DNA of 64,000 bases, from positions 1 to 64,000 of the forward strand of contig NZ_JAHLPV010000001.1 of NCBI RefSeq assembly GCF_018918095.1, in the 5' to 3' direction. Within the stretch, counting starts at the first letter, position 1. The number at the start of each line of letters is the position of its first letter. Source of the DNA: Acetivibrio sp. MSJd-27. GTDB taxonomy: Bacteria; Bacillota; Clostridia; UMGS1840; HGM11507. Under the pieces are notes generated by a model. That model had not been told where the DNA came from, made no database searches, and saw only the letters and a list, made by a program, of their open reading frames with translations. A program made the translations under genes and the position numbers. Below, one piece after another: positions 1 to 64,000 of the stretch.

Positions 1-269
1 TATGCGATGTTCATGCCAATCTCCTGCATGGTACGGCGCAGCGAGGGGATGCCGTACAGGTGCTGGATGAACACAATTTTGAACAATACCACCGGGTCAA
101 TGCTGGGACGGCCGTTGTCGCGGCTGTAAAGCGCATCCACCAAGTCGTACAGATGCGTAAAATCCACCGCGCTGTCAATCTGCCGCAGCAGATGCTCCGA
201 TGGAACCAGCTCCTCCAAACATAGGATTTCTACTACATTTCTGCGCAATTCCTGCTCTTTTGCTAGCAC
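1..269 (-). CDS. IS1182-family transposase, N-terminal part cut by the window edge
   Basis: The 89 visible codons start at a GTG (267-269) behind a GGAGGG site and read VLAKEQELRRNVVEI, then a QIDSAVDFTHLYDL segment, then NGRPSIDPVVLFKIVFIQHL and GIPSLRRTMQEIGMN. The order 'QID..DF..LYDLV', 'NGRPSIDPV.L.K' and 'G..S.R.T..EI..N.A' is typical of the N-terminal region of IS1182-family DDE transposases, which cut and paste their own element. The catalytic part lies outside the window, so it cannot be judged whether the element is intact. Upstream lie an apparent IS end and a short palindrome. No passenger genes are visible on this side. Confidence 0.85.
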   Translation of the reverse strand, partial: MLAKEQELRRNVVEILCLEELVPSEHLLRQIDSAVDFTHLYDLVDALYSRDNGRPSIDPVVLFKIVFIQHLYGIPSLRRTMQEIGMNIA

Positions 270-334
270 ACGCCGTCCCTCCCCAGTCTTTTCTTATCTT
301 TATTTTACCACACATACGCAAAAAAGCCCAGTGT

Positions 335-390
335 ATACTGGACTTTTTCGACAGGCTGTAACTTAAAATTGTTTTGAACAATTTTAAGTT
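335..390. repeat. Presumed left end of the IS1182-type element with an abutting palindrome
   Basis: Read on the minus strand, bases 357-341 give CAGCCTGTCGAAAAAGTCC, which resembles IS1182-family terminal sequence. It lies about 70 bases upstream of the transposase start, as expected for the left end. Directly outside it is a perfect 14-bp inverted repeat with a 3-base loop (arms 360-373 and 377-390, AACTTAAAATTGTT). The end assignment is an inference, because the other end is not in the window. The palindrome could be the insertion target or a weak terminator. Confidence 0.45.
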
Positions 391-400
391 ATTTTATATA

Positions 401-446
401 AAAACAGCTAGCGATGGAAACGTTCCTTTGCTATGCTGTTTTTTTT
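401..446. terminator. Bidirectional hairpin terminator
   Basis: Arms AAAACAGC-TAGC (401-412) and GCTA-T-GCTGTTTT (430-441) pair with one bulged base. A run of eight T follows on the plus strand and a T-rich stretch on the minus strand. It is suitably placed to end minus-strand transcription coming from sleB before the transposase. Confidence 0.6.
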
Positions 447-450
447 GGGG

Positions 451-500
451 TAATCATTAGGGGGCCGAACCCCATATGGGGTTCGGCCCCCTAATGATTA
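451..500. repeat. Perfect 50-bp palindrome downstream of sleB
   Basis: Bases 451-475 are the exact reverse complement of 476-500, centred on CATATG, with a GC-rich core (GGGGGCCGAACCCC). Eleven bases separate it from the sleB stop codon. It has T6 on the plus-strand side and no T run on the minus-strand side. It would form a very stable hairpin in a sleB transcript and may act as terminator or 3' stabiliser. No second copy is seen in the window. Confidence 0.75.
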
Positions 501-510
501 AACAACTTTT

Positions 511-1242
511 TTATTGATGATACCTTGCAAACCGATGATTTCCGATATCCCTTACCACCGGAAGGGAATGCATAAATGCGTTGCTGGTCTTTTTCGGATT
601 AAAAAAATAGACGCTTCCATAACAAGGATCCCAGCCGTTCATTGCATCTTTTGCCGCTTTTTTTGCGGAATCGGTAGGTTGCATGTTGATCTGCCCGTCC
701 AAAACCGAAGAAAATGCGTAAGGCTGATAGATAACTCCCGCAATGGTATTTGGAAAAGAGGGATGCTTTACACGGTTTAAAATAACAGCAGCCACCGCAA
801 CTTGTCCCTCATAGGGTTCCCCCCTTGCCTCGGCGCTGACACATCTGGCCAGAATGTCCAAATCAGCTGTGCTGGAACCCGTGCCGGAGCTCGTATAAAT
901 TCCCAGCGCTTTTAGCGTTTCCGGCCCCGCTTTTCCATCTACCCTCAATTTTTTCTGCTGCTGGAACCGAATGACGGCTTTTTCTGTTTTTACTCCGTAG
1001 ACACCATCAATTTTATCCCAGAAGAAGCCCAGTTCTGTCAGTTTTTGCTGAATCTTCCGAACCTCTTCCCCTTTCGAGCCATATTGTGAGAAGGTTTCCT
1101 CTGAAACCGGAGGATGAAAAGCGGAAAAAATGATTCCTGCGCTTAGAAGAAGGCAGCAAGCGATTGAAAAGAATCGAATTTGTTTTTTTCTCTTCTGCGC
1201 ATATTCCTCTCTGATATCCTCTAAATACTTTTTATATTTCAT
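511..1242 (-). CDS. sleB: Spore cortex-lytic enzyme SleB
   Basis: The 243-residue protein has a charged N-terminus and one membrane or signal segment (about residues 24-42, FFSIACCLLLSAGIIF). A peptidoglycan-binding repeat follows (about 55-110, SKGEEVRKIQQKLTELGFF and IDGVYGVKTEKAVIRFQ). The C-terminal half is a Hydrolase_2/SleB domain (about 125-243) with the family pattern CVSAEARGEPYEGQVAVAAV and ILNRVKHPSFP. In spores SleB cleaves muramic-lactam cortex peptidoglycan during germination. ATG at 1242 is preferred over the adjacent TTG at 1245 because GAGGGTGAT lies 8 bases before it. No ypeB partner is adjacent, which is unusual compared with Bacillus. An inverted repeat covers the ribosome-binding site. 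Confidence 0.92.
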   Translation of the reverse strand: MKYKKYLEDIREEYAQKRKKQIRFFSIACCLLLSAGIIFSAFHPPVSEETFSQYGSKGEEVRKIQQKLTELGFFWDKIDGVYGVKTEKAVIRFQQQKKLRVDGKAGPETLKALGIYTSSGTGSSTADLDILARCVSAEARGEPYEGQVAVAAVILNRVKHPSFPNTIAGVIYQPYAFSSVLDGQINMQPTDSAKKAAKDAMNGWDPCYGSVYFFNPKKTSNAFMHSLPVVRDIGNHRFARYHQ

Positions 1243-1245
1243 CAA

Positions 1246-1298
1246 AAATCACCCTCTTTTCTTTGATGCTATTAGCTTCCGACAAAAGAGGGTGATTT
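1246..1298 (-). promoter_or_regulatory. Inverted repeat covering the sleB ribosome-binding site
   Basis: A perfect 15-bp inverted repeat (arms 1246-1260 and 1284-1298) has a 23-base loop. In a sleB mRNA the downstream arm AAAAGAGGGTGATTT contains the Shine-Dalgarno sequence and ends just before the start codon, so the upstream arm would mask it. This geometry suggests translational control, for example late opening or a binding factor. It could alternatively be a terminator for transcription from the gene upstream, but only five T follow. Confidence 0.55.
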
Positions 1299-1436
1299 AT
1301 ACATTCCTTTTTTATTATTCCATTAGAATGATGCCTTTTTTATTTCGTACAAATAAAGAAAAAAGCAAATTATTTGCATCGAAAACAGAAATATTTCAGA
1401 GACAAGCAACGCATGATAATAGACCTATGAAAAAAC

Positions 1437-2197
1437 TCATTCAAGTTCCCTTTGTATCATATCCCGCAAAATACCTTTTGTATGAATCAAAGCAGTATTT
1501 ACCCAATTGCGAAAACCAAAGCAATACATTTTTTGAGCTATATCAATTAATGCTGCACGGCCAATATTAGGAATGCAGGAGAGTTCGTTAAAACTGGTAT
1601 AGCGCATATTTCACCGCATTTGAATATTCCTTCCGCTACAAGCGCGTTGTATGTCCGTGACGAGAAAGGTATTTCTACAATATTGAATGGAGTAGATTCG
1701 AAATCTTTTTTTGCTATGGAGACGTCTTTCCTCTGTGTCTCTTTCATTAAATTTTGCAATGAAGAAACTGGTTTTCTATTTTCATTCTTCATGGCTTCCA
1801 TCATAGCGTCTTGTTCTTCAATCTTAGCTTTTTGATCCATAATGGTTTTTTTCTGTTCGTCAATGACAGCATTTTTTTCTTTCAGCATACTTCTGAGATT
1901 ATCGCATTTTTCAACAATCTGTGAAACACTCATACAAATACTGGGCGATAAATGGCGCAGTTTTCGCATTGCCATCTGAATGATATACCGCGCCCTTTCC
2001 GTACAAACTCCGCCTATGTTTTGCCCCACCAATTTGTAAGTCATCCCTTCACGATAACGCAGTTCCAAAGCGAGCTGCTCCCGTTCAGACAAAGTATGCA
2101 AAGCCTCTTGTATGCCTGGTATATAAAGGTCACCGTTGTCATTATCAAGATTCCATGTGGCACAATAAACGCGGGACATATACTCCATATCCGTCAT
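1437..2197 (-). pseudogene. Sigma-70 region-4-like / RNA polymerase alpha-CTD-like protein, frameshifted
   Basis: The first frame (2197 to about 1606) encodes a sigma region-4 type helix-turn-helix (LSEREQLALELRYREGMTYK), then a long coiled coil (about residues 95-160, rich in E, K and Q), then the start of an alpha-CTD-like helix-hairpin-helix unit (FSSRTYNALVAEGIFKCGEI). The reading then leaves frame. The adjacent frame continues sensibly as MRYTSFNELSCIPNIGRAAL and IDIAQKMYCFGFRNW to a stop at 1437. One missing A near 1605-1612 (ATAATG become ATATG) explains the break. ATG at 2197 has GGAG 8 bases upstream. Similar sigma-like proteins occur on clostridial mobile DNA, so a regulator of a lost element is plausible. 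A sequencing error cannot be excluded. Confidence 0.7.
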
Positions 2198-2458
2198 TAA
2201 AATCACTCCGTTTCCTTTATATGATTTTATTTATTTTGTTTTTATATGGAATTCATGGCGGTGCGTGTCATTTTATTTTGCCATGATTATCATTTATTGC
2301 AGATGAAACGGTCAAATTCTGTATGACTTTCTAACAACAAAGAATATTCTGAATTAACAATTTTCACAAACTATGTAACCAGAGAATATTAGTCTAAGCA
2401 TTGACATAGCATAAATTCGTAGTTTTCATTGCCTTTGATTTTTATACAAATAAAAACT

Positions 2459-2821
2459 TTAGAAATCATAATTTTTCATTGTTTTTAAGTTTTCTAATAA
2501 CATCTTTTTTTTATTATCGGTTATATTTTGTGTAAGCAAATTTAGTTGATTTAGAAAATCGTCCTCTGTATTCTTTGCATTGCCGATTAAATCATATAGC
2601 GTTATATCTAATGCAATCGCAATTTGAACATAGACATGTAAGCGTCCTTTATAATGATTATTTTCAAGGCGAGAAAGATATTTTGTTGATATGTGACTTT
2701 TTTCAGCTAACTGCGCTTGCGTAAGTTCCGCTTTTTCTCGATATTTTCTAATATTTGAATTAACAATAGAATAATCAACAAAATTGTCGTAATACTCATC
2801 TGCAATTATTGTTTTTTTCAA
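2459..2821 (-). CDS. Xre-family helix-turn-helix regulator
   Basis: A TTG start at 2821 fits best: AGGTGG lies 6 bases upstream, whereas the GTG at 2830 overlaps that site. The protein has about 120 residues. An HTH_3/Cro-type domain spans about residues 23-78 (NIRKYREKAELTQAQLAEKS, then STKYLSRLENN), ending in the common YDLIGNA segment. The 40-residue tail (NQLNLLTQNITDNKKKML) is helical and probably serves for dimerisation. It should act as a small DNA-binding repressor; the target is unknown. A shortened relative of its C-terminal half lies nearby on the other strand. Confidence 0.8.
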   Translation of the reverse strand: MKKTIIADEYYDNFVDYSIVNSNIRKYREKAELTQAQLAEKSHISTKYLSRLENNHYKGRLHVYVQIAIALDITLYDLIGNAKNTEDDFLNQLNLLTQNITDNKKKMLLENLKTMKNYDF

Positions 2822-3028
2822 AAAAACCACCTGCTTTACTCGTCAGCTATTTGTTTTTTATTTTAGCAAAGTCTTTACCATAAATAAACTAAGCAGGCTA
2901 TGAATATTTATCTGCGTATTGGCAGATAATAGGCAATAGTATGAAATAATACAAAGAGCAATTATAAAGACTAATTATTTTAGAACCAATATATAATTGA
3001 TTATGCAGTTGTTAATGCAAACATTTAA

Positions 3029-3253
3029 AAAAATCTATTTCGCCTTGAAAATAATTATTATAACGGTCATTTGCATATCTATGTTCAAATTGCCGTGGCA
3101 TTAAATATCACCATATACGATTTAATCGGGAATACAATTGATACAGAACATGATTTCGCAAATCAAATCGAATTACTTACGCGGGACATGACGGAAAATC
3201 AAAAAGATGCGATCTTTGAAAGTATTAAGTTGATAAAAAAATATAATTTTTAA
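3029..3253 (+). pseudogene. C-terminal fragment of a second Xre-type regulator
   Basis: The open frame after the stop codon at 3026-3028 reads KNLFRLENNYYNGHLHIYVQ, then IAVALNITIYDLIGN and a tail ending IKLIKKYNF. It aligns end to end with the second half of the regulator at 2459-2821 (SRLENNHYKGRLHVYVQIAI, YDLIGNAKNTEDDF, MKNYDF). The first two helices, including the recognition helix start, are missing. It points the opposite way to its relative. It looks like the remnant of a diverged, inverted duplicate rather than a working gene, although a short protein from the ATT/ATG region cannot be fully excluded. Confidence 0.7.
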
Positions 3254-3266
3254 ATAAGAAACAAAT

Positions 3267-3308
3267 AAAACCGTGATACAGCCTCCAAGTGAGTTGTATC
3301 ACGGTTTT
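3267..3308. terminator. Bidirectional terminator after the ior operon
   Basis: AAAACCGTGATACA (3267-3280) pairs with TGTATCACGGTTTT (3295-3308), with T runs on both sides. It lies 20 bases past the stop of the last gene of the minus-strand ior operon, and also after the Xre fragment on the plus strand. Confidence 0.9.
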
Positions 3309-3328
3309 TCATTTTTCGTAACGATTAA

Positions 3329-4600
3329 TTAGAGCAAATTTTGTTTTATCATATTGTCTACGGCCAGCATGACTCCCATCTTTCCATAGGTATATGTCAC
3401 GCCGCCCTGCATATAGGCTACGTAAGGATCCTTCATCGGCGCATCCGCAGACAATTCAATTGATGAACCCTGCACAAAAGCGCCTGCCGCCATGATGACC
3501 GGATCACCATATCCCGGCATATCCCAAGGCTCCGGCACGACAAAGGAATCGATTGCGGCGCCTTTTTGGATTCCCTGGCAAAACGCTACCACCAATCTCG
3601 GATCGCCGAAACGAATCGCTTCAATAATACAGGAGCGTTTCTCACCGATTGCCGGTGACGTCTGAAAACCAAGTTCCGCAAAAACATAGGCAGCCAGAAC
3701 AGCTGTTTTGACCGCTTGGCAAACAATGTGGGGTGCAAGATAAATTCCCTGGAACATACTGCGGTTCAAATCAAAAGTTGCGCCGCACTCCTTGCCAATT
3801 CCAACGGCATTGAGCTTATAGGAACACAGCTCTACGTATTCCCGCTTTCCGGCAATATAGCCGCCGGTCAACGCGAGAGAACCACCCGGATTTTTGATTA
3901 AGGAACCTGCCATTAAATCAGCCCCCACCTGGGTTGGCTCTATCACATCCACAAATTCGCCATAACAGTTGTCCACAATGACAATGACATCCTGCTTTTT
4001 CCGCTTTACCGCGGTGACAATATCGCCGATTTCCTCCACAGAAAGAGATTTCCGGAAATCGTAGCCCTTGGAGCGCTGAATGATAACCGCTTTCACACTT
4101 TCATCCAAGCAATTCAAAATGCCGTCTATATCCGGTTTATTGTCCCTTAAATCGACTTGACGGTATGAGATCCCAAAATCTTTCAGAGAACCATTTCCCT
4201 CTCCGCGGATTCCAATGGTTTCCTCCAGTGTATCATAGGGTTTTCCCGTTGCGGCAAGCAATGTATCTCCCGGACGCAGTACGCCGAACAGACAGAGGGA
4301 AAGCGCATGGGTTCCTGAAATGATATTATGCCGTACAAGCGCATCCTCGGCACCAAAAATATCGGCATAGAGCCGGTCGAGTGTCTCCCGTCCTGCGTCA
4401 TCATAGCCATAACCGGTACTTCCTATGAAATGTGTTTCGGAAATTTTATTTTTCTGAAAGGCCTGAAGTACTTTCAGCTGATTGTATTCTGCAATCTCTT
4501 CCGCCTGTTTCATTTCATCTTTTGCTTTTTTTTCTGCCAGACATACCAAATCGACGGTCCTGCCGTCGATTTGGAACAGCTTTTTATATTCCTTTTTCAT
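3329..4600 (-). CDS. Methionine gamma-lyase / 'aluminium resistance' family PLP enzyme
   Basis: The 423-residue protein has a fold-type I PLP enzyme layout: substrate/cofactor loop THFIGSTGYGYDDAGRETLD (about 57-76), SGTHALSLCLFG phosphate-binding region (about 95), VIVDNCYGEF with the PLP aspartate (about 209), and the lysine in GSLIKNPGGSLALTGGY (about 233-249). This matches the COG4100 family, called aluminium resistance protein or methionine gamma-lyase-like; its true substrate is generally unproved. The ATG overlaps the stop region of the ACT gene by 4 bases, so translation is coupled. Its place at the end of an ior/paaK operon suggests a link with amino acid breakdown, but this is only context. 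A terminator follows. Confidence 0.85.
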   Translation of the reverse strand: MKKEYKKLFQIDGRTVDLVCLAEKKAKDEMKQAEEIAEYNQLKVLQAFQKNKISETHFIGSTGYGYDDAGRETLDRLYADIFGAEDALVRHNIISGTHALSLCLFGVLRPGDTLLAATGKPYDTLEETIGIRGEGNGSLKDFGISYRQVDLRDNKPDIDGILNCLDESVKAVIIQRSKGYDFRKSLSVEEIGDIVTAVKRKKQDVIVIVDNCYGEFVDVIEPTQVGADLMAGSLIKNPGGSLALTGGYIAGKREYVELCSYKLNAVGIGKECGATFDLNRSMFQGIYLAPHIVCQAVKTAVLAAYVFAELGFQTSPAIGEKRSCIIEAIRFGDPRLVVAFCQGIQKGAAIDSFVVPEPWDMPGYGDPVIMAAGAFVQGSSIELSADAPMKDPYVAYMQGGVTYTYGKMGVMLAVDNMIKQNLL

Positions 4601-5025
4601 ATCGCATAAAACTCTTCTTCTGATAATAGTTCAATTCCGCCGCCGCTTAATACCTTGCAGGCATTTTCGTGATCTTCTGTTCGCAGGACTAAAATGGCAT
4701 TCAACCCTTTTTCCTTGTTTACGGCATATAAGTACTCTACAGACACTTCCGCGTCATTTAACAGTTGAAATGCCTGTGCCATAGCTCCCGGCTTATCCGC
4801 GATGCGCATGGCGATCACTTCCGTCAGCTCCACTACAAAACTGTTTTCCTTCAAAACCTTGACGGTTTCATACGGGTCGTTTACGATGAGCCTCAAAATA
4901 CCAAAATCCGTTGTATCGGCAAGGGAAATTCCATTGATATTGATGCCGGTTTTTGCCAGTGTGTTGGAAACTTCAAAAAGCCTTCCTTTTGCATTTTCCA
5001 GAAATACAGATACCTGTTTTACCAT
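4597..5025 (-). CDS. Tandem ACT-domain protein
   Basis: The 142-residue protein has two ACT repeats, about residues 1-68 (VKQVSVFLENAKGRLFEVSN) and 69-142 (VIAMRIADKPGAMAQAFQLL). ACT domains bind amino acids and transmit allosteric signals; stand-alone tandem ACT proteins often accompany ior and paaK genes in anaerobes. GGAGG lies 8 bases before the ATG. It sits between iorB and the PLP enzyme, 50 bases after iorB, so it is probably co-transcribed. A role as sensor of aromatic or branched amino acids is inferred from the neighbours. Confidence 0.85.
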   Translation of the reverse strand: MVKQVSVFLENAKGRLFEVSNTLAKTGININGISLADTTDFGILRLIVNDPYETVKVLKENSFVVELTEVIAMRIADKPGAMAQAFQLLNDAEVSVEYLYAVNKEKGLNAILVLRTEDHENACKVLSGGGIELLSEEEFYAI

Positions 5026-5075
5026 CTTTCCGACCTCCTGATTTGATTATTTGTTTTTACAGCTTGTTTTCCTAT

Positions 5076-5648
5076 TTATTTATGATGATAGCCCGCCTGG
5101 AAAGCTTTGATATTGATATCAACAAACTTTTCCGGCACAGTCTTTTTGATTGCTTCCGTCCATTCTTCCTCCGAAAATTCCATATCCTGCGCCATCACAC
5201 CGATAAGCACCACGTTAACCGCTTTTGCATTTCCTGCTTCAACGGCAAGCTTTAAGGCGTCCAGTTCAATGAAGGAATCCGTGTATTTCTTTAGTTTGGC
5301 TGAAATATCAGCCGGATATTCCGCTGCGCCCGTGATAACCGGCATCGGCTCCATCCTCTGGCTGTTCATGATCATTTTTCCGTTTTCTTTTAAATAAGGT
5401 ACCCAGCGGTATGCTTCCAGCTGTTCAAAGGCAAGAATAATATCCGCCTCGCCCATCGTGACAATTGGGGAGTGAACTTTTTCTCCGAATCTTACATAGG
5501 TAACAACACTGCCGCCTCGCTGCGCCATGCCGTGCACCTCAGAAACCTTTAAGTCATATCCTTTCGTAACGATCAGATTTCCAAGAATCCTGCTGGCAAG
5601 CAAGGTTCCCTGTCCGCCAACGCCAACTATCATAATTGATTTCGTCAT
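5076..5648 (-). CDS. iorB: Indolepyruvate:ferredoxin oxidoreductase, beta subunit
   Basis: The 190-residue protein is of the pyruvate/ketoisovalerate oxidoreductase gamma-domain type: N-terminal SIMIVGVGGQGTLLASRIL, then EVHGMAQRGGSVVTYVRFG, both hallmarks of IorB. With IorA it oxidatively decarboxylates aryl pyruvates (from Trp, Phe or Tyr transamination) to aryl-acetyl-CoA, reducing ferredoxin. ATG at 5648 is chosen because GGAGG lies 6 bases before it; the frame stays open further upstream into iorA but has no site there. The start lies 10 bases after the iorA stop, a coupled pair. Confidence 0.92.
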   Translation of the reverse strand: MTKSIMIVGVGGQGTLLASRILGNLIVTKGYDLKVSEVHGMAQRGGSVVTYVRFGEKVHSPIVTMGEADIILAFEQLEAYRWVPYLKENGKMIMNSQRMEPMPVITGAAEYPADISAKLKKYTDSFIELDALKLAVEAGNAKAVNVVLIGVMAQDMEFSEEEWTEAIKKTVPEKFVDINIKAFQAGYHHK

Positions 5649-5658
5649 AGCCATCCTC

Positions 5659-7389
5659 CTACTTCTCCACCTTAATTGCGCCGAACTTACAAACATTTGC
5701 ACATAAGCCGCAATTATTGCACAAGGTCTTGTTGATTTCCATCTTTTTACCCTTCATCGTGATGGCAGGACAGCCCAGTCTCATACACATTTTACAGCCG
5801 GTACATTTATCCTGATCAACTGTGACATTCTGATCATACTTCACATTTTTCAGCAGAGCGCAGGGACGCCTTGCGATAATAACCGAAGGTTCATCGACCG
5901 CGGTTTCCTCTTTGACCGCTTTTTCGCATGCCTCCAAATCAAAGGGATCTACAACACGGATACGGTTGATCCCAACTGCCTGCACCAGCTTTTCCAAATT
6001 GACGCTGACGGTCGGATCTCCCTTTAACGTATAACCGGTTGTCGGGTTTTGCTGATGGCCCGTCATTCCCGTAATCGAATTATCCAGAATAATAACGGTG
6101 GAAGCCCCTTGATTATATGCGATATCAATCAAACCGGTTATCCCGGAATGAATGAAAGTGGAGTCGCCAATTACCGCAACCGTCTTTTTCGCCATTTCCT
6201 TGTTCGCCTTGTAAATGCCGTGGGAACCGCTGACAGACGCCCCCATACACACACAGATATCAATGGAAGAAAGGGGAGCCATAGCCCCCAACGTGTAACA
6301 GCCAATGTCTCCGCTGACATGCAGCTTCAGCCTGTTTAAAGTATAGAAGATTCCCCGATGCGGACATCCAGGGCAAAGGACTGGAGGACGGACCGGAATC
6401 GTTTCTTCCAGCAGTTTCAATTTAGGAGTAACTCCCAGGATCTTTTCCCGAATAATCGCTACATTTAACTCGCCTTGGAGGGAGAAGATATCTTTGCCAT
6501 GAACGTTTAAAATACCGATTTTTTTCACAAACGTTTCAATAAAATCATCTAACTCTTCAATTACATACAACGTTTCCACATTTTCCGCAAATTCCCGAAT
6601 CATTTTTTCCGGAAGAGGATGGATCATGCCGAGTTTTAAGAATGATGCATCCGGCAGCGCTTCCTTTGCGTATTCATAAGAGATACCGGAGGTGATCACT
6701 CCAATTTTCCTATCATTGTATTCAACGGTGTTCACTTTGGCTGTCTCTGCATACTCAGCCAGACTGGCCATTCTGTCCTCTACTACGATATGGCGCTTTT
6801 TGGCCATACCGGGCATCATGACATATTTATTTACATCTTTTTCATAGGGCTTGTTTTCCAGCTCATTTCTGTCACAAATTTCTACCAGACTCTGAGAATG
6901 GGAAACTCTTGTGGAAAGCCGCAGCAAAAACGGTGTATCGAACTGTTCCGAAAGCGCAAAGGCTAGCTTTGTAAAATCTTTTGCCTCCTGCGAATCGGAA
7001 GGTTCCAGCATTGGAACTTTCGAAGCCTTGGCATAATTTCTGGAATCCTGTTCATTCTGAGAGGAATGCATTCCCGGATCATCCGCAACTGCGATAACCA
7101 TCCCCGCATTCACGCCTGTATAGGAAGCCGTAAACAATGGATCTGCGGCAACATTCAGACCGACATGCTTCATCGCTGTAAAGCTTCTGGCACCTGCAAT
7201 ACATGCACCTACCGCAACCTCTGTCGCAACCTTTTCATTGGATGCCCATTCTGCATCAATCTCGTTATACTTCGCGGCAAATTCCGTGATCTCCGTGCTC
7301 GGGGTTCCCGGATAACTGGATACCACTTTCACACCGGCCTCATAGAGCCCTCTGGCAACCGCCTCATTGCCTAACATTAATTTTTTCAT
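5659..7389 (-). CDS. iorA: Indolepyruvate:ferredoxin oxidoreductase, alpha subunit
   Basis: The 576-residue protein follows the IorA plan. It has an N-terminal pyrimidine domain (GNEAVARGLYEAGVKVVSSY, then PGTPSTEI), a hinge domain, and a TPP domain with LCPGCPHRG (Cys339 region) and GDSTFIHSGITGLIDIAYNQ followed by DNS. The C-terminal ferredoxin domain carries CTGCKMCMRLGCP (from about 529) and CNNCGLCANVCKFGAI for two [4Fe-4S] clusters. It is cytoplasmic, oxygen-sensitive and needs IorB. GAGGT precedes the ATG by about 10 bases. It lies 47 bases after the paaK-like gene, so acid and CoA-thioester steps are made together. Confidence 0.95.
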   Translation of the reverse strand: MKKLMLGNEAVARGLYEAGVKVVSSYPGTPSTEITEFAAKYNEIDAEWASNEKVATEVAVGACIAGARSFTAMKHVGLNVAADPLFTASYTGVNAGMVIAVADDPGMHSSQNEQDSRNYAKASKVPMLEPSDSQEAKDFTKLAFALSEQFDTPFLLRLSTRVSHSQSLVEICDRNELENKPYEKDVNKYVMMPGMAKKRHIVVEDRMASLAEYAETAKVNTVEYNDRKIGVITSGISYEYAKEALPDASFLKLGMIHPLPEKMIREFAENVETLYVIEELDDFIETFVKKIGILNVHGKDIFSLQGELNVAIIREKILGVTPKLKLLEETIPVRPPVLCPGCPHRGIFYTLNRLKLHVSGDIGCYTLGAMAPLSSIDICVCMGASVSGSHGIYKANKEMAKKTVAVIGDSTFIHSGITGLIDIAYNQGASTVIILDNSITGMTGHQQNPTTGYTLKGDPTVSVNLEKLVQAVGINRIRVVDPFDLEACEKAVKEETAVDEPSVIIARRPCALLKNVKYDQNVTVDQDKCTGCKMCMRLGCPAITMKGKKMEINKTLCNNCGLCANVCKFGAIKVEK

Positions 7390-7436
7390 ACTTAAGATAC
7401 CTCTATTATTTTCTTAATAAATATTTTATCATAATT

Positions 7437-8738
7437 TTACTGATTCCGCAAGTCGACAACCCTTTTTGCTTTTCCTTGGGAGCGCTCAATTGTGTTTGGG
7501 TTAACCAGCTTGATTTTTACATCGATCCCCACCACGGTCCGAATTTTATGTTTGATGCTGCGCTCCAATGCGACCAGTTCCTTATAGTTATTCAGAAGAG
7601 AACCGTCAACAAGCTCCAGAACAACCTCCAAAGCGTCAAAGTATCCTTCCTTGGTAACAATCAGCTGATAATGGGGACTGATGCCTGAAGTTCCGGTAAT
7701 CGCGCTTTCAATCTGTGAGGGAAAGACATTCACGCCCTTGATGATCAGCATGTCATCACTTCTTCCCTGCATTTTGTGGAAACGCAGGGTCGTGCGTCCG
7801 CACTCGCAGGGTTCGTCGATAATATATGTAATATCCTTTGTACGGTAACGAAGCAGCGGGATCCCCTCCTTGCAGATGGTTGTCACAACAACTTCACCCT
7901 TTTCTCCGTAAGGAAGCACTTCCCCCGTTGCAGGATCAATAATCTCCGGAATAAAAAGCTCCTCATTGATATGCATCCCCTTTTTATAGATGCATTCACC
8001 AGCCACACCAGGACCGACAAGCTCACTCATGCCGTAATTTTCCGTTGCAAGGATACCCCACCGTTTTTCCAGTTCCGCACGCATCTCTTCCGTAGAAGCC
8101 TCGGCTCCAAAGAATCCAAGTCTCAGTTTCAAATCCTCTTTCTTTATTCCCATCTGCTCAGCCACTTCCGCCATATGGATCGCATAGGACGGCGTACCGA
8201 CCAGCGCTGTCGTCCCGAAATCCTTCATCAGCATAATTTGTTTCTCCGTGTTGCCGCTTGAAGTCGGCACAACCGTAGCGCCCACATTTTCAATGCCATA
8301 ATGCAGGCCAAATGCACCAGTAAACAGTCCGTAACCGAAAGAAACCTGAACAATATCTTCATCGGTAAGACCCGCAGCAACCAGCAGTCTTGCCATCGCC
8401 TCGGCCCACATATTCAAATCGTTTCTGGTATAACCTACCACAGTAGGCTTTCCCGTTGTTCCGCTGGATGCATGCAACCGCACGATCTCCTTCATCGGCG
8501 CAGCGAAAAGCCCATAGGGATAATGGTCGCGGATGTCCGCTTTCGTCGTAAAGGGAATTTCTTTCAAATCATCCAGTGAAGTAAATTTTTCCGGCGTCAT
8601 TCCCACGCTGTCCAGTCTCTCTTTATAAAAAGGCACATTGTGGTAACAGCGCTCCACCGTTTTTTTCAGCCGTTCCAGCTGAATTTTCTTCAAATCCTCA
8701 CGATCGATCCGTTCCATCTTCTCATTAAAATAATTCAC
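7437..8738 (-). CDS. paaK: Phenylacetate-CoA ligase-family adenylate-forming enzyme
   Basis: The 433-residue protein has the ANL-superfamily PaaK layout: core motif SSGTTGKPTVVGYT (about 90-103), EATENYGMSE-type region (LATENYGMSELVGPGVAGEC), RYRTKDI, and C-terminal GRSDDMLIIKGVNVFPSQIE. It activates aryl acids such as phenylacetate or indoleacetate to CoA thioesters through an acyl-adenylate. With IorAB it can interconvert aryl-acetyl-CoA and free acid, with energy gain if it runs in reverse (inference). The GTG start at 8738 has GAGGAGG about 8 bases upstream. First gene of the operon; a promoter lies at 8816-8844. Confidence 0.9.
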   Translation of the reverse strand: MNYFNEKMERIDREDLKKIQLERLKKTVERCYHNVPFYKERLDSVGMTPEKFTSLDDLKEIPFTTKADIRDHYPYGLFAAPMKEIVRLHASSGTTGKPTVVGYTRNDLNMWAEAMARLLVAAGLTDEDIVQVSFGYGLFTGAFGLHYGIENVGATVVPTSSGNTEKQIMLMKDFGTTALVGTPSYAIHMAEVAEQMGIKKEDLKLRLGFFGAEASTEEMRAELEKRWGILATENYGMSELVGPGVAGECIYKKGMHINEELFIPEIIDPATGEVLPYGEKGEVVVTTICKEGIPLLRYRTKDITYIIDEPCECGRTTLRFHKMQGRSDDMLIIKGVNVFPSQIESAITGTSGISPHYQLIVTKEGYFDALEVVLELVDGSLLNNYKELVALERSIKHKIRTVVGIDVKIKLVNPNTIERSQGKAKRVVDLRNQ

Positions 8739-8755
8739 TTTTCTTCCTCCTCATC

Positions 8756-8794
8756 CTACTTTGCCGGCGGCATACGTTTTTCTTTGATGTCCAT
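8756..8794 (-). CDS. Possible 12-residue leader peptide before paaK
   Basis: Between promoter and paaK an ATG at 8794 follows AGAAGGAGCC and opens a frame reading MDIKEKRMPPAK before TAG. The site spacing is acceptable. There is no run of a regulatory amino acid, so it is not an obvious attenuator peptide. It may be chance. Confidence 0.25.
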   Translation of the reverse strand: MDIKEKRMPPAK

Positions 8795-8815
8795 GCCCCG
8801 GCTCCTTCTGTTTCT

Positions 8816-8844
8816 ATTTTAACAATATTTGAATCATAAATCAA
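8816..8844 (-). promoter_or_regulatory. Promoter of the paaK-ior operon
   Basis: On the minus strand TTGATT (8839-8844) and TAAAAT (8816-8821) are 17 bases apart, about 75 bases before the paaK start. Confidence 0.6.
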
Positions 8845-8859
8845 TAGCTTTTCATCTGT

Positions 8860-10182
8860 TCAATCAACCTCAGATTTTCTCTGCTTTTCCACAAGAGATA
8901 CTGCTCCATGTCCCGTCTGATAAACCAAATAAGCGGCATACAAAATAATAAACGGCATAATCGGATAGACATATCTTGCAAAGCAGTAAAACGGCAAATG
9001 GGATACATTAAAATATACAATGGAGAGGAACATCATCCAAAAATAAGGCTTCTTCTGTTTCCGGCGCAATACAGCAAACAGCAAAAATCCAACCGTACCC
9101 GCCAGCAGCAGAATCCAATGATAGACTACATTCTGCCGTAAGGTAAACCCAAAAAGTTCCTTCCACAAAAACGGCTGTTTGAAGTTTTCATATGTTTTTC
9201 CCAAAGTATACCATTTTATATATTTCCCTGGTTCTTTGGTCATTACCTCCCGGAAACGGATGTTTACCATTTCCCGCTCTACTGCGTCCGTGACAATCTC
9301 GTCCTTCCCAAATAGCTCCAAGTCGATATCCGGCCGTGTTTCCTTTATGATATTATGATAGTCGATTCCTTCGGTTTCCTTAACGCTTTGATCATAGTTG
9401 ATAAAAGCGCCCTGCAGCATTGGATTTCCACTCGCCAGAGTAAGCGGGATAAAACGGTCGAACAGCATATAATTCCGTACCCACCACGGCGTCAGCATTG
9501 CGCAGACAATCAGAATGACAGGGATACCGAATCGAAACATTTCCTTTACTTTATATTTTTTCATCAGCCAGATGCAAAAAATGACTGCAGGAAACGGCAG
9601 TATAGTAGGCCGGAACAGAACCATAATCCCTAAAATAATACCTCCCCAGACATAATATCTCATCTGCTTTTTTTCGATGGCATACATTGCGATGTAAAAC
9701 AACAGCATAAACATTGCAGCGAAAATCGTTTCTGTCATAAGCAGATTTGTCACATAAATATTGGGCAGATATAAAATCATCAGCACCAAGCCGATCAAGC
9801 CGACCTTTGCATTGAATATTTTCCGGGCAATTAAAAAGAAAACATACAGACTGAATGTCATGAGCAAGCCCTGAAAAATTTTGAAAGGCAGGATAGGATA
9901 CTGACCGAAAAACTTTACAAATACAGCCAAAACAGCCGTTAAACCGGGCATGATAAAAACCGTATCCTTATCCGGATAACGGTAAGTGAAATGGCCTGTA
10001 TCCAAAAGGGTCCAAGCGCTTCTCAAATATTTTACATCATCATTGTCCATCTTATCAAAGCTGCCCAACAGTGTACTGTCTCCATATATCAGATAGCTGG
10101 AGATACACATGGCAAAAAAGACTGCCAAAAGAACAATCAAAGTAATCTTTATCCATCTTTTTTCTTCTGTTATGCGAAACAT
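8860..10182 (-). CDS. Membrane glycosyltransferase of the GT39/ArnT-like (PMT) type
   Basis: About 440 residues with roughly 10-12 hydrophobic segments. After the first segment an extracytoplasmic loop carries the acidic motif KMDNDDVKYL expected of GT-C enzymes that use polyprenyl-phosphate sugars, followed by PDKDTVFIMPG. ATG at 10182 is preferred because GGAGG lies 7 bases upstream; the longer open frame has no such site. The gene ends a four-gene set (GT2, DUF2304, SMR-like, GT39) whose parts match make, flip and transfer steps for a lipid-linked sugar added to a cell-surface acceptor. Acceptor and sugar are unknown. Confidence 0.8.
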   Translation of the reverse strand: MFRITEEKRWIKITLIVLLAVFFAMCISSYLIYGDSTLLGSFDKMDNDDVKYLRSAWTLLDTGHFTYRYPDKDTVFIMPGLTAVLAVFVKFFGQYPILPFKIFQGLLMTFSLYVFFLIARKIFNAKVGLIGLVLMILYLPNIYVTNLLMTETIFAAMFMLLFYIAMYAIEKKQMRYYVWGGIILGIMVLFRPTILPFPAVIFCIWLMKKYKVKEMFRFGIPVILIVCAMLTPWWVRNYMLFDRFIPLTLASGNPMLQGAFINYDQSVKETEGIDYHNIIKETRPDIDLELFGKDEIVTDAVEREMVNIRFREVMTKEPGKYIKWYTLGKTYENFKQPFLWKELFGFTLRQNVVYHWILLLAGTVGFLLFAVLRRKQKKPYFWMMFLSIVYFNVSHLPFYCFARYVYPIMPFIILYAAYLVYQTGHGAVSLVEKQRKSEVD

Positions 10183-10324
10183 TGTCTGCCTCCTTTTTAT
10201 GAATGACTGCTGAACACCCCAAAAATTCTGCCGTTGTGCAATATCTGCGGCTGTTAAAAATCTCCAAGTTGTTCCGCCGCAAGAATGATTGCATGTTTTC
10301 ACAAAGCCGTTTGTTCCATAGACA

Positions 10325-10675
10325 TTATTTTAATGCCACAAATCCTGCGCCGATCACAATCAGACTGATTCCGATCCAGCGCGTAGGCGGTATGATTTCC
10401 TTAAAAATAAACATTCCCACAAATGCCGCCAAAACATAACAGAGGCTTTGGATGGGATAAGCCATGGAAAGATTAACGCGGGTCAGCACATAAAACCAGA
10501 TCACGGTTGCCACAACATAGATAATCAGCCCAATAAAGACATAGGGCTGAAAGATTATTTTAAATATATTTTCCAGCGAAAAAGAAACTTTCGACAATCC
10601 TATTTTAAACAGGGTCTGCCCCGTCACCAGCAAAATGATGTTCGTAAAAATCAAGCCAAAATCAACGATCTTCAT
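10325..10675 (-). CDS. EmrE/SMR-like four-helix membrane protein (ArnE/F-like)
   Basis: About 116 residues with four hydrophobic helices (IFTNIILLVTGQTLFKIGLS; IIYVVATVIWFYVLTRV; YVLAAFVGMFIFK; WIGISLIVIGAGFVAL) and the LSMAYPIQSLCYVLAAF segment typical of EamA/SMR-like subunits. In arn-type systems a pair of such proteins moves undecaprenyl-phosphate-aminoarabinose across the membrane; here it is the likely flippase part of the glycosylation set. ATG at 10675 has GGAGG 9 bases upstream; it overlaps the end of the DUF2304 gene by 14 bases. Confidence 0.75.
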   Translation of the reverse strand: MKIVDFGLIFTNIILLVTGQTLFKIGLSKVSFSLENIFKIIFQPYVFIGLIIYVVATVIWFYVLTRVNLSMAYPIQSLCYVLAAFVGMFIFKEIIPPTRWIGISLIVIGAGFVALK

Positions 10676-11024
10676 GCGAACGATCCTCCTCATATTTTTC
10701 AAGTTTTTCTTTCAGGATTGCAACCTCCTGATTCAAACGTGTCACCCGTTTCGTGATATTGGTGATAAAAACTGCAAGGTAGACAATCACGGAAAGAATG
10801 AATACCAGCGCAAAAGCAAACAGCAAAGCCGGCGCATAATAAACACCGAGCAGTTTTGCCGCTTCCTCCACCCAGTCCACATTAAAGCTGATAACCATCA
10901 GTACAACGCTCAGCAGGATAAAAAAGATACAATAACGGAAATCCAGCCTTCTGCTTTTAAAAAAATACAGTGTGATGATCAAGAATATAACCGAGACCAA
11001 AAAGGAAACCATATAAATTGACAT
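10662..11024 (-). CDS. DUF2304 small membrane protein
   Basis: The 120-residue protein has three hydrophobic helices (about 2-20, 30-46, 66-92) and a charged C-terminal coiled stretch (TRLNQEVAILKEKLEKYEED). DUF2304 proteins are regularly encoded next to DPM1-like GT2 enzymes, where they are thought to serve as membrane partner; the biochemical role is not settled. It starts 4 bases after the GT2 stop, with AAAGGAG before the ATG. Its tail overlaps the next gene, a tight operon. Confidence 0.8.
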   Translation of the reverse strand: MSIYMVSFLVSVIFLIITLYFFKSRRLDFRYCIFFILLSVVLMVISFNVDWVEEAAKLLGVYYAPALLFAFALVFILSVIVYLAVFITNITKRVTRLNQEVAILKEKLEKYEEDRSHEDR

Positions 11025-11027
11025 CGT

Positions 11028-11720
11028 TTACACTCCTTTCAGATCCTGCAAAAGCAGGCAAAAGGTTACTTTTATCATATAGTAAACAGACTTCAGCGGG
11101 GTGATGGAAGATTTGCCCGTTTTCCTCTCATTCATCAGGGTGGGAATCTCTTTGATTTTCATTCCATGCCGTTTCAGATACACAATTGTTTCGGGTTCGG
11201 GATAGTCGCTTGGATAATACTTAGCGAACAGTTCCATCACCTTTCGGTTTACCGCCCGGTATCCCGATGTGGTATCCGTAAATTTTTCTCCGGTTAAAAG
11301 GGAAATCAGCTTTGAGAAAAAAAGGATTCCTAGTTTCCGAAAAAAGCTGGGCTTATAGTCTGACTTTTCCACAAAACGGGATCCAATTACCATATCGGCC
11401 TCCCCGTTCTGCAATTTACTTAGTAAATTAGGCAAATCAACCGGATCGTGCTGGCCGTCCCCATCAATCTGTACCACTGCGTCATACCCATGATATACTG
11501 CATAGAGATAACCAGTCTGGACTGCCCCTCCAATCCCTACATTCAGAGGCAGGTTGATAACAATCGCCCCGGCACGGCGCGCCTCTTCGCTGGTGCGGTC
11601 TTCCGAGCCGTCATTGACTACTACAACATCTATCTTCATTCCACAGTTTTGTACTCTTTTCACTACCTTATATATACTTTTTTCTTCATTATAAGCCGGT
11701 ATTACTACCATTGACTTCAT
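11028..11720 (-). CDS. Family 2 glycosyltransferase (dolichyl/undecaprenyl-phosphate sugar synthase-like)
   Basis: About 230 residues. GT2 signatures are MVVIPAYNEEKSIYKVVK at the N-terminus, VVVNDGSEDRT, the DxD motif in VVQIDGDGQHDP, and GSRF. The family transfers a sugar from a nucleotide donor to a polyprenyl phosphate on the cytoplasmic face. No C-terminal membrane helices are present, so DUF2304 probably anchors it. ATG at 11720 is chosen from the AAAGGAG site 9 bases upstream. A TTGAGA-17-TAATAT promoter is possible further upstream. First gene of the four-gene set. Confidence 0.85.
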   Translation of the reverse strand: MKSMVVIPAYNEEKSIYKVVKRVQNCGMKIDVVVVNDGSEDRTSEEARRAGAIVINLPLNVGIGGAVQTGYLYAVYHGYDAVVQIDGDGQHDPVDLPNLLSKLQNGEADMVIGSRFVEKSDYKPSFFRKLGILFFSKLISLLTGEKFTDTTSGYRAVNRKVMELFAKYYPSDYPEPETIVYLKRHGMKIKEIPTLMNERKTGKSSITPLKSVYYMIKVTFCLLLQDLKGV

Positions 11721-11827
11721 AAATTTCATTCTCCTTTGTATGTCACTAAATATATATATTATCATATTCCCAGTATTTTCTCAAGAAATTAATGATTTTT
11801 CTCGGATAAAATATTTTTTATTCCCCC

Positions 11828-11856
11828 TTGACGAATCTAATGTTTCGTACTATAAT
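11828..11856 (+). promoter_or_regulatory. Promoter of the tRNA-Val gene
   Basis: TTGACG (11828-11833) and TATAAT (11851-11856) are 17 bases apart, 12 bases before the tRNA; a near-consensus vegetative promoter. Confidence 0.85.
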
Positions 11857-11868
11857 AAAGATATATTT

Positions 11869-11945
11869 GGAGGCATAGCTCAGCCGGTTAGAGCACTTGC
11901 TTCACATGTAAGGGGTCGTAGGTTCGAGTCCTACTGTCTCCACCA
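11869..11945 (+). tRNA. tRNA-Val (anticodon CAC)
   Basis: Complete cloverleaf: acceptor GGAGGCA/TGTCTCC, D stem GCTC/GAGC, anticodon stem CTTGC/GTAAG with loop TTCACAT, T arm GTAGG-TTCGAGT-CCTAC, discriminator A and an encoded CCA. The anticodon CAC reads GUG. It has its own promoter and terminator. Confidence 0.93.
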
Positions 11946-11949
11946 ATTT

Positions 11950-11982
11950 AAAGCCTGCGACCATATAGGTTGCGGGCTTTTT
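11950..11982 (+). terminator. Terminator of tRNA-Val
   Basis: AAAGCCTGCGACC (11950-11962) pairs with GGTTGCGGGCTTT (11968-11980), followed by TTATTT. Confidence 0.85.
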
Positions 11983-11995
11983 ATTTGTGCCAACG

Positions 11996-12035
11996 AAAAA
12001 ACGCATTGCAGAATTGATACTGCAATGCGTTTTTT
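11996..12035. terminator. Bidirectional terminator
   Basis: Perfect 16-bp stem, AAAAAACGCATTGCAG (11996-12011) with CTGCAATGCGTTTTTT (12020-12035). It probably ends the minus-strand Xre gene at 12137. An interspersed repeat starts at its right edge. Confidence 0.85.
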
Positions 12036-12112
12036 ATAGCATAGGAAATAACATGTTTCAAAAAATAGCGTACGAATCAAGCTTGCTGTTTCTGAAAAGA
12101 AAACCTTTTTTA
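12036..12112 (+). repeat. Terminator-adjacent interspersed repeat, copy A (decayed)
   Basis: Shares ATAGCATAGGAAAT, ACATGTTTCAAAAAA and a TTTCTGAAAAGAAAA-like end with copies at 20371-20466 and (inverted) 21758-21851, but lacks the internal GCGCAATTGC part. It lies directly after a terminator, in a convergent gap. Confidence 0.6.
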
Positions 12113-12136
12113 TTATAATCTCGCTCGGCTTATTCG

Positions 12137-12595
12137 TTATAAAGACTCATTTTTATCATCCGGATTCAGATAAAATTTAATTTCTTTATCCCTCTCTTTG
12201 AAAGATATCTCATTTTCTTTCACTTCTATAGAACTGTCTGAATTACGTCTTAATTCCACTTCTATTAAAATATCAATTACTTTTCTGCTCTGCTTGTCCA
12301 GCTTTCTGTATTTTCTAATATGTTGCTGTTCTTTGAGCGTTAAATAAAAATTATATCCTCTTTCATCATTGTAGGAGGCATCTAAAAAATAGTCTGCAGA
12401 TATATCGTATACATAACAAAGCTTTGATAATTTATCGATATCAGGCTTGCTTGCACCGTTTTCATAATTGTTGATTGTTTTATAGCCAATACCAGTTAAA
12501 CTTGCCACTTGATGCTGCGTCAAATTCCGAAGAATACGAATTTTTCGTAATTTTTTGGCAATTTCCACACTCAACCCCCCTATATTCCCTTTCAT
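12137..12595 (-). CDS. Xre-family regulator with C-terminal helical domain
   Basis: The 152-residue protein has a Cro/CI-type HTH at about residues 10-68 (IAKKLRKIRILRNLTQHQVA, then LTGIGYKTINNYENGASKPD). A second part (about 80-152) is rich in charged helices (EQQHIRKYRKLDKQSRKVID) as in many clostridial Xre regulators of sporulation or phage origin. ATG at 12595 has AAAGGGG upstream; a TTG just inside, after AGGGGGG, is an alternative. Its promoter TTGCAT-17-TATAAT is visible. Target unknown. Confidence 0.8.
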   Translation of the reverse strand: MKGNIGGLSVEIAKKLRKIRILRNLTQHQVASLTGIGYKTINNYENGASKPDIDKLSKLCYVYDISADYFLDASYNDERGYNFYLTLKEQQHIRKYRKLDKQSRKVIDILIEVELRRNSDSSIEVKENEISFKERDKEIKFYLNPDDKNESL

Positions 12596-12644
12596 TTTTA
12601 TCCCCTTTCACTTGCTGGAAAAGGGATGTATATCTGTCTTTCAT

Positions 12645-12673
12645 ATTATAAACATTCCAAACGAGAAATGCAA
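12645..12673 (-). promoter_or_regulatory. Promoter of the Xre regulator at 12137-12595
   Basis: Minus strand TTGCAT (12668-12673), 17-base spacer, TATAAT (12645-12650), about 50 bases before the start codon. Confidence 0.65.
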
Positions 12674-12977
12674 TATAAAATAAGGAAAATATAACATATT
12701 TTCTATTTTTATCCTATTTTCTTGGAATTATATTTTTGTTATTCCAAATAAATAGGATTGTATTCCTAAATTATAGTAATTCATTAAAATTTCTTGTTGA
12801 TTCTCTTTGAAAGGACTAAAAATTTTATTTATGATGATAGTATTTACAAAAAACCTATTTGACACTCTGTTCAAATAGGTTTTTAATAACATATGAATAA
12901 AATTTTTAAAGCAGATGAAAAGATGCCTATCTTTTCAATTTGATTTTATTATACCACATTTCTTTATAAATTACTAT
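12674..12977. other. AT-rich intergenic stretch with one terminator
   Basis: About 300 bases without a convincing frame. The only clear structure is the hairpin AAAAAACCTATTTGA (12848-12862) with TCAAATAGGTTTTT (12871-12884). It can end minus-strand transcription from the SPL-like gene 94 bases away. Nothing else is recognisable. Confidence 0.6.
12848..12884. terminator. Hairpin terminator downstream of the SPL-like gene
   Basis: 14-bp stem with an 8-base loop and T/A runs on both sides, so it is active in either direction. Confidence 0.75.
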
Positions 12978-13865
12978 TTATTTCAGAAAGGAAAGCTGTT
13001 CCTCCCCATAACCTTTCCGGTAGGCGCGTATAATATCTTCCATTCGATATAAAATTCCACTTCGCTCACATTCTCGCCGGAATAGATAGGAAAGTCTCTT
13101 TGCATTCGGAGAAGCACAGTAGTATCTGTCGTCATAATACCGCTCGAATTTTTCCCTTTGTTCCCTTGAAAAATTTTTTTCCAGGCAAGAGAGAAACCAC
13201 TCCCGCTGTCCATTGCGCATTGTCACTCCGAAAGCCGGATAGATAAACTTCGCCCCGTTCTCTGCGGCAAGTTTTACAATGCGAAGGATATTCCCCTCCG
13301 AGTCGGTGAGAAACGGCAAAATAGGCATCAAAAGAATGCCGCAGAAAATACCGTTTTCACTCAGCTGTCTCACCGCGGAGAAGCGCTTGGAAGCCAGCGG
13401 GGCATTGGGCTCTATTTTTCGGCTGATTTCATCCTGCGCGGCTGTGATTGTCATTTTGCAGATAACCGGTGAATGCTTTTTTATTTCCCGGAAAATATCG
13501 ATATCCCGGACAATCAAATCTCCCTTGGTGGCTACAGCCACACCGAATCCGTAAGTATCCAAAAGCTTCAGCGCTCCTTTTGTCAATTCCTCTTTCTCCT
13601 CAAAAGGATTGTAGGGATCCGACATAGAGCCGGTTGCCACGACTCCCTTTTTGCGTTTGCTGCGCAGATTTTCTTCTATCAAGCCCAGTGCGTTCTCCTT
13701 TTTGCATACCTCGTCAAACCGAATTATTCCATAGCAGCTGCTACGGCTGTCACAGTAAATACAGCCATGGCAGCAACCCTTGTATAGATTCATATTATAA
13801 TCGCAGCCAAACCAGCCTTCCATATTGGTTTTCTGCACAATGGATTTTGCGGGAATGGTTTTCAT
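12978..13865 (-). CDS. SPL-family radical SAM protein
   Basis: The 295-residue protein carries a radical SAM cluster motif C31-x3-C35-x2-C38 (KGCCHGCIYCDSRSS). It has the ATGSMSDPYNPFE and VAVATKGDLIVRDIDIF stretches typical of the spore-photoproduct-lyase-like (COG1533) branch. These enzymes cleave SAM with a [4Fe-4S] cluster; the substrate of this sub-branch is not known, and it is shorter than true SplB. It starts one base inside the stop of the M42-like gene upstream (TAATG), so it is the last gene of that operon. Confidence 0.85.
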   Translation of the reverse strand: MKTIPAKSIVQKTNMEGWFGCDYNMNLYKGCCHGCIYCDSRSSCYGIIRFDEVCKKENALGLIEENLRSKRKKGVVATGSMSDPYNPFEEKEELTKGALKLLDTYGFGVAVATKGDLIVRDIDIFREIKKHSPVICKMTITAAQDEISRKIEPNAPLASKRFSAVRQLSENGIFCGILLMPILPFLTDSEGNILRIVKLAAENGAKFIYPAFGVTMRNGQREWFLSCLEKNFSREQREKFERYYDDRYYCASPNAKRLSYLFRRECERSGILYRMEDIIRAYRKGYGEEQLSFLK

Positions 13866-14809
13866 TACAGGGCCCCGCCAAGTATACTTACCGCACGCTG
13901 CAGAGCAGCAATCTCATCTTTTCGGATGCATTCCAGAGAGCTCCCATAGTATTTGCACGGAAGACTGATGCCAAAAGTCAAAATGCCATCCTGAAGATAC
14001 ATCATTTGAGAATTATAAGCACCGCCCGAAGACAGAATTTCATACTGGAACGGAATTTTATGATCTTTGAGTATTTCTTCCAACTGTTCCCGGAAAGGGC
14101 GGTTCGCTATCATAACACTGTCCTTTATCTTGACCACCGCGCCGCCGTCCCATTTCAGGGTATCCTGCTTGCTGCAATCGGCATAGGAAAGAATGACAGC
14201 GGCGTCTGGACAGATGCTGTTCGCCGCTACCTTTGCCCCTTTGAAGCCAAGCTGATCCTGTACGGTAAAAGCAAAATAGAGATCGCTTTTTCTAGGCTGC
14301 CGGTAAAGGGCTTGAATGGTCTCAATCAAAATAGAAAGATTTGCTTTCACCGTTAAATTGGTTCCGAAAACAGATTCGTCATTCTCAAAAAACTCGTTTT
14401 TCAATGCAAAGACGGCTCCGGGTTTGATGCTATGGCTGCGCAGGCCCAGATCAATGTATAAGTCATTGATTTTAAGCTCATCCAGCTTTGCATCCTTCGG
14501 CGCGCGGATTGCCCCCATGATTTCCCCGGAAATACACATCTTCTCCACAAGTCCCTGTGCGGATAGATTTCCAATCGGCGAAAAGCGCAGAGTGCCATCA
14601 TCCTCCACATAGGTGACAAGCAATCCGGCCGTGTCAATTGCCGTATTGAAAAGCACCTTTCTGCCCTCCCCTTTCAGGCGGACAATGATATTACCAAAGT
14701 TATCATAATAGCACTCATCACAGCAATTTTTCACCTCGTCTTTGATGAAATCACGCATTTTGTGCTCATTCCCGGAAACATGATACCGTTCAAACAATTT
14801 ATTATTCAT
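13865..14809 (-). CDS. M42-family protein without metal ligands (probable pseudo-peptidase)
   Basis: 314 residues with full-length similarity to the two M42 aminopeptidases upstream. The metal-binding and catalytic positions are replaced: AHMD becomes NTAID, the DD of 'DDR.G' becomes KANLS, the catalytic EE of 'NEEIG' becomes VQDQLG, and the His of 'YMH/YIH' becomes KYYGSS. The fold pattern remains (GNLSAQGLV, QLGFKGAKVA, SSGGAYNSQMM). It is therefore unlikely to be a peptidase; it could be a structural or regulatory subunit of the dodecameric TET-type shell (inference). ATG at 14809 has GGAGG 8 bases upstream and overlaps the previous gene by 8 bases. Confidence 0.8.
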   Translation of the reverse strand: MNNKLFERYHVSGNEHKMRDFIKDEVKNCCDECYYDNFGNIIVRLKGEGRKVLFNTAIDTAGLLVTYVEDDGTLRFSPIGNLSAQGLVEKMCISGEIMGAIRAPKDAKLDELKINDLYIDLGLRSHSIKPGAVFALKNEFFENDESVFGTNLTVKANLSILIETIQALYRQPRKSDLYFAFTVQDQLGFKGAKVAANSICPDAAVILSYADCSKQDTLKWDGGAVVKIKDSVMIANRPFREQLEEILKDHKIPFQYEILSSGGAYNSQMMYLQDGILTFGISLPCKYYGSSLECIRKDEIAALQRAVSILGGAL

Positions 14810-15830
14810 CCTTGAATCCTCCAATATTGTCAACAAATAAAGATACCAGCTTCAATCCTTCCTCATAATCCCTTAAATCCATCACACTGGCTGGAGAATG
14901 GATATACCTCACCGGCATGGAGACGACTGCCGTCTTCACACCAGTTCCATTCACCGCGATGGAACCGGCATCATTCCCCCCCATTGTGGTACGTTTAAAC
15001 TGATATTTCACATCGTTCTCCTGTGCCAATTTCACCAGGAAATCATTCAGCGCCCGGTTGGAATAGGAAGTCCGGTCAACAATAGAGATAGCCGGCCCCT
15101 CTCCTTGGTTCGTCGACTGTTCATGCGGCTTTGTTCCCGGCACATCGGAGCAGGTGGTTCCCTCCAAGATCAATGCAATATCCGGCGACACACAGTATGC
15201 CGCAGTCTTGGAACCCTGCGTGCCAATCTCCTCGTTTACAACGAAAGCCGCCACGAAATCATAGGAAACCTCTTTTTTTATCATCTCAATCAGCATGCGG
15301 ACGCCGACTCTGTCATCAATTGCTTTTGCTTTTATCTTATTTTCACCAAATTTCACGAATTCCGAATCAAATTTGACAGAATCGCCCTTTTCGACCAACT
15401 CTTCTATTTCCCGACGGGAATACACACCGGTGTCGATATAGAGTTTTTCCATTTTTATGGTTTTTTCGCGTTCCTCCTTCGTTGCCATGTGAACCGCTTT
15501 CACACCGACCACTCCCGGAATGTTGCTGTCGCCTATGCGCACTTTTTGTGAGAGGAGAATCCGTTCATCAATCCCGCCCACGGATTCAAACCGCAGATAG
15601 CCATCCTCTGTGATATCCTTGACCAGAAAACCGACTTCATCCATATGAGCGCAGAGCATCACTTTCTTGGGATTTCGCTGTCTTCCCTTTTTGTATGCAA
15701 TGATATTGCCATCCTTCATCACTTCGATTTTTTCACAGAACGGCATAATTTCATCAATAATGATCTCTGCTACCCCGTCAGTATCACCGGATACACCATG
15801 AGCATTGCAGAGTCTTTCTAAAAGTTCCAT
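14802..15830 (-). CDS. M42-family metallo-aminopeptidase (glutamyl aminopeptidase/endoglucanase family)
   Basis: The 342-residue protein has all M42 marks: LCAHMDEVGFLV (first metal His and Asp), KAIDDRVGVRMLIE (bridging Asp), VVNEEIGTQGS (catalytic Glu and ligand Glu), ILEGTTCSDVPGTKPHEQ, and RYIHSPASV (last His). Such enzymes form large tetrahedral cytosolic peptidases that trim peptides from the N-terminus. Its ATG overlaps the stop of the preceding M42 gene (shared base 15830). It is the middle gene of a tandem triplet. Confidence 0.9.
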   Translation of the reverse strand: MELLERLCNAHGVSGDTDGVAEIIIDEIMPFCEKIEVMKDGNIIAYKKGRQRNPKKVMLCAHMDEVGFLVKDITEDGYLRFESVGGIDERILLSQKVRIGDSNIPGVVGVKAVHMATKEEREKTIKMEKLYIDTGVYSRREIEELVEKGDSVKFDSEFVKFGENKIKAKAIDDRVGVRMLIEMIKKEVSYDFVAAFVVNEEIGTQGSKTAAYCVSPDIALILEGTTCSDVPGTKPHEQSTNQGEGPAISIVDRTSYSNRALNDFLVKLAQENDVKYQFKRTTMGGNDAGSIAVNGTGVKTAVVSMPVRYIHSPASVMDLRDYEEGLKLVSLFVDNIGGFKDE

Positions 15831-16840
15831 TACAGCACCTCCTTGTCAGCCACTTCCGTCAGATAACCGGTCATCAAATCAATCAGCTGATTGACATTAT
15901 CCAAGCTAACCACTTCGCTGGCAGTATGCATATATTTGAGGGGTATCGAAAGCATTACAGTAGGAACTGCCGTCTTGGCGGAATGGAGCGTCCATGCGTT
16001 CGTTCCAGTATTCCCGGGTTCCACCTCTATTTGCAGCGGGATTCCTTTTTGTTTTGCAAAATCAATGATACTTCGGTTTATTTTTTTATTCAGTGCAGGT
16101 CCCTTCGTGATGACAGGCCCCTTATCCAGATAAAAACTGCGCGCTTTTATTCCGTCCGGCGTAACCCCGTGCGTCACATCCACCACAATCGCGGCATCAA
16201 AATCCATCGAACTTCCAATCACGGAAGCTCCCTTTAAACCGATCTCCTCCCCCACGGTGGCAGTGCTTACCACATCGATATTCTGCAAGGAAAGTCTTTT
16301 TAAAACTTCCATGTTTACATAAACACCCAAACGGTCATCCAATGCACTGCGGCAGATGCAATTGTTTTGCAGGTAGGTGTTTCTGCTTTTGAAGGACACC
16401 ACATCCCCCACCTTTACTATTGTCTCGAGTATTTCCCGGGAAAAGCCAGTGTCAATGAACAGCTCCTCTGTCTTATATGCCTTGTCATTGGACCCGCTCA
16501 GCAGATGAGGCGGCTTTGCGCCTATGATTCCAAGAATATCCTGCCTCCCGTGAACAATCACCTCCAGAGCGGGCAGAATACGCAGATCGACGCCGCCCAC
16601 CGGCAGAAAGCGTAGAAAACCTCCCTCCAAAATTTCGGTCACCATCAATCCAATTTGATCCATATGGGCATCCAGAACAATCCTCTTTTTTCCGTTCACC
16701 GATTTTTTTATGGAAATGACATTCCCCAGGGTATCCATATAAGATTCATCACAGAATTCCGAAAACATCCGGTTGAGCTGTTGGGAAGCAGCCTGCTCGT
16801 ATCCCGAAACACTCACCAGATTTAAAATGTCTTCCAGCAT
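15830..16840 (-). CDS. M42-family metallo-aminopeptidase
   Basis: The 336-residue protein has VLDAHMDQIGLMV, RSALDDRLGVYVNME, VGEEIGLKGASV, AIVVDVTHGVTPDG and LKYMHTASE, so the di-metal site is complete. ATG at 16840 has GGAGTGAG 5-7 bases upstream; the frame is open to a TTG at 16864 with no site. First of three tandem, overlapping M42 genes. A structured repeat separates it from murD, which reads in the same direction 210 bases upstream. No strong promoter is visible in the gap, so read-through from murD is possible. Confidence 0.9.
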   Translation of the reverse strand: MLEDILNLVSVSGYEQAASQQLNRMFSEFCDESYMDTLGNVISIKKSVNGKKRIVLDAHMDQIGLMVTEILEGGFLRFLPVGGVDLRILPALEVIVHGRQDILGIIGAKPPHLLSGSNDKAYKTEELFIDTGFSREILETIVKVGDVVSFKSRNTYLQNNCICRSALDDRLGVYVNMEVLKRLSLQNIDVVSTATVGEEIGLKGASVIGSSMDFDAAIVVDVTHGVTPDGIKARSFYLDKGPVITKGPALNKKINRSIIDFAKQKGIPLQIEVEPGNTGTNAWTLHSAKTAVPTVMLSIPLKYMHTASEVVSLDNVNQLIDLMTGYLTEVADKEVL

Positions 16841-16911
16841 TCTCTCACTCCATTCTTTTTTCAATCGATTCGTTTCGGCTTTCCGCCGCCGAATAAAAGA
16901 TTTCCATCTCG

Positions 16912-17057
16912 TTCAATAAGGACTTGCCCCGTCATTCAACGAGGACAAGGGCACTGCATAGTAGTGCCGCGCTCAGCGGGAGTGCAATCTCCCGCTGAGC
17001 GCGGATATGGAACCCGCCGCCTTTAAGAGGCAGGGGACATCTTGCCCGCAGTTATAA
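16912..17057 (+). repeat. 145-bp structured interspersed repeat, copy 1
   Basis: Begins TTCAATAAGG and ends GCCCGCAGTTATAA. Stems: CTTG.CC with GGACAAG; GGCACTGC with GTAGTGCC; a 15-bp stem GCGCTCAGCGGGAG with CTCCCGCTGAGCGC; CCCGCC with GGCAGGG. The two ends (GGACTTGCCCC and GGGGACATCTTGCCC) are also imperfect inverted repeats. Same order in the copies at 18645 and 61927. The end TTATAA contains the murD stop codon (minus strand). Confidence 0.9.
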
Positions 17058-18422
17058 AGCATTCACCAGCTGTTTAAAGGTGTTCCCTCTCACCTCAAAA
17101 TTGGGAAACAAATCAAAGCTGGCACACGCAGGGCAAAGCGCCACAACGTCACCTTTTGTCGAGAAAGCACAGCTGGCGCGGACTGCCTCCTCAAGGCTTT
17201 GACAAAATTCGATAGGGAAATTTGGATCATTTTGCAGAACAGCGTCTGCAATTTTTTTCGACGTATTTCCAACCAGAAACAGTTTTTTGACCTTTTTGGT
17301 GATTTCTTTTCCCAAATTGTCGAAAGGAATTTTTTTGTCATATCCTCCCGCAATCATAACAATTTTGGTTCCCTTCTCATAGAAAGCATTCAGACATGCC
17401 ATCGCGCGTGTTGGACTGGAAGCGATGGAATCGTTGTAAAAGCGCACTCCGTTTCTCTCTCTTACAAATTCAATCCGATGTGGAATTCCCGCAAAATGTT
17501 TTGCGACATCCTCTATGGTATCCAGCGGAACAAGCCCCCAGACAGCAGCAATTGCCGTCATATAATTTTCCACGTTATGCATGCCGGGCAGACGGATATC
17601 CTCTGTATTCAATATCTTTTCCCCATCTTTATAAATATAACCATCCCGATAGCAAACTCCCTTGTCAAGCCAGCTATATCTGGAAAAACAGGTTACCTGA
17701 GCCGCCGCTTTCTCACCGGTTTCCCTGGTGATATCATTGCTGAAATTGACAACAAGACGATCCGTTTTCTCCTGAAAACGGCAAATGTTTTGCTTTGCTT
17801 CAATATACTCTTCCATGGATTTATGTACATCCAGGTGATTTGGTTCAATATTGGTGATAACAGCAATCTGCGGAGATATTTTCATGGTGTGAAGCTGGAA
17901 GGAGGAAAGCTCCAGTATGGCATAATCGCTCGCTTTTATGGTCTCAATCTCAGGCAGGAGCGGTTTTCCGATATTCCCGCCCAGATGACAGATATATCCA
18001 GCTCTTGACATCATTTCAAAAATGAGTGAGGTTGTGGTCGTTTTTCCATCGCTCCCGGTAACCGCAATTTTTTTACAGGGACAAATCTCAAAAAATACTT
18101 CCATCTCCGAAAGCACTTCCCCTCCTTCTTTTTCAAAGGCGAGCAGCTCCGGTAAATCATAACGCATCCCTGGTGTTTTAAAAAGATAATCTCCTTTTAA
18201 ATCTTCCAGATAATTTTCCCCTAAACACAGCCTTACTCCCAATTGTTCCAATTCTTCCGCGCGCTCCCCAAGCTGTTCCCTGAGCTTTTTATCGCAGGCG
18301 GTGACAGAAGCGCCGTATTTCACCAGAAGCCGTATAAGCGGCGTGTTGCTGACGCCGATTCCCACCACGGCAACCTCTTTTCCTTTCATTTTTTGTTTGA
18401 AGTCATTCAGATCACAAAACAT
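17052..18422 (-). CDS. murD: UDP-N-acetylmuramoylalanine--D-glutamate ligase
   Basis: 456 residues with the Mur ligase plan: N-terminal UDP-binding part (VAVVGIGVSNTPLIRLLVK), ATP-binding P-loop AVTGSDGKTTTTSL (about 118-131), NIEPNHLDVH, PHRIEFVRE, YNDSIASSPTRAM and C-terminal IAGGYDKKIPFDNLG. It adds D-glutamate to UDP-MurNAc-L-Ala in peptidoglycan synthesis in the cytoplasm. AGGAGAG precedes the ATG. It is outside the usual dcw cluster, alone behind its own promoter, as is common in Clostridia. Its TAA stop lies inside repeat copy 1. Confidence 0.95.
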   Translation of the reverse strand: MFCDLNDFKQKMKGKEVAVVGIGVSNTPLIRLLVKYGASVTACDKKLREQLGERAEELEQLGVRLCLGENYLEDLKGDYLFKTPGMRYDLPELLAFEKEGGEVLSEMEVFFEICPCKKIAVTGSDGKTTTTSLIFEMMSRAGYICHLGGNIGKPLLPEIETIKASDYAILELSSFQLHTMKISPQIAVITNIEPNHLDVHKSMEEYIEAKQNICRFQEKTDRLVVNFSNDITRETGEKAAAQVTCFSRYSWLDKGVCYRDGYIYKDGEKILNTEDIRLPGMHNVENYMTAIAAVWGLVPLDTIEDVAKHFAGIPHRIEFVRERNGVRFYNDSIASSPTRAMACLNAFYEKGTKIVMIAGGYDKKIPFDNLGKEITKKVKKLFLVGNTSKKIADAVLQNDPNFPIEFCQSLEEAVRASCAFSTKGDVVALCPACASFDLFPNFEVRGNTFKQLVNAL

Positions 18423-18495
18423 AATACTCTCCTAAAACACATTTATTTTAACTTAAATATAGAAAAAGGTCGAATTTTCAGTTGATTTGTCTTTT

Positions 18496-18524
18496 ATTAT
18501 ACTACAAAATACAAAGATATCCAA
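18496..18524 (-). promoter_or_regulatory. Promoter of murD
   Basis: Minus strand TTGGAT (18519-18524), 17-base spacer, TATAAT (18496-18501), about 75 bases before the start. Confidence 0.7.
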
Positions 18525-18644
18525 TATCTATTTTATGTTTTTAATATTTGTAAGCATACCGTTTTTTATGAATGATACTCCTCGTTCTTCCAAACCTCCG
18601 GAAAGCATTTATCATTTTTCTTGTGAAAGCGGTCAGGTATCAGC

Positions 18645-18789
18645 TTCAATAAGGGCTTGTCCCGTCATTCAACGAGGACAAGGACGCTGCATAGCAGTGC
18701 CGCGCTCAATGGGAGTGTAATCTCCCATTGAGCGCGGATATGGAACCCGCCGCATTAAGAGGCGAGGGACATCTTGCCCACAGTTATAA
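18645..18789 (+). repeat. 145-bp structured interspersed repeat, copy 2
   Basis: About 90% like copy 1 by eye. The variable stem reads GCGCTCAATGGGAG with CTCCCATTGAGCGC, so two bases changed on both arms together. It lies between the divergent murD and flippase genes, not at a gene end. The 500-base gap here also holds both promoters; no gene is seen. Confidence 0.9.
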
Positions 18790-18851
18790 GAAGATTGCGT
18801 TATCTGTCCCCCTCTTTGGAGAGTGGAAACACGAAAAAGGTGACTTTTGCC

Positions 18852-18880
18852 TTGCAAAAGCGGTTTTATCTTGCTATAAT
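18852..18880 (+). promoter_or_regulatory. Promoter of the flippase gene
   Basis: TTGCAA (18852-18857), 17-base spacer, TATAAT (18875-18880), 41 bases before the ATG at 18922. Confidence 0.7.
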
Positions 18881-18921
18881 CGAGATATGAATTCTAAAAA
18901 AATGACAGGATGTTTTACTTC

Positions 18922-20310
18922 ATGGATAAATATAAAAAATTAGCCTCCAATACGTTTATCTTTGCACTGGGCACTTTCAGTTCGAAAGTCCTGGTGTTTC
19001 TTATGATGCCCTTTTACACAAGAGTTATGTCCAGCGAAAGCTATGGCATCGTTGATATCATCGTACAAACCTGCACCTTGCTTATTCCCCTCGCAAGCAT
19101 TGGGATCAACAACGGCGTGATCCGTTTTGGTCTGGAGCGGAAGCTCAATCAGAAAAGTGTTTTTACTTTTGGTTTTCTTACCATCATGGTCGGCTTCGGC
19201 ATTATGCTTCTGTGCCGCCCTTTGCTGCTTTCTATCACCGTCACGTCTCAATATACGGATTTGATGATTTTCTATGTGCTGATGTCCTGTCTGCAGGGAT
19301 TATGCTCCCAATTTGCAAGGGCAAGGGGCTATATCCGCCTGTATGCGATTGACGGAATTTTCCGCACCCTGATGACAATCCTTCTGAATGTTATATTTCT
19401 TGTCGGCTTTCAGATGGGTATCGTGGGCTATATTCTGTCCACCATTTTAACGGATGCCCTATCCACTGTTTTTATTTTTCTGATTGCACGGCTTCACCGC
19501 TATTTCAGCCTTGTGAGTCTGAAGCGTAGTATTGCGCTGGGAATGCTGAAATATTCGATTCCTTTGATTCCGAATACAGTTTGCAGCTGGATTATCAGTA
19601 TTTCCGACCGCTATCTAATCACCTATCTGATCGGGAGCAGTGCAAACGGCATTTATGCGATCGCCAACAAAATTCCCACTATTTTGATGATTGTGGCGAA
19701 CATTTTCAGCGAAGCCTGGCAGATTTCCGCAGTGGGCGAGGAAGGACAGGCAGCCAGAGAACGCTTTTTTTCCAAGGTTCTGAATGTATACCAGTCCGTT
19801 GCATTTCTCACGGCAGCTATCCTGATTGCCACCGCAAAGATAACCACTTTTCTTTTGGCATCACCGGAATTTTATGAAGCATGGCAGTATATTCCCTTCC
19901 TGGTGCTTGCAACTACATTTTCCTGTCTGGCATCTTTTTTGTCCAGTGTCTATATGGTAGAAAAAAAGAGCATTCATACCTTGATTACCACCTTTCTGAG
20001 CGCTCTTTTAAATATTGGCTTAAACATTTTGTGGATTCCAAAATACGGAATCTTTGGCGCTGCTTTTGCAACCTTCCTGAGTTATCTTGTAATGTTCTTC
20101 ATTCGTGCCATCCATACCCGTAAATATATTAAAATCAGATGGAATTTTGGTAAATTCCTGTTAAATTTCATCCTTGTAATCATTCAAAGTACTTTGATGA
20201 TGAACGAAGTTCCCGGCTGGATTTTTTACGAGATCTTTTTGGCTCTGTTTGTGGTGATTATCAATATGAAACCTGTCATGCAGTCACTGCGCAGAATATT
20301 AAAATTTTAA
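18922..20310 (+). CDS. Polysaccharide flippase (Wzx/MATE-like oligosaccharide exporter)
   Basis: About 462 residues, 12-14 hydrophobic helices. The N-terminus DKYKKLASNTFIFALGTFSS, then KVLVFLMMPFYTRVMSSESY, is the common start of polysaccharide biosynthesis flippases (RfbX/Wzx branch of the MOP superfamily). Further family-like parts are SIPLIPNTVCSWIISISDRY and the C-terminal double-helix region. It moves lipid-linked oligosaccharides across the membrane. No glycosyltransferases are adjacent, so the cargo is unknown. The second ATG of the frame (18922) is chosen; the site (GACAGGATG) is weak. Confidence 0.85.
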   Translation: MDKYKKLASNTFIFALGTFSSKVLVFLMMPFYTRVMSSESYGIVDIIVQTCTLLIPLASIGINNGVIRFGLERKLNQKSVFTFGFLTIMVGFGIMLLCRPLLLSITVTSQYTDLMIFYVLMSCLQGLCSQFARARGYIRLYAIDGIFRTLMTILLNVIFLVGFQMGIVGYILSTILTDALSTVFIFLIARLHRYFSLVSLKRSIALGMLKYSIPLIPNTVCSWIISISDRYLITYLIGSSANGIYAIANKIPTILMIVANIFSEAWQISAVGEEGQAARERFFSKVLNVYQSVAFLTAAILIATAKITTFLLASPEFYEAWQYIPFLVLATTFSCLASFLSSVYMVEKKSIHTLITTFLSALLNIGLNILWIPKYGIFGAAFATFLSYLVMFFIRAIHTRKYIKIRWNFGKFLLNFILVIIQSTLMMNEVPGWIFYEIFLALFVVIINMKPVMQSLRRILKF

Positions 20311-20327
20311 TGATTCCATTGAAACAA

Positions 20328-20368
20328 AAAAGAATGCCGGTATGACGAACCATACCAGCATTCTTTTT
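20328..20368. terminator. Bidirectional terminator between flippase and arsC-like genes
   Basis: AAAGAATGCCGGTATG (20329-20344) pairs with CATACCAGCATTCTTT (20351-20366), one mismatch, followed by T's. Confidence 0.85.
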
Positions 20369-20370
20369 AT

Positions 20371-20466
20371 ATAACATAGAAAATCGCGCAGGCTCATGCG
20401 CAATTGCTTATTTCAAAAAACAGTGCGTGAAACAGGCTTTCCGTTTTTCGTTCCGAAAGACTTTTT
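20371..20466 (+). repeat. Terminator-adjacent interspersed repeat, copy B
   Basis: Starts ATAACATAGAAAAT, then CGCGCAGG, ATGCGCAATTGC, TTTCAAAAAACAGTGCG and a TTTTTCG-CCGAAAGACTT end. Aligns over its whole length with the reverse complement of 21758-21851. It begins right at the terminator and ends on the arsC-like stop codon. Confidence 0.75.
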
Positions 20467-20827
20467 ACTTCAGCAGCGACTCTTCCCATTCCTTTTGCCG
20501 AAAACCAATCAGAACAAAATTCTCGCCGACAATCAGGGGACGCTTGACCAGCATTCCGTTTTCAGACAAAAGTTCAAGCTGCTCTTCCTCTGTCATCCCT
20601 GGCAGACAATTCTTTAAATCTTTCTCTTTATACAAAAGCCCGCTGGTATTAAAAAAGCGCTTTAAAGGAAGCTTGCTTTTCCTGTACCATTCACCAAGTT
20701 CTTCTCTTGTTGGCTTTTCTTCCACAATGTGCCGGGCTGTGTAAGACACATTGTGCTCATCAAGCCATCTTTTCGCCTTTTGACACGTACTGCATTTTGG
20801 ATACTGTAAAAAGAATACTTCTTTCAT
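20465..20827 (-). CDS. ArsC/Spx-family thioredoxin-fold protein
   Basis: 120 residues with C12-S-T-C15 in YPKCSTCQKAKRWL, and the family segments YTARHIVEEKPTREELGEW, FFNTSGLLYKEKDL and KRPLIVGENFVLIGF. The family contains arsenate reductases, Spx regulators and YffB-like proteins. The RP..V pattern present here is shared by all, so the substrate cannot be assigned. It is cytoplasmic and stands alone, with GAGGA before the ATG. Confidence 0.85.
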   Translation of the reverse strand: MKEVFFLQYPKCSTCQKAKRWLDEHNVSYTARHIVEEKPTREELGEWYRKSKLPLKRFFNTSGLLYKEKDLKNCLPGMTEEEQLELLSENGMLVKRPLIVGENFVLIGFRQKEWEESLLK

Positions 20828-20991
20828 TTTTCCTCCTTCAATCGAACCGTTTTTTAGAATATGCTTATTTATTATAACAAGTTAAAAACGCTTTTGCAAG
20901 ATAAAAGCCCTACCGTCTCGACAGCGACGGTATTTTCTAATTTGTCTGTATATATAAGTCCCCCTCATGTCACCCATCAAAAAATTATAGG

Positions 20992-21020
20992 TTGACATAT
21001 TCGAAAATCCGTATTATAAT
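20992..21020 (+). promoter_or_regulatory. Promoter of bioY
   Basis: Perfect TTGACA (20992-20997), 17-base spacer, perfect TATAAT (21015-21020). No BirA-type operator palindrome is visible over or next to it. Confidence 0.85.
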
Positions 21021-21024
21021 ACTA

Positions 21025-21122
21025 CGCAGATAATTCACCGCCTGCGCTGTAACATATAGATAATCCCATATTGCCGTAAAACGCAATCCTGGGGTGTCGA
21101 TTGATTATGTTCCAAATAACCT
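21025..21122 (+). promoter_or_regulatory. Structured leader of bioY, candidate cis-regulatory RNA
   Basis: Transcription should start near 21027, leaving about 120 untranslated bases. Visible pairings: CGCAG with CTGCG (21025-21046); AACATA (21051) with TATGTT (21106-21111) closing an inner domain; AATC-CC with GG-GGT..GATT; TTGC with GCAA around CGTAAAAC. A hairpin-plus-multiloop layout is riboswitch-like, but it matches none of the classes I know. It could also be plain 5' UTR. Confidence 0.4.
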
Positions 21123-21145
21123 TATCAAAATATTAGGAGTAAAAA

Positions 21146-21685
21146 ATGAAAAAAACAAACATTCGCGAATTAACCAAAATATCTATTTGTATTGCTCTGC
21201 TCTGCATCTCTTCCTACATATCCTTTCCGATTCCCTTCAGTGCTGCTCCCATTACCGCACAGACAATTATTATTAATATGATAGCTCTTATTCTAACACC
21301 CAGACAATCTATTGTTTCCGTAGCGATCTATATCCTTCTTGGAATCTGCGGCCTGCCAGTCTTTTCGGGCGGAACGGCAGGAATCGGAAGACTTTTAGGG
21401 CCAACCGGAGGATTTATTATTGGATTTTTGATATCGGCTCCTCTCATCAGCCTCTTAAAAGGAAAAAAAGATAGTATTCTCCGTTACCTTCTTGCTACAA
21501 TCTTTGTTGGGATGCCAGTTCTCTATGCTTTCGGAACTGCATTTATGTGTATCACGCAAAAAATGAACGTCATTGCGGCTTTGAGCGCAGCAGTGATTCC
21601 TTTCATCTTTGGCGATGTGTTAAAATGCATTGCGGGTTCCTATCTGGCGCTGGCCTTGAACAAAGTGTTAAAAAAATCTGTCTGA
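21146..21685 (+). CDS. bioY: Biotin ECF transporter S component BioY
   Basis: 179 residues with six hydrophobic helices. BioY hallmarks are ICIALLCISSYISFPIPFS, PITAQTIIINMIALILTPRQ, LGICGLPVFSGGTAGIGRLL and GPTGGFIIGF. BioY binds biotin in the membrane and works with a shared ECF energy module, which is not encoded here. AGGAG lies 8 bases before the ATG. It is monocistronic; a stem-loop around 21684-21719 follows. Confidence 0.92.
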   Translation: MKKTNIRELTKISICIALLCISSYISFPIPFSAAPITAQTIIINMIALILTPRQSIVSVAIYILLGICGLPVFSGGTAGIGRLLGPTGGFIIGFLISAPLISLLKGKKDSILRYLLATIFVGMPVLYAFGTAFMCITQKMNVIAALSAAVIPFIFGDVLKCIAGSYLALALNKVLKKSV

Positions 21686-21757
21686 GAACTTCTTTTGATC
21701 AAAAGGATTCGAGTTCTTAACACAATATCAAATTTCACTTAAATAATTTTTTATAAA

Positions 21758-21851
21758 AAAAGTTTTTCTTTCCGAAAAACGCAGCTGCGCTTCGCACGCT
21801 GTTTTTTGAAACATGCAATTGCGCACGATTCCGCGCAATTTCCTATGTTAT
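21758..21851 (-). repeat. Terminator-adjacent interspersed repeat, copy C
   Basis: Read on the minus strand it gives ATAACATAGGAAAT, TGCGCAATTGCATG, TTTCAAAAAACAGCGTGCG, TTTTTCGGAAAG. It starts right after the terminator at 21859-21879, the same arrangement as copies A and B. Confidence 0.75.
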
Positions 21852-21858
21852 GAAAAAA

Positions 21859-21879
21859 GCAGGAAGCTTTGCTTCCTGC
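21859..21879 (-). terminator. Terminator of the phosphate transport operon
   Basis: GCAGGAAGC and GCTTCCTGC with a 3-base loop, followed by TTTTTT on the minus strand, just past the end of the PhoU-like gene. Confidence 0.85.
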
Positions 21880-21889
21880 TACAATATTA

Positions 21890-22507
21890 TTATGTATTTT
21901 TCATGATAATACTACTCATCACATGAGCCACATGCTCGCAGGCATCACAGCATTTTTCAAAGCGATCAAACATAGCCGTCCAAGCAATGATTTCAATCGG
22001 ATCGCCATGCTCTACATAAAGCCGGTGCATCGCCTTGGAATAGAGGCTATCCCCTACTTCCTCCAGCCTGTCCACCTCAATCAGGCTTTCTGTGATCGTT
22101 TTGCTCTTCTTAAAATTATGGAAATCCTCCATCGCTTTTTTCAAGGCCTTACAGCAATTTAAAATCACCTCGGAAAATTCAAGCGCTTCTGTGCGTAAAG
22201 AAGTAATATGAAACATATAAAACCGAATCAGCACATCCTCCACTGCATCCGTTACATCATCGATCTCCTGTGACAGGCTCATAATATCTTCCCTTTCAAT
22301 GGGGGCGATAAATTCCCTTGCCAGAACATTGCGCATTTCATGCTGTTCCATATCCGCTTTATGCTCAATCTCATGCATTTCCTGCATTTTGTCTTCCAGT
22401 CGATCAAATGCGAATGTCTTCAGTGTCGCATGCAGAATCTCCGCCGATTGACAACTGTAATCCACCATTTTTACAAACGTATCAAAATAGTTATAATTTT
22501 TTTTCAT
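21890..22507 (-). CDS. PhoU-like (DUF47/TIGR00153) Pit accessory protein
   Basis: 205 residues, all helical, with the DUF47 pattern YNYFDTFVKMVDYSCQSAEI, EIEHKADMEQHEM, FIAPIEREDIMSLSQEIDDV and the related second half VDRLEEVGDSLYSKAMHRLY. Proteins of this family bind metal clusters at E/D-rich sites and regulate low-affinity phosphate uptake through Pit. The gene follows the Pit gene by 15 bases on the same strand, the usual pairing. Confidence 0.9.
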   Translation of the reverse strand: MKKNYNYFDTFVKMVDYSCQSAEILHATLKTFAFDRLEDKMQEMHEIEHKADMEQHEMRNVLAREFIAPIEREDIMSLSQEIDDVTDAVEDVLIRFYMFHITSLRTEALEFSEVILNCCKALKKAMEDFHNFKKSKTITESLIEVDRLEEVGDSLYSKAMHRLYVEHGDPIEIIAWTAMFDRFEKCCDACEHVAHVMSSIIMKNT

Positions 22508-22522
22508 TTTTCTTTTCCTTCC

Positions 22523-23575
22523 TTAAAATATCCACATAAACAGTTTCGCCATCAGATAACCGATCAAACCACACCCTGGGAAAGTCAGTATCCAGGTCAG
22601 AACCATCTCTTTGACCACGCCCCAATTGACAGAAGAGAGACGTTTTGCAGCGCCGACCCCCATGATTGCAGTCGTCTTGGTATGCGTTGTGCTGACCGGT
22701 ATTCCTGTCAGCGATGAAAGAAGAAGGCAGCCCGCAGCAGCCAAATCGGCTGAGAAGCCTTGATATTTTTCCAGCTTCACCATATCGATCCCCACTGATT
22801 TGATAATCCGGTATCCGCCAATAGAGGTACCAATCCCCATTACAGCAGAACATAAAATCATCATCCAAAGAGGAATGGTAAAGCTTTCAACGTTTGCTTG
22901 TCCTTTTGCCAAAAAGATTCCTAGAAGAAAAATCCCCATGAACTTTTGACCATCCTGAGCGCCGTGCATAAACGCCATAGCCGCCCCGCCGCCAATCTGA
23001 GCATTCTTGAAAAATCCATTGGTTTTTCGCCTATCCATCCCTCTGCAGCATAGTCCGGTTATCTTCACAGTAAACCATCCAGATCCAAACCCTAGAAGGG
23101 TGGAGAGCACAAGGCCGTAGATTACTTTTATCCACTCAGCCCCGTTGATTCCGGAAAGGCCTCCGTGCATGGCAATCGCCGCACCCGACACCCCTGCAAT
23201 CAATGCATGGCTCTCACTGGTTGGGATCCCGAAAATCCAAGCCAGAACAGCCCAGGTTACAATGGCAAACATGGCTGCACACAGGGCAATCAAAGCTTCG
23301 TGTGCCTCGGATCCGAAGTCCACCATATTATAGATGGTTTCGGCAACCGTGGCATTGATCGCAGTCATCACCAGCACACCCAGAAAATTAAACACGGCAG
23401 CCATCAGGATAGCACTGCGAGGCCCCATAGAACGCGTAGAAACACAGGTGGCAATCGCGTTTGGGGCATCGGTCCAGCCGTTGACCAGTATCACGCCCAA
23501 CGTCAAAAGAACTGTGATAAACAAGGAAGGATTCGTTAAAAGTTGACTGATAAATTCCGATAGACTGATTGTCAT
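22523..23575 (-). CDS. pit: Inorganic phosphate transporter, Pit family
   Basis: 350 residues, about ten membrane helices. Both PHO4 signatures are present: GWTDAPNAIATCVSTRSMGP near the N-terminus and FMHGAQDGQKFMGIFLLG in the second half, plus GIPTSESHALIAGVSGAA and GIPVSTTHTKTTAIMGVGAA. It imports phosphate with protons or as metal-phosphate. AGGAGA precedes the ATG. Co-transcribed with the PhoU-like gene from the promoter at 23659-23687. Confidence 0.93.
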   Translation of the reverse strand: MTISLSEFISQLLTNPSLFITVLLTLGVILVNGWTDAPNAIATCVSTRSMGPRSAILMAAVFNFLGVLVMTAINATVAETIYNMVDFGSEAHEALIALCAAMFAIVTWAVLAWIFGIPTSESHALIAGVSGAAIAMHGGLSGINGAEWIKVIYGLVLSTLLGFGSGWFTVKITGLCCRGMDRRKTNGFFKNAQIGGGAAMAFMHGAQDGQKFMGIFLLGIFLAKGQANVESFTIPLWMMILCSAVMGIGTSIGGYRIIKSVGIDMVKLEKYQGFSADLAAAGCLLLSSLTGIPVSTTHTKTTAIMGVGAAKRLSSVNWGVVKEMVLTWILTFPGCGLIGYLMAKLFMWIF

Positions 23576-23658
23576 AATCGATTCTCCTTATTTTTTATAG
23601 ACCCTCATCCGCCAAAATAAACGAGTTTTCAGCACTTTTTTCACACGAATTTAATATC

Positions 23659-23687
23659 AGTTTAACATAAACAAGCTCATTGTTCAA
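23659..23687 (-). promoter_or_regulatory. Promoter of the pit operon
   Basis: Minus strand TTGAAC (23682-23687), 17-base spacer, TAAACT (23659-23664). TTAA-rich half-sites nearby could be a PhoP box, but the pattern is not clear enough to call. Confidence 0.55.
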
Positions 23688-23903
23688 TCATAATCTATCA
23701 TTTTTTCATCAGCAATTCCAACAAAAATAATTCGTATACATTTGCTGTAATCTGGCTTTTTGGTTAAATATAAAAAAGGTGTTGGTTCTGAAAAACACAA
23801 AAATGATTTTAATGAAACCAAAATACTGCCACGCTGTCAATAGTAACATCGGCACGGAAGTTCTGCGCGTACTCAAAACTTCGTTTTGACGGCAGATTTA
23901 TGA

Positions 23904-23968
23904 TATAATAACCTCACGAACCTCTAAGGCATTAAAAATGCCAAGAGTTTCGGAGAACGATTGAATCA
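23904..23968 (+). repeat. 65-base module 1 of the hairpin array
   Basis: TATAATAACCTC at the left, hairpin with the GGCATT-AAA-AATGCC top, then CGGAGAACGATTGAATCA. Differs from module 2 at a single base. Confidence 0.9.
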
Positions 23969-24007
23969 CAATACTGCGGCGACATTCCGCCGCCTTCGTT
24001 GTTGTGG

Positions 24008-24072
24008 TATAATAACCTCACGAACCTCTAAGGCATTAAAAATGCTAAGAGTTTCGGAGAACGATTGAATCA
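24008..24072 (+). repeat. 65-base module 2 of the hairpin array
   Basis: Same as module 1 apart from one C-to-T change in the stem (AATGCC to AATGCT, still G-U paired). 104 bases separate the module starts. Confidence 0.9.
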
Positions 24073-24105
24073 TACCACTCGCCACAATGCGGCTTGTGAC
24101 TATGG

Positions 24106-24166
24106 TATAATAAAAACACGCCGTAAGCGGAAGCAATCTTCCGACGGCTGAGTCTTTATTGAATCA
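24106..24166 (+). repeat. Divergent module 3 of the hairpin array
   Basis: Keeps the left TATAATAA and right TTGAATCA borders, but carries an unrelated hairpin (CGGAAG-CAAT-CTTCCG). Confidence 0.7.
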
Positions 24167-24237
24167 TCAATTTGTTTTGTTACACAAAACCCGGCTGTTG
24201 CCGGATTTTACTTGTGTAAAATAAATTGTGGTATAAC

Positions 24238-24280
24238 AAATGCCCGTCACTCACATTTTCTTATAAGTGACGGGCATTTT
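24238..24280. terminator. Bidirectional terminator between the hairpin array and malic enzyme gene
   Basis: AAATGCCCGTCACT (24238-24251) pairs perfectly with AGTGACGGGCATTT (24266-24279), T/A runs on both sides. Confidence 0.9.
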
Positions 24281-24307
24281 ATACAGTATCTGTTTTTTAT
24301 CTTATCC

Positions 24308-25480
24308 TTAGATTCTGGCTACGCCGGTATCTCTGGCAGCCTGTGCAACTGCTTCCGCAACTGCTTTGCCGACTCTTTCATCAAATGCATCCGGAATGAT
24401 ATAATCGGGTTCCAGTTCTTCCTCCGTGATCACGCCTGCGATCGCTTTTGCAGCGGCAATTTTCATTTCATCATTGATATCGCTTGCGCGAACATCCAAA
24501 GCACCGCGGAAAATGCCCGGGAATGCGAGGACATTGTTGATCTGGTTCGGGAAATCGGAACGTCCTGTTCCCATAATTTTTACGCCTGCTTCTTTTGCCA
24601 GGTCAGGCATAATTTCCGGAACCGGATTTGCCATTGCCAATACAATCGGATCTTTCGCCATTGTTTTTACCATTTCAGGAGTCAGCACGCCCGGAGCAGA
24701 TACACCGATAAATACGTCTGCGCCTTTGATAACATCTTCCAAATTGCCTTTTTTCAGCTGGAGATTCGAAATTTCAGCCATCTCTGTTTTGATTGCATTC
24801 AGATTGTCACGCCCTTTATAGATAGCACCCTTTGTGTCACAGAGCACAGCATTTTTCAGTCCCATTTTCATCAGAAGCTTTGTGATTGCAATCCCGGCTG
24901 CACCGGAACCATTCACTACAACTTCAATCTCATTGATGTTTTTACCAACAATTTTTAATGCATTCAACATCCCTGCCAATGTGACGACAGCGGTACCATG
25001 CTGATCGTCATGGAAAATCGGAATGTCACAGCATTCTTTCAATTTCTTTTCGATTTCAAAGCAGCGGGGAGCTGAAATATCCTCCAGATTTACGCCGCCG
25101 AAAGAACCGGCCAGTAATTTTACCGTGTTAACGATGTCGTCAACTTCTTTGGACCGAACGCAGAGCGGGAAAGCGTCAACATCTCCAAATTGCTTAAACA
25201 GTACGCATTTTCCTTCCATAACAGGCATGCCTGCTTCCGGACCGATATCCCCCAGCCCCAACACGGCAGTACCGTCGGTTACAACAGCAACCAGATTGTT
25301 TCTTCTTGTGTACTTGTAAGAAAGATCAACATCCTCACTGATTTTCAGACAGGGTTCTGCAACCCCAGGAGTGTAAGCAACAGCCAGATCGTCGCGGTTG
25401 TTCAGTTCCGCTCTGCTGACTACTTCGATTTTGCCATTCCACTCCTCATGTTTTTTTAGTGCAAATTCTTTCTTGTCCAT
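24308..25480 (-). CDS. NAD(P)-dependent malic enzyme
   Basis: About 390 residues, the short bacterial type without the phosphotransacetylase domain. Malic-enzyme parts are LAVAYTPGVAEPCLKI, VTDGTAVLGLGDIGPEAGMP, VMEGKCVLFKQFG, IFHDDQHGTAVVTLAG, the Rossmann VVNGSGAAGIAI and FPNQINNVLAFPGIFRGALD. It decarboxylates malate to pyruvate. ATG at 25480 follows GGAGGG by 7 bases. It lies 19 bases after the lactate/malate dehydrogenase-like gene on the same strand, so the two form an operon. Confidence 0.93.
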   Translation of the reverse strand: MDKKEFALKKHEEWNGKIEVVSRAELNNRDDLAVAYTPGVAEPCLKISEDVDLSYKYTRRNNLVAVVTDGTAVLGLGDIGPEAGMPVMEGKCVLFKQFGDVDAFPLCVRSKEVDDIVNTVKLLAGSFGGVNLEDISAPRCFEIEKKLKECCDIPIFHDDQHGTAVVTLAGMLNALKIVGKNINEIEVVVNGSGAAGIAITKLLMKMGLKNAVLCDTKGAIYKGRDNLNAIKTEMAEISNLQLKKGNLEDVIKGADVFIGVSAPGVLTPEMVKTMAKDPIVLAMANPVPEIMPDLAKEAGVKIMGTGRSDFPNQINNVLAFPGIFRGALDVRASDINDEMKIAAAKAIAGVITEEELEPDYIIPDAFDERVGKAVAEAVAQAARDTGVARI

Positions 25481-25499
25481 TATTAAGCCCTCCAACTTT

Positions 25500-26435
25500 T
25501 TATAATAAATTATGAATCACTTTTTTGATCGCCTCGGCGGATGCGTTTAATTTTTCTCTTTCGTCATCAGACAGTTCCGAGACAATAATATTTTCAACAC
25601 CCGAACGCCCTACAATAGACGGCATGCTCAGGCAGACATCATACAAATCAAAACGGCCTTCCATTAACGAGGATACATTCAGTACGGAACGCTGATCCTT
25701 TAAAACCACTTCGGAAGCCTTTGCAATCACCGAAGCAATTGCATAGTAGGTTGCCCCTTTTCGCTTGATAACCTCTGAGCCTGCAGATTTCACTTCCTGT
25801 TCAATCTGACTCTTATCTATTTGTATTTTTGCCTCTTTACAGTAATCATCCAATGTCATTCCTGCGATTCTGACAGAACTCCAAAGAGGAAACTGCGTTT
25901 CTCCGTGTTCTCCCGCAATCGATGCATGAATATTCCGCACATCCACACCCACTACTTCTGACAAAAGATAGCGGAATCTGGCTGTATCCAACGCTGTTCC
26001 GGTTCCAAAAACCCGGCCTGTCGGAAGTCCGGATTCCTTTTGAATCACATAAGTTATTACATCCAGCGGGTTCGCCACCACAAGGATAACCCCCGTATTG
26101 TAATACTTCATCACATTTTTCGTGATATCCTTTGCGATAACCGCATTCTTTTGCGCAAGTTCCATGCGCGTTTCTCCCGGTTTTCTGTTTGCACCGGCTG
26201 TGACGATGATGATATCGCAGTCCCTGACCTGCTCATAGCCGCCGGAATGAATGTACATTTCCCCCATAAAGCTGAGACCATGAGCGATATCCATTGCCTC
26301 ACCTTCGGCTTTGGGTGCATTGGCGTCGATCAGTACAATTTCAGATACTAATTTTTTCATGGCGAGGGCATACGCTGCTGCCGCCCCTACAAAACCAGCA
26401 CCGATAATCGCGATCTTAGACCTATTTGTGATCAT
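25500..26435 (-). CDS. L-lactate/malate dehydrogenase family protein (LDH-like with Arg at the specificity position)
   Basis: About 311 residues: NAD fold IAIIGAGFVGAAAAYALA, GTGTALDTARFRYLL, catalytic His in SIAGEHGETQFPLW, substrate Arg in GETR. Overall an L-LDH. However the position that is Gln in LDH (GANQKPGETR) is Arg84 here (GANRKPGETR), the residue that gives malate dehydrogenase specificity in the well-known Q102R change of Bacillus LDH. With malic enzyme next door, oxaloacetate/malate is a good candidate substrate (inference). ATG at 26435 follows TAGGAGTG; the open frame extends further upstream without a site. Confidence 0.85.
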   Translation of the reverse strand: MITNRSKIAIIGAGFVGAAAAYALAMKKLVSEIVLIDANAPKAEGEAMDIAHGLSFMGEMYIHSGGYEQVRDCDIIIVTAGANRKPGETRMELAQKNAVIAKDITKNVMKYYNTGVILVVANPLDVITYVIQKESGLPTGRVFGTGTALDTARFRYLLSEVVGVDVRNIHASIAGEHGETQFPLWSSVRIAGMTLDDYCKEAKIQIDKSQIEQEVKSAGSEVIKRKGATYYAIASVIAKASEVVLKDQRSVLNVSSLMEGRFDLYDVCLSMPSIVGRSGVENIIVSELSDDEREKLNASAEAIKKVIHNLL

Positions 26436-26491
26436 CCGATTCACTCCTATCATACCATATTTTGTTCTTATCCTCATCCTCACCGTACTCC

Positions 26492-26520
26492 ATTATACTC
26501 TATCTGCCCCGCGAAGTCCA
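26492..26520 (-). promoter_or_regulatory. Promoter of the dehydrogenase-malic enzyme operon
   Basis: Minus strand TGGACT (26515-26520), 17-base spacer, TATAAT (26492-26497); 57 bases before the start. Confidence 0.55.
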
Positions 26521-26687
26521 TCTTATTTTTTTGAATTTTGGACCTTTTTGTTATTTCTTTCACATTTCCTCTTTTTTCGATAATTCATGCAGAATATTTT
26601 GAAGCGTTTTTGTCTATTTTGTACAGCACTGCGCGTTTCTTTTTTAGTATGATAGTTTTTTAAACTTCTATTCGAAAGCAAACGCTC

Positions 26688-27587
26688 TCATATTTCAAAA
26701 ATGTTCTTCATATCCTGTGGAAGCTCCGCCTCAAAGAATAATTTTTTGCCTGAAATAGGATGATAAAACGCCAGCTTCCAGGCATGCAGCGCCTGCCTTT
26801 CAATTGGCACTCCCTGCTCTCTGCCGTATAGCCAGTCCCCCAGAAGCGGACAACCGATATGAGCGAAATGTACCCGGATTTGATGGGTTCTTCCGGTCTC
26901 CAGGCGGATTTCAGCAAGCGCAAACCCACCCGACTGCTTTAAAACCCGATAATGGGTAACTGCTTCCTTTCCATCCGGTGCCACAACTCGTTTCAGAACA
27001 CTGTCATCCGCGCGTTTAATGGGAAAACGCATTGTCCCCTCCGACGGGTTTGGAATACCGTCCGTGATGGCCAAATAAGTTTTCTCAATTTGTTTTTCTT
27101 TCATCTGACGAACCAGCAAAGCATTGGCATGCTCGTTCTTTGCCAGAATCATAAGCCCCGAGGTCTGCCTGTCCAGGCGGTTGACAGCCCGGAACATATG
27201 ATATTCCCCTTTTTGTCTGAAATAGTAAGCAAGTGCGTTTGCAAGGGAGTGCAGATCGCTTTTTCGAGAGGAATGAACCGCCATGCCCGCCGGTTTACTG
27301 ACCACAATCAAATCCGCATCCTCATAGACGATTTTAAATTCGGACTTTACCGGAATCACATGGGCGGATCCCTCCCGCTCTGTCAGCACAATTTTCAGCA
27401 GGTCACCGGTCTTTACCGGATCCACTGTCCGCGCCGGACAGCCGTTTAACAGAATACCCTGCGTGTGCTTCAACCGTTTGATCAGAGTGCCGGAAACCCG
27501 CAGTTCTTCCCGCAGTACCTTAAGCACCTTTCCGCCGTCATATCTTGCAGGGACAATAACTTGCAGGCTTCTTTTACCATCTGTCAT
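26688..27587 (-). CDS. RluA-family pseudouridine synthase
   Basis: About 300 residues: an S4-like N-terminal part (VLKVLREELRVSGTLIKRLK, then ILLNGCPARTVDPVKTGD), then the RluA core with the catalytic Asp in FRAVNRLDRQTSGLMILAKN and the ETGRTHQIRVHFAHIGCPLL-type motif. It isomerises uridines in rRNA or tRNA; the target site cannot be read from sequence. ATG at 27587 lies inside the last codons of the nitroreductase gene (14-base overlap), so expression is coupled. Confidence 0.9.
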   Translation of the reverse strand: MTDGKRSLQVIVPARYDGGKVLKVLREELRVSGTLIKRLKHTQGILLNGCPARTVDPVKTGDLLKIVLTEREGSAHVIPVKSEFKIVYEDADLIVVSKPAGMAVHSSRKSDLHSLANALAYYFRQKGEYHMFRAVNRLDRQTSGLMILAKNEHANALLVRQMKEKQIEKTYLAITDGIPNPSEGTMRFPIKRADDSVLKRVVAPDGKEAVTHYRVLKQSGGFALAEIRLETGRTHQIRVHFAHIGCPLLGDWLYGREQGVPIERQALHAWKLAFYHPISGKKLFFEAELPQDMKNIFEI

Positions 27588-28074
27588 AGCGGATTCTGTC
27601 CTCGTCAAAACGTTCCTCCTGCACCTTCTCCTCTGCCGGATAACCGACAGAAACCAGGGTGAGCGGAACAATATAATCCGGAAGCCCCGTCAGCTCAGAA
27701 ATTGCTTTCATCCGTTCCTGCCGTGGATAAATTCCCAGCCAGCAGGCACCGAGCCCCAGACTGACTGCCTCCAGCAACATGTTTTCCGTTGCCGCCGCTC
27801 CGTTTATTGCAAGATAGCCCAGCTGATCTTCCAGGCGGTAATCCCCGCAGATCAGAATGGCACAATCCGCTCCGGTGAGCATGGAAGCATACGGATGAAA
27901 TGCTGCAATCTTTTCAAGCATCTCCCTTTCTCTTATGACAATAAAATGCCATGGCTTCTTATTTCTCGCACTGGGCGCAGCCATAGCCGCCCGCAGCAAC
28001 TGTTTCGTTTTTTCCTTTTCCACCGGCTTTCCGCTGTATTTTCGGATACTTGCCCGCTTAAAAATCTCTTTCAT
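27574..28074 (-). CDS. Nitroreductase-family flavoprotein
   Basis: 166 residues. FMN-binding pattern ASIRKYSGKPVEKEKTKQLL and MAAPSARNKKPWHFIVI, then the LGACWLGIYPRQERM segment. These NAD(P)H-dependent FMN enzymes reduce nitro compounds, quinones or flavins; physiological substrate unknown. AAGGATGG precedes the ATG. It is divergent from the ABC exporter and followed by the overlapping rluA-like gene. Confidence 0.88.
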   Translation of the reverse strand: MKEIFKRASIRKYSGKPVEKEKTKQLLRAAMAAPSARNKKPWHFIVIREREMLEKIAAFHPYASMLTGADCAILICGDYRLEDQLGYLAINGAAATENMLLEAVSLGLGACWLGIYPRQERMKAISELTGLPDYIVPLTLVSVGYPAEEKVQEERFDEDRIRYDRW

Positions 28075-28175
28075 ATGACGTTATCCATCCTTTCACCGTT
28101 TGGCAATAATAGTATAAGTATACCACAAATTTTTACGAAAGTCGATCTTTTCGAGCTTTCAAATTTTCAAACCAT

Positions 28176-28204
28176 TTGACAGAAAAATGGCAGTTTGATA
28201 AAAT
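28176..28204 (+). promoter_or_regulatory. Promoter of the ABC exporter operon
   Basis: TTGACA (28176-28181), 17-base spacer, TAAAAT (28199-28204); 35 bases before the start codon. Confidence 0.75.
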
Positions 28205-28239
28205 AAAAAGAAAGCATTCTATTTACTGAGGTGTTTTCA

Positions 28240-29937
28240 TTGAAAAAATATTTCAAAAAATATATATGGCTTTTCCTGCTCTGCCTTGCCTTTCTGACCG
28301 GCGAAGCGCTCTGTGATCTCCTGCAGCCCCGCTTTATGGCCAATATCGTGGATGACGGAATCGCCCAAAATGACATGTCCGCGGTTTTCAGGCTTGGCGG
28401 CTTTATGCTTCTGATCGCCGGAGTCGGCGCGGTCTGCGCTTTAAGCCGCAATTATCTGGCCAGCACGGTCTCCCAGAAATTTGCCAGCGCTCTCCGTTCG
28501 GATTTGTTTCAAAAAATCATCCATCTTTCTCTTTCAGACATCGATCGCTTTGACCGCGGCTCTCTCATTACCCGGCTGACCAACGACGTTACACAGATTC
28601 AGCAGTTCGCCAACGGATTGATGCGTATCTTTTTCAAGGCGCCTGTTATGTGTATCGGTTCCATTGTCATGATGATAACCCTCTATCCGTCCGTCTCCAC
28701 GGTCATCCTTGTGATGGTGCCGGTGATTCTTTTTCTGATCTATCTGAGCATTAAAATAGGATATCGTTATTTTTACCGTGTCCAGCTCGCGGTGGACCGT
28801 ATGAACAGCGTTGTGCGGGAATTTCTGTCCGGTATACGCGTTGTCCGCGCGTTTCATAACGTTTCCGCAGAGAAAAAACGTTTTCTGGCCGCAAATGAGG
28901 AGATGGCAGATTCCCAGACCAAAGCGATGCAGGTGATGGCTTTCTTTTCCCCGGCGATCGCGCTGACCGTCAACCTTTCCATCGTTGCCATTCTTTGGCT
29001 CAGCGGTTTCCGTTTTCAAGCTGTCGAGGTCGGAAAAGTCATGGCGGCAGTCAATTATATGACCCAGATGCTGCATGCTTTCGGCATGATCTCAAACATC
29101 TTCAATATTTTTGTACGCGCCAATGCGTCCTATACCAGAATACAGGAGGTTTTGACAACCGGCGATGCCATCTGCGCAAATCAAAAAGACGCTGTTTTCT
29201 CCATTGAAAAAGGAGGAATTGCTTTTCAAAACGTATCCTTTTCCTATCACAAAAAAGCACAGCGAAAAGCCCTTGACCACATCAGCTTTACCGCAAATCC
29301 CGGTGAGACAATCGGGATCATCGGTTCAACCGGTTCCGGAAAAACAACGCTTGCCAATTTGATGATGGGCTTCTATCAACCGGATGAAGGGGATATCCGG
29401 ATCGGCGGGCAAAGCCAAAAGGAAATTTCCCAAAGGCTTCTTCGTGAAAACATCTCCTTTGTCCCCCAAAAGAATCTGCTTTTCACCGGCACAATAGCGG
29501 AAAACATCCGATGGGGCAAGGAGAATGCCTCCGAGGAGGGACTGAAAACAGCTGCCCGGATTGCCTGTGCAGATTCCTTCATTGAAAAACAGCCTAGAGG
29601 TTATGGCACCATGATTGGTCAGGGCGGCGTCAATCTGTCCGGCGGGCAGAAACAACGTCTGGCAATCGCGCGGGCGGTGATCCGAAACACAGATATCCTG
29701 ATTCTGGACGACTGCACCAGCGCAGTGGATGCGAATACGGAAAAGAAAATCCGGCGTTCTATTCGGGAATATCAAAAGGATGCAATCCGTTTTATCATCT
29801 CGCAAAGGATCATTTCAGTGATGAATGCAGATAAAATACTTGTATTGCATGACGGAAAGATAGCCGGTCAGGGAACGCATGCCAATCTGCTTGCATCCTG
29901 CGAAATCTATCAGGCAATTTACCATTCACAGATTTGA
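28240..29937 (+). CDS. ABC exporter half-transporter with degenerate catalytic site
   Basis: About 565 residues. N-terminal six-helix permease domain (1-300), then nucleotide-binding domain with Walker A IGSTGSGKTT, signature NLSGGQKQRLAIAR, and Walker B LILDDCTSAVD. The catalytic Glu is Asp and the switch His is Gln (IISQRI), the usual marks of the non-catalytic half in heterodimeric exporters such as TM287/288 or LmrCD. TTG at 28240 is the likely start: GAGGTG lies 6 bases upstream, whereas the GTG at 28231 is part of that site. It pairs with the next gene. Confidence 0.88.
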   Translation: MKKYFKKYIWLFLLCLAFLTGEALCDLLQPRFMANIVDDGIAQNDMSAVFRLGGFMLLIAGVGAVCALSRNYLASTVSQKFASALRSDLFQKIIHLSLSDIDRFDRGSLITRLTNDVTQIQQFANGLMRIFFKAPVMCIGSIVMMITLYPSVSTVILVMVPVILFLIYLSIKIGYRYFYRVQLAVDRMNSVVREFLSGIRVVRAFHNVSAEKKRFLAANEEMADSQTKAMQVMAFFSPAIALTVNLSIVAILWLSGFRFQAVEVGKVMAAVNYMTQMLHAFGMISNIFNIFVRANASYTRIQEVLTTGDAICANQKDAVFSIEKGGIAFQNVSFSYHKKAQRKALDHISFTANPGETIGIIGSTGSGKTTLANLMMGFYQPDEGDIRIGGQSQKEISQRLLRENISFVPQKNLLFTGTIAENIRWGKENASEEGLKTAARIACADSFIEKQPRGYGTMIGQGGVNLSGGQKQRLAIARAVIRNTDILILDDCTSAVDANTEKKIRRSIREYQKDAIRFIISQRIISVMNADKILVLHDGKIAGQGTHANLLASCEIYQAIYHSQI

Positions 29938-29956
29938 CGGGAAAGGAGGAAATGCC

Positions 29957-31789
29957 GTGCCGAACAGCAAATCAACTGAAACCTTTTCCAGAATGCAGCA
30001 GATGAACCGCCCGGGAAGAGGCGGACGGAACCGGATTGTGGAAAAGCCCAAAAATATGAAGGGAACCTTAAAGCGAATTTGGGAATACTTCGGGTCAGAA
30101 CGCAAAAAGCTTCTTCTGCTTTTTGCACTGGTTATCTTAACCGCTCTGATCGCTCTCAGCGTTCCGTATCTGATTGGGAAAAGCGTGGATACCATTCCGG
30201 CTTTTCAAAACCAAAGTCAGCTTCTCATCCTGCTTCTAATTTTATTAGCCTCCGCCTACGTTTTGGATTTTGCCCTTAATTTTTTCCAGAACTATATGAT
30301 CGCGGCAATCTCGCAGAAAATTGTGAAGCAGATGCGAAAAGCGCTGTTTGACAAGTTTCAGCTGCTGCCAGTCTCTTTTTTTGATACCCGCTCCCACGGT
30401 GAGATTATGAGCCGTGTGACCAATGATATCGACAATATCTCCAGCACGATCAGCCAGTCTACTATTCAGCTGATGTCCATTGCGATTACAGTGACCGGTT
30501 CTCTTTTCATGATGCTTGTCTTAAATCCCGTTCTGACAGCGGCCGGTCTCATCACGCTGCCGCTTGTTATTCTGCTCACCAAAGCGGTGACAAAACGCAC
30601 AAGTGTACTGTTTAGGGAGCAGCAAAAATTCCTTGGGATCATCAACGGGCAAATGGAGGAAAGCATTTCAGGCATCCATGTGGTAAAGGCTTTCAACCGG
30701 GAAGAACATATTATACAGGATTTTGAAGAAAAGAATGAACGTTTGCGGAAGGTGTCCACAAAAGCTTTGCTTTGGACCGGCTATATGATGCCCATGATGA
30801 ACGTCATCAACAATCTGGGCTTTATTGCCGTATCCGTGACTGGCGGCGCCTTGGCGGTTGCCGGAAGGATCACACCCGGCGTGATCTCCAGTTTTCTGAC
30901 CTATACGAAGCAGTTTACCCGTCCTATTAACGAGATCGCCAATGTATATAACACGCTCCAGACTGCCGTAGCGGGAGCGGAACGCGTATTTGAAATTATG
31001 GATGAGGACGAGGAGACGAAGGATGCCCCGGATGCAAAAGAGCTGAAAGACATCCAGGGGGATATTGTCTTTGAAAAGGTCTGTTTCGGCTACAACAAGG
31101 AAAAGCAGATTCTAAAGGAAATATCACTGCATGCTTTGCCGGGCTCCACGGTTGCCCTGGTTGGACCTACAGGAGCCGGGAAAACTACTATCATCAACCT
31201 GTTAACGCGGTTTTACGACATTCAAAGCGGCTCCATCCGCATCGATGGAATCGACATCCGGCATTTTACCCGGACCAGTCTGCGCAGGGCTTTCAGTATT
31301 GTTTTGCAGGACACTTACTTATTCACAGGAACTATCCTGGAAAATATTTCATACGGTAGCAGCGGCAAAAGCAAGGAGGAAATCATGGCGGCGGCCAGAC
31401 TGGCGATGGCGGATGAATTTATCGAGAAGCTCCCGGACGGATACAATACCCGGCTGAAAGAGAGCGGAAACAATCTGAGCGAAGGTCAGCGCCAGCTGAT
31501 TGCCATTGCAAGAGCCGTGCTGTTAAACGCTCCGATTCTAATTCTTGACGAGGCAACCAGCAATGTGGATACCATGACGGAACTGAAAATCCGCAAAGCA
31601 ATGAAGAACCTCTCCAGCGGAAAAACCAGCTTTGTTATCGCACACCGTTTAAGCACCATTATTGATGCGGATCTCATTCTGGTGATCGATGACGGCCGTA
31701 TTATGGAACAGGGAACCCATGACGAACTGCTTGCCAAAAAGGGTGCGTACTACAAAATGTATTCCAATCAAATCAGCAACATTCAATAA
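29957..31789 (+). CDS. ABC exporter half-transporter, partner subunit
   Basis: About 610 residues. A polar N-terminal tail with MNRPGRGGRNRI, permease domain (about 45-350), then NBD with Walker A VGPTGAGKTT, signature NLSEGQRQLIAIAR (LSEGQ, the changed signature of the heterodimer), intact Walker B LILDEATSNVD and switch VIAHRLSTI. Together with the upstream half it forms one functional and one degenerate ATP site. GTG at 29957 follows AAAGGAGG by 7 bases. Substrate (drug, peptide or lipid) unknown. Confidence 0.9.
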   Translation: MPNSKSTETFSRMQQMNRPGRGGRNRIVEKPKNMKGTLKRIWEYFGSERKKLLLLFALVILTALIALSVPYLIGKSVDTIPAFQNQSQLLILLLILLASAYVLDFALNFFQNYMIAAISQKIVKQMRKALFDKFQLLPVSFFDTRSHGEIMSRVTNDIDNISSTISQSTIQLMSIAITVTGSLFMMLVLNPVLTAAGLITLPLVILLTKAVTKRTSVLFREQQKFLGIINGQMEESISGIHVVKAFNREEHIIQDFEEKNERLRKVSTKALLWTGYMMPMMNVINNLGFIAVSVTGGALAVAGRITPGVISSFLTYTKQFTRPINEIANVYNTLQTAVAGAERVFEIMDEDEETKDAPDAKELKDIQGDIVFEKVCFGYNKEKQILKEISLHALPGSTVALVGPTGAGKTTIINLLTRFYDIQSGSIRIDGIDIRHFTRTSLRRAFSIVLQDTYLFTGTILENISYGSSGKSKEEIMAAARLAMADEFIEKLPDGYNTRLKESGNNLSEGQRQLIAIARAVLLNAPILILDEATSNVDTMTELKIRKAMKNLSSGKTSFVIAHRLSTIIDADLILVIDDGRIMEQGTHDELLAKKGAYYKMYSNQISNIQ

Positions 31790-31861
31790 GGCATTTTTCT
31801 TGTGAAACAGAAGAGCGAAATGGTTCCCGCTGCAGAATTTTGCTTTTCTGTATATGAAAAG

Positions 31862-31900
31862 AAAGCTGTCCCTGTCATCATACCAGACAGGGACAGCTTT
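31862..31900. terminator. Bidirectional terminator between ABC exporter and radical-SAM operon
   Basis: AAAGCTGTCCCTGTC (31862-31876) pairs perfectly with GACAGGGACAGCTTT (31886-31900). The last bases overlap the TAA of the minus-strand gene. Confidence 0.9.
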
Positions 31901-32552
31901 ATTTCATCAATTCCTCATTTTCTTTTGTCAGAAGTTTTATCCGATGCACCGATTTATAATCCATTCGGAATCCGGGGATCTCTTTTTCAAAGGCTTTCAG
32001 CAGCAAATCCGGATTCAGATTTCTCTCACTGCCCGATGCCAGCTTCAGCCTCAGCATAAGGCTTTCCGCTTCCTCTTCGATCGAAAAATCAAAGAGAAGC
32101 GGTTTGATATTAATTTCCTTCAGGCCCTTTTTGGTTTTCTTTTCCACAGGAATTACTTCTCTGTTCAGTACGTTAAGGAGTGCTTCTTTGGGCTGATTAC
32201 ACTGCAGCGTTACTTCATAAGCCGCCGCATACAATTCCTTGAATTTCGGCGCAAGCTCATCTGTCACTTTTAAAATTTCAATGCCCTCTGGAGCAGCCGC
32301 GTTCAGTTTATCCTTTATTTCATCAAATGTACACTGCTCCTCCATCTGAAATTCCGCATACTCGCCGTCGGAGGTCACCCCCACCGACAAGGGCTGTGCA
32401 AAAGTCAAAATGATATGCGGGTTAAACCCCTGCGTATAGGAAACCGGTAATCCGCTCCGCATCAGCATTCGGTTAAAGGTGCGCATCAAATCCAGATGGG
32501 AGACATACTTTGCCTCGTAGCCTTTGGAAAACTGTATTCTGACATTCATCAT
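31899..32552 (-). CDS. TIGR03936-family (DUF2344) radical-SAM-linked protein
   Basis: 217 residues. Start MMNVRIQFSKGYEAKYVSHL, DLMRTFNRMLMRSGLPVSYT, then QGFNPHIILTFAQPLSVGVT are the typical parts of the DUF2344 family. It is always next to, or fused with, the TIGR03960 radical SAM protein, as here with a 4-base overlap. Function is not established; in other Firmicutes the pair precedes rng and rplU, which are missing here. Confidence 0.88.
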   Translation of the reverse strand: MMNVRIQFSKGYEAKYVSHLDLMRTFNRMLMRSGLPVSYTQGFNPHIILTFAQPLSVGVTSDGEYAEFQMEEQCTFDEIKDKLNAAAPEGIEILKVTDELAPKFKELYAAAYEVTLQCNQPKEALLNVLNREVIPVEKKTKKGLKEINIKPLLFDFSIEEEAESLMLRLKLASGSERNLNPDLLLKAFEKEIPGFRMDYKSVHRIKLLTKENEELMK

Positions 32553-34396
32553 TGTTTTTTTCCTCCCTCATCACAGAAGGCAAATTTCGTCATTCCGCAT
32601 CCGCTGCATTTTTCCCGGCAGTTCGGAGTAACCGCTGCCTGTTTTGCCTTTTCATTCTCCTTTTTTAAAAATTCTTTTGTAACGCCGACATCAATGAAAT
32701 CCCACGGCAAATTCTCATCATAGGAACGCTGCCGATGATTATAAAAGGTGTAGTCGACACCGTTTTCTTCAAATGCTTCCATCCATTTATCATATTTAAA
32801 ATGCTCATGCCAGCCGTCCAGCCTGCACCCCTTTTGGTATGCGGACAGAAGCACTTTTCCAAGCCGCCGATCCCCTCTGGCAAAGACCCCCTCCAAAATG
32901 GAGAGATTGGAATCATGCCAGTTGTACACAATTTTTTTGGATCGCATTTCATTTCGCAGCAGTTCCTGTTTCTCTGTCAATTCTTCCATAGTGTCCTGCC
33001 TTGCCCACATAAACGGTGTGAATGGTTTCGGAACAAATGAGGAGGTACTCACGGTGATACGCAGGCCGCGGGGACGTTTTTCCGGAGGCACTTTATAATA
33101 CTGATCCTGTGTTTTATAGGCCAGATCCTTGATACCCAGCACATCCTCGTTTGTCTCATAGGGGAGCCCGATCATAAAATACAGCTTGATGGTACTCCAG
33201 CCATTGGAAAATGCCAGATACGAGGTGTTGAGCAAATCTTCCTCTTGAACATTTTTATTGATAACGTCTCTTAAGCGCTGTGTTCCGGCTTCCGGCGCAA
33301 ACGTAAGTCCGCTTTTTCGAACCGCCTGTGCTTTTTTTGCCAGCTCCAAATCAAAATTGTCCACCCGAAGAGAGGGCAGGGAAAAATTAATTTTATTCTT
33401 CTGCGTATAGTCCATAAGCTTGTCCGTCAGTTCTTTTAACTCTTTATAATCGCTGGTGCTCAGCGACGCTAAGGAAATTTCATCGTATCCCGTACAGCTG
33501 AGGGAATGCTTGGCGATATCCACCAGATGGTCTGCACTCCGTTCTCTTACCGGACGGTAAATAAATCCGGCTTGGCAAAAGCGGCATCCCCGGATACAGC
33601 CCCGGAAAATCTCCAATGCCACCCTGTCATGTACGATTTCCGTATATGGCACCATGATCTTTTCCGGATGCACCACTTTATCCAAATCAGCGATCAGCCG
33701 TTTTCTCACAATTTCCGGTGCTCCGTCTTTTGCAATGCGCCTTTTGATCGTGTTGTCCTCATTGTACTCCACCTCATAAAAGGCAGGCACGTAAACGCCT
33801 TCAATTTTTGTCAGCGCTCTTAAGTATTCGATGCGCGGAAGAGCCGCTTTTTTCCAGTCACGGTAAGCCGCCATGACCTCACAGATCACTTCCTCCCCCT
33901 CGCCTACCATAAAGAAATCAATAAAATCAGCAAGCGGTTCCGGGTTCACCGCACAGGGACCCCCGGCACAGACAAAGGGATCTCCGTCTCCGCGCGCTTC
34001 TCTGGTCAAAGGTACCTTTGCCATATCCAGCATGGCGAGGATGTTGGTATAACTCATCTCATATTGCAGGGTAAAACCCAGAATATCAAAGCAAGCGAGA
34101 GAATCTTGCGATTCCAGTGCAAAAAGAGGAATGTTCCGTTCTTTCAAAATGGCTTCCATGTCTACCCAGGGCATAAAGCTCCGTTCGCACCACACATAAT
34201 CCAAATCATTCAGCACCTGATATAAAACACGCAGTCCAAGATGGGACATACCTATCTCATACGTATCGGGAAAGCAGAAGCAAAAACGAACGTCTGTTGT
34301 ATTCTTATCTTTCTTTACGCTGTGAAGCTCATTGCCCGTATACCGTGCCGGCTTCTCCACATTGCAAAGTATTTTCTCTATGGAAAGGTTTTTCAT
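32549..34396 (-). CDS. TIGR03960-family B12-binding/radical SAM protein
   Basis: About 615 residues. Cobalamin-binding-like N-terminal domain (FCFCFPDTYEIGMSHLGLRV), radical SAM motif CIRGCRFCQAGFIYRPVRER (about 285-304), EISLASLSTSDYKEL, FAPEAGTQRLRDVINKN, and a C-terminal Cys pair CREKCSGCG. A likely methylthio- or methyl-transfer enzyme by family resemblance, but no reaction is proven. ATG at 34396 follows GGAGG by 6 bases. Own promoter at 34427-34455. Confidence 0.9.
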   Translation of the reverse strand: MKNLSIEKILCNVEKPARYTGNELHSVKKDKNTTDVRFCFCFPDTYEIGMSHLGLRVLYQVLNDLDYVWCERSFMPWVDMEAILKERNIPLFALESQDSLACFDILGFTLQYEMSYTNILAMLDMAKVPLTREARGDGDPFVCAGGPCAVNPEPLADFIDFFMVGEGEEVICEVMAAYRDWKKAALPRIEYLRALTKIEGVYVPAFYEVEYNEDNTIKRRIAKDGAPEIVRKRLIADLDKVVHPEKIMVPYTEIVHDRVALEIFRGCIRGCRFCQAGFIYRPVRERSADHLVDIAKHSLSCTGYDEISLASLSTSDYKELKELTDKLMDYTQKNKINFSLPSLRVDNFDLELAKKAQAVRKSGLTFAPEAGTQRLRDVINKNVQEEDLLNTSYLAFSNGWSTIKLYFMIGLPYETNEDVLGIKDLAYKTQDQYYKVPPEKRPRGLRITVSTSSFVPKPFTPFMWARQDTMEELTEKQELLRNEMRSKKIVYNWHDSNLSILEGVFARGDRRLGKVLLSAYQKGCRLDGWHEHFKYDKWMEAFEENGVDYTFYNHRQRSYDENLPWDFIDVGVTKEFLKKENEKAKQAAVTPNCREKCSGCGMTKFAFCDEGGKKQ

Positions 34397-34426
34397 CCAA
34401 TACCTCCAAAATTTCATAATATATTT

Positions 34427-34455
34427 ATTTTATAATATTTTTGACTCTTATGCAA
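34427..34455 (-). promoter_or_regulatory. Promoter of the radical-SAM pair
   Basis: Minus strand TTGCAT (34450-34455), 17-base spacer, TAAAAT (34427-34432). Confidence 0.65.
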
Positions 34456-34487
34456 CTGTTTTCCTGATAAAACAATATCAATAAAAT

Positions 34488-34516
34488 ATGGCAGGGAATT
34501 TTTTGTTCCCTGCCAT
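34488..34516 (-). terminator. Terminator of folT
   Basis: ATGGCAGGGAA and TTCCCTGCCAT with a 7-base loop, T-rich tail on the minus strand, just past the folT stop. Confidence 0.85.
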
Positions 34517-34520
34517 TGTT

Positions 34521-35075
34521 TTATGCACTTTTCACTTTTACTTTTTTATAGACCTCCTGAACCGCGCGGGCAGCAATAAACAAGAGAATGCTTTCAAACG
34601 GCCATAAAATCAGATTTTTCCAAGCCCGTACGGGCAAAAGCGCCATAATAGCGTCTCCTTGAAGGATGGACAGCCACAAAGTATTTAGACAGATATTACA
34701 GATAAAATTCACCAGGCCTTTGGCAAGAAAAGCACGGGGAAGGCTTACTTTTCTCTGATAAAAGACCATACCGTAAATCAATCCGGCAACCATGGCGGTC
34801 AGTGTAAACCCTGGGAAATATGCACCACGCGGGTTAAACAGATAGGACACCACTTCCGTCACAAGGCCTGCTGAAACGCCCATCACAGGGCCGAACAGCA
34901 TGCCAATCAGCGCGGAAGTAAGAAAACCGATTCCAATCCGAAGCTGAGGCATCAGCTGAATGCTAAAGCGATCCAAAACCAAGTTCAGTCCAATTAGCAT
35001 GGCGGTCAGCATAAGGGCTCTTAATGTTTTACTTTCTTTTGCAGAGTCAGAAAAACATGCAATTATTTTTTGCAT
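34521..35075 (-). CDS. folT: Folate ECF transporter S component FolT
   Basis: 184 residues, six hydrophobic helices. LRALMLTAMLIGLNLVLDRF, LRIGIGFLTSALIGMLFGPV and LVTEVVSYLFNPRGAYFPGF are typical for FolT. It binds reduced folates and docks to a shared ECF module encoded elsewhere. AGGAGGTG precedes the ATG. A tetrahydrofolate riboswitch in the leader supports the assignment independently. Confidence 0.93.
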   Translation of the reverse strand: MQKIIACFSDSAKESKTLRALMLTAMLIGLNLVLDRFSIQLMPQLRIGIGFLTSALIGMLFGPVMGVSAGLVTEVVSYLFNPRGAYFPGFTLTAMVAGLIYGMVFYQRKVSLPRAFLAKGLVNFICNICLNTLWLSILQGDAIMALLPVRAWKNLILWPFESILLFIAARAVQEVYKKVKVKSA

Positions 35076-35130
35076 AAAAAAAACACCTCCTAAAATATTT
35101 GTTGCTACATTTTAAGAGGAGTCCTCTTTC

Positions 35131-35243
35131 GATGCAGCAGCGGGATGCGACATTTGCACCGCAAACCGTTTTTGAAAACCGTTCTTCGTTCAGCGGCAAC
35201 TCCCCGTCCGACTGACACTTTACGCGCAAACATCTACTCTGCT
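35131..35243 (-). promoter_or_regulatory. Tetrahydrofolate (THF) riboswitch, folT type
   Basis: On the minus strand the leader shows the class I THF riboswitch elements in order: GCAGAGTAGATG, GCGCGTAAAGTG, GGACGGGGAGTTGCCGCTGA, ACGAAGAACGG, then GCATCCCGCTGCTGCATC. It starts just after the folT promoter and is followed by a small hairpin (AAGAGGA/TCCTCTT, 35114-35128) and the folT ribosome-binding site. Control is probably at translation initiation, as no long terminator is visible. Confidence 0.93.
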
Positions 35244-35264
35244 TTGAATATTCAATTCTTTTTT

Positions 35265-35292
35265 ATTATATCATCTTTTTCCGATATTGCAA
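35265..35292 (-). promoter_or_regulatory. Promoter of folT
   Basis: Minus strand TTGCAA (35287-35292), 16-base spacer ending in TGA, TATAAT (35265-35270). An extended -10 type. Confidence 0.75.
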
Positions 35293-35311
35293 TAGGCAAA
35301 TTACACAGTTT

Positions 35312-35797
35312 TTAATCTGTCAATCTCAGTCTGTTCTTCTGTTTTTCCAGAATACCGATAAGGGGGATTCCTAAAACATAGGTCACAGCCATTTCCGTAA
35401 AACCGATAGAGCCAATGGAAAACAGTAAAGTTGCTTCCGACGGCGCAAGCAAATACAGATATGTGCCCACGATCAAGGCGTTGAAAATGACCGGCGGCAA
35501 CGGCACCAGCCACTTATGTTTTCTTAAAAGATAAGAACATACCGCTGCAAGCAGGGTCGCCAACGTTCCGAATATGATATCTACCAATCCAAACCCTCCG
35601 ATACAGTTTGCAAGCAGGCATCCGGCAGCTAATCCAGGCACAGCACTTAGAGTAAACATAGGCAAAATAGTCAGAACCTCCGAAATACGGAATTGTACAA
35701 TACCAAAACTAATCGGCGCCATCAGCAGAGTCAGAGCGGCATACAATGCTGCGATCAAAGCGGTTTTTGTGATAAATCTAATTTTTTTGTTTTGCAT
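35312..35797 (-). CDS. queT: QueT-family ECF transporter S component (queuosine precursor uptake)
   Basis: 161 residues, about six hydrophobic helices. FITKTALIAALYAALTLLMA, FGIVQFRISEVLTILPMFT, GLAAGCLLANCIGG and IIFGTLATLLAAVCSYLLRK fit the QueT family, which imports preQ1/queuine precursors through an ECF module. AAGGAGACG precedes the ATG. A preQ1-like aptamer and a terminator in the leader agree with this. It stands alone, with no que biosynthesis genes in the window. Confidence 0.9.
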   Translation of the reverse strand: MQNKKIRFITKTALIAALYAALTLLMAPISFGIVQFRISEVLTILPMFTLSAVPGLAAGCLLANCIGGFGLVDIIFGTLATLLAAVCSYLLRKHKWLVPLPPVIFNALIVGTYLYLLAPSEATLLFSIGSIGFTEMAVTYVLGIPLIGILEKQKNRLRLTD

Positions 35798-35847
35798 GAT
35801 ATCTCGTCTCCTTGTTTTTTAACAGTATCCGTAAATCCTTCCAGCAA

Positions 35848-35876
35848 AAAACCTCCGCCATACAGGCAGAGGTTTT
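35848..35876 (-). terminator. Leader terminator before queT
   Basis: AAAACCTCTGCC and GGCGGAGGTTTT with a 5-base loop followed by TTTT on the minus strand, between the aptamer and the queT start. It fits transcriptional control by the aptamer. Confidence 0.8.
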
Positions 35877-35931
35877 CATATACAATAAAATAACATATCG
35901 AAAAATTCGAAAAATGAAAAATATGTCAAAG

Positions 35932-35975
35932 CCCGTAGTTTTGTTTTGAGACAGGATGGTCACGAACTGTCTGTT
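35932..35975 (-). promoter_or_regulatory. preQ1-I type riboswitch aptamer of queT
   Basis: Minus strand: P1 stem GACAG with CTGTC, 12-base loop TTCGTGACCATC, then the A-rich tail TCAAAACAAAACTAC. Compared with the Bacillus queC aptamer (loop TTCTAGCTACAC, tail ATAAAAAACTAA) it has the same loop length, the TTC start and an A-rich tail. Its tail TAC can pair with loop GTG as P2 of an H-type pseudoknot. The position, between promoter and terminator of queT, supports it. Confidence 0.75.
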
Positions 35976-35990
35976 ATTCTTTTCCCAGAA

Positions 35991-36019
35991 ATTATACAAT
36001 AAATTGTTTTCCTTGTCAA
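35991..36019 (-). promoter_or_regulatory. Promoter of queT
   Basis: Minus strand perfect TTGACA (36014-36019), 17-base spacer, perfect TATAAT (35991-35996). Confidence 0.85.
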
Positions 36020-36046
36020 GAAATTTCTGATGCATCCTGACACAAA

Positions 36047-36073
36047 AAAGAAGAGAGGAATTCTCTCTTCTTT
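36047..36073 (-). terminator. Terminator of guaB
   Basis: AAGAAGAGAG and CTCTCTTCTT around GAATT, with TTTTTT following on the minus strand; about 20 bases past the guaB stop. Confidence 0.8.
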
Positions 36074-36094
36074 CTATAACCGCAATTTATACCT

Positions 36095-37600
36095 TTATTT
36101 TATATTCATACTATTGTCTTTCAGAACGACATCATGCGAACCGCCTTCCACGATACTGGTGGAGGATACACGGGTAATCTTTGCTTTTTTCTGAAGCTCC
36201 GGGATCGAGAGCGCGCCGCAGTTGCACATTGTAGAACGCACTTTATTCAACGATTGCGTAACATTGTCTTTCAAGCTTCCCGCATAGGGCACATAAGAGT
36301 CAACTCCCTCTTCAAAAGACAGCTTTTTCGCTCCGCCCATGTCATAGCGCTGCCAGTTTCTTGCACGGTTGGAGCCCTCGCCCCAATACTCTTTCATATA
36401 ATTTCCGTTGATATTCACTTTATTGGTTGGGCTCTCATCAAACCGCGCGAAATATCTGCCCAGCATTACAAAATCCGCTCCCATTGCCAGAGCAAGTGTA
36501 ATGTGATAATCATGTACAATTCCTCCGTCGGAACAGATTGGAATGTAGACACCGGTTTCCTCAAAATATTCGTCACGCGCTTTTGCCACCTCGATCACCG
36601 CTGTAGCTTGTCCTCGTCCAATTCCTTTTTGCTCTCTGGTAATGCAGATAGAACCGCCGCCGATGCCGATTTTAATGAAATCCGCCCCTGCTTCTGCCAG
36701 AAAACGGAATCCTTCTCTGTCCACAACATTCCCGGCGCCAACCTTAACGGTATCGCCATAATTTTTGCGGATATAGTCGATGGTTATTTTCTGCCATTCG
36801 GAAAAACCTTCCGAAGAGTCAATACAGAGCACATCAGCCCCGGCTGCTACCAAAGCGGGAACTCTTTCAGCGTAATCGCGGGTATTGATGCCGGCGCCAA
36901 CTACATAACGCTTTGAACTGTCAAGCAATTCATTTTCATTTTCTTTATGGGAATCGTAGTCTTTGCGGAAAACCATGTATTTCAATTTCTGTTCTTTATC
37001 AATCAAAGGCAGGCAATTTAACTTGTGATCCCAGATAATATCATTTGCTTCCTTCAATGTAGTGGTATCACTTGCACAGATTAAATCTTCAAATTCCGTC
37101 ATGAAATCTTTTACTTTTGTATGTAAAGGCATTCTGGTGATACGGTAATCCCTGCTTGTCACAATTCCCAGAAGCTTTCCGTTTGCTGTGCCATCCTCCG
37201 TTACTGCCACGGTGGAATGCCCTGTTTTCTCTTTTAAAGCTAAAATATCCGCCAAGGTATCCTCTGGTTGAATGTTGGAGTCACTGGTGACAAAACCCGC
37301 TTTATATCCTTTTACCTTAGCAACCATCTGCGCTTCGCTTTCCACAGACTGGGAACCATAGATAAACGATATCCCTCCTTCTTTCGCCAAAGCAATCGCC
37401 ATTTTATCTCCGGAAACCGACTGCATAATAGCGGAAACCATCGGAATATTCATAGTGATTGCACTCTGTTCCCCTTTTTTAAATTTTACAACAGGGGTTT
37501 TTAAATCTACGTTAGCGGGAATACATTCCGAAGAAGAATAACCGGGCACCAACAAATATTCGCCAAACGTATGAGAAGCGCCTTCAAAAAAATACGCCAT
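36095..37600 (-). CDS. guaB: Inosine-5'-monophosphate dehydrogenase
   Basis: About 501 residues. TIM barrel with two CBS domains inserted (about 95-215; [20 protein letters not shown]), [20 protein letters not shown], the active-site Cys319 loop [15 protein letters not shown], the flap with [12 protein letters not shown] and [10 protein letters not shown]. It makes XMP from IMP with NAD in guanine nucleotide synthesis. ATG at 37600 follows AAGGAGAG; a TTG two codons earlier is less likely. It is of the 500-residue type also found in some protists, longer than the 485-residue Bacillus form. Confidence 0.93.
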
Positions 37601-37723
37601 ATTCAACTCTCCTTATTAGATATTTTCCTATTATAATATCATAACAAACGGCCAAAAGCAAGTAATTTTGTATTTTTTAATTCATCCAAAAACCTGTTTC
37701 CAAAAGCAAAGATTACAAATTCA

Positions 37724-38308
37724 TCAGATCTCATTTTCAAGGAAGCCGCTTACACAAAGCGTCCGGGGATTAATCAATATCACTTTGCAGCCACGTTCAG
37801 CCGCGAACTCAATTGCTTGTTTGTTTTCATCCGGTATCGTTTCATCAAAAAAAGCTACTACATATTTCGTCCGCTTCACGATATATTCATTGCATTCTAA
37901 ATAAGAGCATTTACACTTTTCTTTGTGAACAAGCTCTCTTGTATTACATCGTTTCAGGATATAATGATATTCCCTGCGTTCTGCTTCTGTCCATTTCTTT
38001 TCATGATCGGGATAAGGAAGCACGGCAGTCAAATTGAATACATATTGGCTGCACAGATCATGTACGCTCTCAGCAGCCCACAAGCTGACTCCTTGGTTCA
38101 TGCATATATAATAATTTGATACCTCATATTGAATGGCCAAATGATCAACTATCTTTTCCAACACCTTTTTGACTTTTTTGATATATCTATGGTTTGCACT
38201 CTCCTTTGGCGGTTGGTACCCTAAAAAAGAACAGGAGTAATCTTTGTTACCCAGCCTATTGCTTACCAAATGGATCGTCTTTACAATGTTATGATTTTTT
38301 CGCAGCAT
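37724..38308 (-). CDS. SLOG (DUF1273/YpsA-like) family protein
   Basis: About 194 residues. DYSCSFLGYQPPKE resembles the family's nucleotide-binding start 'CsFtGhRP.k', followed by ICMNQGVSLWAAESVHDL (G-x-x-x-WaaE pattern), AVLPYPDHEKKWTEAERREY and VVAFFDETIPDENKQAIEFA. These DprA/LOG-like Rossmann proteins are thought to bind nucleotides or nucleotide-derived ligands. ATG at 38308 follows GGAGGGG by about 6 bases. It lies 180 bases from the trailer end of the CRISPR array on the same strand. A functional link is possible but unproved. Confidence 0.75.
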   Translation of the reverse strand: MLRKNHNIVKTIHLVSNRLGNKDYSCSFLGYQPPKESANHRYIKKVKKVLEKIVDHLAIQYEVSNYYICMNQGVSLWAAESVHDLCSQYVFNLTAVLPYPDHEKKWTEAERREYHYILKRCNTRELVHKEKCKCSYLECNEYIVKRTKYVVAFFDETIPDENKQAIEFAAERGCKVILINPRTLCVSGFLENEI

Positions 38309-38487
38309 TCGTGCCCCTCCGTCAATCGGCATGTTCTTTATTTTTTCTGTTTCTGCTTATACACAATGAAATTAATTATACTTCAATATTTTTCTAAAAT
38401 CAAGATATTTTTTCCATGCAATTCTTTTTTATTTTATTATATTTCAATCAGTTAAATAATGTATGTTTTTCTGGTTTGCAAAAGTAA

Positions 38488-41400
38488 TATAATACCGCAC
38501 GCCTCATGCGAGGCGTGACCAAGCGGCAACGATCAAAGATTTTGATTACGCTAAATTTCAATCCACACGCCTCATGCGAGGCGTGACCAGAAGGAGGTGG
38601 TGTCATGTGTTGTTATAAACAGATTTCAATCCACACGCCTCATGCGAGGCGTGACATAATAACAGACAAGCCCCTGTACCGTCAAAAGATATTTCAATCC
38701 ACACGCCTCATGCGAGGCGTGACAAAATCGGTTTCGGAGGATATGATAATTCCTCCATTTCAATCCACACGCCTCATGCGAGGCGTGACATGTTTCTCCG
38801 ATGTATGACAGCAAATCTCCATCAATTTCAATCCACACGCCTCATGCGAGGCGTGACGCAAATCATTTATTTTTCGGATTTTAACTATGGATTTCAATCC
38901 ACACGCCTCATGCGAGGCGTGACCGGTATCCCGCTCGATTCGGACGATTTGCTTGTATTTCAATCCACACGCCTCATGCGAGGCGTGACCTCCATCCGCG
39001 CTATGATCAAAAAGATGTGTGGAAATTTCAATCCACACGCCTCATGCGAGGCGTGACGCATTGCAGAATTCCGGGTTTGGCATAAAGCGCATCATTTCAA
39101 TCCACACGCCTCATGCGAGGCGTGACATCAACTTTCCCGTTGTTTCCTTTTTGCAAAAATATTTCAATCCACACGCCTCATGCGAGGCGTGACCAACAAA
39201 TCACAGTATGAGCATTGAGGACGTTTTGATTTCAATCCACACGCCTCATGCGAGGCGTGACTAAGACAGTTTGTGTTGCAAAATCTGTAACCATCGATTT
39301 CAATCCACACGCCTCATGCGAGGCGTGACCACATTTAGCGATGTCAGACGCATTATAACTCATAACATTTCAATCCACACGCCTCATGCGAGGCGTGACA
39401 CTTGTACTCTTGCTCCGTCTTAGATATCTCTTTCTATTTCAATCCACACGCCTCATGCGAGGCGTGACATAATAGCAAGTTTTCCTCCATATTTATCTTC
39501 TGATTTCAATCCACACGCCTCATGCGAGGCGTGACGAAACTCTTTCATGCCAATCATACAATCTTCATTGTATTTCAATCCACACGCCTCATGCGAGGCG
39601 TGACATGTGATAGACCCCTTTGACATACCGGACGACTGATTTCAATCCACACGCCTCATGCGAGGCGTGACTTATTTTCCGTTCGATGGCGAATACATTC
39701 CTTGCAATTTCAATCCACACGCCTCATGCGAGGCGTGACGAAGGCATGCGTGTCACTCATTGGATACCCATACCATTTCAATCCACACGCCTCATGCGAG
39801 GCGTGACTTTACTTTTTTCGAGATATTTTTCATTGGTTTCTCTATTTCAATCCACACGCCTCATGCGAGGCGTGACCTTTGGAGAAACAGAGATTGGGAA
39901 GGTACAAGGCAATTTCAATCCACACGCCTCATGCGAGGCGTGACCTTGTAAGCGATTATTGCTGTTATTAGAGCTAACAGCATTTCAATCCACACGCCTC
40001 ATGCGAGGCGTGACATATACGCAAGATACTCATCCGACAACCAGACAGAGATTTCAATCCACACGCCTCATGCGAGGCGTGACTTGGAAAATCCTCTTTT
40101 AATGCCATCCTTAAAAATATTTCAATCCACACGCCTCATGCGAGGCGTGACTCATGGCTTGCTTTTTCTGTTCCTCCAAATCCGGTATTTCAATCCACAC
40201 GCCTCATGCGAGGCGTGACGCCCGGAGTAAGCAAAGTGACGTCCTTTAAACTTTTTCAATCCACACGCCTCATGCGAGGCGTGACTGAATTAACACAAAT
40301 AGAAGCCGATAAACATTGTTTTCAATCCACACGCCTCATGCGAGGCGTGACTCTCACGGTTTTGCAACACAAGCAAAAGCGGAGGTTTTCAATCCACACG
40401 CCTCATGCGAGGCGTGACACGGGAAGGATGACCGCCTGTATAATCTGTCAAGGATTTTCAATCCACACGCCTCATGCGAGGCGTGACGCAAATCGTCAAC
40501 ATTGATTGCTTATCGCTTGCAGTTTTCAATCCACACGCCTCATGCGAGGCGTGACCCTCACAGTTTTATAGCTGTGGGGGCTTTTTCTATTGTTTTCAAT
40601 CCACACGCCTCATGCGAGGCGTGACTAAATCACCTCGATTAATTATACCAAAAACAACCATTTTCAATCCACACGCCTCATGCGAGGCGTGACTTGGATA
40701 ATGAGACTTGTTCCCTAAGTAAAGTTTTTTCAATCCACACGCCTCATGCGAGGCGTGACAATGATGGATGAAACAACCTATATGACGGCAGATTTTTCAA
40801 TCCACACGCCTCATGCGAGGCGTGACGCATACACAAGGCATTGATTTATCGTATCGGTCTTTTTCAATCCACACGCCTCATGCGAGGCGTGACTGCATCA
40901 AAGCGTTTGCCCGGTTCTGCCCGATTTTTTTCAATCCACACGCCTCATGCGAGGCGTGACATATCAGGCTGATATATGTTTTACCAGAACGAACCTTTTC
41001 AATCCACACGCCTCATGCGAGGCGTGACCATTTTATACCAAAGCAATTGTGATGACGCGGGCATTTTCAATCCACACGCCTCATGCGAGGCGTGACTTTG
41101 ATGGTAGTACAATATCTATCCACAAAAAAGTTTTCAATCCACACGCCTCATGCGAGGCGTGACTCATAACTGTAAAATAACAGATAAGTGTTTTCATTTT
41201 TTCAATCCACACGCCTCATGCGAGGCGTGACTTTAATGTAAGTGTTGATTATCTCTTAGGGAGATTTTCAATCCACACGCCTCATGCGAGGCGTGACCCG
41301 GTATAAATCATAATAAGGATATACCCGGAAAAATTTTCAATCCACACGCCTCATGCGAGGCGTGACCCAATTCAGATAAATAAATTAATACTATCTCTGA

Positions 41401-41835
41401 TTTTTCAATCCACACGCCTCATGCGAGGCGTGACTCGCACATCATTGTTTTCCAATCGGCAGATTTCCTTTTCAATCCACACGCCTCATGCGAGGCGTGA
41501 CCGGCTTGCATGTGGATTTGGATGAGACTGACGATTTTCAATCCACACGCCTCATGCGAGGCGTGACAAATTGAAATCAACTGGCCGGAATATGTCAGAA
41601 CTTTTCAATCCACACGCCTCATGCGAGGCGTGACAAAGCAAATCTGGATTATGAAACAAAAGAATATTTTTCAATCCACACGCCTCATGCGAGGCGTGAC
41701 CTGATGTGGCGGAGGTTGTACATGGGGAGTGGCTATTTTCAATCCACACGCCTCATGCGAGGCGTGACTAATCCACCGCATAGCTTCCGGGGGACACAGG
41801 CATTTTCAATCCACACGCCTCATGCGAGGCGTGAC
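38488..41835 (-). CRISPR. Type I-C CRISPR array, 50 repeats and 49 spacers, transcribed leftwards
   Basis: I count 50 repeat ends 66-70 bases apart (first at 38519, last at 41835); repeats are 32-33 bases, spacers about 33-37. In crRNA orientation (minus strand) the repeat begins GTCACGCCTCGCATGAGGCG and ends GTGGATTGAAA plus T or A, the I-C type with a CGCCTCGCATGAGGCG palindrome. The left-most copy (38488-38519) is decayed in the handle part, marking the trailer. The right end meets the leader and cas2. The last repeat base is T in the 25 repeats ending 38587-40219 and A in those ending 40285-41835. No duplicate spacers noticed by eye. Confidence 0.97.
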
Positions 41836-42216
41836 AGCAAATATATACAAATTTCACCCTGATTTTTATTGAAAATATATAAAAATCAATTTGTAAATAT
41901 TTCAATATGTTATTTTATTGCATTTTTTGAACCATAAGTATGCGATTTTCTGCGTTTTTCTTTTCATTTTCGGTGCGAAACCTCCGGCATTTTTCTGTGT
42001 GCTTCCGGTTCGCACAATCATACAAGGGTTTTCTCGGAGTGTGTTAAGTGAATTGGATAAAATCAGTCGACAGTCAGTTTTGCCATATTTTTCATAGAAA
42101 ACGTTTCAATATGGAGGATTTCCCCTCACCATTCCATGTTTTGAAAAGGTAGAATGCGCCGCCGTAGGATGTCCGTGATCTTTTCCTTCAAGTTCCCATC
42201 GGACACTACCGTTTCT
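41836..42216 (-). promoter_or_regulatory. CRISPR leader
   Basis: 380 bases without a gene between cas2 and the first repeat. The array-proximal 110 bases are very AT-rich and contain TTGAAA-17-TTATAT just before the first repeat, a plausible pre-crRNA promoter. An inverted repeat with arms GTGCGAA and TTCGCAC (41974-42017) could be an integration factor site. Cas2-proximal sequence holds nothing recognisable. Confidence 0.8.
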
Positions 42217-42507
42217 TTAAAGTATCAACGGATCCGTTACATCAAAGGAAGGTTTGCTGCCAATATGCTCCACCTTCGTCTGGTACCGGTTTCCGAGATA
42301 ATAAAAGCGAAGACTATCCGACTGCGGATCGATCAACTGCTCCAGCTTATGCTTCACCATTTTGCACTGTGCCGCATCCAAAACACATTCAAAAACAGAA
42401 TTTTGCACCCTCTGACCGTAATTGACACACTGTTTTGCGACTTTTCGCAGTCGTTTTCTTCCCTCCGGCGTCTGCGTGTTGACGTCATAGGTGATAACTA
42501 CAAGCAT
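42217..42507 (-). CDS. cas2: Cas2, CRISPR adaptation protein
   Basis: 96 residues. MLVVITYDVNTQTPEGRKRL is the beta-1 strand with the conserved Asp, QNSVFECVLDAAQ the middle part, ending LRFYYLGNRYQTKVEHIG. Cas2 dimers bridge two Cas1 dimers in the integrase that inserts new spacers. It starts 10 bases after cas1 and is the last gene of the cas operon, next to the leader. Confidence 0.95.
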   Translation of the reverse strand: MLVVITYDVNTQTPEGRKRLRKVAKQCVNYGQRVQNSVFECVLDAAQCKMVKHKLEQLIDPQSDSLRFYYLGNRYQTKVEHIGSKPSFDVTDPLIL

Positions 42508-42516
42508 TGTTTCCTC

Positions 42517-43548
42517 CTATTTCCACAAAAAAGGCGGATAGCCGTCCAGATCGCCGCGCAAGCTTCTTGCAAGAAGCTGTGCCTGAATATACGGCACCAA
42601 GCCCCAGGAAATCTTCTGCTTTAAAAACGGATGTGTCAAAGTCTCATTCTTTCGTTCCTGCCAGAGGGAAAGAATCTTTTTTCTCGTCTCATCCTCCATC
42701 ATGACGGCTCCATTTTCCTGCTTTCGGAACCCCGCCGGCTTTATCTGCTGTTTGTTGATAAGCGACAGCACAAATCGATCTGCATAAACCGGCCGCAGTT
42801 CCTCCATCAAATCCAAAGCAAGGGAAATCCTGCCCGGCCTGTCCCGATGGAGAAAACCCACATAGGAATCCAGCCCTACGGTTTCCAATGCAGATGCCGT
42901 GTCATGAGCCAGCAACGTATAAACAAAAGATAACAGGGCATTCACCGGATCCGTGGGCGGTCTGCGGTTTCTTGTCTGAAAACAAAAGAATTCCTTCTGC
43001 TGGAGGATCATCTGGTCAAGCACGCCAAAGTACACCGAAGCCGCTTCGCCTTCCACTCCCCTCAGTTGTTCCGGATCAGCACATGAATCCACAAGGAAAA
43101 AAGAATTCTGCAGGAAAGAGGAAGCTTTCGTCAAGGGTTCTGTATCAAGCCGCATGGCATAGTCCCTCTTGGTGCGCTCTATGCTCCAGCGGGCATTGAA
43201 CAACTTGCCTTTGATAAAATGTTTTGCATACCGTAAACTCTCTTCTTCCTTGTCGGAAGCCCGGTACTGCTCCTTTCGGAGCAGTACATTTCCATTGGTC
43301 TCCCCAGTTGCACGCGCCAAAAAACGTCCATGCATGGTCAGAAAGGTTAAAGCGATATTCCTCTTGACACAAGCACCCATCAAGGCGGGACTGGCGCCCA
43401 CATAACCAAAAGCCACGATGCCCTGCAAATTGTGAAGCGGAATCCGCCCAAGCGTTTCCTCCTTTTTAGAAACGACAACGTTCTCCCCATCCAAAGAAAG
43501 ATAGGCATCCGGTGTGGTGACATAGAGAATATTTAAAAGCTGTCTCAT
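42517..43548 (-). CDS. cas1: Cas1, CRISPR integrase (I-C type)
   Basis: 343 residues. N-terminal beta domain (LLNILYVTTPDAYLSLDGEN), then the helical domain with the metal-binding Glu in VEGEAASVYFGVLD, NALLSFVYTLLAHD, the His in GFLHRDRPGRISLALDLMEE (with the later Asp and Glu). It integrates prespacers at the leader-repeat junction. Its ATG overlaps the cas4 stop by 4 bases. Confidence 0.96.
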   Translation of the reverse strand: MRQLLNILYVTTPDAYLSLDGENVVVSKKEETLGRIPLHNLQGIVAFGYVGASPALMGACVKRNIALTFLTMHGRFLARATGETNGNVLLRKEQYRASDKEEESLRYAKHFIKGKLFNARWSIERTKRDYAMRLDTEPLTKASSFLQNSFFLVDSCADPEQLRGVEGEAASVYFGVLDQMILQQKEFFCFQTRNRRPPTDPVNALLSFVYTLLAHDTASALETVGLDSYVGFLHRDRPGRISLALDLMEELRPVYADRFVLSLINKQQIKPAGFRKQENGAVMMEDETRKKILSLWQERKNETLTHPFLKQKISWGLVPYIQAQLLARSLRGDLDGYPPFLWK

Positions 43549-44201
43549 CTACCTGCCTCCTTTATGTACTGTTCCACGGAACCCGCGCTGTACAGCCACG
43601 GCATGCAGATATCCTCCAGAGAACAGGCTTTACACTGCTTTCCGGGCTTACTTTTCGGGGTATGGCCTCTTCGGAAATAGCCATGCATTTCCTCCAGCAT
43701 GGAGCATACCTGCATCCGCAGAGTTTCATCCAGCTTCACTTCCTGCCGCCGCTTCGGCTCGCCGTAATACAGATATCCGATTTGAATTTCTTCACAGAGC
43801 AGCATTTCTTCCAGACACATTGCCTGACAGCAGAGCTGAAGCTCGTCCGCACGGTGTTCCTTGGGCTTTCCCCTCTTGTATTCCACCGGAACCGGGCGAT
43901 AGCGCTCTTCCCTGCCGAAAAGCGAGACCCCGTCGGCGCTGCGGTGAAATTCAACCACGTCGCAGGCACCGCTGACGCCCAGTATTCTTGAAAAGACCGG
44001 AAGACCGCGCGCAATCAAAAGATTTCCCCGTTTCTCGATGAAGAAGGCGTCGTGCGCTTTTTCGTGCAGGATATGCCCCTCCACCGTGCGAAGATTTTCC
44101 TGCCATTGCTGTTCCAGATGGATCAGCGCCCACTGCCGGCGGCAGAAAGCGAAATGCTGAATCCCGGATAACTGCAGAAAATCCTCTTCCCTATATTCCA
44201 T
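43545..44201 (-). CDS. cas4: Cas4, adaptation nuclease
   Basis: About 218 residues. RecB-like nuclease with one Cys near the N-terminus (FAFCRRQWALI) and three near the C-terminus (CKACSLEDIC) for a [4Fe-4S] cluster, GxxVHE-type GHILHEKAHDAF, Asp in ACDVVEFHR and the E-x-K of VPVEYKRGKPKEH. It trims prespacers and selects the PAM side. The ATG at 44201 lies in the end of cas7 (11-base overlap); the frame upstream is open without a better start. Confidence 0.94.
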   Translation of the reverse strand: MEYREEDFLQLSGIQHFAFCRRQWALIHLEQQWQENLRTVEGHILHEKAHDAFFIEKRGNLLIARGLPVFSRILGVSGACDVVEFHRSADGVSLFGREERYRPVPVEYKRGKPKEHRADELQLCCQAMCLEEMLLCEEIQIGYLYYGEPKRRQEVKLDETLRMQVCSMLEEMHGYFRRGHTPKSKPGKQCKACSLEDICMPWLYSAGSVEQYIKEAGR

Positions 44202-45024
44202 CGTATATTTCCGGCTCCAAGCCCTCCAGAGAAGCAAGGCTCATTTCCGCTTCCATTCCGTTCTGCCTTACAGTCAAACTCCGGTGTACCTTTGCCGAGG
44301 AATACTGCCCCAATTTGGAATTATGCCGCCACCAGTAAACTTTTAAGACCTCCATACTGCCGTCCGGACGCGCGGAGGAACAATCATTTTCAAACAGTGA
44401 GATCAGCGCTTCCCGGATCTTCTCCGCATCCTCCTCCGAGAAGCCGGTTTTCTCCGCCAGCTGGCAGTTGATGCTGCCAAAGGTTTTATAAATGCCGTAT
44501 TCCACCCGATATTTTCTTCCCATGGTATCGGATGATTTTTTCTCTCCCGGCTCACTGTTGACGCTCTTGGTAATCTGCATGCTTGTGATATCCACCGGTT
44601 CCACACTCACCGCGGTCTGTATGGTGACAGGACCGCGCACGCCGACCGAAACCCCGTCTCCCTTTTTTCCTTTCGTGAAGGCAAACACCTGCCCAAAGGC
44701 GCGCACATCCATCCATTTTTCACAGGCCGCTTTGGCGTAAGCTTCTTTATCTTTTCCGGCAGCTTTCAGCTCCTCCGCCTTGGATGCACGTTCACTCAAG
44801 CTTTTGAAGCCGTCGTCCGCCCGTTCGTCCGACTGGACAAAAATGCTGCATCCCATATCCTGCAAACGGTTCCGCAGTTTCCGCTTCAGGCAGACATCGG
44901 ATACCTCGCCATATCCCTCATAGGTCTCTCTGGGACGGTTTCCATTCAGCGGATCCCCGTTGGGGTTCGCCTTTTCCACACGAAAAACAACAGCAAAATC
45001 GATTTTGTTTTCTAAAACGCTCAT
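44191..45024 (-). CDS. cas7: Cas7 (Csd2), I-C Cascade backbone
   Basis: 277 residues. VFRVEKANPNGDPLNGNRPR is the typical start of Csd2/Csh2 proteins, followed by VRGPVTIQTAVSVEPVDIT and MGRKYRVEYGIYKTFGSIN. Six to seven copies form the crRNA-binding backbone. Starts 4 bases inside the cas8c stop region. Confidence 0.96.
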   Translation of the reverse strand: MSVLENKIDFAVVFRVEKANPNGDPLNGNRPRETYEGYGEVSDVCLKRKLRNRLQDMGCSIFVQSDERADDGFKSLSERASKAEELKAAGKDKEAYAKAACEKWMDVRAFGQVFAFTKGKKGDGVSVGVRGPVTIQTAVSVEPVDITSMQITKSVNSEPGEKKSSDTMGRKYRVEYGIYKTFGSINCQLAEKTGFSEEDAEKIREALISLFENDCSSARPDGSMEVLKVYWWRHNSKLGQYSSAKVHRSLTVRQNGMEAEMSLASLEGLEPEIYDGI

Positions 45025-45443
45025 TCTTCTATACTCCCTTTCTTCTCTTTATTTTCTTGTTTGTTTTGCATTCTGGCTTCCTTAAACGCTCTGCGCTGGC
45101 AGTGATAGCCGAGGAACACCAGTTCATCCAGCGGCGCTTTGCTCTCAAAATCCCCCGGCTGGAATAGATCGATGATCTCGTCCAGCTTATCTGTGTAAAG
45201 CGAATTGCCTGTTGCTTTTTGGTAAGAGAGATAGGGGCTAAGACAGTCTTCTATCACGCCCCAGGTCTTTACAGGCTTTCTGCGGAAAATTTCACGGAAT
45301 CGTTCCGCCGCCGTGTCCCTCTGATTTTTCTGATTTTCCTGATTTTTCTGATGATACAGCGCATTTTCTTCCAGTTCCTGTGCCACTGCCAAAAGCCTGC
45401 CGAACAGATAACTTCGATCGGTTCTTCGTTCCTCCAACGCCAT
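45021..45443 (-). CDS. cas11c: Cas11c small subunit, internal translation product of cas8c
   Basis: Inside cas8c and in the same frame, ATG at 45443 follows AAGGAGG with 8 bases between, one of the best ribosome-binding sites in the window, at a place where none is needed for cas8c itself. The product has 140 residues, starts [20 protein letters not shown] and is helical, matching the C-terminal small-subunit domain. In I-C systems the small subunit is known to be made by such internal starts. Not proved here, but the sequence signal is strong. Confidence 0.85.
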   Translation of the reverse strand: MALEERRTDRSYLFGRLLAVAQELEENALYHQKNQENQKNQRDTAAERFREIFRRKPVKTWGVIEDCLSPYLSYQKATGNSLYTDKLDEIIDLFQPGDFESKAPLDELVFLGYHCQRRAFKEARMQNKQENKEKKGSIEE

Positions 45444-46973
45444 ATTCCATTCCTCCTTATATTTATCAAATCTGAATTTTCGTATCATCGCACATGTGAT
45501 ACTCAAAGCTTTCTGAAACTTATTTTTCGCCTCTTCCTTTTTCTTGCCAAAAACACCTAGTCGGAAAATACGATTCACTGCCATCCGAAGGATATCTTCC
45601 GGCAAAGGTTTCCGGTCGGTTACACAGGGTAATAAACGTTCTATTTGAGATTTCAAAAGTTTCTTCATACTTTCCCCATGTTCATCTCCATACGCTGTCA
45701 CACAGATGTCCCTTAAAGAAGGCGCGCCGACAAAGAAATATCCTTTGCTGTTTTCGTCCCCCTGCTTTTCCGACTTGTATTCAAGATACCAGCTGCAGGT
45801 ATTATGCCAGTGCTCAATGTTATCCAAATAATCGGAGCCCTTCATCTTTTTATAGAATACTATGGAAAGCCGTCCCGTTGTCGCGGCCTCCAGAGCCATC
45901 ACAACCACATCCGAGTGAATATCCAGTTCCTTGCGGTACCCTTTCACTGCCTTTTTCAGCTTTTTGCTGAATTCCCATCCGGTCTGAACAATCTCATGGA
46001 GTTCTTCCTCTGCATCCTTCTCCCATTCCTCCATTGCAACCTCCGCAGTTCCTTGAAAGGGAGAGGGAATCTTTCTTCCCTGCAGTTCCCATGCGACGAT
46101 CACTTGTTCGCCGCAGTGAAACCCCTGGTTTTCCACCAGCCACCGAAGCGCCAAATGGGCTTTCTGCGAGGTTTCATAACCAATCGAAGCCACTTCCCTA
46201 CTGTTTGAAAATCTTCCGTGGTAAGTAAACCCGGTGGGTTCATTAGAAGATATCAATTTTGCCTTATCTCCGATATGCCTTATTTTTGCTAGATGTTTGT
46301 CCGAACAGGGCATCCATTTTCCCGTCGCATAGCACAAATCTTTCTTCTGAACTGCTTTTTTTGATGTGTAGTAGGAAAGAAAACTCTCATAAACCATTGA
46401 ATCCCGGTAAACTCTTGCCTCCCGATCCTCCGCCTTGCCGCTGTCGATCTCTACCCGAAAACGCACAAAGCTGTCCTTTTGGGAGATTTCCTCAATCTTA
46501 TCATCCTTTAGTTTTCCATTTTCTCCAATCTGTAAAATTCCTGCTTCCAACAAATCGGTAATCACCCGTCCCTTTTTCAGATAGGTGTATATCGCTTGCA
46601 CTTTCTGACAGGAGTAAGGAGATTCTGCCCAGTCTTTCAACTGTTCCAAGTAGGCATTATATTTTTTTGCATTGTCTTCTTTGGTATAGACCGCGTAATC
46701 CGCCGCAATATATTTTAGTTTGTCACAAAGAGGATGGGGAGAATCTCCGCTTGTTTTGCCTGCAGAATCCTCCGTCACCGGTATTACCGTCACAGCGTCA
46801 TCTTTTGGGACAATCTCCGCGTTCCGGAACAATCCATCCCCATTCAGAACAATTTCAATCTGTGCATTCTGGGTGGAATGACCCATATGTAACAATTCGG
46901 TGCGGGGCTGAAACGTCAGTTTCTTCCCGAAACAGGCGTCATAGGTTTGACAGAGATCACTCATCCAGCTCAA
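45021..46973 (-). CDS. cas8c: Cas8c (Csd1), I-C Cascade large subunit
   Basis: About 650 residues. [53 protein letters not shown] and [20 protein letters not shown] are Csd1-like; this subunit reads the PAM and recruits Cas3. TTG at 46973 has GGAGGT 7 bases upstream and gives the usual MSWM start; ATG at 46979 is the alternative. It overlaps the end of cas5. The C-terminal 140 codons contain an independent cas11c start. Within that part a 9-base unit (CAG-RAA-AAT) is repeated three times around 45322-45350. Confidence 0.94.
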
Positions 46974-47706
46974 AGTCATCACCTCCAAATTCTGCAAGAC
47001 CGCTGAAATTCCCCAGTACTTCCCCAAACGGTTTCATTTCCATCTTGAAAAGCGGCCTGACAATCGTGCACTCCTCCGGGCGCGGAAAACGAATGACACC
47101 GTCCTTCATCACCGGCGTCCAGAACCGGGCGCTGAGCATTCCCTTTTCCTCCTCTTGTTTGACATCGCCGGGATAGGTAAAACCGTGAAACATAACGCCC
47201 AAGGGGATTTCTCCGCTTCCGTCATAACAGCTTTCCGCTTCTCCGAAGGTGCAAGGCTCCACATAGCCCTGACATTCCCGGGTTCCCAGATAGATGTCCC
47301 GCCGTCCTCCTTTTTGCAAGGAACGCTTTGCCATAAAATAGTGTTTGTTTTCGTTTCGGTCATGCGCCAGGTTCGGGCGGTTCTCATTCCACTCAAAATG
47401 AGCCTGCACTTCATAAGTCACATTGACTAAATAAGTATAAATAGATAAAGTGTTCGGTGTATCACTTTTCTTGTAAACCAAAGGCCGTATCCCCTTGGAT
47501 TCTGATCGGATGGGATTCAACACCCGAACTTTGTCAACAACCCAGCGGAATGTCGGCTTCCAGTAGATGGACTCCGCAATGCCGACCAGAGCCTGATAAG
47601 TGGGAACCTGATAGGTAAATTTTTCTCCCCCCATCCGGTTTAACGGATCGGAAAACAGGGCGTAACGCCCTTCCAGCCGGAATGTAATGCTGTTCGCTTT
47701 TTCCAT
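46957..47706 (-). CDS. cas5: Cas5c (Cas5d), pre-crRNA processing endonuclease of type I-C
   Basis: 249 residues. [40 protein letters not shown] and [20 protein letters not shown] match Cas5c/Cas5d. In type I-C this protein replaces Cas6, cutting the repeat hairpin and holding the 5' handle. Starts 16 bases after the cas3 stop with AGGAGG upstream. Confidence 0.95.
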
Positions 47707-47722
47707 CGTCTTTCTCCTCCTT

Positions 47723-50116
47723 TTAATGAAGTAGTGCTTTTGCTTGTGATTCAGTCACCACCCCTTTCGTTTCATCGTAAAAGGTATCTTTCAGAATATA
47801 GATATCCAAATCCTCCAAGTATCGTATGCCGTCACCAATCGCTTGGAAATCGCTCGGTGAGAGATTAACCGTATACTGCTGTGCCTCCCGGAGAAGCTTC
47901 TTCAAATCTCCCAGTTCCTCCGTACTGCAAAGAGCCGCAATGATCTCCCGCCCTCTTTCGTAAGGGACAATCACCGGCTTGCCGTACTCCTCAATCGCGG
48001 CAAAAGCATCCCCGGCCGATTGGAAGGATTGCCTCATAAACATAGAAAACGGTTCTCCCTGCTGCGCCGCATAAGCCGCATAGCTGCCTGCATTGGCTCC
48101 CAGCAACTCTGAAAAGGTCTTGCCAGATGCTTCATAATCCAGCTTTTTCTGCTGTTCGGAAAAGTAATACAAAAAATATTTCTCCACCGCTTCCCGACAG
48201 AGCAGTTCTCCGCCGTATTTTTCCGGCGCGGCTTTTACCTCGTCAATCACACGTCTGGTCTGCTGTGCACCGATCTTGATATCCAGTAGCCCGTTCTCCA
48301 AATGTTCAAAATCCGGATTGACGATGTAAACAGGTTTGCGCTCTGTCTCCTGCCCATGACGGTTACATCGTCCCGCCGCCTGCACAATGGAATCCATCCC
48401 AGCAATGGCACGGAACACACATGGAAAGCTGATATCCACACCGGCCTCAATCAGCGCGGTGCTGACCACAATCAGCTTTTCTCCACTCTGAAGCTTTTGG
48501 CGAATCTCCTCAAATAACTTCCGACGATGCGCCGCACAGAGATAGGTGGTCAGACAATACAATTTATATTCCTCTGTGCTTTCCTTTAAGGCTTCATACA
48601 ACAAGTGCACACTTTTTTTGGTATTCAGAACGATTAAGACGTTCTCAGCCTTCTCTTGCAGGACTCTTTCCGCCAAGACTTCCGGCGAATAGCCGTTTTT
48701 TCTTCTTTCGTCAATCAGTTTGGTGCGTTCAAACGCCTTGAAAATTTCCGCGTTCACGGTGCAGAGCTCCGGTTTTTCCGCTATGCGAAGCTTTTCCTCC
48801 GTTCCAATCCGATCCAGCATGGGCTGTGTCGCCGTGCAGAGAACCGATGTGGAATCACAGACGTTATGTAAAAAGTTCAATGTTCGAATGAACGGGTATA
48901 CGGTGTGAAGAGGAACCTTCTGCACCTCGTCAAAAAGAATCACTGAATCGGCGAACTGGTGCGCCAAACGGTTATGTTTGGTGTTTTCCCCATAAAAAAT
49001 ATGGAGAAAGCCTACCATTGTGGTCAGAATAATCGGGGCATCCATCCGCTCGGAAATCAGCTCATAAAGCTTTTCTTCCTCATCGTCTTTCGCCTTCTTC
49101 TCCGTCATACTGCTGTGAATTTCCAACAGCATGCTGTCATCCCATCCCTCCGCGCCGGCTAATGCGTTTCGGATTTCCGACGCGGTCTGATCCAAAATGG
49201 ACAGGTAGGGGATGATATAAAAGATATGCTTTTTCCTCTTCTGTCTGGTATGTTCCAGCGCAAACCGGAGGGAGGCAAGGGTTTTCCCCGAACCGGTGGG
49301 ACAGCTCAAAGAATAAATTCCGGTTTCCCGGAAGGCCGCCTTCCAGCATTCCTCCGAAATAACGCCGCGCAGCTGGTAGATCTCCTGTTCTTTTTCACTT
49401 GCTCCGTCTCTAAGCGAAAAATCTTTTATATGTTCCTCCAGCCTTTCGGAAAGCGTGCTCCACAGCGCCTGATAATCCTCCTTCACGCTTGGCGTCCGCT
49501 CCATGTCAAAACAGGCGGCGTCCAGCCGGTCCGCGTCCAGCAGACAGCTGTGCAGTAATTTTTCAATCAGTCCACAATGAAACGCATTCTTTTTCACCTT
49601 CGGATAAACCCTTTTGAATTCTTCATATGCCTTTTCGTACAAAGCTTTAATCTCTGCTTCCGCTTTACAGAGAGCATGAAAATTTTCTTTTGCTTCCGCA
49701 TAGAACAATTCCTCGTTGGGATAAAGACGCCCGCGGATGCCATCGTTCCCTTCCGGCGTCAGATAGTCCGGCAGTCCGCCGTGGTGTCCACAGAGAATCC
49801 CCGTAAGCATGTCCGCCGGAAGCGTGTGGATAGGACGCAATTTCTCCCACACATATCTTGCCCCAAGTGCAGAATGATTTCTCTTTTTGACTTTTCCATT
49901 GTTTTGGAATGATTCCAACAGGTATTCCTGCCACGCTTCGGTATACTTTCCCATGTCGTGAAGCAAGCCCAACAGTTCACCGCAGTGCTGCATACCGATT
50001 TTCGAGGCAAGCTGTCCGCACAGAACAGAAACCGAGCAGGAGTGCTTCTCCAAATACTGTTTTGAGCCATCCTTTGATATCCGTGCAAAAAATTTTTCTC
50101 TTTTTGATTCACCCAT
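47723..50116 (-). CDS. cas3: Cas3, HD nuclease-helicase
   Basis: 797 residues. HD domain with H53-D54 in [15 protein letters not shown] and [10 protein letters not shown]; helicase with Walker [14 protein letters not shown] (about 272-282), DEVQ (about 394-397), [14 protein letters not shown] and motif [12 protein letters not shown] (about 580). It is recruited by the crRNA complex and degrades target DNA in the 3'-5' direction. All expected motifs are intact. First gene of the operon, AGAGG before the ATG. Confidence 0.96.
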
Positions 50117-50152
50117 TTTTTTACCTCTTAAGCAAAAATACTATATATTACA

Positions 50153-50180
50153 ATTATATCAAAAAAACCATAATATTCAA
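50153..50180 (-). promoter_or_regulatory. Promoter of the cas operon
   Basis: Minus strand TTGAAT (50175-50180), 16-base spacer, TATAAT (50153-50158), 37 bases before cas3. Confidence 0.7.
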
Positions 50181-50280
50181 TTGTAACCAGTTAGTTTCTT
50201 CCAGACATTTTTCGACATTTCTTTGCTTTTTGTCTTGTTATCAGCAATGCTTAAGTTTTTTTAATTTTCCTCCCACTGTG

Positions 50281-50309
50281 TTGACATACCAATTTATCTG
50301 CTTTACAAT
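50281..50309 (+). promoter_or_regulatory. Promoter of the M13 peptidase gene
   Basis: TTGACA (50281-50286), 17-base spacer, TACAAT (50304-50309), AAAGGAG site at 50317-50323. Confidence 0.8.
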
Positions 50310-50332
50310 CGAAGGGAAAGGAGTTTTGTAAT

Positions 50333-52684
50333 ATGAAATGGAAAAGAAGTATTGCAGCGTTTTTGACACTGGCTTTGCTTACCTCCGTCCTGCCGGCAGC
50401 TTTTGCTTCCGACAGAAACGCGACACGCGGCGAGGTTGTGCAGGCCCTTTTAACAGCGGCAGACGACTACAATCCGTCGGTAAAGAAAACCGACATTATA
50501 AAAGGATACGGAGACGGTGAACTCCATGAGGAACGCCCGGTCACCCGCGCCGAAGCGCTTGTCATGCTGAAACGGGCATTCGGAGAATTGCCAGAACCCA
50601 CCGGTCACAATGCCCGTGTAGCAATTCCCGCCGGCAGCTTTACCGATATACCAGACTGGGCGCAAACAGAACTTTCCGATGTCTTTGACGCCGGAATCGT
50701 TGCAGGAACGGCAGAAGGAATTTTTTCTCCTGATGAACCGGTGACAATCGAGCAGATGAATTTATTTATCAAGCGTGTTTATGCCCTGTTCGGCACAAAT
50801 GAAAAAGACGATTTTTATGCAGCGGTAAACAGGAATGCTTTAAACGCCCTCACGATAAAACCGGGACGTACCATAGCAGGTACGTTATATGATTTAAATG
50901 ACAATTCTGCCGCCCAGGTAAGCGAAATCATAAAGGAGGTTACGTCATCCGCTCACCCCAAAGGAACAAAGGAGCAGAAGATCGCAGACTTTTATAAAAA
51001 CGTAAAAAACATGGATGCGAGAAACAAAGCGGGCATTACACCGATTAAAGAATATCTGGAGTTGATTGACACCGCAAAATCCGTCGGCGATCTGATTGAT
51101 ATTCAGAGCACTTTATCGGATGAAATCGGAGTCAACCCTTTTCTGTATTTCAGTCTTTCCATTGATATGAAAGACAGCACCAAATATATGCTGACCTTCG
51201 GAACAAGCAGTCCCTCTCTTCAAAAGGAGGTTTACATCGACAAGAATTCCTCTCAGACAAAAGCCTACATAAAATATATGGAAAAGCTGTTTGTTCTGGG
51301 CGGTGAAACAGCAGAGAACGCGGCTGTCCTGGCTGATAAATGCTTCGATATGGAAACCGTTTTGGCCGCTGCTATGATGAACCGGGAAGACTACGGCAAT
51401 GTGGATAAGCTATATAATCTTTTCACCATGCAGCAGATTCAGGAGCTATTTCCGGAAATCGATATCGGCAAGGTATTCGGAAATTCGGGACTGTCAAAGA
51501 CAGATCATATTGTTATTGCTGATGTGGGACTCACAAAAGCCTTCGCGGAATATTTCACCAATGAAAATACCGACAGTTTAAAGGCATATGCCAAACTAAG
51601 CCTGCTTGCCGGATGGGGCGGCGCCCTCAATCAGGAATTTATTGACGCTTCCGAGAAATTCAACAAAGAATTTCTCGGCACGGAAGGCAGTTATACGGAA
51701 GAGGAGCGTGCCGCTTTGACCGTGCAGAATACGATGCCGGATTATATTGGAGAAATCTATGCGCAAAAATATTTCACGGAAGAAGCAAAAAAAGACGTTG
51801 AAAAAATGGTGAAGGATATCGTTGCCGTTTACCGCAGAAGGATACAAAATATCCCTTGGATGAGCGATACAACCAAAGAAAAAGCAATCAACAAGCTGGA
51901 TCATTTGGGGATAAAGATCGGATATCCTGACCATTGGGAGACCTATCTTGATTATGCTGACATAAAATCCGCAGAGGAAGGCGGTAGTTATTTTGAAAAT
52001 ATGCTCAGCATCCTTGCCGCTCAAAAGCAGGAAATCATCAACCTGCAAAACAAACCGGTAGATAAAACAAAATGGGCGATGTATCCGTTTACCGTAAACG
52101 CCTGCTATGTTGCCACTTCCAATGATATCACCTTTCCAGCGGCAATCTTACAGCCGCCCATGTATGATGTAAACGCCTCCTATGAACAGAATCTTGGTGC
52201 AATCGGCTATATCATCGCCCACGAAATCACCCATGCTTTCGACAACAACGGTGCGAAGTTTGATGAAAACGGCAATGCGGCGGATTGGTGGACGGAAGAA
52301 GACTATGAGGCATTTCAGCAGCTCTGCGATAAAATGGCTGCATTCTATGAGGGACAGGAAGGCGTTCCCGGTATCCTGATGAACGGCAGCCTTACCTTGA
52401 GTGAAAACGTAGCGGATCAGGGAGCCGCGGCATGCGTCACTGAAATCGCCGCCGGTCTTGAAAATCCTGATTTCAAAACATTATACAGAAGTATGGCAAA
52501 ATGCTGGGCATCCACCGCATCCCGCGCGTACTATCAATACGCCTCCCAAATAGATGTGCACAGCGTCGATAAACTGCGCGTCAACCGGGTGGTTGTAAAC
52601 TTTGATGAGTTCTATAAAGCCTTCGGCATCGGGGAAAACGACGGTATGTATGTAAAGCCGGAGGACAGAGTGAAAATCTGGTAA
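50333..52684 (+). CDS. Secreted M13 (neprilysin-like) metallopeptidase with S-layer homology domains
   Basis: 783 residues. Signal peptide 1-25 (cleavage after AFA), then three SLH-type repeats (about 28-150; KGYGDGELHEERPVTRAEAL and AGIVAGTAEGIFSPDEPVTI), which anchor proteins to the cell wall. The rest is an M13 peptidase with zinc motif HEITH (630-634), the third ligand Glu691 in SENVADQGA, the NAYY-like substrate segment VNACYVATSNDITFPAAILQ, and a C-terminal VKIW. It should cleave short peptides at the cell surface. N-terminal SLH plus M13 is found in some Firmicutes. It is single, behind its own promoter. Confidence 0.93.
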   Translation: MKWKRSIAAFLTLALLTSVLPAAFASDRNATRGEVVQALLTAADDYNPSVKKTDIIKGYGDGELHEERPVTRAEALVMLKRAFGELPEPTGHNARVAIPAGSFTDIPDWAQTELSDVFDAGIVAGTAEGIFSPDEPVTIEQMNLFIKRVYALFGTNEKDDFYAAVNRNALNALTIKPGRTIAGTLYDLNDNSAAQVSEIIKEVTSSAHPKGTKEQKIADFYKNVKNMDARNKAGITPIKEYLELIDTAKSVGDLIDIQSTLSDEIGVNPFLYFSLSIDMKDSTKYMLTFGTSSPSLQKEVYIDKNSSQTKAYIKYMEKLFVLGGETAENAAVLADKCFDMETVLAAAMMNREDYGNVDKLYNLFTMQQIQELFPEIDIGKVFGNSGLSKTDHIVIADVGLTKAFAEYFTNENTDSLKAYAKLSLLAGWGGALNQEFIDASEKFNKEFLGTEGSYTEEERAALTVQNTMPDYIGEIYAQKYFTEEAKKDVEKMVKDIVAVYRRRIQNIPWMSDTTKEKAINKLDHLGIKIGYPDHWETYLDYADIKSAEEGGSYFENMLSILAAQKQEIINLQNKPVDKTKWAMYPFTVNACYVATSNDITFPAAILQPPMYDVNASYEQNLGAIGYIIAHEITHAFDNNGAKFDENGNAADWWTEEDYEAFQQLCDKMAAFYEGQEGVPGILMNGSLTLSENVADQGAAACVTEIAAGLENPDFKTLYRSMAKCWASTASRAYYQYASQIDVHSVDKLRVNRVVVNFDEFYKAFGIGENDGMYVKPEDRVKIW

Positions 52685-52694
52685 CCTGCTTCGG

Positions 52695-52794
52695 TTCTCA
52701 ATAAGGGACTTTATCCGTTTATACAACAAAGAGAGAGCGTACTCCCGCTGAAAAAAGAAGCGGTTCCTGCCGCCAGAAGAGGCGGGAATATCTT
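52695..52794 (+). repeat. Probable decayed copy 4 of the 145-bp structured repeat
   Basis: TTCTCAATAAGGGACTT matches the left end of the repeat, and CTCCCGCTGA, GCGG, TTCC, GCCGCC, AAGAGGCGGG and ATCTT follow in the right order. The GGCACTGC hairpin and one arm of the variable stem are lost. CCTGCC with GGCGGG and a T-rich tail may now end the M13 transcript. It starts 10 bases after the stop codon. Confidence 0.5.
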
Positions 52795-52870
52795 ATTTTT
52801 CATTATATGTTTTCATGCGGGCAGGGATAAAACCTGTCCGCATCATTTACTCATCTAGAAAGGAGCCTTT

Positions 52871-53391
52871 ATGGGAACAGGCATTCTTGTGTGCGGCTGC
52901 AACGGCAGCGGCAAAAGCACGCTCGGAAAACAATTGGCAAAGGAACTCCATTATCATTTTATCGATATTGAAACCTTATATTTTCCGAAAATAAATGCGG
53001 ACTATGTATACGGTTGCCCCCGCTCCGCAGTGAAGTGGAAAAACGGCTGCTGGATGAAGTGCAAAAGTATGAAAATTTTGTACTTGCAGCTGTGAAAGGA
53101 AATTTGGGAGAAAAAATTTTGACACTTTACAAATATGTGATCGTTCTCAGCGCTCCGAAGAAAGTAAGATTACAGCGAGTGAGGAACCGTTCCTTTCAGA
53201 AGTTTGGAGACAGAATACTGCCGGGCGGAGATTTGTATGAACGGGAAACAGAGTTTTTCGATATGGCAGCAAAAAAATCAGAGCAAGATATTGAAACATG
53301 GACAAATTCTTTAAACTGCCCCATCATACGAATAGACGGAACAAGAAATATTGCCGAAAATGTGGAATTGATCAAAAAAATGATTCGTTGA
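52871..53391 (+). pseudogene. P-loop kinase-like gene with a frameshift
   Basis: Frame 1 encodes MGTGILVCGCNGSGKSTLGK (Walker A GCNGSGKST, residues 8-16) up to FPKINADYVYGCP. It then runs off. The second frame continues as PLRSEVEKRLLDEVQKYENF and VLAAVKGNLGEKI, with a lid-like VRLQRVRNRSFQKFGDRILP, to a stop at 53391. One C lost from a C run at 53017-53021 (six expected, five present) joins the two parts to a 174-residue AAA/adenylate-kinase-like protein. AAAGGAGCC precedes the ATG. Either a recent pseudogene or a homopolymer sequencing error. Confidence 0.75.
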
Positions 53392-53439
53392 GTGAAAGGA
53401 AGCGAAGTATACATCAGATTCGCACAGAAAATATTCCAT

Positions 53440-53481
53440 AAAAAAACGACATTGTTTGACAAAGAACAATGTCGTTTTTTT
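53440..53481. terminator. Bidirectional terminator between kinase-like gene and tRNA-Pro
   Basis: AAAAAACGACATTGTT pairs with AACAATGTCGTTTTTT around a short loop, T runs on both sides. Confidence 0.9.
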
Positions 53482-53487
53482 GTTTTT

Positions 53488-53563
53488 TGGTCTGAGTGGC
53501 GGGACTTGAACCCACGGCCTCTACCACCCCAAGGTAGCGCGCTACCATCTGCGCCACACCCAG
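53488..53563 (-). tRNA. tRNA-Pro (anticodon GGG)
   Basis: Minus strand: acceptor CTGGGTG/CACTCAG, D arm GCGC/GCGC, anticodon stem CTACC/GGTAG with loop TTGGGGT, T arm GTGGG-TTCAAGT-CCCGC, discriminator A, encoded CCA. The anticodon GGG reads CCC/CCU. Confidence 0.92.
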
Positions 53564-53576
53564 ATTTAACTATTTA

Positions 53577-53604
53577 ATTATAACACACATTTCAAAAAAA
53601 TCAA
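53577..53604 (-). promoter_or_regulatory. Promoter of tRNA-Pro
   Basis: Minus strand TTGATT (53599-53604), 16-base spacer, TATAAT (53577-53582). Confidence 0.75.
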
Positions 53605-53663
53605 GTGATTTTTTCTTCTTTTTATCATTTTTTTAATTTTCATGCAAGAAAAGAAAAATAATA

Positions 53664-53707
53664 TTGACAAAATGTCAATATTGTATATAATGGATATATA
53701 CAATATT
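53664..53707 (+). promoter_or_regulatory. Promoter and operator of the GntR/ABC operon
   Basis: TTGACA (53664-53669), 16-base spacer, TATAAT (53686-53691). A perfect 13-bp inverted repeat (AATATTGTATATA 53677-53689, TATATACAATATT 53695-53707) covers the -10 box, so a repressor bound there would block transcription. The upstream gene product of the same operon is a GntR regulator, hence autoregulation is likely. Confidence 0.8.
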
Positions 53708-53723
53708 TCGAGGAGGCGATTGT

Positions 53724-54098
53724 TTGAATATTATTATAAGCAATCAGTGCGGGCAGCCAATTTATGAACAGATCGGTTCCCAAATAAAAAATATGATTAT
53801 TTCCGGTCAACTCGCTGCTGGAGATCCGCTCCCCTCTATGCGGTTTCTAGCCAAAGAGCTGCGCATCAGCGTCATCACGACAAAACGCGCTTACGAGGAA
53901 TTGGAACGCGATGGATTTATTGTATCAATCACTGGAAAAGGCAGTTTTGTAGCAGACAAAAATACGGAACTTATCAAAGAACAGCAATTGAGAACGATTG
54001 AATCTCAGATGCAGGAAATCATAAAATCCGCGATGCTCTGCGGCTTAACCCTTCCGGATTTAATCGATATGTTAACTTTGATCTACGAGGAGGAATAG
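53724..54098 (+). CDS. GntR-family regulator, YtrA type
   Basis: 124 residues. Winged-helix domain (about 8-75): PIYEQIGSQIKNMIISGQLA, DPLPSMRFLAKELRISVITT, KRAYEELERDGFIVS, GKGSFVA. The short helical tail without an effector domain is typical of the YtrA subfamily, which represses its own ABC transporter operon. TTG start at 53724 with GAGGAGG 7 bases before. The stop is 3 bases before the ABC gene. Confidence 0.9.
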   Translation: MNIIISNQCGQPIYEQIGSQIKNMIISGQLAAGDPLPSMRFLAKELRISVITTKRAYEELERDGFIVSITGKGSFVADKNTELIKEQQLRTIESQMQEIIKSAMLCGLTLPDLIDMLTLIYEEE

Positions 54099-54101
54099 CA
54101 T

Positions 54102-54950
54102 ATGACGAATGCCATTGAGGTCATCAACGTTTCAAAAAAATATCAGGAATTCACGCTGGACAACGTAAGCTTTCAGTTGCCCTGCGGATGCATTATGGGA
54201 CTTATCGGAGAAAATGGCGCCGGAAAAAGCACAACAATCAAGTTGATTCTGGACTTAATTCGGAAAGACAGCGGTGAAATCTTTGTTATGGGCAATGAAC
54301 CGGTAAAATCCAGCAAACGAGGGAAAGAAGATATCGGTGTTGTGATGGACGAATGCTGCTTTCCGGAGAATTTAACCCTAAAAGATATCAACAAAATAAT
54401 GAGCTATACTTATCTGAATTGGAGCGAGGAAACCTTTTTGAAATTTGCCGGCCAATTTTCTCTTTCTGAAAAAAAACAGGTGAAAGATTACTCCCGAGGT
54501 ATGAAAATGAAGCTTTCTATCGCGGCGGCACTGTCCCACACTCCGAAATTGTTGATTCTGGATGAAGCAACCAGCGGCCTTGATCCGATTGTACGGGATG
54601 AAATTCTGGATGTATTTTTGGAATTCATTCAAAATGACGATCACTCTATTCTGATTTCCTCCCATATCATCAGTGATCTGGAAAAAATTTGTGATTATAT
54701 TACATTTATTCATAGAGGAAAATTGGTGTTCAGTGAATCCAAAGATAAATTGCTGGAAAAATACGGCCTTTTAAAATGCTCCGTCGAGCAGTTTGATGCC
54801 CTTGATAAAGCCGCGGTGAAAGGCTTCCGGAAAAACAGCTTCGGGGTAGAAGCATTGGTTTTAAAAGATAAAATCAGAGGCGATGCTTTGATAGACAGGG
54901 CAACGATGGAGGAAATTATGCTGTATCATATTAAGGAGGGTGTCAGATGA
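54102..54950 (+). CDS. ABC transporter ATP-binding protein
   Basis: 282 residues. Walker A GLIGENGAGKSTTIK, Q-loop region, signature DYSRGMKMKLSIAAAL (an SRGM variant common in export-type ABC-2 proteins), Walker B LLILDEATSGLDP, and SSHIISDLEKICD. Pairs with the membrane protein that overlaps its stop by 4 bases. Relatives such as YtrB respond to cell-wall antibiotics; substrate unknown. Confidence 0.9.
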   Translation: MTNAIEVINVSKKYQEFTLDNVSFQLPCGCIMGLIGENGAGKSTTIKLILDLIRKDSGEIFVMGNEPVKSSKRGKEDIGVVMDECCFPENLTLKDINKIMSYTYLNWSEETFLKFAGQFSLSEKKQVKDYSRGMKMKLSIAAALSHTPKLLILDEATSGLDPIVRDEILDVFLEFIQNDDHSILISSHIISDLEKICDYITFIHRGKLVFSESKDKLLEKYGLLKCSVEQFDALDKAAVKGFRKNSFGVEALVLKDKIRGDALIDRATMEEIMLYHIKEGVR

Positions 54951-55555
54951 AAGGACTTCTTTTAAAGGATTTGATCAATCTAAAAAAACAGGCGTTTATC
55001 TATCTGGTTTTTATTCTTTTTTATGGAGTGGTTTCTGTCAGCAGCAACAATGTTTCCTTTATTGGCGGCATGATATGTGTAGTCAGTGCAATGATGCCAA
55101 TTACCGCACTCTCCTTTGACGAACGTGCAAACTGGGATAAATATGCATTAACCATGCCGGTGTCCCGCCGAGATATGGTATTGGAAAAATATATTCTCGG
55201 ACTGTTGTGTGCAACCGGCGGTCTTGCTGTTCTACTGCTGTTTCAATGGATCATTCCAGTCAAAGAGGAGGGAGAGCTGATTTCTATTTTTATCCTCTAC
55301 GCTGTCAGCATTCTTTATCTCTCTCTCCTGCTGCCTGTATTATTTAAACTGGGCGTAGAAAAAGGACGAATTCTAATGATGTTGTTCTTTGTAATCCCTT
55401 TTGCCGCTGTTTTTATCGTATCAAAACTAGACCTGCAGATGCCGGACATCCAAACGCTGAAATCGCTCCTGTATGGGTTTCCTGCGTTTGTTGCCGCCGC
55501 ATATATTCTTTCCTTTTTCCTTTCTTTCCTCATTTACCGGAAAAAGGAGCTTTGA
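54947..55555 (+). CDS. ABC-2 type transporter permease
   Basis: 202 residues, six hydrophobic helices. LLLKDLINLKKQAFIYLVF, SFDERANWDKYALTMPVSRR and DMVLEKYILGLLCATGGLAV are typical of the ABC2_membrane_5 type that accompanies YtrA-like regulators. Last gene of the operon. Confidence 0.88.
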   Translation: MKGLLLKDLINLKKQAFIYLVFILFYGVVSVSSNNVSFIGGMICVVSAMMPITALSFDERANWDKYALTMPVSRRDMVLEKYILGLLCATGGLAVLLLFQWIIPVKEEGELISIFILYAVSILYLSLLLPVLFKLGVEKGRILMMLFFVIPFAAVFIVSKLDLQMPDIQTLKSLLYGFPAFVAAAYILSFFLSFLIYRKKEL

Positions 55556-55863
55556 TATCGCCCCACCCGCAGGGCATAGGAGAAGGTATTCCCATAAGAT
55601 GCTTTGCACCGGAATACGCCAGCGGGAGAATGTATCCTCGTAAAAAAATGCTGAGAGCTTTCGAATGCATTCCATCTCAATACTGCATTAGGCGAATAGA
55701 ATCATGTTTTCACAAACTTCATTTTCAGAGAGAATAAGGGCCGGAGGCCAAATGGCTTCCAGCCCCTTTTATGTAAAAAATGAATGCCTTAAGATAACCT
55801 TGTTTTCATCTACAGATACAGGTACACATTTCAATAAGGAGCGCAGCCACGTCATACAGCGTT
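55556..55863. other. Intergenic stretch with nested inverted repeats and a terminator
   Basis: No credible gene. CCCGC (55566-55570) pairs with GCGGG (55622-55626), enclosing GTATTCC (55586-55592) with GGAATAC (55611-55617). Further on a hairpin GGGCCGGAGGCCA with TGGCTTCCAGCCC (about 55738-55767) is followed by TTTT and can end the ABC operon. The first structure has no known match. Confidence 0.45.
55738..55771 (+). terminator. Terminator, probably of the GntR/ABC operon
   Basis: 13-bp imperfect stem with a 2-3 base loop and a following T run; about 185 bases past the permease stop. Confidence 0.6.
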
Positions 55864-57090
55864 TTAACGGTGAATATCCATAATCTCATAGAAATAATAG
55901 GAACCATAAAAACTGTCAAGTTTTTTTAAATTCCGGGCGGCTAATCTCTGCTGGTTCCCACTCCCGTTCATAACCCACAGTTCCCATCGATCTTCATATG
56001 CGCGGATATAAGCTATTTTTCTTCCTTTATCCAGGTAAACCGGATTAAGCTGTATACTGTCCGTATGGTTCGTCAACTGCTTCAATTCCCGTTTATTCAC
56101 ACTGGCCTGATAAATTTGCAGAGCCCCGTTTTTGCCAAACTCCTTCCAATCTTCCTGCACTTTTCCGGCACTGAAAATTACCTTCTGCCCTGAGATATCA
56201 GGTGTCATAGAAACCATATTCTCTGGAATCAGGGGACGGAAAGTTCCATCCTCAATAAGAAAAGTTCCTACTGTTTTATGAAAATTCATATGTCGGTTTT
56301 CCCCGCTGTTGATAGCGATTAAGTTGTCTTCGCTGTTCAAGGCCAGATTTTGATTGTAGGGTAGGGTTACCAACGGTTTTTCATATTGTTTTATCCGTTG
56401 GTTTTCCACATCATAAACCTGCATTTCCACTCCATCTGTATTCTGCCCGCCCTGAGACCCGCATTGAAACAGAAAAAGGTATTCGCCTTTTTTGGAGACA
56501 CCGCTCAAAATGGGATACATTCCCCTTTTCTGTGCTGGAATCAAGAGTTTTTCCTGATTGGTCTGCATGTGGAAGCTCCAGATTCCCCCAGGCGTATTTT
56601 CACCATCCATCAACAGAGATTTGTTATAATACAGAGTTTCGCCGGTAGGAATAATATTGGAATAAATCGTGTTATCGCCGCCTGTGATGGTCCGCACGGC
56701 AACCATCTTTTTCTCAAAATCCAAGGATACAAGAGTTCCATCCTGACAGGAGGTATATAAAATATCCTTTTTCGGATCCCAATTATAATAATTTAAACTC
56801 TTATCATACTGATATACAAGCTGCCGCTTCTCCATGTGATATATGGCCAAAACATCGTTTTCGACTACAGCTGTATATTTTCCAGAAGGTGAAACCTCCG
56901 GGCGTTCAAAGGAATCCCCCGCCGCTATCCGAACTTCCCGATTCTTAGAAAAGCTGCAGTGCTCCGCATACAAACCATCCTCTTTGATAAGCACAATATA
57001 ATCATCCGACCACATCCCCAAAGTCACTGCTGTAAACAAAAAAGCGAGGAACAAAATGGTCAGTATCACCACAGACAGAATTTTTTTCAC
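55864..57090 (-). CDS. Membrane-anchored beta-propeller-like protein
   Basis: About 408 residues. One N-terminal helix (about 3-25, ILSVVILTILFLAFLFTAVT), then an extracytoplasmic region of repeated blades of TolB/WD40 type: VSPSGKYTAVVENDVLAIY, YNWDPKKDILYTSCQDGTLV, MTPDISGQKVIFSAGK, LKQLTNHTDSIQLNPVYLDK. GTG at 57090 follows GGGAGG by 7 bases; the longer frame upstream runs through a structured leader. No enzyme motif; it may bind ligands or another surface protein. Not assignable further. Confidence 0.75.
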   Translation of the reverse strand: MKKILSVVILTILFLAFLFTAVTLGMWSDDYIVLIKEDGLYAEHCSFSKNREVRIAAGDSFERPEVSPSGKYTAVVENDVLAIYHMEKRQLVYQYDKSLNYYNWDPKKDILYTSCQDGTLVSLDFEKKMVAVRTITGGDNTIYSNIIPTGETLYYNKSLLMDGENTPGGIWSFHMQTNQEKLLIPAQKRGMYPILSGVSKKGEYLFLFQCGSQGGQNTDGVEMQVYDVENQRIKQYEKPLVTLPYNQNLALNSEDNLIAINSGENRHMNFHKTVGTFLIEDGTFRPLIPENMVSMTPDISGQKVIFSAGKVQEDWKEFGKNGALQIYQASVNKRELKQLTNHTDSIQLNPVYLDKGRKIAYIRAYEDRWELWVMNGSGNQQRLAARNLKKLDSFYGSYYFYEIMDIHR

Positions 57091-57117
57091 AAGAATGCCT
57101 CCCATTTTTGTCAAATC

Positions 57118-57204
57118 GGCTCCGTCTCGGCAACGGTTTCCGCTTTCATGCAAGACCGTATTCACCGCCGTCAAAATCCTCGACTTTTCCCCTCCGACGG
57201 AGCC
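57118..57204 (-). promoter_or_regulatory. Structured leader of the propeller gene
   Basis: GGCTCCGTC and GACGGAGCC (57196-57204 and 57118-57126) close an 87-base domain that contains two more pairings, GTC..GAC around GAGGATTTT and ACGGT with ACCGT. This makes a three-way junction shortly before the ribosome-binding site. It resembles a cis-regulatory RNA in layout; no known class matched. Confidence 0.4.
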
Positions 57205-57251
57205 TTTATTAATATATATTCCACAAAAGCAAATTATATTAATGTTTCTTC

Positions 57252-57280
57252 TTGAAATAGCCGGGTAGTTGTGCTATGAT
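57252..57280 (+). promoter_or_regulatory. Promoter of the EamA transporter gene
   Basis: TTGAAA (57252-57257), 17-base spacer, TATGAT (57275-57280). Confidence 0.65.
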
Positions 57281-57318
57281 AACTAAACTGACATCGGCAT
57301 TGGAGAGAAGGGATTTTT

Positions 57319-58206
57319 ATGGTTACTGGCCTTCTGCTGTGCGGGTTTATCGGCGTGCTTTCCACACTGTATCCCATGTTTATGAAACTTGCCACAGGAC
57401 ATAAAGCACATCCGATTGAATACGGATTTTGGGCCAACTTTTTTGCAACTGTTATGATTGGGATAATAATGGTTGTAAAAGCGTTTTCATTGGGTAGTGC
57501 AGAGGCTGTCATGGAAACGGATTTTTTGAAAATTTTAATTGTGATGTTTACGGCTGCGTTTTTTTCTTCAGCGAACTCCGTTTTGAACATGAATGCAATG
57601 AGGCTGGGACATTCCGGACTGACCACCGCAATCAACCAATCCTCAATGGTGCTGAATTTTCTTCTGGTCATTATTATATTCCGCACTCCCGCCAGCATTT
57701 TTAATTATATTGCTATCACAGTCACTTTCGTCAGTGTATTTTTGCTGGGAATGAACCGCTACAAAGTAAAATTAAATAAAAACTGGCTGATTTTCTGTAT
57801 CACTGCTTTTCTGGCCAGCGGAATCTATCAGACGATTTCAGCGATTCCCTCACAGTTTCAATATACTGATACCATCAATTTCAGAGGCTTTTCTTTCGCG
57901 CTTGGCATTCTGCTGTTTTTCGGAATAGCCAAATTTGCCCTGAAAATTAAGAATGACCCGCTGTGTATCAAAATCGGCTTCTTTACAGGCGGCTTCATTG
58001 CAACAATCGTTCAATTTACCATGTACAAGGCCATGGATTTACTGGCATTGAATGACGCGGTTTATATGTATTACCCGATTGTCACCGCACTGACGATCCT
58101 TCTTTATTCTCTATACAGCATGTTTGTGCTGAAAGAAAAGTTCCGTCCGCTTCAGATTTTAGGCCTGTTCGGCTGTGCATTCGGTATTCTTTTGCTGATT
58201 ATATGA
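57319..58206 (+). CDS. EamA/DMT-superfamily transporter
   Basis: 295 residues with ten hydrophobic helices in two five-helix halves, the C-terminal half ending with the EamA-like MFVLKEKFRPLQILGLFGCA and FGILLLII. Such proteins export or import small metabolites; the substrate is not readable. AAGGGA precedes the ATG. Single gene with its own promoter and terminator. Confidence 0.82.
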   Translation: MVTGLLLCGFIGVLSTLYPMFMKLATGHKAHPIEYGFWANFFATVMIGIIMVVKAFSLGSAEAVMETDFLKILIVMFTAAFFSSANSVLNMNAMRLGHSGLTTAINQSSMVLNFLLVIIIFRTPASIFNYIAITVTFVSVFLLGMNRYKVKLNKNWLIFCITAFLASGIYQTISAIPSQFQYTDTINFRGFSFALGILLFFGIAKFALKIKNDPLCIKIGFFTGGFIATIVQFTMYKAMDLLALNDAVYMYYPIVTALTILLYSLYSMFVLKEKFRPLQILGLFGCAFGILLLII

Positions 58207-58238
58207 AACGGTCTGTCTGTTGAAGTACACAGACAGAA

Positions 58239-58275
58239 AAAGCCAGATGATTTCAAATTTCATCTGGCTTTTTAA
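58239..58275. terminator. Terminator of the EamA gene
   Basis: AAAAAGCCAGATGA pairs with TCATCTGGCTTTTT around a 9-base loop. Confidence 0.88.
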
Positions 58276-58343
58276 GCATTAAAAAGCTGCATACAGCACC
58301 ATTTCCCGCGATTTTTCACGACTTTCTCATAATGCAGCGCTTA

Positions 58344-58724
58344 TCACTTAAAGCATTTTGAACAAGGAGTATACCCCTGTGCAGCCGCTTTGCTTTTGCT
58401 GATAGGGATCTTGCTCTTGCTGAGGGAACTGCAGCCGTCTCTATGGTATTTCTTTCCACTTTTTGTAACATAAACCGTACCGGAATTTTTATCATCCGCA
58501 TCGGTGCTTTTCTCATTGGATGCAGCCGCCGGCGCCTCCGTGTTCTTCTCCGTTTCCGGCGTTTGAGTTGGTTCCGGAGCAGGACTGTCACTGGGGGTTA
58601 TAGCTGGTGTAACCGTCGCGGATGGCTCAGGAGTATAAACTTTTATATTCTGCGTTTGCTTGTCTTCCCCGCAGCCTGACAGTAAAAAGAAAAGAACAAA
58701 TACCAGACAAACTGTTTTTTTCAT
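58344..58724 (-). CDS. Lipoprotein with C-terminal Cys-rich 'GYTPCSKC' domain
   Basis: 126 residues. Signal peptide with lipobox LLSGC (Cys18), a Pro/Thr/Glu-rich linker (about 30-80), then the small domain VYVTKSGKKYHRDGCSSLSK, ending GYTPCSKCFK. Two Cys pairs (one in YHRDGC and the CSKC) suggest an Ada-like metal-binding module that occurs at the end of many secreted Firmicute proteins, often with nucleases. Here it is the only domain. ATG at 58724 follows GGGGG. Confidence 0.85.
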   Translation of the reverse strand: MKKTVCLVFVLFFLLSGCGEDKQTQNIKVYTPEPSATVTPAITPSDSPAPEPTQTPETEKNTEAPAAASNEKSTDADDKNSGTVYVTKSGKKYHRDGCSSLSKSKIPISKSKAAAQGYTPCSKCFK

Positions 58725-58746
58725 TTGTTTTTCCCCCTTTTTTCCT

Positions 58747-58775
58747 ATCTTACACCGAATGGCGTTTTTTGTCAA
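58747..58775 (-). promoter_or_regulatory. Promoter of the lipoprotein gene
   Basis: Minus strand TTGACA (58770-58775), 17-base spacer, TAAGAT (58747-58752). Confidence 0.75.
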
Positions 58776-58878
58776 ATAAAATAGAAAAAGTGAAAATAGA
58801 ATTTTTATCGATTCCCCTTTTTTCAAATGCCGCTGTGCAGCACTCAAAACGGAAGGAAAATTTCTGTAAAAAAGTACA

Positions 58879-58911
58879 AAGAGGCTGCAGCAAATATTGC
58901 TGCAGCCTCTT
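58879..58911 (-). terminator. Terminator downstream of the sugar-catabolic operon
   Basis: AAGAGGCTGCAGCAA with TTGCTGCAGCCTCTT around a 3-base loop, followed on the minus strand by TGTACTTTTTT. The 130 bases between it and the oxidoreductase stop (to 59039) carry a T-box-like GGGTGGTACC (58961-58974) and a small GGGGC/GCCCC hairpin, but no gene. Confidence 0.8.
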
Positions 58912-59039
58912 ATCTGTTTTCAATAGGGGGCGTAGCCCCGGTAAACAACATTTCTGCAGTGGATGGTACCACCCAGAAAAATGAAGGGAACCTCGTCTAA
59001 AAGGCGGAGAACCTCTTTCTTTTGTTATATGTCAACTCT

Positions 59040-60101
59040 CTACTTTAATATCACTTCATGGCCCGTCCTGGCAGATTCATAAATCGCATCCAGAATGCGC
59101 ATTAATTCAATACCGTCCTCTGCCGGAGCAATGCACTTTGTTCCATTTGCAACGCAATCCACAAAGTGATTGATTTCTCCCTCAAATAGCCCGTCAAAAT
59201 CGAGTGCTGTCTGGGTGTCCAGCTGAACATTGGCAAGATAATCATTTAACTCCGTATACATTTCCAATTCCGGATCCAATTTCGCGCCGCCCTTTGTCCC
59301 GAAAAGCTCGATCTTTCCTTCATCCTTTTTTATATTCAGACTGAAGCTGGCTTCAACCGAAAGGACTGCCCCGTTGTCAAAACGGATAAGAGCAGAAGCC
59401 AGATCCTCCACATCGCAAATGTCCTCCGTGCTTCTTCCCACAGAGGAATACCCTTTGACCGATTTTATATTTTTACGGTTGAACAGCTTTTGAAACGTTG
59501 CGCCGTACACTGAAGTTACCTTTGGATTTCCCATCAGATATCGAACCAGATCGATTACATGAACGCCGAGATCAATCAGAGGTCCTCCTCCGGAACGGGA
59601 TTTATCCCCAAACCATCCGCCTGGATTGCCGTTTCTTCTCAGATAAGTCGCTTTTGCATAATAAATTTCTCCCAGAGAATCATTTCGGATAAAATCCTGA
59701 AGAACTTTGCAGTCATTTCCATGTCTTCTCACAAATCCAATCATCAGAAGCTTTCCGTTTTTCTCTGCCGCTTCCTTCATGGTTTTTGCCTCTTCCTCTG
59801 AAACCGACATGGGCTTTTCACACAGAACATGCTTGCCGGCGTTCAGTGCCGCAATAGTGCAGGAGGCATGTGCGGAATTCCAGGTGCAGACGCTGACCGC
59901 ATCCAGTTCCTTTAATTTCAACATTTCATTCACATCTGTGAACGTGCGTTTGACCTGATATTTTTCCGCCATATCGTTTAGCTGTTTTTCATTGATATCA
60001 CACAGCGCGTACACTTCTACATCAGGATTTTTTTGATAGGCCTGAATATGGCAATTCGAAATATTTCCGGCACCGATAATGCCGATTTTTATTTTACTCA
60101 T
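59040..60101 (-). CDS. Gfo/Idh/MocA-family NAD(P)-dependent oxidoreductase
   Basis: 353 residues. N-terminal Rossmann motif IKIGIIGAGNISNCHIQAYQ, then HVLCEKPMSVSEEEAKTM with the catalytic EKP, GGGPLIDLGVHVIDLVRYLM, and a C-terminal alpha/beta domain. It oxidises or reduces a sugar, inositol or related polyol; the substrate is unknown. It follows the isomerase gene by 4 bases and is divergent from an AraC regulator, so an inducible sugar operon is likely. Confidence 0.92.
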   Translation of the reverse strand: MSKIKIGIIGAGNISNCHIQAYQKNPDVEVYALCDINEKQLNDMAEKYQVKRTFTDVNEMLKLKELDAVSVCTWNSAHASCTIAALNAGKHVLCEKPMSVSEEEAKTMKEAAEKNGKLLMIGFVRRHGNDCKVLQDFIRNDSLGEIYYAKATYLRRNGNPGGWFGDKSRSGGGPLIDLGVHVIDLVRYLMGNPKVTSVYGATFQKLFNRKNIKSVKGYSSVGRSTEDICDVEDLASALIRFDNGAVLSVEASFSLNIKKDEGKIELFGTKGGAKLDPELEMYTELNDYLANVQLDTQTALDFDGLFEGEINHFVDCVANGTKCIAPAEDGIELMRILDAIYESARTGHEVILK

Positions 60102-60105
60102 CTTT

Positions 60106-60951
60106 CTACCTCTTTAAATTTTGTGTCAAAAAATCAATCGCGGTCTGAATATCTTTCACCGGCTGCTCGCCGACTTCTCTTTCAATGGTCAGAAAACCTT
60201 TGTAGCCTATGTCTTCCAGCGCTTTTAAGTAAGCAGGAAAATCCACATCCCCCGTGCCGAGAGGAAGTTCAATAAAAGCCGGATCCGTCAGCATTTCGGA
60301 TTCCACCACGCCATAGATAATTTCAGGATCCTTGTCAAGAAGCTTGCGTCCATCCTTCGCATGTGTATGTACAATATAATCTTTTAAATTGTAAACAGCC
60401 TGAACCGGATCATCCCCGGTCACCATAACCAGATTTGCCGGATCCAGGTTGACGGCAACCCCGGTGGAGCCGAGTGAATCCAAAAATTCTTTCAGTGTTG
60501 CGGATGTTTCCGGTCCTGTTTCTATCGCAAAATGGGCATTTAAACCATCCGCATAGCGGGACAGTTCATAGCAGGCCTCCTGCATGATTTTATAACGGTC
60601 ATGATTCTTGTCCTGCGGCACTACACCAATATGGGTTGTCACAACATCGGTATGAAGTTCCTTTGCCAGTTCCATAATTCTCTTGGAACGCTCAATTAAA
60701 TCTGGATTTAACTCTTTCTTGCCAAATCCCTTGCCGAGATCGCCGCACAAGGCCGATAAAACCAGTCCATTGTCTGAAAGCAAGCTGTTTAGTTCATTGA
60801 TGCGGTCTCTCGTCATGTTTTCAGGCGCAAATTCCCCGTATGTGGAATGAATCTGAAGCCCCTTTGCCCCCATCTGTGCCGCTTTTTCAATCGCACTCTT
60901 ATAATCCAATTTTAAGGATTCCAACATAATCCCAATCGGAAACTGATACAT
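60106..60951 (-). CDS. Sugar phosphate isomerase/epimerase (AP-endonuclease-2 TIM barrel)
   Basis: 281 residues. TIM barrel of the IolE/xylose-isomerase-like type: AAQMGAKGLQIHSTYGEF, LSALCGDLGKGFG, VVTTHIGVVPQ, FAIETGPETSATLKEFLDSL, AVNLDPANLVMVTGDDPV, YIVHTHAKDG, ELPLGTGDVDFPAYLKALE and GFLTIEREVG, including the metal-binding Glu, Asp, His and Glu. GAGGA precedes the ATG. Acts with the oxidoreductase on an unknown sugar. Confidence 0.9.
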   Translation of the reverse strand: MYQFPIGIMLESLKLDYKSAIEKAAQMGAKGLQIHSTYGEFAPENMTRDRINELNSLLSDNGLVLSALCGDLGKGFGKKELNPDLIERSKRIMELAKELHTDVVTTHIGVVPQDKNHDRYKIMQEACYELSRYADGLNAHFAIETGPETSATLKEFLDSLGSTGVAVNLDPANLVMVTGDDPVQAVYNLKDYIVHTHAKDGRKLLDKDPEIIYGVVESEMLTDPAFIELPLGTGDVDFPAYLKALEDIGYKGFLTIEREVGEQPVKDIQTAIDFLTQNLKR

Positions 60952-61013
60952 TGCAATATCCTCTCTTTCGTCTGTTTTACAAAATATTTTTGTTCTCTCA
61001 TAAATTTATTTTA

Positions 61014-61052
61014 TTTACAATTTAATTATATAATGCTATACTGAAAAGTAAA
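61014..61052. promoter_or_regulatory. Overlapping divergent promoters of the sugar operon and araC-like gene
   Basis: Plus strand: TTTACA (61014-61019), 17 bases, TATACT (61037-61042). Minus strand: TTTACT (61047-61052), 16 bases, TATAAT (61025-61030). The overlap suggests that regulator and operon compete. Confidence 0.6.
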
Positions 61053-61106
61053 GAACATATTTTGCTTTATTTTAGCTCTATATTGCGCTGAAAGGAGTAC
61101 AAATGT

Positions 61107-61907
61107 ATGGAACAGAATTTTTATGAACACCATACTTATAAAGAACATGATCTCCCCATTATCTTTAATCAACTGGAAACCAAATATAAGCGCTTCTATT
61201 TTCACTGGCATGAAAACCTTGAAATCCTTTATTTTATGAGTGGGCAAGCCCGGGTGGTTTCCAACGCCAAGGAAATAACCGTCGGCGTGTCGGACATTGC
61301 CGTGATTAACTCCAACAGCATCCACGATGTTCAGGTAACTGACGGCTCTGTCAAATACTGCTGTCTGATTATTGATAAAGAATTCTGCGACAGTTTTGGC
61401 TTTCCTATTGAAGAGGTAACCTTTCAGCAAAAAATGAGCGATCCCGTTCTCGTCGGCTGCTTTGAAAAAATAAAGCTGGAAATGGAACAAAAAAAGCCTT
61501 ACTACAAGGAAGCAGTAAAGCTGGAAATCGTAAAGCTGCTGCTTCATCTTTTCCGCAATTATCAGCAAAAAAATGATCATATCGTAAAAAATTCAACCAA
61601 GATCGATATGGTCAAAGAGAGCATGAAATATATCAAAATGCACTTCAGCGAACATATTTCGCTGGATTTGATTGCCGATCACGTTGGATTCAGCAAATAT
61701 TACTTCTGCCGGGCATTTAAAGATGTCACCGGCTATACCGTGAACTCTTACATCAATTTTCTGCGCGCAAACTACGCCTATGATCTGATCAAAGACAAAA
61801 AATATACCATCGGAGAGGTTGCTCTTCAAAGTGGATTTGAGAGTTTTTCTTACTTTACCAAAAACTTCAAAAAATATATCGGCTTGCTCCCCTCAAAGGT
61901 AGACTAA
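61107..61907 (+). CDS. AraC-family regulator with cupin sensor domain
   Basis: 266 residues. Cupin-like N-terminal domain (about 30-115; FYFHWHENLEILYFMSGQAR, VGVSDIAVINSNSIHDVQ), then two helix-turn-helix units (about 165-266; ISLDLIADHVGFSKYYFCRA and TIGEVALQSGFESFSYFTKN, then FKKYIGLLPSKVD). It most likely controls the divergent oxidoreductase/isomerase operon in response to its sugar. GAAAGGAG precedes the ATG. Confidence 0.92.
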   Translation: MEQNFYEHHTYKEHDLPIIFNQLETKYKRFYFHWHENLEILYFMSGQARVVSNAKEITVGVSDIAVINSNSIHDVQVTDGSVKYCCLIIDKEFCDSFGFPIEEVTFQQKMSDPVLVGCFEKIKLEMEQKKPYYKEAVKLEIVKLLLHLFRNYQQKNDHIVKNSTKIDMVKESMKYIKMHFSEHISLDLIADHVGFSKYYFCRAFKDVTGYTVNSYINFLRANYAYDLIKDKKYTIGEVALQSGFESFSYFTKNFKKYIGLLPSKVD

Positions 61908-61926
61908 GGGGAAATACTTTTTAATG

Positions 61927-62071
61927 TTATAACTGCGTGCAAGATGTCCCCCGCCTCTTAAGGTGGCGGGTTCCATATCCGCAATCATCGGGAGTACAAT
62001 CTCCCGATGATTGCGGCACTGCATAGCAGTGCCCTTGTCCTCGTTGAATGACGGGACAAGCCCTTATTGAA
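61927..62071 (-). repeat. 145-bp structured interspersed repeat, copy 3
   Basis: On the minus strand it follows copies 1 and 2 throughout, with the GGCACTGC stem perfect. The variable stem is GCAATCATCGGGAG with CTCCCGATGATTGC: several bases differ from the other copies, yet every pair is kept, and the loop is inverted (ATTGTA). Its first bases supply the TAA of the metallophosphoesterase. It lies 20 bases after the araC-like gene. Confidence 0.9.
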
Positions 62072-63162
62072 CAACAATTTCTCCGCGGTTGAATATCCTG
62101 GGCACCGAAACCGCATTTCCGATTCCCCGGCTGACAAGATAAGTATGTCCATTCACCTCATATCTGCCGCCGCTGTACTTTGGGAACCAATCTCCATGAG
62201 GGGATTTGAGCCCGCCTAAAAAAGGAATTCTAATCTGACCTCCATGCATATGTCCTGACAGAACAAGATCAAAAGTTTCGCCGTTAAATAGATCAAGCAT
62301 ATTGGCTCTGTGAAACAGAAGGATTTGATAGCCGTCTATGCGTTCTTGTTTCTGCAGAGCCTTCTTTACATAGGTCTCCGCCTCGTCGTTTTCCCATGTA
62401 TCCGGATCCCCGATTCCATACACAGAAATGGATTGTCCTCCCCGCTGAATCACTGCACTTTTCCCATCCAGAAAGGTAACCGGGTAATCCCGCTCCCATT
62501 TTTCTCTCAGTTCATCAAATCTTCCCGACCATTTATCATGATTGCCGGATACCGCATAAACCGCTTCCGGCAGTTCGCAGTTCTTAAGCATTAGAGAGTC
62601 GAACACAACATGGTTTACACAGGCAAATTTTCCGCAATCCTGCGTCAAAATGCTCGTCAATCCGTCAGGATTATCTGCGCTTTTTCCTTGTCTTACGAAA
62701 AAATTTGCTCTGTGGAAACTCTGCGACCCTGCACATAGGAAAATTTTCGTTTTTTTGGTGCGTAAGGGTGCAGCAAGGCTGACGCCTTGCAAGACCGACA
62801 ATCCGAAAAGGCGGAAATTTAACATGTGCATGGCATATTGGGTTCGAGTCCCTAATGCTTAAACAGATTTTCGATCGTCTCTATGCTTCCGGGAACTCCC
62901 ATGTCAATCAAATCGCCTGCAAAAACGACCATATCAGCCTGCTGCTGTTCGATCTTGTCTATCATCATCTGATTTTTTCATCGAATTCAGAGCCTTGAAT
63001 ATCAGCCAAAAGTACGATCTTGTACCCATCAAAAGCAGAGGGAATCTTTGCATTTTCAACCGTATAGTTTGTAACTCCCAGCGTGTAATTATCCCAGTAC
63101 AGATAATAACAGCCGCCTATTGCCAACGAAAGAAAGAGCAAAAGGCATCGTATCTTTTTCAT
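62064..63162 (-). pseudogene. Metallophosphoesterase (YkuE-like), broken by a frameshift and an insertion
   Basis: Three pieces join into one calcineurin-like phosphoesterase. 63162-62968: MKKIRCLLLFLSLAIGG (membrane anchor) to ADIQGSEFDEK. After one lost A in an A run near 62972: NQMMIDKIEQQQADMVVFAG, DLIDMGVP to ENLFK (62863). After the inserted element: NCELPEAVYAVSGNHDKW, SGHMHGGQIRIPFLGG and GIGNAVSVPRIFNRG to the stop. All metal motifs (GD, GNHD, GHMHGG) survive. It follows the DUF gene by 11 bases, so it was the last gene of the sfsA operon. Confidence 0.85.
62588..62858. mobile_element. 271-bp MITE-like insertion with TTAA duplication
   Basis: The element interrupts the metallophosphoesterase exactly between AAG and AAC codons. 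Both ends read GCATTAG inward, and the inverted repeat goes on imperfectly for about 50 bases (GCATTAGAGAGTCGAACACA against GCATTAGGGACTCGAACCCA, later AAATTTTCCGC against AAATTTCCGC). TTAA flanks it on both sides (62584-62587, 62859-62862), one copy being original. Inside are a GCAAGGC/GCCTTGC hairpin and no convincing gene. It has no transposase and was presumably moved in trans. Confidence 0.8.
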
Positions 63163-63173
63163 AAATGCACCTC

Positions 63174-63737
63174 TTATTTGTTCTTCCACATTTCCACAAT
63201 CTGTTCCAGGTGATCAATCAGAAATTGCTGTGCCTGCGGACTGTACATTACCGCCTCATATTCCCCATACATACCGCTTCTTGTCTCAGAAAAAATGCCG
63301 ACTCCTTCCGCGGCAGGTACAGGTACCTTTCTTCGCTTGTTTCCTCTGGTCAGTTCCTCCCGCAAAAGTTCCTTGGAAACAAGCCAGTTGGTGAAAGCGG
63401 TCGTTGGAAGGTTTCGCATTCCGTATTCCTCTATGATCTGATTGATCCGCTTGGTAAAATCACTGATTTGAAGCGCCTGCTCTGCCGGCTGCATGCGTGA
63501 CAGCATATCGTTGTGCAGCAGCAACTCCTCCTTTTTTACGGACGGTTTTCTCCCGACCGTTCCGCCATTTTCAATCACCTTATTCAAAATATCCGCCACA
63601 TAGTAAAAACATCTGGCCAGCCTGACCTGATTCAAACAGGTATCTTCCGGCATTTCCTGCCCGGAAATCGGATCGGTTCCCTCGGCCAGACGGATAAGAT
63701 AATACTTTGCCCGTTCCAGTTTTTCCAAATCGTTCAT
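63174..63737 (-). CDS. Conserved hypothetical protein
   Basis: 187 residues, not recognised as a named family. N-terminal LEKLERAKYYLIRLAEGTDP and DTCLNQVRLARCFYYVADIL are helical and contain a pair of Cys. KRINQIIEEYGMRNLPTTAF looks like a helix-turn-helix start, and the end is FLIDHLEQIVEMWKNK. No signal or membrane segment. Its ATG overlaps the sfsA stop (ATGA) with GAGGAGG upstream, and the broken phosphoesterase follows, so all three were an operon. Cytoplasmic; function open. Confidence 0.75.
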   Translation of the reverse strand: MNDLEKLERAKYYLIRLAEGTDPISGQEMPEDTCLNQVRLARCFYYVADILNKVIENGGTVGRKPSVKKEELLLHNDMLSRMQPAEQALQISDFTKRINQIIEEYGMRNLPTTAFTNWLVSKELLREELTRGNKRRKVPVPAAEGVGIFSETRSGMYGEYEAVMYSPQAQQFLIDHLEQIVEMWKNK

Positions 63738-64000
63738 CTCATTTCCTCCTCTTGCAAAATGACTGGTATTTTCTCATCTATCTGCATACTGTTTTCCGTT
63801 ACCCGGCAGTCAAACGCCAGCACTTTCACTCCCGCGTTCTGAGCGAAAACCAAAGCATCTGCGAAAGCGGGATGGGTGCGCCGATTGGGTAAAAAACATT
63901 GAATGCCTTTCATCTGCACAACAAAAATAACATATGCCTCATAGCCTTCCCTAACGCACTCACGCAGCTCATTCAAATGCTTGACGCCCCGCTCGGTGGG
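63734..64000 (-). CDS. sfsA: SfsA (sugar fermentation stimulation protein), C-terminal part
   Basis: The 88 visible codons reach the window edge in frame. PTERGVKHLNELRECVREGY, EAYVIFVVQM, PNRRTHPAFADALVFAQ and GVKVLAFDCRVTEN correspond to the C-terminal nuclease-like half of SfsA proteins. The role of SfsA is not well settled; it has DNA-binding and nuclease-fold features. The N-terminal part lies outside the window. Confidence 0.9.
   Translation of the reverse strand, partial: PTERGVKHLNELRECVREGYEAYVIFVVQMKGIQCFLPNRRTHPAFADALVFAQNAGVKVLAFDCRVTENSMQIDEKIPVILQEEEMR

What the first reader, a model, noticed from the sequence alone, without database searches (positions are those of the whole stretch)
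23864..24280. Tandem hairpin array with repeated extended -10 boxes: possible new family of tandem small RNAs or palindromic mobile elements
Two 65-base modules differ at one base, a third keeps only the borders. Each module starts at a TGN-TATAAT box and ends TTGAATCA, and each gap is a different hairpin whose outer arm pairs with the bases just before the next TATAAT. The series closes with a terminator. Constant borders with swapped hairpins are not explained by simple duplication. Two readings: (a) tandem sRNA genes with shared promoters and exchangeable ends; (b) tandem palindrome-associated elements of the IS200/IS605 kind, with TTGAATCA as target.
Basis: partly seen in the sequence, partly recalled or inferred. 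Interest (0 to 1): 0.72.

Follow-up and report, generated by a model that had tools for sequence, protein, structure and literature searches.

The report
Mobile hairpin repeats targeting -10 boxes
The array is part of a family of roughly 80-130-letter DNA repeats, found across many Clostridia, that insert exactly at the TATAAT core of bacterial promoters, leave a TATAAT on both sides, and keep swapping their hairpins; what moves them is unknown.

Summary
It is one of about 40 sites (54 units) of a dispersed two-hairpin repeat in this Clostridia genome; 24 of 391 sampled Clostridia genomes carry relatives. A unit reads TATAAT-AACC-hairpin 1-(G)GAGAAC..TTG-hairpin 2-TATAAT. Hairpin sequences vary widely while pairing is kept (0/500 shuffles). 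In two unrelated genera the left TATAAT is the -10 box of an ordinary promoter, with a -35 at about 17 nt (0/2000 shuffles each).

The decisive test is in another genus. Two sister species (genes 91-97% identical) show five clean filled/empty sites. Each empty site has one TATAAT; each filled site has one at each end, with 2-7 units between. One insertion lies at a TATAAT that is a stop codon, so the sequence, not promoter activity, is probably what is recognised. At shared sites the two species often carry different hairpins and unit numbers.

Best reading: small, non-autonomous, modular mobile repeats with target TATAAT. The mobilising enzyme is unknown: Y1 (IS200/IS605) and IS110 transposases are absent from both sister species. 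The sRNA reading is unsupported. TTGAATCA is the internal hairpin joint, not the target. New family of a known general kind (compare BOX).

The parts
23789..23903 (+). Left-most module of the array (type E): hairpin-rich stretch ending in GACGGCAGATTTATGA before the first TATAAT; same module at two other sites, its end also at a third
   Evidence: blastn 82-86% to L092 and L124; 37-nt tail match in L103
23904..23909 (+). First TATAAT box (TGATATAAT)
23913..23955 (+). Unit 1, hairpin 1 (type A)
   Evidence: CM R1 hit 23901-24004, 109.8 bits; fold z -5.2; covariation
23956..23968 (+).
   Evidence: alignment A1
23965..24008 (+). Unit 1, hairpin 2 (type B2, CACAATACTGCGGCG..CGCCGCC..TTGTTGTGG)
24008..24013 (+). 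Second TATAAT box (TGGTATAAT), right end of unit 1 and left end of unit 2
24017..24059 (+). Unit 2, hairpin 1 (type A, one base different from unit 1)
   Evidence: CM R1 hit 24005-24114, 99 bits
24069..24108 (+). Unit 2, hairpin 2 (type B', ATACCACTCGCCACAATGCGGCTTGTGACTATGGTAT)
   Evidence: same type beside other left hairpins in L103, L106, L119
24106..24111 (+). Third TATAAT box
24112..24164 (+). Unit 3, hairpin 1 (type C, ACACGCCGTAAGCGGAAG..CTTCCGACGGC) and joint TATTGAATCA; same hairpin core recurs in genus g119
   Evidence: L094, L112, L117, L118, L125; G167 units
24165..24231 (+). Unit 3, hairpin 2 (type D)
   Evidence: L091, L094, L109
24232..24237 (+). Last, decayed box TATAAC, right end of the array
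   Evidence: 4-copy family D2
24238..24279 (.). Intrinsic terminator, shared with convergent maeB; not part of the repeat
   Evidence: inverted repeat I1; maeB 24308-25495 minus

Best explanation
The array is three units plus one further module of a small mobile repeat. Each unit is a two-hairpin element without genes that inserts at TATAAT, in one orientation, and ends in its own TATAAT. The native box stays on the left and a TGN-TATAAT is regenerated on the right. Because TATAAT in intergenic DNA is mostly the -10 box, units sit in promoters, and the downstream gene keeps a promoter-like box. Each right-end box is itself a target, so units can pile up head to tail; slippage and recombination between near-identical units change the count, and hairpins are exchanged. 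Shown: dispersal, one-box/two-box filled and empty sites, single orientation, -10 placement, structure conservation, hairpin turnover. Inferred: movement in trans by an enzyme that reads the folded single strand next to TATAA|T. Unknown: the enzyme and any benefit to the host.
For: 54 units in this genome. Ten 105-nt copies average 96.6% identity with unrelated upstream flanks (51%), two of them identical. 37 first boxes carry a -35 at exactly 17 nt: best score at 16-18 nt 2.44 versus -1.55 (sd 0.48) in shuffles, 0/2000; replicated in genus g119, 1.18 versus -1.56 (sd 0.57), 0/2000. Five clean filled/empty sites between G167 and G281, each with one TATAAT empty and one at each end filled; at one (L311/L346) the more distant G774 is also empty, so the element was gained. 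At seven further loci congeners G774/G775 show a single-box promoter without units at 13 of 14 orthologous sites. Both hairpins covary: 95.9% of cells paired, 64 double changes versus 19.1 in shuffles, 0/500; 20 diverse hairpin-1 variants fold with mean z -5.0. 34 of 39 sites have a co-oriented gene downstream. Same frame in 24 of 391 Clostridia genomes, 20 genera.
Against: No transposase is linked to the units; Y1 and IS110 are absent from the two best carriers for the insertion test. Presence/absence could in part be precise loss by recombination between the two TATAAT boxes. G002/G003-type relatives have their left junction at ATAAG and at least some lie near 3' ends of genes, not promoters. 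The window array itself has no co-oriented gene downstream. Seven G167 sites are all occupied in G281, which fits old, retained sites as well as fresh mobility.
Confidence: 0.85

Rival explanations
1. Host-maintained 5'-leader element: the units are structured RNA leaders (stabilising 5' hairpin, attenuator or multi-start promoter) selected for their effect on downstream genes; spread is by duplication and gene conversion.
For: Units start just upstream of the expected transcription start and form hairpins in sense with the gene; sites are kept between G167 and G281 at 7 of 7 loci while coding identity is 94-97%; pairing is strictly conserved.
Against: Hairpins differ freely at the same promoter between sister species (first hairpin unit 69-90% identical, whole types swapped); unit number varies; orthologous promoters in congeners lack units; insertion also occurred at a stop-codon TATAAT; the downstream genes are functionally mixed.
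Confidence: 0.3
2. Passive IS200/IS605-type (Y1 HUH) elements: single-strand hairpin ends cut at TATAA by a TnpA acting in trans.
For: Gene-free elements with a left and a right imperfect hairpin, single orientation, identical short sequence at left flank and right end, no long terminal inverted repeats; G000 carries IS200-type copies.
Against: PF01797 absent in 9 of 19 carriers including G167 and G281 with about 35-40 units each; own IS200 copies have a different end hairpin and lie after T-runs; no units found near Y1 genes.
Confidence: 0.2
3. Site-specific recombination (tyrosine or serine recombinase, chromosomal Xer included) of small circles at a TATAAT core.
For: Identical core at both ends, one orientation, precise empty sites, tandem arrays of exchangeable units.
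Against: No symmetric arm sites around TATAAT were recognised by eye; hairpin covariation is not expected if only duplex DNA is read. Recombinase genes were not searched.
Confidence: 0.2
4. Tandem small RNA genes with shared promoters and exchangeable ends.
For: Every unit has a TGN-TATAAT start box; the window array ends in a terminator with no co-oriented gene.
Against: Most other sites lead into protein genes; no Rfam family; hairpin sequences are not conserved as sRNA seeds would be.
Confidence: 0.06

Closest known systems
BOX elements of Streptococcus pneumoniae and S. suis (PMC3049150)
   Same: Short modular stem-loop repeats in many intergenic copies, variable module number, different modules combined, co-transcribed with genes, mobiliser uncertain
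   Different: Here the insertion site is TATAAT/-10 and each unit ends in a new TATAAT; hairpins are swapped at orthologous sites and the frame spans many families of Clostridia. Sequence similarity to BOX was not tested
REP/BIME sequences with RAYT or IS200/IS605 Y1 transposases (from general knowledge)
   Same: Gene-free palindromes moved in trans, hairpin ends, clusters of units
   Different: No Y1 transposase in several rich carriers; target is TATAAT; two unlike hairpins per unit in fixed order
Correia elements and other promoter-forming MITEs (general knowledge; PMC3049150 for Correia promoters)
   Same: Small non-autonomous repeats that bring promoter parts to genes
   Different: Those create promoters at their ends; here the -10 box itself is the target and is restored
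IS110 family with bridge RNA (general knowledge)
   Same: Sequence-specific insertion, structured RNA from element ends
   Different: Units carry no gene; PF01548 absent from G167, G281 and G002

Membership tests
MITE-like / small interspersed mobile repeat | Many dispersed near-identical copies without coding capacity | tested here: met
   54 units; ten copies 96.6% identical, upstream flanks 51%
MITE-like / small interspersed mobile repeat | Filled and empty orthologous sites with a short duplicated target | tested here: met
   Five clean pairs, TATAA(T) once when empty, at both ends when filled
MITE-like / small interspersed mobile repeat | Terminal inverted repeats matching an autonomous IS in the same host | tested here: inconclusive
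   No clear terminal inverted repeat; hairpins are internal; no autonomous partner found for the Y1 and IS110 families searched; other families not searched
IS200/IS605 passive element | Y1 transposase available in the host | tested here: not met
   Absent in G167, G281, G002, G054, G154, G326, G341, G175, G375
IS200/IS605 passive element | Left and right subterminal hairpins and similar cleavage sequence at left flank and right end | tested here: met
   Alignment A1, structure and junctions
IS200/IS605 passive element | Guide sequences at hairpin feet pairing with the cleavage sites; single-strand cleavage | not testable with these tools
   Needs biochemistry
IS110 / bridge RNA | DEDD transposase in the host | tested here: not met
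   None in G167, G281, G774, G002
BOX element | boxA/boxB/boxC sequence modules | not tested
   No BOX sequence was compared; only architecture compared from PMC3049150
Known structured RNA (Rfam 15) | Match above gathering score | tested here: not met
   No match in the array; six loci with relatives searched at E<=1 gave only a TPP riboswitch elsewhere in L177 and below-threshold hits

The most novel reading that the evidence does not exclude
A mobile-element class of its own: gene-free two-hairpin cassettes that read TATAAT as target, restore it on both sides so that promoters survive, stack into arrays and exchange hairpins between sites, driven by an enzyme that is neither Y1 HUH nor IS110 and has not been described.
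Probability: 0.3. Interest if true: 0.85.

Novelty: new variant of a known kind. Interest (0 to 1): 0.66.

Why it matters
It shows a mobile repeat whose preferred landing place is the -10 box and which restores that box at its own end, a way to invade promoters without obviously silencing genes. In carriers, dozens of genes (by reading: mraY, recA, trmFO, a soj/parA-like gene and others) have leaders made of these units, so promoter annotation or expression work in these Clostridia will meet them. The filled/empty pairs give a ready test for the unknown mobiliser, and hairpin swapping at fixed sites is a natural record of recombination between repeats.

Tried and rejected
Plasmid and phage collections: no match. 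Virus contigs: 12 hits to a 17-base border, none a unit by the covariance model, and 40 hits to a border-pair pattern, judged chance because most look like coding sequence. Y1 and IS110 transposases as mobilisers. Conserved leader peptide from GGAG-N5-TTG: reading frames differ between types, rejected by inspection. TTGAATCA as target: rejected, it is internal and absent from most relatives. An exact-border pattern in 398 genomes of the phylum found only G000 and G167, so it is too strict; the covariance model finds more. Literature searches found no description of such a family, but only open-licence papers are held.

Full report
What is there. The described series is real. It runs further left than reported: module E at 23789-23903, then three units starting at TATAAT boxes 23904, 24008 and 24106, ending at a decayed box TATAAC at 24232 and a terminator (24238-24279) that also serves convergent maeB. 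Each unit is TATAAT, AACC or similar, hairpin 1, a joint ending in TTGAATCA, hairpin 2, TATAAT.

It is a dispersed family. The array matches 47 places in its own genome by blastn; a covariance model R1 built from 22 units finds 50 units at E<=0.001 and 54 at E<=0.05. Left and right hairpins combine in many ways: left types A, A' and C, right types B1, B2, B' and D (alignments). Ten copies of one combination are 105 nt long and 96.6% identical on average, two of them identical, while their 60-nt upstream flanks are 51% identical, as unrelated sequence would be. So copies have spread, probably recently.

Structure. On alignment A1, 95.9% of cells pair, 15 of 31 pairs show double changes, and 64 cells carry them against 19.1 in shuffles. 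Four of the five measures are reached by 0 of 500 shuffles (the count of further pair types is not raised), and all fall when partners are slid. Twenty hairpin-1 variants from 15 genomes, many with very different stems, fold into a similar shape with mean z -5.0. Even the border bases covary: CCTCAC..GAGAAC in most, CCGCAC..GCGAAC in many units of G281. Selection or use is thus on a folded single strand, RNA or DNA.

Position. In the window genome 37 first boxes have flanks that are not repeat sequence. They carry a -35-like hexamer at exactly 17 nt: mean score 0.88 there against about -3 to -6 at other spacings; best of 16-18 nt 2.44 against -1.55 (sd 0.48), 0 of 2000 shuffles. So the left box is, as a rule, the -10 box of a native promoter. 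The same holds in the unrelated genus g119 (25 sites, 1.18 against -1.56, sd 0.57, 0 of 2000; 18 of 25 are TGN-TATAAT). At 34 of 39 sites of the window genome the next gene downstream is co-oriented (simple ORF calls, some of the five exceptions may be miscalls). The window array is a true exception, ending in a terminator.

Distribution. R1 finds relatives in 24 of 391 Clostridia genomes, 20 genera. Some have nearly the same element (G055, G179, G326, G154), others the same frame with other hairpins in tandem arrays (G216, G017, G054, G167, G281), and a further branch (G002, G003, G361, G175) has the left junction ATAAG-AACCTCAC. A named example is Ruminococcus sp. isolate HAN024, upstream of its malic enzyme gene (locus L051). 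The G numbers carry no names.

Insertion test. Genus g119 has four genomes. G167 and G281 hold about 39 and 34 units; G774 has 3 and G775 none by the model. At seven genes with arrays in G167, G281 also has arrays, but G774 and G775 show an ordinary single-box promoter without units at 13 of 14 orthologous sites; the exception is one decayed unit in G775. Searching the remaining sites between G167 and G281 gave five clean filled/empty pairs: L304/L351 (5 units), L305/L347 (7 units, the last decayed), L311/L346 (2 units), L314/L355 (2 units), L321/L350 (3 units). In each, the empty allele has one TATAAT; the filled allele has one at the left edge and one (TATAAAT in L311) at the right edge, followed by the same downstream sequence. 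Example: empty ATATGGTATAATAACTCGAAAACGG; filled left ATATGGTATAATAACCGCAC.., right ..AATGGTATAATGACTCGAAAATGG. At L311 the target is the stop codon of a gene (GTA TAA T by reading frame), not a promoter, and G774 is also empty, so this is a gain in G167. Hence TATAAT as sequence is the likely target, and promoters are hit because that is where TATAAT lies in non-coding DNA. One case supports this; more are needed. The other pairs were filled in both species or ambiguous (decayed remnants).

Turnover. At shared sites the two species differ strongly inside the array while promoter identity is 80-98% and coding identity 94-97%: the first hairpin-1 unit is 69-90% identical, with whole types exchanged (for instance CGGCG..AAAATC..GATTTT..CGCC against CGCCG..GGAAGC..GCTTCC..CGGC), and unit numbers differ, such as 2 against 4 at L220 and 6 against about 2 at L177. 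Insertion of new units into existing boxes, loss, slippage and conversion can each do this; which prevails was not tested.

Mechanism. Shown: insertion (or precise excision) at TATAAT in one orientation, box restored, hairpins conserved as structure. Inferred: a trans-acting enzyme that reads the folded ends. Y1 transposase is absent from 9 of 19 carriers, including both g119 species, and IS110 from G167, G281 and G002. Other recombinases were not searched. An effect on expression through a long structured leader or extra -10 boxes is likely but untested; the free change of hairpins argues against a precise regulatory role.

Comparison. BOX elements of pneumococci (PMC3049150) are the nearest in architecture: modular stem-loop repeats, variable module number, transcribed. 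The differences are the TATAAT target, the regenerated box, the hairpin exchange at fixed sites and the wide host range. No description of this family was found in the open literature held.

Noticed in passing
L180, L181, L182, L184, L185, L187 (G156, G176, G112, G358, G050, G077), around 1476-1740: A roughly 250-300-bp repeat with inverted ends CGTGTCAAGTC/GACTTGACACG, 76-95% identical across genomes of several families, carries one copy of the two-hairpin unit inside.
   Followed up: partly
window 12940-12956 minus; L092, L124, L148: Another module family starting TATAATAAAATCAAATTGAAAAGAT with its own hairpin, also directly behind TGN-TATAAT boxes.
   Followed up: partly
L099, L100, L102, L142: A further TATAAT- or TATCAT-bounded module (TGCACAGGGCATATTATACAGG.. 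and ..GTTGCTTTTATGGTATCATAA), found next to type A units.
   Followed up: no
L136-L140 (contig ends of G000): IS200-type Y1 transposase copies with hairpin AACCACCAGC..GCTGGTGGTT, most placed directly after T-runs that look like terminators; assembly breaks inside them.
   Followed up: partly
window 35136-35243 minus: THF riboswitch, 82.1 bits.
   Followed up: no
L173, L191, L174, L193, L178, L183: Branch with ATAAG-AACCTCAC..GGAGAACCTTG..CACAATAA; several copies directly precede terminator-like hairpins, possibly after stop codons.
   Followed up: no
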